From assembly GCA_014879945.1 (NCBI GenBank), contig JACSRE010000229.1, forward strand, positions 1-34,940: DNA of 34,940 nucleotides, read 5' to 3'. The notes under the pieces are model-generated. The model saw nothing but the letters and a program-made list of their open reading frames with translations. It was not told the DNA's origin and did no database searches. A program made the position numbers and the translations under genes. Shown piece after piece: positions 1-34,940 of this stretch (the first letter of the stretch is position 1; every line of letters begins with the position of its first letter). The stretch comes from Myxococcus sp. Lineage in GTDB: Bacteria > Myxococcota > Myxococcia > Myxococcales > Myxococcaceae.

Positions 1-66
1 TCCCCATCATGGGTGCCTTCACGGACTCACGACCTCGCGATCGTGAGCCGGTCGTTTCATATGGTC

Positions 67-735
67 TCACCGCGAGCCGGCGAGCTTCAGCACCAGCTTC
101 GCGTACTCCGACGACCTCGGGTCGCCCACGTCGACCAGCACGCCGCCCAGGCCCAGCACGCCGAGCACCAGGGCGAGGGCCCCCACGGCCACCACGCCGC
201 GGAACACCCCCGGGCGCTGCAGCAGCGTCGCGCCCGGCCACCGCCACACCGCGCCCGCCGTCGAGAGCCCGTGCACCAGGTGGTACCAGCCGGTGAGCGC
301 GAGCAGCAGGTAGTACGGCCAGAAGTACGCGGGCACCCACTGGAAGCTGAAGGCCACGCCCTCGAACTGCGGGGAGACGCCGTAGACGAACGAGGTGCCG
401 CGCGTGGCCAGCACGTGCCCGACGATGACCACCAGCAGGAACCGGCCCGCATAGCGGTGGAGCCGAACGCGCCACGACAGCTCCGCGGCGGGCTGCTTCG
501 GCCGCCGCACGACCCGCACCACGCCCGTGACGGCGTGAACGAGGAGCGGCCCCAGCACCAGCAGCAGCTCCAGCCCCGGCGCCTGGTACACCCGCCGCGC
601 GGCGCCCTGCAGCCCGTCGTACGCCTGGGCGCCCAGCATCGCGACGGCCTGGTTCACCAGGTGCACGACGAGGAAGAAGGCGAAGACCGCGCCGCTGAGC
701 GCCTGCGCCCGAAGCCACCTGAGGTCTGTGTTCAT
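67..735 (-). CDS. Succinate dehydrogenase-like membrane cytochrome b subunit
   Basis: A 222-residue membrane protein with about five hydrophobic helices (roughly residues 11-33, 54-77, 97-114, 137-160, 177-200). Histidines H25, H67, H93, H107, H152 and H155 lie in or beside the helices, as expected for heme ligation. The layout resembles the cytochrome b membrane anchor of succinate dehydrogenase/fumarate reductase, but no flavoprotein or iron-sulfur subunit is encoded nearby, so it may be a stand-alone electron carrier. The ATG overlaps the stop of the upstream sigma factor gene as ATGA, so translation is probably coupled. An ECF41-type promoter ends only 8 bases before this ATG, so an mRNA made from it would be nearly leaderless. 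The family call is from residue pattern only. Confidence 0.7.
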   Translation of the reverse strand: MNTDLRWLRAQALSGAVFAFFLVVHLVNQAVAMLGAQAYDGLQGAARRVYQAPGLELLLVLGPLLVHAVTGVVRVVRRPKQPAAELSWRVRLHRYAGRFLLVVIVGHVLATRGTSFVYGVSPQFEGVAFSFQWVPAYFWPYYLLLALTGWYHLVHGLSTAGAVWRWPGATLLQRPGVFRGVVAVGALALVLGVLGLGGVLVDVGDPRSSEYAKLVLKLAGSR

Positions 736-1649
736 GCGCGTTGGACGAGCGAGGCGTCGTCGCTGTGACATGCCTGGGCCTCGCTGCGCTGGGCGAGGTG
801 CCGGGTGAGGGCGCGCAGCTTGTCGGGGTTCACCACCGTCGACACCGAGTACACGCGCTCCCCGTCGGTCTCGAGCTGCGAGACGCCCACCACGACGTCG
901 CCCTCGAAGCTCACCACGCTCGGCCACCCGTTGACGTCGAGCAGCTCGTAGCGCACCGAGAGGGGCTGCTTCTTCGCCACGCCCACGAAGAACCTCGCGA
1001 CCCGGTTGGCGCCCGTCACCACGTTGATGGCCGCGCGCACCTTGCCGCCGCCGTCGCTGCTGACGGTCGCGCCGGCGACCAGCAGCTGCTCCAGCGCGGC
1101 GACGTCGCCCGTCATGGCCGCGCCGAAGAAGGTGCCGAGCATCGACTCGTGCGCGACCTTGTCGGGCGCGAAGCGGGGGCGGCCGGTCTGCACGTGTTCA
1201 CGCGCGCGGTGGAGGAGCTGACGCACCGCCGCGGGCTCGCGCTGCAGGGCCTTCGCGATGTCGTCATGTGAGTAGTCGAACGCCTCGGCCAGCACGTAGA
1301 CGGCGCGCTCGAGCGGCGAGAGGCGCTCGAGGAGCGCGAGGAAGGCCAGCGACACCGCCTCGACGTCGAGCGGCTCGGTCTGCACGGCCGAAGACGCCAT
1401 CGGCTCGGCCAGCCACGGGCCGACGTACTCTTCACGGCGCACGCGCGCGCTCTTGAGCACGTCGAGGCAGCGGTTGGTCGTCACCCGCTCGAGCCACGCG
1501 CGCTCCGAAGCCAGGGGCGTCGCGTCGCGCTCCAGCCAGGCCAGGTGCGTCTCTTGAACGACGTCTTCGGCCTCGGCCCAGCTGCTCAGGAGCCGGTAGG
1601 CGAGGGCCAGCAGGCGAGGCCGGTGGGCCGAGAAGGTGTCGGTCGTCAT
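732..1649 (-). CDS. ECF41-family RNA polymerase sigma factor with SnoaL-like C-terminal domain
   Basis: A 305-residue ECF sigma factor. Residues 1-65 form the sigma-2 region (HRPRLLALAYRLL, AEAEDVVQET) and about 95-155 the sigma-4 region (SPLERAVYVLAEAF, then a helix-turn-helix). The fused SnoaL/NTF2-like C-terminal domain spans about 165-285. Three group signatures are visible: WLAEP (79-83) in the linker for the usual WLPEP, DGGGK (199-203), and NPDKL (274-278). In ECF41 proteins the fused domain replaces a separate anti-sigma factor and both represses and supports activity. The ATG at 1649 is chosen because the family N-terminus begins there and GAGGGG lies upstream; the same frame is open much further upstream, but that stretch is antisense to the peroxidase. 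ECF41 genes usually sit beside a carboxymuconolactone decarboxylase, oxidoreductase or epimerase gene; here the partner is a cytochrome b. Confidence 0.95.
   Translation of the reverse strand: MTTDTFSAHRPRLLALAYRLLSSWAEAEDVVQETHLAWLERDATPLASERAWLERVTTNRCLDVLKSARVRREEYVGPWLAEPMASSAVQTEPLDVEAVSLAFLALLERLSPLERAVYVLAEAFDYSHDDIAKALQREPAAVRQLLHRAREHVQTGRPRFAPDKVAHESMLGTFFGAAMTGDVAALEQLLVAGATVSSDGGGKVRAAINVVTGANRVARFFVGVAKKQPLSVRYELLDVNGWPSVVSFEGDVVVGVSQLETDGERVYSVSTVVNPDKLRALTRHLAQRSEAQACHSDDASLVQRA
744..770 (-). promoter_or_regulatory. ECF41-type promoter before the cytochrome b gene
   Basis: On the minus strand TGTCACA (770-764) is followed by exactly 16 bases and then CGTC (747-744). This is the -35/-10 pair I recall for ECF41-dependent promoters. 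It lies inside the 3' end of the sigma factor gene and 8 bases before the cytochrome b ATG at 735, so the transcript would have a leader of only a few bases or none. Confidence 0.75.
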
Positions 1650-1664
1650 CAGCACACCCCTCGA

Positions 1665-1691
1665 GACGACCGCGCGGCGCCGCCTGTGACA
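1665..1691 (-). promoter_or_regulatory. ECF41-type autoregulatory promoter
   Basis: On the minus strand TGTCACA (1691-1685), a 16-base spacer and CGTC (1668-1665) lie 15 bases upstream of the sigma factor ATG. The spacing is identical to the element at 744-770. ECF41 sigma factors are known to drive their own or adjacent genes from this motif. GAGGGG at 1662-1657 could serve as ribosome binding site in the short leader. Confidence 0.85.
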
Positions 1692-1772
1692 TTCGTGGAG
1701 CTGACATTTGTATGGCGCGCGAAGGTGTCGTGATTTAGACAAAGTCCAAACACGACGTCCGGGAGTTCCTCC

Positions 1773-2789
1773 ATGCGCCTCACGCTCGCCATCATCACGC
1801 TGTTCGCCGCCGCCGCACAGGCCGACGCCATGCTCGACGCAGCGAAGGGCAGCTTCAAGCCGCTGCCGAAGCAGTACGACTCGAAGGAGAACCCCATCAC
1901 CGCCGACAAGGTGGCGCTGGGCAAGCTGCTCTACTTCGACACGCGCCTGTCGAAGAACCACGACGTCTCGTGCAACAGCTGCCACGACCTCGCGAAGTAC
2001 GGCGTCGACGGCGCGCAGTTCTCGACGGGCCACAAGCAGCAGCTGGGCGGCCGCAACTCGCCGACCGTCTACAACGCGGGCAACCACATCGCCCAGTTCT
2101 GGGACGGCCGCGCCGCGACGCTGGAGGAGCAGGCCAAGGGCCCGGTGCTCAACCCCGTCGAGATGGCGCACAAAGACGCGGCCGCGGTCGAGGCGATGCT
2201 GAAGTCGATCCCCGGCTACCCGCCGCTGTTCGCGAAGGCCTTCGGCGGCAAGAAGGACTCGGCCGTCACCTTCGACAACATGGCGAAGGCCATCGGCGCC
2301 TTCGAGCGCACGCTGGTGACGCCGGGCCGCTTCGACGCCTGGCTGGGCGGCGACGAGAAGGCGCTCACCGACGCCGAGAAGAAGGGCATCTCGACGTTCA
2401 TCTCGGCGGGCTGCCTGGGCTGCCACATGGGCGAGGGCGTCGGCGGCGCGATGTACCAGAAGCTCGGCCTCGTCATCCCCGTGCCCGGGCTGAAGGACCT
2501 CGGCCGCTTCGAGGCGACGAAGAACGACGCCGACAAGTTCTTCTTCCGCGTGCCGACGCTGCGCAACGTCGCGAAGACGGCGCCCTACATGCACGACGGC
2601 TCGGTGAAGACGCTGCCCGAGGCGGTGACGTTCATGGGCAAGCACCAGCTCGGCAAGGACCTGAAGAAGGACGAGGTGGACTCCATCGTCACCTTCCTGA
2701 ACGCGCTGACGGGAGAGCTCCCGAAGGACATCGCGCCGCCCAAGCCGCTGGCCAGCGGCCCGAAGACGCCCAAGCCTGACCCGTCGTAA
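1773..2789 (+). CDS. Di-heme cytochrome c peroxidase (CcpA/MauG family)
   Basis: A 338-residue periplasmic di-heme peroxidase that reduces hydrogen peroxide with electrons from small cytochromes. A signal peptide covers about residues 1-19 (MRLTLAII..AAAAQADA). The two c-type heme sites are CNSCH (67-71) and CLGCH (214-218). Other family marks are GKLLYFDTRLS, the GGRNSPTVYNA segment, FWDGRAATLEEQA and the late APYMHDGS motif. Length is normal. GGGAG at 1761-1765 lies 7 bases before the ATG. It is divergent from the ECF41 sigma factor gene (123 bases between starts), which suggests a shared redox or oxidative-stress role, though I see no ECF41 motif pointing toward this gene. Confidence 0.93.
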   Translation: MRLTLAIITLFAAAAQADAMLDAAKGSFKPLPKQYDSKENPITADKVALGKLLYFDTRLSKNHDVSCNSCHDLAKYGVDGAQFSTGHKQQLGGRNSPTVYNAGNHIAQFWDGRAATLEEQAKGPVLNPVEMAHKDAAAVEAMLKSIPGYPPLFAKAFGGKKDSAVTFDNMAKAIGAFERTLVTPGRFDAWLGGDEKALTDAEKKGISTFISAGCLGCHMGEGVGGAMYQKLGLVIPVPGLKDLGRFEATKNDADKFFFRVPTLRNVAKTAPYMHDGSVKTLPEAVTFMGKHQLGKDLKKDEVDSIVTFLNALTGELPKDIAPPKPLASGPKTPKPDPS

Positions 2790-2820
2790 CGCGCGCGCCG
2801 GGAGCGCTACGCTCAAGGGC

Positions 2821-3120
2821 GTGCGCGCTTCGTTCCTCGTGGTGCTGCTGAGCTCGTGCCTGCAGACGGCGTCGTTCGGGCGCGGGCCCGAGCCGTCGGG
2901 CCGGCTCCTTCCCGGCACGGTGCCTTGCTCCTCACCTGGTGGCTGCCCAGCCGACGCGGGCGCGTGCTTCGTCTCGCTCTTCGATGGAGGCTCCGTGTGT
3001 AGCGGAGCCTCGTCGCTGTCGGCGTGCGACGTCATCGAGTGCGACCCGCCCGCGGGCTGTCTGTGTCTGTTGTCGCTGCCTCCGCAGTGCGGCTGCAGCA
3101 TCACCATCAGAGAGCGGTAG
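2821..3120 (+). CDS. Small Cys-rich putative lipoprotein
   Basis: A 99-residue protein starting at GTG 2821. The N-terminus MRASFLVVLLSSC is a short lipoprotein signal with Cys13 as the likely lipidated residue. The mature part has about ten further cysteines in pairs (CSSPGGC, CDVIECDPPAGCLC, CGC), suggesting disulfides or metal binding. No family is recognised. It lies 31 bases after the peroxidase gene on the same strand and could be co-transcribed. A GC-rich imperfect hairpin spans about 2790-2830 across the start. The ends of this gene and the convergent DUF1801 gene are 6 bases apart. Confidence 0.6.
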   Translation: MRASFLVVLLSSCLQTASFGRGPEPSGRLLPGTVPCSSPGGCPADAGACFVSLFDGGSVCSGASSLSACDVIECDPPAGCLCLLSLPPQCGCSITIRER

Positions 3121-3126
3121 CGCGCC

Positions 3127-3531
3127 TCACTTCTTCTTCGGAGCCGCTTTCTTCGGCTTCACCGCAGCGGCCTTCTCGTCGCGCCAGTCACACCACGCCT
3201 TCACCAGCCGCTCGAGGTCGCGGCGGGCGGCGTTCGCTTCTGCCACGCTCGCCAGCTTGAGCACCCGGCTCGTGGCTCCCGTGCCCTCGAGCCGTGGGTG
3301 CTTTCCGGGAACCTTCGCGCCTTCGTGAAACATCAGGCTCGCGTGCTGTTTGCTCTTCGGAAAGAAGCTGGCGAGGTTGCCGCGGTAGGTGAACGTCGGC
3401 GCCTGCCACTTGATGCACTCTTCGATGCGCGGGTCGGCGGCCAGCACCAGCTCACGAACGCGCTGCACCACGGGCTTCATCGGGTTCTCGTACCGCTTGA
3501 ACCACGCGTCGACTTCGTTGTTCGCAGCCAT
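3127..3531 (-). CDS. DUF1801 (YdhG/YjbR-like) domain protein
   Basis: A 134-residue protein with the DUF1801 layout: an N-terminal helix (VDAWFKRYENPMKPVVQRVRELVLAADP), then the core IEECIKWQAPTFTYRGNLASFF, and a Lys/Ala-rich tail (KPKKAAPKKK) that makes the end basic. The family is widespread and its biochemical role is not established. A strong AGGAGG lies 8 bases before the ATG, which fixes the start. It follows the flavoprotein gene by 22 bases on the same strand and is probably co-transcribed with it. Confidence 0.88.
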   Translation of the reverse strand: MAANNEVDAWFKRYENPMKPVVQRVRELVLAADPRIEECIKWQAPTFTYRGNLASFFPKSKQHASLMFHEGAKVPGKHPRLEGTGATSRVLKLASVAEANAARRDLERLVKAWCDWRDEKAAAVKPKKAAPKKK

Positions 3532-3553
3532 GTCGTCCTCCTGAAGGTGGTGT

Positions 3554-5140
3554 CTACGTGCGCTTGAGCAGGCCCATCACCGGCCCGGGCCCTACGACTG
3601 CCGACGCCGTGATGAGTCCGCCCAGGGCGCCACCTGCGACACCGCACGTCGCCAGGTCAGCGCCCGTCAGCATCAGCCCTGGAATGGGGGTCTTCGCCCG
3701 CAGCGGCAAGTCGTAGCGCTCGGGCGTGTGGTCGAGCCCGTAGAGCTCTCCACGCGGGTGAGAGGCGAAGTGCTCGGTGGTGAGCGGCGTCGACAGCTCC
3801 GCCACGTCGACTCGCCCACGGAGCTGCGGCAGTCGTTTGAACACCACCTCGAGCAGCCGGTCGGTGAAGCGCTGCTTGAACGCCTCGTAGTCGTCGCCGC
3901 GCTTGTGCCACCGGGTGCCCTGCCACTTCGAGAACCACTCCCACCTCGCCATGGTGATGACGTCGACGGTGGCGCGGCCGGGGTGGCGGCGTTGGAAGTC
4001 GGGGTCCTTCGCTGAGGGGAACGAGAGGTACACCATCGGGAACGGCGCCTCGGGGTCGGCCTCGAAGCGCGCCACGTTCTCGTCGTGCTTCTCGTCGGGG
4101 TACAGCCAGAGGTTGGTGCCGGTGAGGCCGAGCTCTTCGTCGGTCGCCTTGAAGCCCAGGTAGAGACACAGGTAGCTCGACGAGGGCGGTACGGACTGGA
4201 GCGCCTTCGTCCAGCTCGCCGGCCGGTTCGCCTCGGGCACCAGCTTCCCGAACGTCAAGGCCACGCCTGCGTTGCTGATGAGGAGCGGGGCGCGCTGCTC
4301 CGAGCCGTCTGCGAGCTTCACGCCCACCGCGACGCCGTGCTCGATGATGATGGACTCGACCTCGGCCGAGATGGCCAGGTGGCCGCCGTTCTCTTCGATG
4401 AGCGGCGCGATGCCCTCGGCGATGACCGACGCGCCGCCGATTGGGTAAAAGCCGCCACCCAGGTAGTGAGAGACGAGCGCGGCGTGCATCGCGAAGCTGG
4501 AGCGTGACGGCGGCAGGCCGTAGTCGCCGTACTGGCCCGTCAGCACCGCGATGAGCTCCTCGTTCTTCGTCAGCTCGAGCAGCACCTCGCGCGTGGTGCG
4601 GCTGGCGAGCTCAGAGAAGCCGCGCGCCATGAAGGGCGAGGTCACCGCCGAGACGATGGAGGGCAGCCCGCGCGCCATGAAGAACATCGAGCCCTTTCGG
4701 GTCGTCGTCTTCACCAGGTCGACGTACTTCGTGATGGCCTCGCGCTCAGCGGGGAACGACTCGGCCAGCTTCTCGATGAAGCGGCCGGCGCCCGAGACGA
4801 AGTCGTACGCGCGGTCGCCGAGCTCGATGCGGTCGTAGACGTCGGGCAGCGGCGCCCAGCGAATGCGCCCGTCAGAGAGCTTGTCGAACAGCGCCCGGAG
4901 CGCGCCGCGCTCGCCGACCTGCCCGATGTAGTGCACCCCGACGTCCCACTCGTAGCCGGGGCGGGTGAAGGTGTGGGTGTAGCCGCCGATGCGGTAGTGC
5001 CGCTCGAGCACCAGCACGCGCTTCTTCCCGTAGCGAGACAACACCGCTGCGCTGACGAGGCCGCCGATGCCTGAGCCGATGACGATGGCGTCGAACGCGC
5101 CCGTCGGTGGCTTCTGTTTGTACGAGTGCCCGAGGTGCAT
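3554..5140 (-). CDS. FAD-dependent oxidoreductase, RetSat/phytoene desaturase-like
   Basis: A 528-residue flavoprotein. The N-terminal Rossmann fold has AIVIGSGIGGLVSAAVLSRYG (GxGxxG at 22-27) followed by VLVLERHYRIGGYTHTF, typical of the carotenoid desaturase / all-trans-retinol 13,14-reductase group. A second dinucleotide-binding-like segment is LMLTGADLATCGVAGGALGGLITA near the C-terminus. Proteins of this group saturate or desaturate isoprenoid chains; the real substrate cannot be read from sequence. It sits in a minus-strand run: kelch lipoprotein, 42 bases, this gene, 22 bases, DUF1801. No clear ribosome binding site precedes the ATG at 5140, so the start is less certain than the family. 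Confidence 0.88.
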   Translation of the reverse strand: MHLGHSYKQKPPTGAFDAIVIGSGIGGLVSAAVLSRYGKKRVLVLERHYRIGGYTHTFTRPGYEWDVGVHYIGQVGERGALRALFDKLSDGRIRWAPLPDVYDRIELGDRAYDFVSGAGRFIEKLAESFPAEREAITKYVDLVKTTTRKGSMFFMARGLPSIVSAVTSPFMARGFSELASRTTREVLLELTKNEELIAVLTGQYGDYGLPPSRSSFAMHAALVSHYLGGGFYPIGGASVIAEGIAPLIEENGGHLAISAEVESIIIEHGVAVGVKLADGSEQRAPLLISNAGVALTFGKLVPEANRPASWTKALQSVPPSSSYLCLYLGFKATDEELGLTGTNLWLYPDEKHDENVARFEADPEAPFPMVYLSFPSAKDPDFQRRHPGRATVDVITMARWEWFSKWQGTRWHKRGDDYEAFKQRFTDRLLEVVFKRLPQLRGRVDVAELSTPLTTEHFASHPRGELYGLDHTPERYDLPLRAKTPIPGLMLTGADLATCGVAGGALGGLITASAVVGPGPVMGLLKRT

Positions 5141-5182
5141 GGGCCGAGGCGTACCACGCGCGATGGCCGTCGTTGCGCCCCC

Positions 5183-7228
5183 CTACCGGCTGACCCGAAA
5201 CGACGATGGCCCCACGAAGAGCGCCTCGCTGCAGCTCGGCCCGGCCACGCCGACGAGCGGAGAGAGCGCCTGGTCCATCACCCCCGGGTCCGAGCTCGTC
5301 CACGTGGCGGCGCCGCCTGCCAGCGAGAGCTCGAACAGCTGGTTGGAGCCGAAGTCGACGCTGGTGCCGATGTCGAACCCCACCAGCCCGGCGCCGAGCG
5401 GCGCGAGCGCGGTGAAGCCGGTGGGCGCGGGGCCCGTCGCGCTGACGGAGCGCACCTGGCTCGTCGTGAGGTCGATCCGCTCGATGGTGGGCACGAAGGG
5501 CGTGTTGCCGGCGCGGCCGCCGACGATGAAGACCGCGCCGTCGTGCGTCACCAACGTGGGGTGCTGGCGAGGCGTCGCGTCCACCACCTTGCGCCAGACG
5601 AGCGTGGCGAGGTTGAGCGCGTAGACGTCTCCGAGCGGCTGGGCGCCGGCGAGGCCCCCGGCGATGACCAGCGTGTCGCTCACCACGACCGCGCCCGCGT
5701 TGGCGCGAGCCGGCGGCGCCGCGCCGGTGGTGGTGACGGTCGTCGTCGTCGCGCCGTCGGCCGCGAGCGCCAGCACGGCGGAGGAGGGTGAGCCCCCGCC
5801 CTGCCCGAAGAGGATGAGGGCGCGTTGGCCGACCGGGTCGAACACCAACGTCGGTGAGCCCGCCTGCGCCGCCGGCAGTCGCGCGGCCAGCAGCGCCCAG
5901 CGCGAGGTCGCCGGGTCGAAGGTGAAGAGGAGCTGCTCGCGGGCCAGCAGCACCCGCCCGTCGGCCAGGCGCGCGCCGGTGCCCAGCGACGAGAAGAAGT
6001 TCGGTGGCAGCGCGCCCGTGAGCTTGAGCTGGGCTTGAGAGAACTCGCGCCCCGGCGCCAGTGAGATGGCGTTGAAGTCGGCGCTGAGCACCTGGCGGAA
6101 GTCGCGGTCGCTGATGAAGGGCGCGCGGCTGGTGATGCTGCCGATGGTGTTGGGCAGCTCGCGCCACTGCCGCGTGGTGAGGTCGGCCTCGAGCACCGTC
6201 GGCACCATCAGCGTCATGCCGCCGATCATCTCGGGGCGCTCACCCGTCAGCAGGAGCCGGTGGCCGTCGGCGTCCCACGCGACGAAGGGCGCGGGCGGCG
6301 GCTGCGGCGACGCCGTCGACGGCAGGCCGGTGCCCGACATGGCGATGGGGCTCCACGTCGCGCTGGTGGAGGAGCGCTCCTGAATCGTCGACACCCACCG
6401 CGCGCCCATCGGCGGCACGAACTCGTAGCTGCCGACGCTCAGCACGCGATCGCCGTCGCGGTCGTAGGCCGTCAGCTCCTCGAACGGTTGGCCGGTGACG
6501 GGGGCGCCCCACCGGGCCTGGGTGCCGGTGAGGGTGAGGGGGAGCACGTCGTTGCCGCGAATGACGCCCAGGCGCGCCGAGGTGCCGTCCATGTCTTGCA
6601 TCAAGAAGCCGTTGGCGTCGGGTGAGTCGGTCTGCGCGAGGGTGGTGAAGCGCGCGCCGCCGTCCGAGACGGTGAGGGTGGCCACCTCGTACCGATTCGG
6701 CGCTTTGCTGAAGTACAGCCCGGTCAAGACGCTGGTCTGCTCGTCGAAGGCCGTGGCCGTGAGGTTGCCGATCGGCGGGGTGCCCGAGAGGGGCAGCACC
6801 TCGACGAAGGCCCGGGAGCCGCCGTCGCGCAGCGTCGAGCCGTCGTCCTCCAATCGAACGGTGTGGAGCGTGCGCAGCGTCGGCGTCACCGAGAGGGGCA
6901 TCATGAAGGCCTGGCGGCTCGCGCGGTCGAAGCCGCCGCGGAAGGACGTGCCCCCGGGCGACCAGCCTGCGAAGGCGCCGTGGAGCTGCTCGAGGCGGAG
7001 CGCGCCGCTGGTGCTGCACGTCGCTGCGCCACCGGCGGTGTTCGAGCCGCCCGCGCTGCCGCCGCCGACGTTGGAGCCACCGCCCGCGTTGAAGCCGCCG
7101 CCGCTGCTGCCGCCGAAGCCTCCGCCGGTGAGGAGCGCGGCGCCGCCGGCAGCGCCGCCGTCGACGCGAGTCGGCGGAGCACCGCATGCAACCAGCAGGC
7201 AGGAGAGCCAGAGCAGTCGTGTCGTCAT
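5183..7228 (-). CDS. Kelch-repeat-like lipoprotein
   Basis: A 681-residue predicted lipoprotein. The start at 7228 is chosen because MTTRLLWLSCLLVAC gives a clean signal with Cys15 as lipidated residue, and AAGGGAA lies about 11 bases upstream; the longer upstream extension of the frame has no such support. After the Cys comes a Gly/Ser/Ala-rich linker (to about residue 60), common in myxobacterial surface proteins. The rest has repeated blocks with kelch-like features (VLSVGSYEF, ALILFGQGGGSPSSAVLALAADG, LVIAGGLAGAQPLGDVYALNLATLVWRKV, VFIVGGRAGNTPFVPTIERIDL), suggesting a beta-propeller. Its ligand is unknown. It is the first gene of a minus-strand run with the flavoprotein and the DUF1801 gene. 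Confidence 0.82.
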   Translation of the reverse strand: MTTRLLWLSCLLVACGAPPTRVDGGAAGGAALLTGGGFGGSSGGGFNAGGGSNVGGGSAGGSNTAGGAATCSTSGALRLEQLHGAFAGWSPGGTSFRGGFDRASRQAFMMPLSVTPTLRTLHTVRLEDDGSTLRDGGSRAFVEVLPLSGTPPIGNLTATAFDEQTSVLTGLYFSKAPNRYEVATLTVSDGGARFTTLAQTDSPDANGFLMQDMDGTSARLGVIRGNDVLPLTLTGTQARWGAPVTGQPFEELTAYDRDGDRVLSVGSYEFVPPMGARWVSTIQERSSTSATWSPIAMSGTGLPSTASPQPPPAPFVAWDADGHRLLLTGERPEMIGGMTLMVPTVLEADLTTRQWRELPNTIGSITSRAPFISDRDFRQVLSADFNAISLAPGREFSQAQLKLTGALPPNFFSSLGTGARLADGRVLLAREQLLFTFDPATSRWALLAARLPAAQAGSPTLVFDPVGQRALILFGQGGGSPSSAVLALAADGATTTTVTTTGAAPPARANAGAVVVSDTLVIAGGLAGAQPLGDVYALNLATLVWRKVVDATPRQHPTLVTHDGAVFIVGGRAGNTPFVPTIERIDLTTSQVRSVSATGPAPTGFTALAPLGAGLVGFDIGTSVDFGSNQLFELSLAGGAATWTSSDPGVMDQALSPLVGVAGPSCSEALFVGPSSFRVSR

Positions 7229-7307
7229 CGTCGTGTTCCCTTGACGCGGCCTCGGCCCCCAGACGCGCGCGGCCCTTCGTCTCCTTGCGCGCGGTGCCCA
7301 TTCACGT

Positions 7308-7334
7308 CGTGCCGCGTGCTGACACGACGGCACG
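7308..7334. other. Imperfect hairpin in divergent intergenic region
   Basis: CGTGCCG-CGTG pairs with CACG-A-CGGCACG across a CTGA loop: 11 paired bases with one bulged A. It lies in the 259-base gap between the kelch lipoprotein gene (minus) and the next lipoprotein gene (plus). There is no T-run on either side, so it is not an obvious intrinsic terminator; an operator or RNA leader structure is possible. Nothing else was recognised in this gap. Confidence 0.4.
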
Positions 7335-7487
7335 CGTGATTCCTGATGCTTCGGCACGAGTGTTGGGCGGGGCCGGTGGTGCACCTCTACCGACCTGTCG
7401 AGGCTGACGACCGATGGATTGTGGTGGCCCAGCAGAGCCCTGTCTGTCGTCCGGTCGGTGGCCATGGCTACGTCGTGGCCGACTGAC

Positions 7488-8018
7488 ATGCCCAGACTCG
7501 CCGTTGGCCTTGCCGCTGCGCTGCTCTCCTCCTGCGACTGCGCCCCTGTCGGCTCAGGGGGCGCTGACGCTGGCTTTGACGCGGGCATCGACCAGGGCGC
7601 AGCAGACGCTGCGGTCGAGCTGCTCGACGGCGGCCTGCTCATCTACGGCGCCGGCTGCGTCAGCCCAGATCAGAACAAGGTCATCTTCGTCGTCGATTCC
7701 AGAGACCCGCAGTGGTGCGCGTTCATCAGCATGCGCCGCTGGGACGATGGCTTCCCCGTCAAGTTCCCCCAGTTCGACGCTCCCGAGGACTTCAAGGTCG
7801 ACGACGCCCGGTTCGGCGTGTGCCGCGACCTCGAGCTGCCGACGACGCTCGAGCCCGATTCAATCAAGCTCGATGACCTGACGGGGAAGCTCCGCTTTCG
7901 AGTCGTCTTCGAGGGGCGCCCCCGCAGCTACGACTTCGACGGCGGGTTGAGGATGGGGCCCTACGTCTTCCAGGCGCAGGTGTTCGCTGGCCTCGTGCGC
8001 GACTGCAAAGGCAACTGA
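7488..8018 (+). CDS. Putative lipoprotein, unknown function
   Basis: A 176-residue protein. The start at ATG 7488 is chosen because MPRLAVGLAAALLSSC forms a lipoprotein signal with Cys16 as the modified residue; an upstream in-frame ATG at 7419 would bury the signal. The linker after the Cys is Gly/Asp/Ala-rich (GGADAGFDAG), as in other lipoproteins here. The folded part has cysteines in AGCVSPDQNK, QWCAFISM, GVCRDLEL and RDCKGN, possibly two disulfides. No family is recognised. It is transcribed toward the ClpB/RF2 fusion gene, 102 bases downstream. Confidence 0.7.
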   Translation: MPRLAVGLAAALLSSCDCAPVGSGGADAGFDAGIDQGAADAAVELLDGGLLIYGAGCVSPDQNKVIFVVDSRDPQWCAFISMRRWDDGFPVKFPQFDAPEDFKVDDARFGVCRDLELPTTLEPDSIKLDDLTGKLRFRVVFEGRPRSYDFDGGLRMGPYVFQAQVFAGLVRDCKGN

Positions 8019-8120
8019 CCCGCACGGGCGCGCACGCACGCGGCTCTGGAGTCGCGTCGCCGCTGTGGCAGGGTCGGTCAGTCGCGAGGGCGTTGGGCCG
8101 TCGAGGAGGGCGAAACCACC

Positions 8121-10946
8121 ATGGCAAAGAAGAAGGTACGCACCGACGGGCCTGACGGCTGGTTGGCGCTGGTGGAGCGCGACCTCACGGCGCTCGGCAG
8201 AGAAGGCAAGCTCCCCACGGGGCACGGGCTCGACCAGGCCGCCAATGAGCTGGCCACGCTGCTGACCCGCGGAGGCAAGGCGCCCCTGCTCGCGGGCGAC
8301 GCGGGCGTCGGGAAGTCGGCCATCGTGCAGGAGCTGGCGCGCCGCATCGTGCTGGGCAACGCGCCCGAGGCCTTGAAGGGCGTGCGCGTGCTCGAGGTGC
8401 CCGCCGCCGGCATCTTCGCGCGCACCAACACGCCCAAGGGCGCCGCCGAGCTGCTCGAGGACTTCCTCGACCACGCCGCCGAGCAGCCCACCATCGTCTT
8501 CCTCCGCGACGTCGGGCTGGTGCAGGGCAGCTCGCTGGTGCCGGTGCTGATCCGCGCGCTGCGCGCCGCGCGCCTTCGCTTCATCTTCGAGTCCGACCTG
8601 CGCCGCGCCCACGAGCTGCTGCGCACCGACGAGACGCTCAGTGAGCGGCTCCACCTGGTGGTGGTGAACGAGCCCACCCACGAGCGCGCCCGGTGGATTC
8701 TGGGGCGCATGGCCGAGGAGCTCGAGCTCGAGGCCGGCCTGCCCATCGACCCGTCTGCGTGCGACGTGGCGCTGCGGCTGTCGGTGAAGTTCCTGCTCGC
8801 GCAGCGGCTGCCGCGCAAGGCCATCGAGCTCTTGAAAGAGACCGTCACCGAAGCCGCCGGCGCCTCGCGAGAGCGCGTCACCGGTGAAGACGTGCTGGCG
8901 CGCTTCTGCAGCTCCACGCGGCTGCCGCGCTTCATGGCGGACGACAACGTGCCGCTCGACCTCGACGAGGTGGGCCGCTTCTTCGGCACGCGCCTGCTGG
9001 GGCAGACCGACGCGCTCCAGGCCGTCTTGCGGAGCGTCGCGCTGCTCAAGGCCGGCCTCAACGACCCGCGCCGCCCGCTCGGCGTCTTCCTCTTCGCGGG
9101 CCCCACCGGCGTCGGCAAGACGCACCTGGCGAAGCTGCTCGCCGAGTACCTCTTCGGCAGCCACGAGCGCCTCGTGCGCATCAACATGGCCGACTACCCG
9201 GACCACGGCGACGAGAACGTGCTGTTCGGCAACCCGTGGGCGCAGACGCTCGACTCCAAGCGCGGTGAGCTGACCCGGCTGCTCGACGGGCGCGTCTTCA
9301 CCGTGCTGCTGCTCGACGAGTTCGAGAAGGCGCACGCCAAGTGCCACGACCGCTTCCTGCAGCTCTTCGACGAGGGCCAGTTCATCAACGCCGCCGGCGA
9401 GACGGTGCCGTGCAACAACACCCTCATCGTCTGCACCTCGAACGTCGGCGCCGAGGTGTACCGCGAGGGCGCCATCGGCTTCGCGTCGTCGCGCTCCGAC
9501 GACGAGCTCCTCGAAGAGATCGACCGGCGCATCGCCAGCTCGTTCCGCCCCGAGTTCCTCAACCGCTTCGACGCCATCTGCCACTTCCGCCCGCTGGGGA
9601 AGGTCGAGATTCGGCGCATCGCCCAGCGCGAGGTCGGCCGGGTGCTGGAGCGTGAAGGCATTCGGGCGCGGCAGCTCGACGTCGAGGTGGCGCCCGAGGT
9701 GGTGGAGCTGCTGGTCGAGCGCGGCTACTCGCCCATTCACGGCGCGCGCTACCTGCAGCGCGAGATCGAGAAGTCCCTCACCGCGGCGCTGGCCGTCGAG
9801 ATCGCGCGCCAGTCGTTGCCGCCCGCAACGCCGGTGAAGGTGGTGAGCCACAAGGGCCGGGTGCACGCCATCGCCGAGCCGAAGGTGGCGCGCGAGCGTG
9901 AGGCGACCGCGCAGGCCACCCTGCCGGGCGCGGGCGCGGCGCTGTCGAAGAAGCGGCTCGACCAGAAGGCCCTCGTCGCCGAGGCCGAGTCGCTGGTGGG
10001 CCGCGCGGCGGGCGTCGGTCAGGCCGCCAAGCGCTCGCACCTCGAGGTGAAGCGGCGCGAGCTGCTGGGCATCTCGCAGGCCCCCGGCTTCTGGGATGAC
10101 GGAGAGCGCGCCGCCGCCGTGCTGCGCACCTACCGCGCCATCGACGCGCAGCTCGCCGAGCTCGACCGGCTGCGCGAGCAGTGTCAGGTCGCCCGCCGCC
10201 GAGCGCGTGACGCGAAGGGCGAGATGCAGCTGGCCACCGCGGTGCGGGCCGTCGAGGAGGCGGCGCGTGAGGTGCAGCTGGCCGAGGCGCGGGTGGCGTC
10301 AGGCGCGGCCGGCAACGTCGACGACGCGTGGCTCGAGCTGGCGGCGGCGGTGGAGGGCGAGGCGGGCGAGGGCTGGGTGCGCGAGCTCGTCACCATGTAC
10401 GTCGGCTGGGCGCAGCGGCGCAGCTACGAGGTGAAGGTGCTGGCCGAGAGCGACGACCCGCGCCGCGCGGTGCTCCACCTGCACGGGCCCGGAGTGTTCG
10501 GCTTCCTCTCGGGTGAGCGGGGGCTCCACCGGCGCATCGACGACGACTCGCGCGTGGCCGCGTACGTGCGGCTGTACCGGCTCTCGCAGGCGCCGGTCGA
10601 GGTGGCCGAGTCGATGACGCTGACGGCGCGCGAGGTGAAGCGCCGCGCCGGCCGGTACGTGGAGAAGGTTGGCGCCGAGGCGTCGGTGCGTGACGAGCGC
10701 ACCGGGCGCGAGGTGTCGCTGTCGGGCTCGGCGCCGGTGGAGGAGCTCAAGGCGCTGACGCTCGCGGTGCTCGACGGACAGGCCGAGGGCGGCACCGAGG
10801 TTCGGCGCTACTTCATGGGGCGCGGCGCCAGGGTCGAAGACCCGCGCACGGGTGAGGCGTCGCCGAGAATGAAGGACGTGCTGAAGGGTGAGATCGACCT
10901 CTTCATCGCCGCGTGGATGACGAGGCCGCCGGTCGACGCGAGCTGA
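8121..10946 (+). CDS. ClpB-like double AAA+ ATPase fused to a degenerate RF2-like module
   Basis: A 941-residue fusion. Residues 20-270 resemble the first AAA+ domain of ClpA/ClpB (Walker A GDAGVGKS 59-66) but the Walker B is IVFLRDV, so the usual Asp-Glu pair is altered. Residues 285-585 form a complete second AAA+ domain: GPTGVGKT (327-334), LLLDEFEKAH (396-405), NRFD arginine finger (481-484), GAR sensor 2 (541-543). The Clp N-domain, ClpB middle coiled coil and the pore-loop aromatic motifs (KYRGEF, GYVG) are not seen. Residues about 620-940 match release factor 2 in order: PGFWDDGERA, the WVRELVTMYVGWAQRR helix, GVFGFLSGERGLHR, and the end VEDPRTGEASPRMKDVLKGEIDLFIAAWM. The peptidyl-hydrolysis GGQ reads GRY (844-846) and the SPF stop-codon loop is lost. 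It probably binds ribosomes or ribosome-like partners rather than terminating translation. AGGAGGG precedes the ATG. Confidence 0.9.
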   Translation: MAKKKVRTDGPDGWLALVERDLTALGREGKLPTGHGLDQAANELATLLTRGGKAPLLAGDAGVGKSAIVQELARRIVLGNAPEALKGVRVLEVPAAGIFARTNTPKGAAELLEDFLDHAAEQPTIVFLRDVGLVQGSSLVPVLIRALRAARLRFIFESDLRRAHELLRTDETLSERLHLVVVNEPTHERARWILGRMAEELELEAGLPIDPSACDVALRLSVKFLLAQRLPRKAIELLKETVTEAAGASRERVTGEDVLARFCSSTRLPRFMADDNVPLDLDEVGRFFGTRLLGQTDALQAVLRSVALLKAGLNDPRRPLGVFLFAGPTGVGKTHLAKLLAEYLFGSHERLVRINMADYPDHGDENVLFGNPWAQTLDSKRGELTRLLDGRVFTVLLLDEFEKAHAKCHDRFLQLFDEGQFINAAGETVPCNNTLIVCTSNVGAEVYREGAIGFASSRSDDELLEEIDRRIASSFRPEFLNRFDAICHFRPLGKVEIRRIAQREVGRVLEREGIRARQLDVEVAPEVVELLVERGYSPIHGARYLQREIEKSLTAALAVEIARQSLPPATPVKVVSHKGRVHAIAEPKVAREREATAQATLPGAGAALSKKRLDQKALVAEAESLVGRAAGVGQAAKRSHLEVKRRELLGISQAPGFWDDGERAAAVLRTYRAIDAQLAELDRLREQCQVARRRARDAKGEMQLATAVRAVEEAAREVQLAEARVASGAAGNVDDAWLELAAAVEGEAGEGWVRELVTMYVGWAQRRSYEVKVLAESDDPRRAVLHLHGPGVFGFLSGERGLHRRIDDDSRVAAYVRLYRLSQAPVEVAESMTLTAREVKRRAGRYVEKVGAEASVRDERTGREVSLSGSAPVEELKALTLAVLDGQAEGGTEVRRYFMGRGARVEDPRTGEASPRMKDVLKGEIDLFIAAWMTRPPVDAS

Positions 10947-11258
10947 TCAGCGCACGACGGTCTCGAGAGCGCGAAGCCGCTGCTCGTGGTCGTCGAGCCG
11001 GGTCTCGTTGTTCACGCGCGAGTCCAGGGCGACCTTGACCGCGCGAGTCATCATCACCATCTGCTGGGCAAGATCTCGGAGCGAGGTCTCGATGATCTCG
11101 AAGCGCTGATCGGCGCGATCTCTGCCTTCGCGCAGCTCGTTGCGGAGTTCGTGAAGTTCCCCGCGCATGTCGTTGCGGAGTTCGTGAAGCTCCTCTGTCT
11201 GGCTCCGCTGTCCATCGCGGAGTTCCTGGAGGAGCTTCACCGTCTGACGCCCTGCCAA
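10947..11258 (-). CDS. Small coiled-coil protein
   Basis: A 103-residue, highly charged, almost wholly helical protein (LLQELRDGQRSQTEELHELRND, RGELHELRNELREGRD), predicted to form a long coiled coil with an 11-residue periodicity. No catalytic motif is present. The start shown is TTG at 11258, directly after an in-frame stop; GTG at 11240, with AGGG 9 bases upstream, is an equally good alternative. It lies 12 bases after the lipocalin gene on the same strand and is probably co-transcribed. Its stop abuts the stop of the ClpB/RF2 fusion gene with no base between them (TGATCA). Confidence 0.7.
   Translation of the reverse strand: MAGRQTVKLLQELRDGQRSQTEELHELRNDMRGELHELRNELREGRDRADQRFEIIETSLRDLAQQMVMMTRAVKVALDSRVNNETRLDDHEQRLRALETVVR
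11137..11189. repeat. Direct repeat of 20 bases, 33-base period
   Basis: TCGTTGCGGAGTTCGTGAAG occurs at 11137-11156 and 11170-11189. The 33-base period equals eleven codons and encodes the repeated ELHELRN heptad/hendecad segment of the coiled-coil protein, so it reflects internal duplication of the coil. Confidence 0.85.
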
Positions 11259-11270
11259 CCGGCCGAGTGT

Positions 11271-11804
11271 TCAGGGCCGCGAGCACGGCGCCACCCGATA
11301 CAGGCCGCTGAGACGCTTCAGGGTCACCGCGTCAGCCGACGCTGCTGCGACCGCGTGCCCGAGCGCTTCATCATCGAGCGTCGGCGCCCGTGAGATGACG
11401 TCGGCGCCTGCCGGTGTCGCGAGCGTGGCCCCGAACGTCAGCACCACCCAGCTCGCGTCAGGCGCGACGGCCACGACCTCCCACTCACTGGTGAAGAGCG
11501 AGAGGATGCCGTTGCCTCGCCAGGTGAAGTGCGTCGGCACCTGCGCGTGCTGCGTATCGACTCCGAGGATTTCGCCTGCGGTGGTGCCCTCGACGTAGGC
11601 GACGCGATCGGTGGCCGCATGTTCGGAGAGCGCTCCGTACGTGAACGTGACGTCGCAGCGCGTTCGCCACATGGGGAAGGTCGTCGCGACGACGTGCCAG
11701 CGGCCGAGCAGACTCGCGAGCTCGAGCTCCGTCGGCGCCGCCGTCGCGCGCACCGGAGCAACCGCGCAGCCGGTCATCAACAGAAGTCCGAGCACGCGGA
11801 TCAT
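11271..11804 (-). CDS. Lipocalin-family lipoprotein
   Basis: A 177-residue protein starting at ATG 11804. MIRVLGLLLMTGC is a lipoprotein signal with Cys13. The lipocalin first conserved region is seen as LASLLGRWHVVATTFPMW (the G-x-W core), followed by beta strands of a single barrel (CDVTFTYGALSEHAATDRVAYVEGTTAGEILG, FTWRGNGILSLFTSEWEVVAV, WVVLTFG), as in bacterial Blc-type outer-membrane lipocalins that bind lipids or hydrophobic ligands. Two further cysteines (CDVTF, PCSRP) could form the disulfide that closes the barrel. The ribosome binding site is weak. The frame extends upstream to 11876 but that would bury the signal peptide. Confidence 0.75.
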   Translation of the reverse strand: MIRVLGLLLMTGCAVAPVRATAAPTELELASLLGRWHVVATTFPMWRTRCDVTFTYGALSEHAATDRVAYVEGTTAGEILGVDTQHAQVPTHFTWRGNGILSLFTSEWEVVAVAPDASWVVLTFGATLATPAGADVISRAPTLDDEALGHAVAAASADAVTLKRLSGLYRVAPCSRP

Positions 11805-11987
11805 GAGGAGCGCTCTACCTCGAACGGTCACTGCAAGCTCGAGCGAGTCGGATTGCGAGTCCTCGTTGATGAGCAAGCTCGCGAAGCCAACGGCTGGATG
11901 AGCCCGTGCGAACCTCGGCTGTCAGGCGCCGACGGTCATGTCATACATACCGGACGAATCAGAACGAACACTCGGATCAGCGGAGCG

Positions 11988-13217
11988 CTACAACGTCAGG
12001 TCGACCTCGACGACGCCGCCGTCTATCGGGTGGGTGAACGCGAAATCAACAGTTCTGGAACTCCCGTCTGGGCCCCAGAACGACTTTTGGCCTGTGTAGC
12101 GGCCTGCAGGCATCCACAGAATTCGACAACGGCACGTCGCTGAACTGACTTCTCCGTTCCAGCTGATGTCGGTGAAGCTGCCAGGGTTGACCACGACTTT
12201 CTCGGGAACCATGGGCCAGTCACAGGGCGCGCAAAAGACGTTAGGTGCCGTACGCACGAGTTCCCGTCCTGCGCAGTTGAAGAGTCTGAATGGCCGCTCG
12301 CAGAGTGTGTCCCAACCGAGCTGAACCGTGATGGGCTGGCTGTTGGGGTTCTTGAATCTGAACGTGGTGACAGACGGCGCCGGAGGAAGGCCAGGCCGCT
12401 GGCAGGTACTGAAGCTCTCGAGGAAGGGCAAGTCGTCGGGTACAGGCACGTTCCCAGGGCCACATCCGCCAGTGCCGAGCACCCAACCACCGTCGCCTCC
12501 GGCGCTTCCTCCCCCGGCGGAGCCGCCGCCACTACAGGCCTGTGCATCGCCCTTCTTCGTGTAGCCCGAAATGGCGAAGCCCAATCGACCGACCTGCCCA
12601 TAATTGATGTCATTCACTGCGCGGATTCGGTCAGTAGTAGGGACGCCGATCGATGAGCCTGGCAATCGCTCGAGACGGCAGTCTGATGAACTCGACCAGA
12701 ACAACGCCGGTCTGCCGTATGCGGGCCCGGTTCCCTGGCTGATTCGAACCTCGACCTCGGCGACGACCTCGAGGGCGAGACCGACTGGTTCGATTCGATA
12801 CATCGGCGACCAGTCGACCATGTCCGCAGGTGGCGGCGCTGCGAGCTCGGTGACCGTGATGAGCGTGGGAGTCAGGATGGCACCGGGCGGAAACCTGATG
12901 GTGAAGCGATCCGGGAGATGCCGCTCGCGGAAATCGACGGCCTCGCGCTCGAGGGTGAGCGTGCCCCCTTCGGGACCGATGGTCGCGCTCACTGACTCGC
13001 CAGTACCCCGATTGCAGTTCCCCGCAGGAACCGCATCGCGTCGGGTGCACACGCAGGGCCCCGAGGGCTGAACGGCGTTGAGCGGATCAATCACGGCGAC
13101 TGACGGACACCACAGGCCCGCATCACCGGGCTGCGACTGGAGAGACGGCGTCGGGCACGCAGCGAGCGCCAGGGTCAGCAGCACCTTCATGATGGTGGGT
13201 CGGTTCGGGGTTCGCAT
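11988..13217 (-). CDS. ZU5-like domain lipoprotein
   Basis: A 409-residue predicted lipoprotein. The start at ATG 13217 is chosen for GAGG 7 bases upstream; a second in-frame ATG at 13190 (MKVLLTLALAAC) is possible and keeps the same lipidation Cys (residue 21). Residues about 75-165 resemble a ZU5 domain (SATIGPEGGTLTL, FTIRFPPGAILTPTLITVTEL, SPMYRIEPVGLALEVVAEVEVRI). A Gly/Ser linker (GGGSAGGGSAGGDGG) leads to a Cys-rich C-terminal domain (CQRPG, LCERPFRLFNCAGREL, CAPCDWP, CRCRILW), probably a disulfide-bonded beta fold. The ligand is unknown. Codon use looks slightly less GC-biased than its neighbours, with A/T third positions in several stretches. Confidence 0.78.
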   Translation of the reverse strand: MRTPNRPTIMKVLLTLALAACPTPSLQSQPGDAGLWCPSVAVIDPLNAVQPSGPCVCTRRDAVPAGNCNRGTGESVSATIGPEGGTLTLEREAVDFRERHLPDRFTIRFPPGAILTPTLITVTELAAPPPADMVDWSPMYRIEPVGLALEVVAEVEVRISQGTGPAYGRPALFWSSSSDCRLERLPGSSIGVPTTDRIRAVNDINYGQVGRLGFAISGYTKKGDAQACSGGGSAGGGSAGGDGGWVLGTGGCGPGNVPVPDDLPFLESFSTCQRPGLPPAPSVTTFRFKNPNSQPITVQLGWDTLCERPFRLFNCAGRELVRTAPNVFCAPCDWPMVPEKVVVNPGSFTDISWNGEVSSATCRCRILWMPAGRYTGQKSFWGPDGSSRTVDFAFTHPIDGGVVEVDLTL

Positions 13218-13285
13218 GTTCGCCTCGACGTTCGACACGCAGCCTGTCGTGTCTGGGACATCGGAAGCAAGCCTTGGCCATCGAT

Positions 13286-14161
13286 TCACCCTTTCAGAAT
13301 CGCGGCCACCAGCAACGCGACCTGGCTGTCGAGCGAGTTCGGGTTCCAGTCCACCGGCCGCAGCGCGGGCGAGAACGTGATGTGCTGATCATTCAATTTG
13401 GTCGTCGTGAACACCACCGCGACCTGCCGCTGCAGCGCACGCTCGACGGTCGCGATGAGGCTGGTCAGCGCCATCGGCCGGCCCATCACCAGATAGTGCA
13501 CGCCGGGCTGATTCGATTCCGACGCCATGAACGCGCCGATGTCCTGCGCCGAGACGTAGTCGCGCAGGGTGCTCGGGTGGGCCGAGATGGTCGACGGCCT
13601 CCGCGCGAGGGCGTTTCGAATCAGCGTCGGAATCATGCCCAGGCGCACCTTGCCGCGCGGCACGCCGTACACGCTCGACGGGCGATAGATGAACCGCGCG
13701 AGGCCGTGGGACTGCTCCAGCAGCTGTTCCTGCTGAAGCTTGAGCCGCCCGTACGGCCGCATCGTGGCCGCAGGCGTCGGACTATCGACTCTCCGCTGCC
13801 CCTCGTGCAGTCCTCCGGCCGAAGACGTCAGGTGGAACTCCACGCGCCGCTCGGTAGCCAGCCGCTCGCTCCACGCCAGCACCGTGCGGAAGCTCTGGAG
13901 CTCTTTCGCCAGGTCGGCATCGGTCGACGCGAAGCCCCCGCGCCCCGCGCACCAGAACACCCTGACGGCGCCCTCGGCTCCGAGCCACGTGCGCGCTGAC
14001 TCGAGCTCCGCGGCGAACGCCACCTCGTTGCCCCAGCTCGTCGGCGCGCTGTGCGTGCGAACGCGGTTGGGTTTGCGATTGAGCGCGGTGACGAGCGCTC
14101 CGCCGACGAGGCCCACGCCGAGGACGACGTCTTTCACCGCCCCGCGGTCAACGAGGTACAT
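13286..14161 (-). CDS. NAD-dependent epimerase/dehydratase (extended SDR)
   Basis: A 291-residue protein of the sugar-nucleotide epimerase/dehydratase type. The N-terminal Rossmann loop is VVLGVGLVGGALVTALNR. The active-site region is HLTSSAGG followed by YGRLK (the YxxxK pair), then RPSSVYGVPRGKVRLG, typical of extended SDRs, and TLRDYVSAQDIGAFM, where epimerases recognise the substrate. It likely modifies a nucleotide sugar for the glycan made or transferred by its operon partners. Its start overlaps the end of the glycosyltransferase gene by 14 bases. The N-terminal part is shorter and more divergent than in GalE, so the exact reaction is not assigned. Confidence 0.85.
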   Translation of the reverse strand: MYLVDRGAVKDVVLGVGLVGGALVTALNRKPNRVRTHSAPTSWGNEVAFAAELESARTWLGAEGAVRVFWCAGRGGFASTDADLAKELQSFRTVLAWSERLATERRVEFHLTSSAGGLHEGQRRVDSPTPAATMRPYGRLKLQQEQLLEQSHGLARFIYRPSSVYGVPRGKVRLGMIPTLIRNALARRPSTISAHPSTLRDYVSAQDIGAFMASESNQPGVHYLVMGRPMALTSLIATVERALQRQVAVVFTTTKLNDQHITFSPALRPVDWNPNSLDSQVALLVAAILKG

Positions 14162-15188
14162 GCGCGTTGGTCAGCGCGCTCGCGTTCACGTTCGCCTCGA
14201 CTGACGGCGAGCGGCGCCAGAGCGCGTCCTTGCTGCGGTCGACGATCATGAACGCCGGCCGTCCTTGCGCGCGGCTCAGCGTGCCGGTGAGGCGCTCCAG
14301 CACGAGCCCAAAGAGCGACACCATCAGCGCCGTCGAGAACGACACCATCACGAAGAGCGACGTCCACCCTTCGACGTGAATCGTGTCGTAGATGAGCCGC
14401 GCCGCGACGGCGACCACGCCCGCCACCACGCACATGATGGCGCCGACGAACCCGAGCACCGGCAGCCAGCGAAGAATGGGTGGGTGGTACGCCATGATCA
14501 GCCGGCGGAAGTGGCTCAGCAGCGAGCGAAAGCTGTACCCAGACACGTCGCGAGGGTCCTGCATCTCGAAGCGCGCCGTCGTCACGCGGTTGGTCAGCCA
14601 GCGCAGCGCGACGTCGAGATAGAACTCATGGCCCGCGAGGGCGCCAGCCGCGCGCGCGATTTCTCCCCGCACCAGCCGGAAGCTGTTGAAGAGCGGCACC
14701 ACCGGGTCGCCGACGATCCACGCCACGAAGCGCTTGGCAGACCGTGAGCTGGCGTTGCGCCACCAGCGGGCGTGCACCGACGCTCCGGGCTGCGCGTAGC
14801 AGACGTCGCGGCTCGTCGGCAGCGCGGCGTCGAGTAGCTCGATCACCTTCATCGGGTCATGCTGCCCGTCTTCGTCGATGGAGATGACCCAGTCACCCGA
14901 GGTGTGCAGCATGCCGGCGGCGGTCGCGCCGTGCTGGCCCGAGTTGCGCGCGAGGTGAATGACCGTCATCCACGAGTACTGCGGCGTCAGCTTCGTCAGC
15001 AGTGCGGCCGAGCCATCGACGGGCTCGTCACACACGAAGATGGCCTCGAGCAGGCGAATGGGGAGCGCTCCACCCTCGAGCTGCACCCGCAGCGCCTCGA
15101 GCCGCTCGACGAGGCCCTGGAGGTACTTCTCGCCCTGGTACACCGGCACGACGAACGAGAGCTGCACCGCGCGTTCGTTCGTGCTCAC
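14148..15188 (-). CDS. Family 2 glycosyltransferase, ArnC/DPM1-like
   Basis: A 346-residue membrane-bound GT-A glycosyltransferase. The N-terminus LSFVVPVYQGEKYLQGLVERLEAL is typical of family 2, and ISIDEDGQHDP (about 103-112) holds the metal-binding DxD. Two transmembrane helices follow (about 240-262 and 278-300), as in ArnC/dolichol-phosphate-mannose synthase-like enzymes that load a sugar on an undecaprenyl carrier. It starts at GTG 15188, overlapping the stop of the DUF2079 gene as GTGA, and ends 14 bases inside the epimerase gene, so the three genes are one operon. It probably supplies lipid-linked sugar for a polytopic transferase. Confidence 0.92.
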   Translation of the reverse strand: MSTNERAVQLSFVVPVYQGEKYLQGLVERLEALRVQLEGGALPIRLLEAIFVCDEPVDGSAALLTKLTPQYSWMTVIHLARNSGQHGATAAGMLHTSGDWVISIDEDGQHDPMKVIELLDAALPTSRDVCYAQPGASVHARWWRNASSRSAKRFVAWIVGDPVVPLFNSFRLVRGEIARAAGALAGHEFYLDVALRWLTNRVTTARFEMQDPRDVSGYSFRSLLSHFRRLIMAYHPPILRWLPVLGFVGAIMCVVAGVVAVAARLIYDTIHVEGWTSLFVMVSFSTALMVSLFGLVLERLTGTLSRAQGRPAFMIVDRSKDALWRRSPSVEANVNASALTNAHVPR

Positions 15189-17080
15189 GGAGCGGTCTTT
15201 CGCTTCGCGAGGCTCACGTCGCCACGCCGCTCGACGAGCTCGATGGCCCCCCGCGTGAGCCCGGCGCGGGCGTGTTCATTGCCGAGGTCGCCGGGGAGCT
15301 CAGACCAGAACACATAGTCGCAGCCCTCGATGCCGAACCGCAACGGCCAGTTGTTGACGTGCCGGGCCGTCGTGTGGGGCTGCACCCGGTCGCCCGTGCA
15401 GAGCCTGGCCTCGGGCGGCACCTTGTCCATCAGCGCCTGCACGGCCACCTCACGTTCGAGGTCGGCCTGACTGGGGCGCTGTAGAGGCACCTCGAGGAAC
15501 CCACCTCGCATCGACAGCCGCGGCGAATAGGCGCCCCACTGCACGTTGGCGATGACCGAGCCGCACAGCATGGCGACGATGGCCGCCCTTCGGCGCAGGG
15601 TGCCCTCCGCATCGGTGCCGAAAGACGAGAGGGCGATGACCGCGGCGGGGAACATGTACGCCGCCCAGTTCGCGACGTATTGAAAGCTGATCTGAATCGT
15701 CGGCTGGTACTCGGTCGTCAAGATGGTGAGGAAGAAGCCGGGAATCATGAGCAGCCACAGCAGGCCGCGGCGCATCGGGAGGAAGGCGAGCGGCGCGAAG
15801 ACCTGTGACAGGTAGCGGGCCTTCTCCATCGTCAACAGGGTTTTGGCCGCGTAGGTCGGGTTCGTCACCAGGGTGACCAGAATCGACCCGAAGCCCGCCG
15901 CCTCACCAGGCACGTAGAGGTTCTTGTACATGCCCGAGAACTGCGCGTTCTGCATGATGCCGAACCGGAGCACGACGAAGTACACGCACGCGGTGATCAT
16001 CGTCGCGATGCCCGTCTTCACCCGGTACCCAGAGAGGACGCTGTACAGCCCGAGCGCCGTCAACCCGATCGAGACGTCTTCCCGTACGAGAATCGCGAGC
16101 GCGAAGAACACCCAGTAGAGGACATATCGGCGGTACTCGAGTGCCGCGATGGCGCACACCACCCACGCCGCGCCGATGTGTTGCGGGTGGTAATCGTACA
16201 TCTGTGACGACTGCAGCGCCGGGTACAGCAGCCACGCGATGCCGACGGCGAACGCCGCGCCGGGCGAGAGGCGGTTGCGCGCGAACAGGTAGAGGGGAAT
16301 GGCCGAGCCGGCGATGAAGAACGACTGCAGGGCCAGCAGCGTCGTCGCGCCAGGCCGCAGCGCGTAGAGGGGCATCAGGTAGAAGACCGCGAAGTCGGCG
16401 TGGTTGCGCCGCAGGTCACCCCACACCTCGGGCATGGCCATGGTCGGCGCCGCCAGCCACTGGCCGTGGAGCGTGGTGTTGAAGACGTTGTCGTAGATGC
16501 CGAGGTCGAAGCCGTAGGTGGTGAAGCGCTGATGCGACCAGATGGACCAGACCGCCAGGAAGACGCACTGCGCCGCGGCGAGCCCAGCCAGCACGCCGGC
16601 GGTCAGGTTCGGGCGCTCGAGCACGCGCGCGGCCATCGCGCCGAGCGCGCTCAACAGGTTCGTCGCCGACGGCGGGTGCTCGGCCCGCGCGGCGAGGCTC
16701 ACCCGAACGAGGCGCTCGAGGCCCAACACCGTCAGCGAGAGGATGAGCGCGGCTTCGATCTCGCTCGCGAAGTCGTGCCGGAAGAGCGCGATGATGAAGG
16801 GGAGCGCGATGAGCGGCGAGACCCGCCGCGCCCACCACTCGAGGCTCGAGGTCGACAAGGCGCGGTCGCGGTCGGTGAAGATGAGGGCGGTGCCGAAGAG
16901 CCCGGCGACGGCGAACGCGATGATCACCACCGCCAGGATGAGGTTTCGGCTGGTGGGCGAGCCCACGTTCGCGTCGAAGTACCGAGGGGTCAGCGAGAGC
17001 GCCGACGACGCCAGGGCATGGGCCATCGCAGCGATGACGACTGCAAACGCCAGGACTGCGCGCACGGAGCGCTCAAGCAC
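15185..17080 (-). CDS. DUF2079 polytopic membrane protein, GT-C-like
   Basis: A 631-residue protein with about 13 transmembrane helices. DUF2079 marks are TTYGFDLGIYDNVFNTTLHGQWLAAP, NHADFAVFYLMPLYALRPGATTLLALQSFF and ALLYPALQS-type segments with YDYHPQHIGAAWVVCA. The extracytoplasmic Asp/Glu/His residues and helix pattern suggest a GT-C-type transferase using lipid-linked sugar, although DUF2079 has no proven activity that I know of. The start is GTG 17080, with only a weak GC-rich upstream site. It is the first gene of the operon; the next gene overlaps it by 4 bases. A membrane protein with an F5/8C-like domain is divergent, 64 bases away. Confidence 0.88.
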   Translation of the reverse strand: MLERSVRAVLAFAVVIAAMAHALASSALSLTPRYFDANVGSPTSRNLILAVVIIAFAVAGLFGTALIFTDRDRALSTSSLEWWARRVSPLIALPFIIALFRHDFASEIEAALILSLTVLGLERLVRVSLAARAEHPPSATNLLSALGAMAARVLERPNLTAGVLAGLAAAQCVFLAVWSIWSHQRFTTYGFDLGIYDNVFNTTLHGQWLAAPTMAMPEVWGDLRRNHADFAVFYLMPLYALRPGATTLLALQSFFIAGSAIPLYLFARNRLSPGAAFAVGIAWLLYPALQSSQMYDYHPQHIGAAWVVCAIAALEYRRYVLYWVFFALAILVREDVSIGLTALGLYSVLSGYRVKTGIATMITACVYFVVLRFGIMQNAQFSGMYKNLYVPGEAAGFGSILVTLVTNPTYAAKTLLTMEKARYLSQVFAPLAFLPMRRGLLWLLMIPGFFLTILTTEYQPTIQISFQYVANWAAYMFPAAVIALSSFGTDAEGTLRRRAAIVAMLCGSVIANVQWGAYSPRLSMRGGFLEVPLQRPSQADLEREVAVQALMDKVPPEARLCTGDRVQPHTTARHVNNWPLRFGIEGCDYVFWSELPGDLGNEHARAGLTRGAIELVERRGDVSLAKRKTAP

Positions 17081-17144
17081 GCCCGCCGCCTAGCATAGCG
17101 GTCCGCTCGTTGCCATCGAGCAGTGCGATGTTAGAAGCCTGCGC

Positions 17145-18002
17145 GTGTCCCAGACGCCCTCTGACTTCCGCGCGCTGCGTCGTGTGTTCGAGATGGCAGA
17201 GGGCCTCGCCGCCGACACCTCGCGCGAGGCGCACGAAGCGAGGCTCCGTCAGTACCGGTTTGTCGTCGAGGCGGCTCGGCGGTCGAGCCCACCCGAGGCC
17301 CCCGCGGCTGATGCGTCAGCGGCCCCGGTGACGTCGCCGGCGCCGGCGCTGACCGAGGGCGAGGGCGTCGCTCCTGCGGCCGCGCCTGGAGCCGCTGGTG
17401 ACGACCTCGCGCCGCAGCCGGCGGCGGGCGCTGGCGACGAGCCGCTCGAGGCCGCTGTCGCCGAGGCCCGGCGGTTGGCGGTCGAGGCGCTCCAGGTGGG
17501 CGAAGCGCAGCCCTCGGCGACCCACCGACGGGTCGCCCGGCTCGCCACCGGCTTCGCCATTGTCTTCGCGGTGCTGGTCTTCGTCGGCCCGCTGCTGCTC
17601 TCGGTGTTCGAGCCGGTCGACCTCGCGAAGGGCAAGCCGTGGCGGGCCAGCAGCTCGATGTTCACCTGTCACCCCGAGAGCATCGAGTGCGGTGGTGCGC
17701 GCACGACCATTCTCTTCCACACCCAGGAAGACAACGAGCCGTGGTTCCTCATCGACCTCGGAGCGCCGACCACCTTTCGCTCAGCGACGGTGGTCAACCG
17801 AAGGGACGACGGGAGGGACCGCGCGGTGCCGCTCGTGCTCGAGGTCAGTGACGACGAGCAGACGTGGCGCGAGGTGTCGAGGCGCGTCGAGGTCTTCAAG
17901 GTGTGGCAGCCCCGCTTCGAGCCGGTCACCGCGCGCTTCGTTCGCGTCAGGGTGGCGCGCCGCAGCTACCTGCACCTCGAGGCGGTTCGGGTTCACCCCT
18001 GA
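17145..18002 (+). CDS. Membrane-anchored protein with F5/8 type C (discoidin-like) domain
   Basis: A 285-residue protein from GTG 17145. Layout: a cytoplasmic charged helix (1-45), an Ala/Pro-rich disordered stretch (48-100), a second helix (101-125), one transmembrane helix (about 133-153, FAIVFAVLVFVGPLLLSVF), then an outside domain. The outside part (LAKGKPWRASS, NEPWFLIDLGAPTTFRSATVVNRRD, VPLVLEVSDDEQTWREVSRR, ARFVRVRVARRSYLHLEAVRVHP) is a classic F5/8C galactose-binding-like domain. It probably binds carbohydrate at the surface. It is divergent from the glycan operon, which fits that role. It ends 9 bases from the convergent methyltransferase gene. Confidence 0.85.
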   Translation: MSQTPSDFRALRRVFEMAEGLAADTSREAHEARLRQYRFVVEAARRSSPPEAPAADASAAPVTSPAPALTEGEGVAPAAAPGAAGDDLAPQPAAGAGDEPLEAAVAEARRLAVEALQVGEAQPSATHRRVARLATGFAIVFAVLVFVGPLLLSVFEPVDLAKGKPWRASSSMFTCHPESIECGGARTTILFHTQEDNEPWFLIDLGAPTTFRSATVVNRRDDGRDRAVPLVLEVSDDEQTWREVSRRVEVFKVWQPRFEPVTARFVRVRVARRSYLHLEAVRVHP

Positions 18003-18011
18003 CGCCGCGGC

Positions 18012-18638
18012 TCAGCGGGCGGCCGGCGGCTCGAGCCTCATCAGGAACAGCATCATCAGGCCGCGCGTCGGGTGAATGCGGTGGAGCAGCGTGCGCGTCA
18101 CCTTCAGGCCCGCGCGCTCGGCGAGCGCCATGTAGCCCTCGGCCGTACGCGAGTGCTGGCCCCGGTCGAGGCGGACGAAGAAGTTGTTCAGGTACCGCCC
18201 GGGGAGCGGCGTGTTGTCGACGGTGGTGACGCGCTTCAGGTTCGGAGTGCGGGCCAACATGCCGAGCAGCCCGAGCGCCTCGTCGTCGCTGAGGTGGTGC
18301 AACAGACTCCCGAGCATCACCTTGTCGGGCTTGATGGTCTGCAGGTCGGACTCGACGAGCAGCCGCGCGTGGAGGTGCACGTTGGGGCGGCCGGCCGTGC
18401 GGGTCCGTGCGTAGTCCACCGCGATCGGGTCGGTGTCGAAGCCGTGGTAGGCCTTGTAGCGCGTGAGGTGCTTGTGGCCGTCGCCGGTGCCGCAGCCCAC
18501 GTCGACGATGACCTCGTCGGGGCCCACGTCGAGGTCGTTCCACGCGGTCGTGTAGTCCACGCCTCCAACGACGAGGGGCCGCACGTGCTCGTAGACGAAC
18601 GGATTTCCCAGGATTCGCTGGTACAGACGAGAGAGCAT
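18012..18638 (-). CDS. Class I SAM-dependent methyltransferase
   Basis: A 208-residue methyltransferase. Motif I VIVDVGCGTGDGH (about 43-55) binds S-adenosylmethionine; YHGFDTDPIAVDYAR is the acidic second strand, and KVMLGSLLHHLSDDEALGLLGML is motif III/IV. The C-terminal part carries VTTVDNTPLPGRYLNNFFVRLDRGQHSRTAEGYMALAERAGLKV, as in small-molecule methyltransferases. The substrate is unknown. The upstream ribosome binding site is weak (start ATG 18638). It is downstream of a decayed gene fragment and convergent with the F5/8C protein gene. Confidence 0.9.
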   Translation of the reverse strand: MLSRLYQRILGNPFVYEHVRPLVVGGVDYTTAWNDLDVGPDEVIVDVGCGTGDGHKHLTRYKAYHGFDTDPIAVDYARTRTAGRPNVHLHARLLVESDLQTIKPDKVMLGSLLHHLSDDEALGLLGMLARTPNLKRVTTVDNTPLPGRYLNNFFVRLDRGQHSRTAEGYMALAERAGLKVTRTLLHRIHPTRGLMMLFLMRLEPPAAR

Positions 18639-18672
18639 TCGGTGCGCCTACCAGCCACCTCTCAGGGGCGCA

Positions 18673-18707
18673 AGGCAGCGAGCCGCGCGACAGGCAGCGA
18701 GCCGCGC
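18673..18707. repeat. 16-base direct repeat, 19-base spacing
   Basis: AGGCAGCGAGCCGCGC occurs at 18673-18688 and again at 18692-18707. It is a short tandem duplication at the end of the decayed gene fragment and may mark a past rearrangement. Confidence 0.85.
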
Positions 18708-18945
18708 TCACTCCCGCGCGGAGCCGATCTCTGCCGACCACGCGCGATGAGGCCGGCCCGCTTCGTCGCTGACACCTCGGCCGAGCTCTTGCGCCCAGTG
18801 GTCGAGGTACATGCCGTCCATCACCGGCAACAGCTCGACCATGCTGCGAGCGTCGCGGAGCTGAAGCCCAGAGTGGCTGTCTTTGGCCCACGCCAACCTG
18901 GAGAGGATGAGGTCTTCCGCGCGACGATGAACAGCGTGCCGACCT
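18708..18945 (-). pseudogene. Decayed nucleotidyltransferase-like C-terminal fragment
   Basis: The minus strand reads EDLILSRLAWAKDS, then LQLRDARSMVELLPVMDG and MYLDHWAQELG up to a TGA at 18708. This is the pattern I know from the C-terminal end of small nucleotidyltransferase (DUF6036/MNT-like) proteins, which read roughly EDVILAKLEWAK, LRDAAGIL, LDTAYVERWVRELGL. Just upstream the matching lead-in VGTLFIVAR is present but in a different frame (near 18925), so a frameshift separates them, and the catalytic N-terminal half is absent because the lipoprotein gene ends at 18946. It looks like a relic of a lost gene, perhaps an accessory toxin-antitoxin-type gene. The family assignment is from memory of the pattern only. 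Confidence 0.45.
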
Positions 18946-20529
18946 TCAGCGCGGCGCAGGCGGGGTCGGCGAGGGCGCGTTGGGTCGAACGGCCGGTGCG
19001 GCGCCAGCAGGCGCGGCAGGACGGGCCTGATGCACCGAAGTCTGAACAGCGACCGCCGCGTGCGGGGTCGGCGCCTGAAGGGCTGCGTTGACCAGCGCCC
19101 CGAAGAGGCTGAAGAGCACCTGCGCCACGGGCTCGGGCTGCACCACCGTCACCGTTCCCCGCGACGCTGGCGCGCACGGCGGCGCTCCGGCGGCGACCTG
19201 CTCGGTGCTGACGGCCACGCGCTCGGTCGTGACCTGCTCCGGGCTGACGGCTGCGGCGACGACCTGCTCGCTCGACACCGCCACGCGGCCCGTTGCGTAG
19301 ACCGCCGGCGTGGCCCACTCCGACGAGGCCTCAATCCGGGCCGCTGACACCACCGTCTGCTCCGAAGCACCAGCCGGCTCGGTCGCCACCTCGTCGTCAT
19401 CACTCACCGCCGGAGTGCCCGTCGGGCCCTGGCCCGCGACGCGCTTCTGGGACACCTCGGCCGAGGTCGCCGCCACCTCACTGCACGACTCTTCGGCCAC
19501 CATCGGCACCGACGAGACCGACGCGCTGGAGAACCCACCCGAGAAGGCGCCGCCCGACGCCGCCGGCGCGCGACACACCAGCGACCGTCTCGGGAGCGGA
19601 GCTGTTGGCGCCACCGCCACCGCCACGCCCACCGGAGCGGCCACGCCACCCTCGCGCCGACGCTCGTACGCCGCGTAGTGCGCCTGACGAATCGCCTCAC
19701 GGCGCTCCGCGTTGACCCGCTGTGCCTCGACCCGCGCCGCCAGCTCGACGCGCGCTGCTTCGACCCGCGCCGCCGCCTCGCGGTGCTCCAGCTCGACGCG
19801 CGCCGCCGCCTCGCGCTGCTCCAGCTCGACGCGCGCCGCCACCTCGACCCGCACCGCCTCACGCCGCGCCTCGAGCTGCGCCTGCCACTCCACCTTGCGG
19901 CGGTCGGCCTCGGCGTAGTGCGCCTGGCGAATCGTCTCTTTGCGCTGCGCCTCGGCCGCCAGCCACGCCTGCAGCTCGGGCCCGCCCCGGCGGATCAGCT
20001 CGGCCACCCACGCGCGCTCCTCGACGTTGGGCTGAAACACGCCCTGCTCGACGGTGAACACCACCTCGCTGCAGGTGCCCTGCGGCGTGGCGAGCCCCGC
20101 GAGGGTGATGTCGATGACGTGGCCGGCCCCGATGGCCGAGGGCACGTCGAGCCGCTCGTTGGTCCACGCGACGTCGAGCACGATGGTCTGCGTCGGCAAC
20201 GGGAGCACCGCGGGCGCCTCGGCCGTCACCTGGTTGGCGACCTGCATCGGGGCGTCGAGCGTCGGCGCGGTGGTGAAGCGCTGGAGCGGGTACGCGCGCC
20301 CATCGACGTGCAGCCGCGCCTCGCCCGTCACCGTCGCCGGAGACGTCACCGACACGCGCACGTACTCGCCCCACCGCGCGCCCAGGGAACCCCGACGAAT
20401 GCCGATGGGGCCGCACAGCCCATCGCCGGTGCGGGTGATGACGAGGTCGCGCGAGGCGTCGAGCCTGGCGTGGCGCAGCGAGCAACCGGTGGAGATGACG
20501 AGCACGGCCGGCAGGAGCGAGCGAAGCAC
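18946..20529 (-). CDS. Large lipoprotein with central coiled coil and Ala/Val-rich tail
   Basis: A 527-residue predicted lipoprotein: MLRSLLPAVLVISTGC has Cys16 as lipidation site. Residues about 25-185 look like a folded beta-rich domain (CGPIGIRRGSLGARWGEYVRVSVTSPATVTG). Residues about 190-300 form a charged coiled coil with 11-residue repeats (AAARVELEQRE, AAARVELEHRE) flanked by two copies of IRQAHYA..RR. The last 220 residues are low-complexity Ala/Val/Ser/Pro and probably disordered, with repeats of VSxEQV. No family is recognised. It may span the periplasm or tether surface structures. It lies 30 bases after the alcohol-dehydrogenase-like gene on the same strand. Confidence 0.75.
   Translation of the reverse strand: MLRSLLPAVLVISTGCSLRHARLDASRDLVITRTGDGLCGPIGIRRGSLGARWGEYVRVSVTSPATVTGEARLHVDGRAYPLQRFTTAPTLDAPMQVANQVTAEAPAVLPLPTQTIVLDVAWTNERLDVPSAIGAGHVIDITLAGLATPQGTCSEVVFTVEQGVFQPNVEERAWVAELIRRGGPELQAWLAAEAQRKETIRQAHYAEADRRKVEWQAQLEARREAVRVEVAARVELEQREAAARVELEHREAAARVEAARVELAARVEAQRVNAERREAIRQAHYAAYERRREGGVAAPVGVAVAVAPTAPLPRRSLVCRAPAASGGAFSGGFSSASVSSVPMVAEESCSEVAATSAEVSQKRVAGQGPTGTPAVSDDDEVATEPAGASEQTVVSAARIEASSEWATPAVYATGRVAVSSEQVVAAAVSPEQVTTERVAVSTEQVAAGAPPCAPASRGTVTVVQPEPVAQVLFSLFGALVNAALQAPTPHAAVAVQTSVHQARPAAPAGAAPAVRPNAPSPTPPAPR
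19766..19831. repeat. Tandem 33-base repeat in coiled-coil region
   Basis: Two adjacent 33-base units (19766-19798 and 19799-19831) differ at one base; a partial third copy follows. Each encodes 11 residues of the AAARVELExRE type in the coiled-coil lipoprotein. Confidence 0.85.
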
Positions 20530-20559
20530 GGGCCACGGACGCGGTGAGGCGCTCGAAAT

Positions 20560-21531
20560 TCAGGCCGTTGGGCTCACCACCAGCCGCCCGGTGAAGCCGC
20601 CGTCGCGGAGCATCCAGAACTTCGTTGGCACCTCAGCCAGGGCCAGCGCGTGGGTGTGAGGCGTGATGAGGCCCTCGCGCACGAGGTTGATCAGCTCGCC
20701 CAGCTCGCTGCGCGTTCCCAGGAAGGCCGGCGCGAGCGTCACGCCCCGCATCACCGTGTCGAAGAGCGAGAGGTCGAAGCGCACGGAAGGCGACGTCGCC
20801 GCGAGCACCACCGTGCCGCCGCGTCTCACCGCCCGGGCCGCCTGCTGAATCGCCTGCGTCGAGGGCGTGCACACCACCACCGCGTCGACCGAGTCCTGCT
20901 CCAGCGGCCCAGTGGCGCTCGCGCCCGCCAGCGACAGGCGCGCCGGGTCGACGTCATGCGCGCGCACCTCGAGGCCCGCCGCGCGCGCGACCTGCACCAC
21001 CAGGTGCCCCAGCCCGCCCACGCCGATGACGCCGAGCCGATGGCCCCGGCCCATGCCCGTCGCGCGCACGGCGCTGAAGGCCGTCCACCCCGTCGCGAAC
21101 AGCGGCGCGAAGCGGGTGGGCTCGTCCTCCATCGTCAACGGCACCAACGCCGAGCCGGTCGTCACCACGTGCTGCGCGAGGAAGCCGTCGCGGTGCCAGG
21201 CGTGGAGCTCGACCCTGGAGCACCACCGCTCGAGCCCGCGCCCGCAGAGGCCGCAGCCGCCACACGTCGCCGCGAGCGGAGCCAGGCCGACCCGGGTGCC
21301 GACCGCCACGCCCACGCCGCCGCCCGTCGCCTCGACGAGGCCCACCGCCTCGAGGCCTGGAATCATCGGCGCCCGCGGGAGCCCGTCGAGCTGGAAGAAG
21401 CCGAAGTCGGCCGCGCCCAGCCCGCACGCCTCGACGCGCACCAGCACCTCGCCCGGGCCGCACGTCGGCACCTCGCGCTCCAGCAGGACCGGCGCTTCTC
21501 GGGGATGGGTGAAGGCCACGCACGAAGACAT
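20560..21531 (-). CDS. Alcohol dehydrogenase-like MDR protein lacking catalytic zinc ligands
   Basis: A 323-residue medium-chain dehydrogenase/reductase. The GroES-like N-terminal half has ACGLGAADFG and PGLEAVGLVE; the NAD(P)-binding half has RLGVIGVGGLGHLVVQVARAAGLEV and an acidic AHDVDP. The structural zinc Cys cluster is intact (C90, C93, C96, C104: CGGCGLCGRGLERWC). The catalytic zinc site is not: Cys36 remains, but the usual GHE is GLE (Leu60) and the later Cys is replaced in ATGWTAFSAV. So it cannot hold a standard catalytic zinc and may act as a zinc-independent reductase or have lost activity. It is the first gene of a minus-strand pair with the coiled-coil lipoprotein. No clear Shine-Dalgarno precedes ATG 21531. 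Confidence 0.85.
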   Translation of the reverse strand: MSSCVAFTHPREAPVLLEREVPTCGPGEVLVRVEACGLGAADFGFFQLDGLPRAPMIPGLEAVGLVEATGGGVGVAVGTRVGLAPLAATCGGCGLCGRGLERWCSRVELHAWHRDGFLAQHVVTTGSALVPLTMEDEPTRFAPLFATGWTAFSAVRATGMGRGHRLGVIGVGGLGHLVVQVARAAGLEVRAHDVDPARLSLAGASATGPLEQDSVDAVVVCTPSTQAIQQAARAVRRGGTVVLAATSPSVRFDLSLFDTVMRGVTLAPAFLGTRSELGELINLVREGLITPHTHALALAEVPTKFWMLRDGGFTGRLVVSPTA

Positions 21532-21614
21532 GCGCCCGACTCTGTACGGAACCCCTTCAAAGCGGTGAGCGCTTTGTGGTGAGGTCGGCGCCCCTCGTCG
21601 TCCTGGAGTTCAGA

Positions 21615-22142
21615 ATGCCCACCGTCAAAGCCCCGAACGCGAACGTCTCTGGAGCCCTCCTCAAGGCGCTGTCGACGAAGAGCTCCGCGCGCCAGCCCAG
21701 CCCCATCTCGAACAAGGAGTGGAGCGACATCAAGAAGACGGCGCTCGCCGAGGTCCGCAAGTCCGAGAAGCCGACGTCGACGCTCGCCACCGTGAAGACG
21801 TCGTTCGACATGGCCGACCGCCTCACCGACGGGAAGTACAAGAAGCAGTTCGGCGACCTCGCGGGTGAGCTGAAGGCCGAGGCGCAGAAGCGGCAGCAGG
21901 CGCTCAAGCAGCTCGACACCTCGAACTGGGGCGTCACCACGGGCAGGTCCACGGGTGGGCGCAGCACGGGCGTCACCACGGGCAAGCGCACCACCGGCGG
22001 CCGCTCCACCGGCATCACCACCGGCAAGTCCACCGGAGGCCGCACCACCGGCGGGCGCAGCACCGGCATCACCACGGGCCGCCGCACGCCGGCCACGCCT
22101 GCTCGTCCCGCGACGCCCCGCACCCGCGGCGCGACGACCTGA
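21615..22142 (+). CDS. Basic Thr/Gly/Arg-repeat protein, unknown function
   Basis: A 175-residue protein starting at ATG 21615 with GGAG 7 bases upstream. Residues about 1-105 are charged and helical (SNKEWSDIKKTALAEVRKSEK, DGKYKKQFGDLAGELKAEAQKRQQALKQL). The C-terminal 65 residues are repeats of GRSTGG, GITTGK and similar, rich in Arg/Lys, Thr and Gly with no acidic residues. Such RGG-like tails often bind RNA or other polyanions; that is an inference here. The next gene, an RNA ligase/kinase fusion, starts 10 bases after its stop, so the two are almost certainly co-transcribed. No family is recognised. Confidence 0.75.
   Translation: MPTVKAPNANVSGALLKALSTKSSARQPSPISNKEWSDIKKTALAEVRKSEKPTSTLATVKTSFDMADRLTDGKYKKQFGDLAGELKAEAQKRQQALKQLDTSNWGVTTGRSTGGRSTGVTTGKRTTGGRSTGITTGKSTGGRTTGGRSTGITTGRRTPATPARPATPRTRGATT
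21940..22082. repeat. Imperfect tandem repeats encoding Thr/Gly/Arg tail
   Basis: Degenerate GC-rich repeats (recurring GGCATCACCAC, GGGCGCAGCAC, CACCGGCGG) encode four imperfect copies of (V/I)TTG(R/K) and GGRSTG segments. The codons vary between copies, so selection seems to be on the peptide rather than recent DNA duplication. Confidence 0.7.
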
Positions 22143-22152
22143 TTTCGACGCA

Positions 22153-23571
22153 GTGCCCATCACCACCTACCCGTCGCTCGTCTACGGCACGCGCTACCCG
22201 GCCATTCCGCACCTCGCCGGGAGCGCCTTCGGTGACGGCGACGTGGTGCTCTCCGAGGCCGAGACGCGCGCCGTGCTGTCGCGGCCCGTCGTCGCCACCG
22301 AGAAGCTCGACGGCCTGAACGTCGGCATCAGCTTCGTGCGCGGCGTGCCTCGCGTGCACTCGCGCGTGCGCGGCGTCATCACCCTCGACCGCCTGGGGCC
22401 TGGGCTGTGGCCTCTGGTGGACTTCGTCTTCGAGCACCTCGGGCCGCTGTGGCGGCTGTTGGGCAACCACTCCATCGTCTTCGGAGAGTGGCTCGAGGGC
22501 GCGCCGTCGGTGTTGCCGTACCCCAGGCGCCAGGTGGCCTTCGTGGCGTTCGACCTGGTGGACCGCGCGCGGGGCTTCATGCGGCCCACCCGCGCGCACC
22601 GCACGCTGGCCGCCGCAGGCTTCGCGGTGCCGCTGCCCGTGTTTCAGGGCGTGGCCGGAGCCGTCGAGGCGCTCTGGCCGCTGACGCGAACGTCTCGCTT
22701 CGGTGGGCCGGCCGAGGGGCTGGTGCTCTCGCAAGGCGCGCGGTGCTTCAAGCTGGTGCGGCCCGACTTCGTGACGCGCCGGGTGGTGAAGCCGCCGAAG
22801 CTGCCTCGGGCGCGCTTGCCGGCGCCGGTGCGCGCGCGCGCGACGGTGACGAAGGTCTTCGAGCCCGGCGATGTTGGACGCGACGTCGAGGTGGAGCGCC
22901 TCCGCCTCGTGCGCGGCCTCGGGCCCGGGCTGCGCCGCGTCGAGGGCGCGGAGGTGGTGATGGGGAAGGTGCCGGGCAAGGCGGTGCGCGCCTCGGCGTC
23001 ACTGCCCGAGGTGGCGGCCGTCGGGCGCTCGCTCGCGGCGCTCCACCGCGTGCCCACCTCGCTGCCCCTCGGGGCGCTCGAGCCGAAGCCTTCGCAGCAG
23101 CTGCGCCGCGCCATGAAGCTGGTGGGCCGCGACGACTGGAGCGCCGCGCTGCCGTCGCTGCTGCGGCTGGTGCGCGCGATGGAGAGCGGGCTGCCGCACC
23201 ACCCGGTGGTGTGTCACGGCGACCTCAAGCCCGAGCACGTGCGGCTCCATGAGGGCGTCGCGCGCTTCCTCGACTTCGAGAGCGCCGTCATCGCCGACGG
23301 CGCGTGGGAGCTGGGCGCGGCCTTCGAGCGGCTCGACCTCGACGGGCGCCAGCGGGTGGCGTTGGCCAGGGCGTGGTCCGCTGGTGATGGCACGAGCTTC
23401 TTGCGGGCGTGGCTCTTCCGCCTGGTGTGGTGGGTGATGCAGCCGGCCGCGCTCCAGGGCGTCGCGTTGTCGGCCTCGGGAGCGCGAATCGTCGCGCGCA
23501 GTGAAGGCCGGGCGCGGGCGCTGCTCGGGGCGCTCGGTGGCGTCAGCGTCGGGCGGCTGCGCCAGGGGTGA
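22153..23571 (+). CDS. RNA ligase fused to APH-like kinase
   Basis: A 472-residue two-domain protein from GTG 22153. Residues 1-215 carry nucleotidyltransferase motifs of Rnl2-type RNA ligases: IPHLAGS, motif I EKLDGLNVGI with adenylated Lys51, motif III FGEWLEG (110-116), FVAFDLVD (about 130-137), motif IV EGLVLS (188-193) and motif V FKLVRPDF (Lys200). Residues about 235-450 resemble aminoglycoside phosphotransferase/choline kinase folds: VGRSLAALH, VVCHGDLKPEHV with catalytic Asp357, and RFLDFESA (Asp374) for metal binding. The ligase would seal RNA ends through an adenylate; the kinase may phosphorylate RNA ends or a small molecule. The upstream basic protein probably works with it. The GTG lacks a clear Shine-Dalgarno, fitting translational coupling to the gene 10 bases upstream. 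It is convergent with the radical SAM gene, 15 bases away. Confidence 0.88.
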   Translation: MPITTYPSLVYGTRYPAIPHLAGSAFGDGDVVLSEAETRAVLSRPVVATEKLDGLNVGISFVRGVPRVHSRVRGVITLDRLGPGLWPLVDFVFEHLGPLWRLLGNHSIVFGEWLEGAPSVLPYPRRQVAFVAFDLVDRARGFMRPTRAHRTLAAAGFAVPLPVFQGVAGAVEALWPLTRTSRFGGPAEGLVLSQGARCFKLVRPDFVTRRVVKPPKLPRARLPAPVRARATVTKVFEPGDVGRDVEVERLRLVRGLGPGLRRVEGAEVVMGKVPGKAVRASASLPEVAAVGRSLAALHRVPTSLPLGALEPKPSQQLRRAMKLVGRDDWSAALPSLLRLVRAMESGLPHHPVVCHGDLKPEHVRLHEGVARFLDFESAVIADGAWELGAAFERLDLDGRQRVALARAWSAGDGTSFLRAWLFRLVWWVMQPAALQGVALSASGARIVARSEGRARALLGALGGVSVGRLRQG

Positions 23572-23586
23572 GGGCAGCCCGCGGTG

Positions 23587-24852
23587 TCAGGCGCGCGCCT
23601 TCTTCACCAGCTCCCGCGGCGTCGGCGGCCGCGGGTCGGGCGCGTCGAACGGCTCCTCCACCAGCTCGAACACCCCGTTGTCGAACGGCTGGCCGGGCGC
23701 GGCCTGCTTCTGCACCAGGCGCTCCCGCTTGCCCTCGGCTTGAAGCGCGCGCGCGCGGAAGTGGCAGTACGGGTTGTTGCCGGGCCGGTCGAAGAAGGCG
23801 TGCGCGGTGAAGGTGCAGCCGCCCAGGCAGCTCTGCGCGAAGGGACAGGTGCGGCAGAAGCCCCAGAGGTCTTCGACGGTGCGCTCGCGCGCGAAGGCCA
23901 GCTGCGGCGTGTCGTTCCACAGCGACGCCAGCGACTGCGTGGCCAGCGAGCCGCCGAGGTAGTGGCGGCTCTGCAGCGAGGGGCAGCCCTTCACGCCGCC
24001 GTCGGCCTCGATGCCCATCACGAACTTCCCGGCCTGACAGCCCAGCCAGTAGTCCGTCATGCCGGGCGCCGGAGAGCGCAGCTTCGTCTCCTCGGGCCCG
24101 AAGTACCCCAGGTTGTTGCCGGGCATGAGGAGGACGCCGTCTTTGAAGCCGCGCTCCTTCACCGCCACCAGCCGCGGCATCAGGTCGAGCAGGTCCCACG
24201 GCTGGAGCAGCATGGCGGGCCGGTCGGACGCGCGGCCGATGGGCGTCGTCAGCATCACCTGCCAGGCGCTGATGCCGCACTCGCGCAGGTGCTCGTAGAG
24301 CGCCTCGACGTCGCCGAGGTTGAGGCGGTTGAAGTTGGTGTTGGCGGCGGTGCGCAGCCCGACGTCGTGAAAGGCCCGCAGCGCGGCCGTGGCGGCGGCG
24401 AAGCTGCCCTTGCTGGCGCGCATCAGGTCGTGCGTCACCTCGAGCCCGTCGACGCTCACCGACACGCTGTGCAGGCCGGCTTCGCGCATCTTCAGCGCCA
24501 GCGCGGGCGTGATGCCGCGGCCGCCGGTCGTCATGGTGGGCCGAACGCCGTGGGCCCGCAGCGCGCGGATGAGCTCGAAGAAGCCCGGGTGCAGGTAGGC
24601 CTCGCCGCCGATGAGCACCACCTCGAACGTCCCGAGCGCGGCGAGCTGCTCGACGACGCCCAGGGCCTGCGCGGTCGTCAGCTCGTTGGGCCGCGCCACC
24701 CCCGCGCGTGAGCCGCAGTGCGTGCAGGGCTGGTCGCAGGCGAGCGTCAGCTCCCAGACGACGTACGAGGGCCGGTGGCCCTGGCGCACGTCGAAGCGGC
24801 GGAAGACCTCGTCGCGGGCCGACGAGGCCGAGTCGTCAGGGCGTGCCGCCAT
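23587..24852 (-). CDS. Radical SAM/SPASM domain enzyme
   Basis: A 421-residue radical SAM protein. The [4Fe-4S] motif CDQPCTHC (Cys39, 43, 46) follows VVWELTLA; GGEAYLH and VSVDGLE are further core motifs. The C-terminal SPASM region binds extra clusters (GCQAGKF, KGCPS, CRTCPFAQSCLGGC, NPYCHF). Such enzymes often modify ribosomally made peptides or proteins. The start at ATG 24852 is chosen because it overlaps the stop of the upstream small-protein gene by 17 bases; ATG 24897 is possible but would overlap more. The small zinc-ribbon protein encoded just upstream is the obvious candidate substrate. Confidence 0.9.
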   Translation of the reverse strand: MAARPDDSASSARDEVFRRFDVRQGHRPSYVVWELTLACDQPCTHCGSRAGVARPNELTTAQALGVVEQLAALGTFEVVLIGGEAYLHPGFFELIRALRAHGVRPTMTTGGRGITPALALKMREAGLHSVSVSVDGLEVTHDLMRASKGSFAAATAALRAFHDVGLRTAANTNFNRLNLGDVEALYEHLRECGISAWQVMLTTPIGRASDRPAMLLQPWDLLDLMPRLVAVKERGFKDGVLLMPGNNLGYFGPEETKLRSPAPGMTDYWLGCQAGKFVMGIEADGGVKGCPSLQSRHYLGGSLATQSLASLWNDTPQLAFARERTVEDLWGFCRTCPFAQSCLGGCTFTAHAFFDRPGNNPYCHFRARALQAEGKRERLVQKQAAPGQPFDNGVFELVEEPFDAPDPRPPTPRELVKKARA

Positions 24853-25129
24853 CGGTGAAGCACGCGTTGGTGGCGTCCTTCCTCGGGTCACCGCCATCGG
24901 GGAGCAGCGTGGTGCACTCGCCGGGGCAACCGTTGGCGCCGCCGTCGACCTGCTTCGAGGTGCAGGGAATGCCGTAGAGCGCCATGGCCGAGCCGCAGTT
25001 GCTGACGGCGATGGCCACCAGGCCCAGCGCGGCGGCCTTCAGGCCCGTCTTCCTGCGCGTCACGGCGCAGTTTGGGCAGGCGGCGAGGCCTGCGGGCACC
25101 ACGCCCTGACACGACAGACACTGGTTCAC
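24836..25129 (-). CDS. Small zinc-ribbon membrane protein with YGIP motif, possible radical SAM substrate
   Basis: A 97-residue protein from GTG 25129 (GGAG about 6 bases upstream). Residues 1-22 form a zinc ribbon (C4, C7, C18, C21: CLSC..CPNC). A hydrophobic segment spans about 31-52 and leads into SNCGSAMALYGIPC. The outer part has DGGANGCPGEC and DATNACFTDGG. Cys total nine. The C-x6-YGxP pattern recalls the radical SAM-associated putative lipoproteins of Bacteroidetes that also share a YGxP segment after a membrane anchor; this comparison is from memory. Its overlap with the radical SAM gene supports coupled expression and an enzyme-substrate link. Confidence 0.75.
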   Translation of the reverse strand: MNQCLSCQGVVPAGLAACPNCAVTRRKTGLKAAALGLVAIAVSNCGSAMALYGIPCTSKQVDGGANGCPGECTTLLPDGGDPRKDATNACFTDGGTP

Positions 25130-25261
25130 GAGGCGCTCCGGTCGAGACGTCGGGGGAGCGGCAGAGTGTGCCCGGTCGCCGCGGCGAGGACAACCTCGAG
25201 CGCCCCTCAGAGACGAGAGCGCGCGACCCCGGGCTGCTTGGCGCTACGCTGCCTGGGCCGT

Positions 25262-26551
25262 ATGGACTTCGACCCGACGCACCCGCGCGCGACGCCCGCC
25301 TCCGATGACGTCGAGGCCACCTTTCGGCGGCAGTCGCCGCTCGTCGGGCGCGTCATCGGCGGTCGCTACCGGCTCGACTCGCTGCTGGCGGCCGGCGGCA
25401 TGGGCGAGGTGTACCGCGCCACGCACGTCGAGCTCGGCCGCCCGCTCGCCCTCAAGCTGATGCGCCCGGAGCTCAGCGGCGACGCCGGCTTCGTCGACCG
25501 CTTCCGCCGCGAGGCGATGACGGCCAGCCGCCTGGGCCACCCGCACATCGTCGACATCATCGACTCGGGGCGCTCCGACGAGGGCCAGTTCTACTTCGTG
25601 ATGGAGTTCCTCGACGGCAAGACGTTGTCGCAGGTGATGGCGCAGGGGCCGGTGCCGCTGCCCGTGGCCCTCGAGCTGGTGACGCAGACCGCCGAGGCCC
25701 TCGACGTCGCCCACCGCGCGGGGGTGGTGCACCGCGACCTCAAGCCCGACAACGTCCTCGTGCTGGAGCGCGCGGGGAAGCCCTTCGTGAAGCTGGTGGA
25801 CTTCGGCATCGCCAAGGTGGTGACGCCCGCGCCCGACCAGAAGCAGACGACCCACGGCGTCATCATGGGCACGCCGCAGTACATGGCGCCCGAGCAGGCG
25901 GCGGGCGTGGCCCTCGACGCGCGCGCCGACGTGTACGCGCTGGGCCTCATTCTCTTCGAGGTGCTGACGGGGCGCCCGCCGCTGACGGGTGAGACGGCGG
26001 CGCTGGTGATGTCGGCGCACATCAGCCAGCGTGCGCCGCCGCTGCCGCCCCGGTTCCCGGCTTCGTTGAGCGCGCTGGTGGCGAAGATGTTGGCGAAGCG
26101 GCCCGGCGAGCGGCCCCAGACGATGGCCGAGGTGTCGAGCGCGCTGGCGAGCGCGCCGCGCACGCTGGCGAAGTCGAAGCCCTCGACGGCCCTCGTCGTG
26201 ACCGCGGTGGGGGTGCTGCTGGGCGGGCTGGGCGTCGGCGTGATGGCGCTGCGTGAGGCTCCGGCGGTGAGCGCCCAGGCGTCGCGGCAGCCTGAGCCTC
26301 CGCAGGCGCGCCCGCCTGATGCGTTGGACGTCATCGCGCCGGTGGGCGGAGCGCCCGGCGTCGCGCCCGCGGGAGGAACCCCTGCCGTCACGCCGGCGGG
26401 GGCCGTTCCCGTCGCCGCGCCGAGTGAAGCGCCAGTCATCGCAGCGCCGGTGGCCGCGCCGCCCGACGCGGGCCCGACCGCGCCGCGCTTTCCGGTCGCC
26501 CCGCGGGGGCCATCGGAGCCGCGAGCGCCCTGGCTGCCCCCTGACGCGTAG
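25262..26551 (+). CDS. Hanks-type serine/threonine protein kinase
   Basis: A 429-residue membrane kinase starting at ATG 25262. The kinase domain spans about 35-295: Gly loop LAAGGMGEVY, Lys65 in LALKLM, catalytic loop HRDLKPDN (157-164), DFGIAK (Asp180), GTPQYMAPEQ and ADVYALGLILFEVLTGRPP. One transmembrane helix follows (about 309-330), then a 100-residue Pro/Ala-rich outside tail typical of myxobacterial kinases. In the last 22 residues Pro recurs every third position (PRFPVAPRGPSEPRAPWLPP); this stretch is antisense to a Gly-X-Y collagen-like run of the convergent gene. The domain is complete and should be active. Confidence 0.95.
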   Translation: MDFDPTHPRATPASDDVEATFRRQSPLVGRVIGGRYRLDSLLAAGGMGEVYRATHVELGRPLALKLMRPELSGDAGFVDRFRREAMTASRLGHPHIVDIIDSGRSDEGQFYFVMEFLDGKTLSQVMAQGPVPLPVALELVTQTAEALDVAHRAGVVHRDLKPDNVLVLERAGKPFVKLVDFGIAKVVTPAPDQKQTTHGVIMGTPQYMAPEQAAGVALDARADVYALGLILFEVLTGRPPLTGETAALVMSAHISQRAPPLPPRFPASLSALVAKMLAKRPGERPQTMAEVSSALASAPRTLAKSKPSTALVVTAVGVLLGGLGVGVMALREAPAVSAQASRQPEPPQARPPDALDVIAPVGGAPGVAPAGGTPAVTPAGAVPVAAPSEAPVIAAPVAAPPDAGPTAPRFPVAPRGPSEPRAPWLPPDA

Positions 26552-28233
26552 GTGCTGCGCCCGTTGGAGTAGCAGCTCATGCCCATGCCGCCGGCGCCGC
26601 CGTTGCCCCCGCGCCCGCCCTGGCCTCCGGGGCCGCCCTCGCCGCCGAGGCCGCCGCGTGAGCGGAAGACGGCGCGCACCAAGGCTTCGTCTTCGCACGG
26701 GCCGGTCTGGCCGCACAGCACCTCGACGCGCACCGTTCCTCCCTGGGCGCCCGGGCCTCCGTCGCCGCCGGGGCCGCCTGGGCTGCCGGAGCCTCCGGGG
26801 CCGCCCCGCCCTCCCGCCATCGACGGGCAGGAGCCGCTCGTGCCGTTGCTGCCGGGGCTGCCTGAGGCGCCGGTCGCGCCCGCGAGGCCGGGCCGGCCGC
26901 GCCCACCACAGCTGCCGAGCTCGACGCCGCGCGCGCCCCGGGGCAGCACGAGCTGACGGCGGCGCGCCTTCGCGTCGACCAGGTCGACCAACAGCCCCTG
27001 CGTCACCGGCGTCACCACCACGTTGACGTCGGGCCCGCGCTCGGTCTGCGCGCCCTCGAAGCAGAAGGCGCCCGGCGTCTGCATCACCAGCGGCACCTGC
27101 AGCACCTGGGCGGTGCGCGCTCCCAGCAGCACCGGCACCACCAGGCCCAGGCCCGCGCGCGTCAGCTCGACGGCGTCGGCCATCGCCAACACCTCAGGCA
27201 GGCGCAACACCCCGGCCTCGTCGAGCCTGGCGAAGCCCGTGCCCAGGTGGACCTCGAGCGGGTCGACGCAGGGAGAGACGTCGAGCGCCTCGGGCGGCGC
27301 GCAGAGCGGGAGCGGGTGGCTCCAGCCGACGTGAAACCGCAGCAGCGGGCGCAGGTCGATGAAGGGAGGGCCTCGAGCGTCGTCGTCGGCCGAGACGAAG
27401 AGGTGAACGCGCTGGGCCGGCACGTCCTGGGCGCCGCGCACCTCGACGGGGAGGCGCTGCGCCGGCTGCGGCGCGGGCGCGGGCAGGGTGGCGACGCGCT
27501 GCACCCAGCGGCCCGAGGCCACCACGGCCTCTTCGACGACGGCGGCGCGCTCCTTCACCTCTCGGAGCGGGGACGCGGCGAGGTGGAGCTGCACCACGCG
27601 GCGGCGGGCCGCGGCGCGCACGGGCTGCGTCGGAGCGCGCGCGTCGATGCGGCGCAGCAGCGGCTCGTCGTCGAGGGCGAGCACCCGGGCTTCGGTGAGG
27701 GGAGCCCCCTCGAGCGCGCCGGTCTCGAGCTCGAGCGTCAGCTGCAGCGAGGCGATGGCGGCGTTGAGCTGCGTGGCCTCGGGCGCGGCCGGGCGCAGCG
27801 TCGCGCGGAGCACCTGGAGGGCGGCCGAGGGCTCCCGGGGCCGGGCGCTCAGCACGTCGTTCGCGAGCCGAAGCCGGGCGACGTCGCCGCGCTCGGAGAA
27901 GGTGAGCACCAGCCGGGCGAGCCGCTCGAGGAAGGCGCCCCGCAGCTCGGGGGGCAGCGTGGGGAGCAGCTTCGTCGCGCAGGCGCTCCATCGGGCCAGC
28001 GGAACCTTCTCGGTGGCGAGGCTGGCGACGAACGGGTCGACCAGGGTGTCGTCGACGAGGGTGAAGGTGTTGGCCACGCAGACCGAGGCGTCCGCGTCTC
28101 GCCGCGAGAGGTAGTGCACCAGCGCCTGGCCGGGCCACCTGGCCGAGTCGGCGCGCAGGGCTTCGACGTCGTACCGGGCGGGGAAGGTGTGGGCGCAGCC
28201 AGTCAGCGCGAGGACGAGGAGGGCGCGGTGCAT
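25591..28233 (-). CDS. Collagen-like Gly-rich lipoprotein; 3' end overlaps kinase antisense
   Basis: The frame starts at ATG 28233 (AGAGGG 11 bases upstream) with MHRALLVLALTGC, a lipoprotein signal with Cys13. Residues about 20-435 look like a folded helical then beta-rich region. From about 438 on the sequence is Gly-rich (GRGRPGLAGATGASGSPG, GGPGGSGSPGGPGGDGGPG, GGEGGPGGQGGRGGNGGAGG). Beyond the kinase stop at 26551 it still reads as Gly-X-Y triplets (GSQGARGSDGPRGATGKRG) to about 26475. No stop occurs until 25591, so as written the protein has 880 residues with the last 320 antisense to the kinase. The part beyond about residue 640 looks like a pure shadow of the kinase. The true end may be altered by a frameshift or sequence error. 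A surface role is likely. Confidence 0.75.
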   Translation of the reverse strand: MHRALLVLALTGCAHTFPARYDVEALRADSARWPGQALVHYLSRRDADASVCVANTFTLVDDTLVDPFVASLATEKVPLARWSACATKLLPTLPPELRGAFLERLARLVLTFSERGDVARLRLANDVLSARPREPSAALQVLRATLRPAAPEATQLNAAIASLQLTLELETGALEGAPLTEARVLALDDEPLLRRIDARAPTQPVRAAARRRVVQLHLAASPLREVKERAAVVEEAVVASGRWVQRVATLPAPAPQPAQRLPVEVRGAQDVPAQRVHLFVSADDDARGPPFIDLRPLLRFHVGWSHPLPLCAPPEALDVSPCVDPLEVHLGTGFARLDEAGVLRLPEVLAMADAVELTRAGLGLVVPVLLGARTAQVLQVPLVMQTPGAFCFEGAQTERGPDVNVVVTPVTQGLLVDLVDAKARRRQLVLPRGARGVELGSCGGRGRPGLAGATGASGSPGSNGTSGSCPSMAGGRGGPGGSGSPGGPGGDGGPGAQGGTVRVEVLCGQTGPCEDEALVRAVFRSRGGLGGEGGPGGQGGRGGNGGAGGMGMSCYSNGRSTYASGGSQGARGSDGPRGATGKRGAVGPASGGAATGAAMTGASLGAATGTAPAGVTAGVPPAGATPGAPPTGAMTSNASGGRACGGSGCRDAWALTAGASRSAITPTPSPPSSTPTAVTTRAVEGFDFASVRGALASALDTSAIVWGRSPGRFANIFATSALNEAGNRGGSGGARWLMCADITSAAVSPVSGGRPVSTSKRMRPSAYTSARASRATPAACSGAMYCGVPMMTPWVVCFWSGAGVTTLAMPKSTSFTKGFPARSSTRTLSGLRSRCTTPARWATSRASAVCVTSSRATGSGTGPCAITCDNVLPSRNSITK

Positions 28234-28479
28234 GTTCTGCCGGGCCCTCTACAACAACGCCCGCTCGTCAGGGCTGTGGCAGGTGCGCGAGGGACAGGCC
28301 CGCTGCGCTCTCGAGGAGGGCCAGCGGCCGACTCCAGGACCTCGCCGACGTCGAGGCGCTGGAAAAACTGTTGGGCCGGCAGCTGATCGCCCGGAAAATT
28401 CCGCCCAAGTTGCAGTGCCTTCCGTTTCAACAAAGGAGGCGCTACGAGCGGCCCGCGCTTGTCGCGCGCGGGGGTGGAA

Positions 28480-34940
<6,461 letters not shown>

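Follow-up and report, generated by a model that had tools for sequence, protein, structure and literature searches.

In the window analysed here, a contig of 34,940 bases, taken over its whole length, from a genome of 7.7 Mb, one gene encodes a double-AAA+ Clp/Hsp100 core that carries a complete module derived from release factor 2 (RF2) at its C-terminus. Because the GGQ motif and all stop-codon-reading motifs have been lost from this module, the fusion protein is unable to end translation. Our working hypothesis, to which we assign a probability of roughly 40%, is that the protein is an AAA+ unfoldase, probably acting with ClpP, that is addressed to ribosomes or other translation complexes by its dead RF2 module. 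More tentatively, we suggest that it represents an undescribed type of ribosome-targeted AAA+ protease, in which a ClpP-docking unfoldase and a dead release factor serving as a built-in ribosome adaptor would be united in one chain.

The open reading frame starts with an ATG that is preceded by a purine-rich stretch; searches found neither a sigma-70-like promoter for the gene nor RNA features in the window. A small ORF on the same strand (7419-8018), whose later part is rich in Asp and Gly and has a lipoprotein-like look, ends about 100 bases upstream. Three Pfam domains were matched over their curated cut-offs, i.e. AAA_2 (residues 318-486, 1.5e-33), ClpB_D2-small (492-574, 1e-11), and PCRF (648-804, 6e-15). 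Among the NCBIfam models, the whole protein matched ClpB (5e-88), ClpA (6e-80), ClpV, and then prfB (2e-21), all far under the equivalog cut-offs (296 vs 1232 bits for ClpB and 269 vs 993 bits for ClpA). Similarly, phmmer against the PDB matched ClpB, ClpC, and ClpA over two domains and, separately, RF2. The PADLOC matches of the protein reflect merely common AAA+ sequence and were set aside. The coordinates of the features are given in Table 1.

Table 1 Features of the fusion gene and its product (window positions, residues of the protein)
Feature	Residues	Positions	Strand	Remarks
Whole fusion gene		8121..10946	+	941 aa
D1 (first AAA+ domain)	17-245	8169..8855	+	Walker A kept; Walker B Glu and KYRG-type pore loop lost
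D1 Walker A, GDAGVGKS	59-66	8295..8318	+	K65 invariant
D1 degenerate Walker B, TIVFLRDV	124-131	8490..8513	+	D130 invariant; next Glu lost in every member
D2 (second AAA+ domain)	318-490	9072..9590	+	ATPase motifs intact
D2 Walker A, GPTGVGKT	327-334	9099..9122	+	
D2 pore loop	369-384	9225..9272	+	GYVG replaced; invariant Trp373
D2 Walker B, VLLLDE	395-400	9303..9320	+	
IGF tripeptide at ClpP-docking loop position (putative)	452-454	9474..9482	+	[ILMV]-G-F, 46/46 members
D2 small domain	491-575	9591..9845	+	Sensor 2 GAR, 541-543
Junction between motor and RF2 module	576-632	9846..10016	+	Basic, weakly conserved
RF2 domain 1-like helical bundle with FWDD helix	633-735	10017..10325	+	
RF2 domain 2-like region	736-835	10326..10625	+	GGTE, SPF, HTSF lost
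RF2 domain 3-like region	836-890	10626..10790	+	GRY at 10650-10658 for GGQ; long helix shortened
RF2 domain 4-like C-terminal segment	891-933	10791..10919	+	RRY, EDPRTG, KGEIDLFI; most conserved part of the module

To characterize the motor, we aligned the fusion protein with Clp proteins from its own genome and from E. coli. In this alignment D2 retains LLLDE, the sensor 1 TSN, the arginine-finger region FRxEFLNR, and GAR, and across the family the D2 Walker A and Walker B motifs, sensor 1, the arginine-finger region, and sensor 2 are invariant. Thus, with two AAA+ domains and a D2 small domain in addition to intact D2 ATPase motifs, the core belongs to the Clp/Hsp100 proteins. In D1, RD replaces the DE of a hydrolysis-competent Walker B motif and the KYRG pore loop is absent. 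The alignment revealed neither an N-domain nor a coiled-coil middle domain. These results agree with the first-pass annotation of this DNA, which had described an intact second AAA+ domain, an altered Walker B motif in the first, and the absence of the ClpB middle domain and the N-domain. Its further statement that the pore-loop aromatics are missing holds for the canonical Tyr, which is gone from both rings, but not for the D2 loop as a whole: here FGxxWxxx stands in place of GAPPGYVG, and W373, which sits two residues before the usual Tyr position, is invariant in all 46 members. The D2 pore loop has a pLDDT below 50 in the predicted model, and its modelled shape therefore carries no weight here.

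The parentage of the core is less clear-cut. D2 is 38% identical to a ClpC-type protein and 37% identical to ClpB, and sequence identity therefore leaves the choice between a ClpB and a ClpC parent unsettled; a D2 tree, in which a long branch (1.77) sets the family apart from the other Clps, is compatible with either origin. In fold comparisons with the full model, ClpC-ClpP complexes ranked first in Foldseek, and VIA-align 2 gave ClpC a Z of 33.0 (567 residues, rmsd 7.1) with Hsp104 and ClpA tied at Z 32-33.

A more specific pointer comes from the loop with which Clp unfoldases contact ClpP. The classical ClpP-docking tripeptide is [LIV]-G-[FL]. At this position the first residue is I, L or V in 36 of the 46 distinct members and M in the other 10, whose M-G-F falls outside the classical pattern, while G453 and F454 are invariant within an otherwise variable loop. 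The IGF of the fusion protein aligns with IGL in E. coli ClpA, VGF in the ClpA of the same genome, and IGF in a ClpC-type protein (L071), and the tripeptide is absent from both ClpBs in the alignment. When residues 414-575 were compared with PDB sequences, the best match was 5ofo, a ClpB into which the ClpA loop has been engineered, at 87.0 bits vs 83.1 for the parent ClpB and with IGF lying over IGL without a gap. A ClpB bearing the ClpA loop (the BAP variant) is described as binding ClpP (PMC4023160), and the docking loop is a recognised ClpP contact (PMC9035409). Because D2 is as near to the ClpC-type protein as to ClpB and carries a ClpA/ClpC-type tripeptide, a protease partner is at least as likely as a stand-alone remodelling function, and the sequence points to a core that would be a ClpP-partner unfoldase rather than a plain ClpB-like remodeller. 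On both grounds, the earlier label 'ClpB-like' calls for revision. We detected one ClpP match in the genome; the M. xanthus DK1622 genome encodes two ClpPs along with eight copies of clpA/B/C (PMC11423568). A second protein of the window genome, a 645-aa ClpB-like protein with its N-terminal region truncated or lost to a contig end (L003:2-1936; G000:C177), has MGF at the docking-loop position but is not known to have a partner.

In comparison with characterized unfoldases, the fusion protein resembles ClpC and ClpA in having two AAA+ domains, active-type D2 motifs, and a hydrophobic-G-F sequence at the docking loop in the absence of the ClpB middle domain, and differs from them by the missing N-domain, the broken D1 Walker B motif, the loss of the pore-loop Tyr, and the C-terminal RF2 module. 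It resembles ClpB and Hsp104 in the sequence of D1 and D2 (31-37% identity to ClpB), and ClpB gives it its highest NCBIfam score, but it lacks their middle and N-domains and has the ClpP tripeptide that ClpB does not have.

The RF2 ancestry of the C-terminal third is evident at the level of sequence as well as fold. Analysed alone, this third had prfB as its sole NCBIfam match (9e-23). A profile of 20 family sequences from residue 601 onward aligned with a profile of 14 RF2 sequences at a probability of 99.8 and an E of 1e-27 over 287 columns, which run from the FWDD helix through to the final segment, as the first-pass annotation had proposed; likewise, in a PDB profile search with the module, RF2 was the best match (E 5e-23) and several RF2 matches spanned nearly its full length. 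The homology thus extends across the whole of RF2. Because a fold search with the whole model returned the motor alone, we folded and searched the module separately, using family sequences without templates or any RF2 sequence. The resulting model (pLDDT 77, pTM 0.73) has low confidence in its last 40 residues, even though these are the best conserved of the module. In Foldseek, all 45 matches with an E below 0.001 were RF1 or RF2, and E. coli RF2 was the closest fold (Z 13.8, 290 residues, rmsd 6.3). The module accordingly scores as PCRF/RF2, and the first-pass annotation's first ground for refutation falls away.

What the module has kept and what it has lost differ sharply. Retained are the FWDD helix, G-x-HR, R-x-Y, E-D-P-R-T-G, and the final G-E-x-D-x-FI. 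The equivalent of GGQ is G844-R845-Y846, the substitution noted earlier, and only its first G is invariant across the family; the SPF loop, reported lost at first reading, is shortened, GGTE and HTSF are gone as well, and about 17-20 residues are missing from the long helix of domain 3 and the switch-loop region. The motifs that are missing here are those with which RF2 recognises stop codons and hydrolyses the ester. The earlier view that the protein does not terminate translation therefore stands. The genome has its own RF2 gene, with the frameshift site AGGGGGTCTCTTTGAC, and its own RF1 gene and a 134-aa ArfB-like ORF, all outside the fusion gene, so that termination is independent of the fusion protein.

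From these data we infer a hexamer with ATPase activity that would bind both ClpP and ribosomes and act on proteins found there. The protein would have dispensed with the N-terminal adaptor-binding domain and gained a dead copy of RF2 at the opposite end. D1 would probably bind nucleotide for ring assembly without hydrolysing it, D2 would be the motor of the unfoldase, and the IGF loop would dock the ring on ClpP. The dead RF2 module, reading no stop codon and cleaving no peptidyl-tRNA, would function as an address tag that brings the ring to ribosomes or other translation complexes, e.g. stalled ones, or to a partner of RF2, and proteins at the addressed complexes would be unfolded and handed to ClpP. 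Several features speak against this scheme. Because the aromatics that typically thread substrate have gone from D1 and are displaced in D2, threading into ClpP may be weak or absent, and the six C-terminal modules of each ring might lie near the ClpP face and could clash with ClpP. Because all RF2 motifs that touch mRNA are lost, ribosome binding may be lost too. In addition, the M-G-F of ten members and of the 645-aa ClpB-like protein, the non-basic module, and the lack of a conserved operon with clpP or rescue genes count against it.

That an AAA+ machine docks on the ribosome, as first suggested for this gene, remains plausible, and docking might also occur without a protease. The module would then occupy the A site or its vicinity, and D2 would use ATP hydrolysis to pull apart or rescue stalled ribosomes. 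The retention of the entire RF2 fold around a dead catalytic centre fits such a remodeller; Dom34/Pelota, a catalytically dead release-factor relative of eukaryotes and archaea, rescues ribosomes (PMC6514570); and the altered pore loops speak against ordinary threading. This explanation, however, gives the invariant docking tripeptide no role, and with the decoding loops lost, the ribosome contact that it requires is itself hypothetical. We consider it somewhat unlikely.

We also regard as unlikely that the module is a structural or substrate-recruiting Hsp100 domain with no connection to the ribosome, acting for instance in oligomerisation or in recognition of a single client. For such a domain, the loss of every mRNA-contacting and catalytic motif would be expected; the module, moreover, evolves faster than the motor and is not basic (pI 5-9 across the family), and in the window genus the genes adjoining the fusion are not translation genes. 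Yet a mere scaffold need not keep an entire fold, and here all four RF2 domains are kept and the EDPRTG segment is conserved nearly as well as the motor.

A role for the dead module as a translation silencer, which would vie with RF2 or tRNA for the A site and help to keep ribosomes idle during starvation or in spores while the ring regulates its release, appears improbable. The hosts of the gene are myxobacteria, i.e. bacteria that undergo development on starvation, as this idea would have it. It has been suggested that dead release-factor relatives act alongside hibernation factors to block ribosomes (PMC6514570), but hibernation genes were linked to the fusion gene in none of the neighbourhoods examined.

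Of the 195 genomes of the phylum, 84 gave whole-gene matches (E below 1e-90). With the module alone (E below 1e-28) there were 87, comprising 86 of the 96 genomes of the family Myxococcaceae, a count that takes in one remnant and two contig-end fragments, and one from another family of the order. The fusion is present as a single copy in about 85 of the 96 sampled Myxococcaceae genomes and in one genome of a sister family. In a pattern-based scan of 84,980 species, fused loci occurred, among the matches listed, only in myxobacteria by relationship; beyond these, again among the matches listed, identity falls to that of ordinary Clp (35%) or RF2 (25%). Values of dN/dS (Nei-Gojobori, seven pairs) were mostly 0.02-0.2 in both motor and module, lowest in D2 and higher in the domain equivalent to that bearing GGQ, documenting that the gene is under purifying selection. 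Several Myxococcaceae with smaller genomes lack the gene, and it is therefore not essential for all.

This distribution refutes for the family the idea that the gene is a pseudogene in decay or an artefact of fusion, frameshift or assembly, which retains hardly any probability: broken copies do exist in two genomes, but dozens of genomes, representing many genera and assemblies, carry the fusion intact and at low dN/dS, and the early concern about a single-genome artefact falls away. One of the broken copies, in G128 (L117, around 9770), is interrupted by a one-base frame break within a GC run, exactly where motor and RF2 module meet, in a genome that is otherwise complete. A programmed frameshift, as in RF2, was considered and rejected, as this is a single frame break in a single genome, most simply an error or one mutation. 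The other, in G105 (L125:8138-9284, between xerC and hslV), appeared to be a stand-alone release-factor-like gene beside hslVU, and we asked if the module served a second protease there; it proved to be a remnant from which the motor is deleted and whose N-terminus, junction, and RF2 part each lie in a different frame. The split in G134 is a contig break, and the matches in G140 and G072 are contig-end fragments.

Searches of 5.39 million open-access papers found no description of an AAA+ protein fused to a release factor. Such proteins are likely to be annotated as ClpA, ClpB or ClpC, which the present finding corrects, and earlier tallies of Clp homologues may have included the gene and overlooked its RF2 half. 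A 2019 catalogue of bacterial release factors of the RF2 fold lists RF1, RF2, ArfB, and PrfH, of which the latter two keep the catalytic glutamine; it describes no AAA+ fusion for PrfH or ArfB and does not mention myxobacteria (PMC6514570). The module matches RF2 (PrfB) in its four domains, by profile and by predicted fold, and in the FWDD helix, RxY, D-x-RTG, and the final G-E/D-x-D-x-FI, and departs from it in lacking GGQ, SPF, GGTE, and HTSF, in its shortened domain 3 helix and switch loop, and in being fused to a motor. Like PrfH/RFH and ArfB, it is a same-fold paralogue outside normal termination; unlike them, it has lost the catalytic glutamine. A release-factor relative and an AAA+ ATPase also meet in the Vms1-Cdc48 pair of eukaryotic ribosome quality control (PMC6514570). 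This is an analogy only, as Vms1 belongs to an unrelated release-factor superfamily and Vms1 and Cdc48 are two separate proteins.

The fusion protein is a variant of the Clp unfoldases, and there is a real chance that it is something more. If our hypothesis is correct, release-factor-like recognition and an AAA+ motor would be joined in a single bacterial chain. A dead RF2 paralogue that is joined to an unfoldase and that selection has maintained across a bacterial family would add a new entry to the release-factor catalogue. The fusion offers a specific and testable link between translation and AAA+ proteolysis, in that two point mutations would separate ClpP docking from the remaining functions.

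The surroundings of the gene vary. Its neighbours differ by genus without forming a conserved operon, and neither clpP nor rescue genes share a conserved operon with it. In Myxococcus and relatives (L053, L055, L057, L065, L117, L121), as well as in Hyalangium (L067), Archangium (L048), and G061 (L146), the fusion gene lies about 0.7-1.5 kb downstream of a long array of 14-26 tRNA genes and a gene for a 180-aa HNH endonuclease (e.g. L060:6304-6843) on the same strand, and Corallococcus retains the HNH gene and one or two tRNAs beside the fusion. In contrast, the window genus has its HNH gene on a different contig without tRNAs, and in G155 it lies inside a 25-tRNA array unlinked to the fusion; we therefore treat the arrangement as synteny of a clade. 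Elsewhere in the window, a 2160-aa open frame with RHS repeats and DUF6531 (28459-34938, plus strand) runs off the end. Finally, in a record titled Comamonas sp. KCTC 72670 (BNCN01000002.1; L058), the fusion gene is of the Myxococcus type and has the tRNA/HNH genes as neighbours; the organism label of this record looks wrong.
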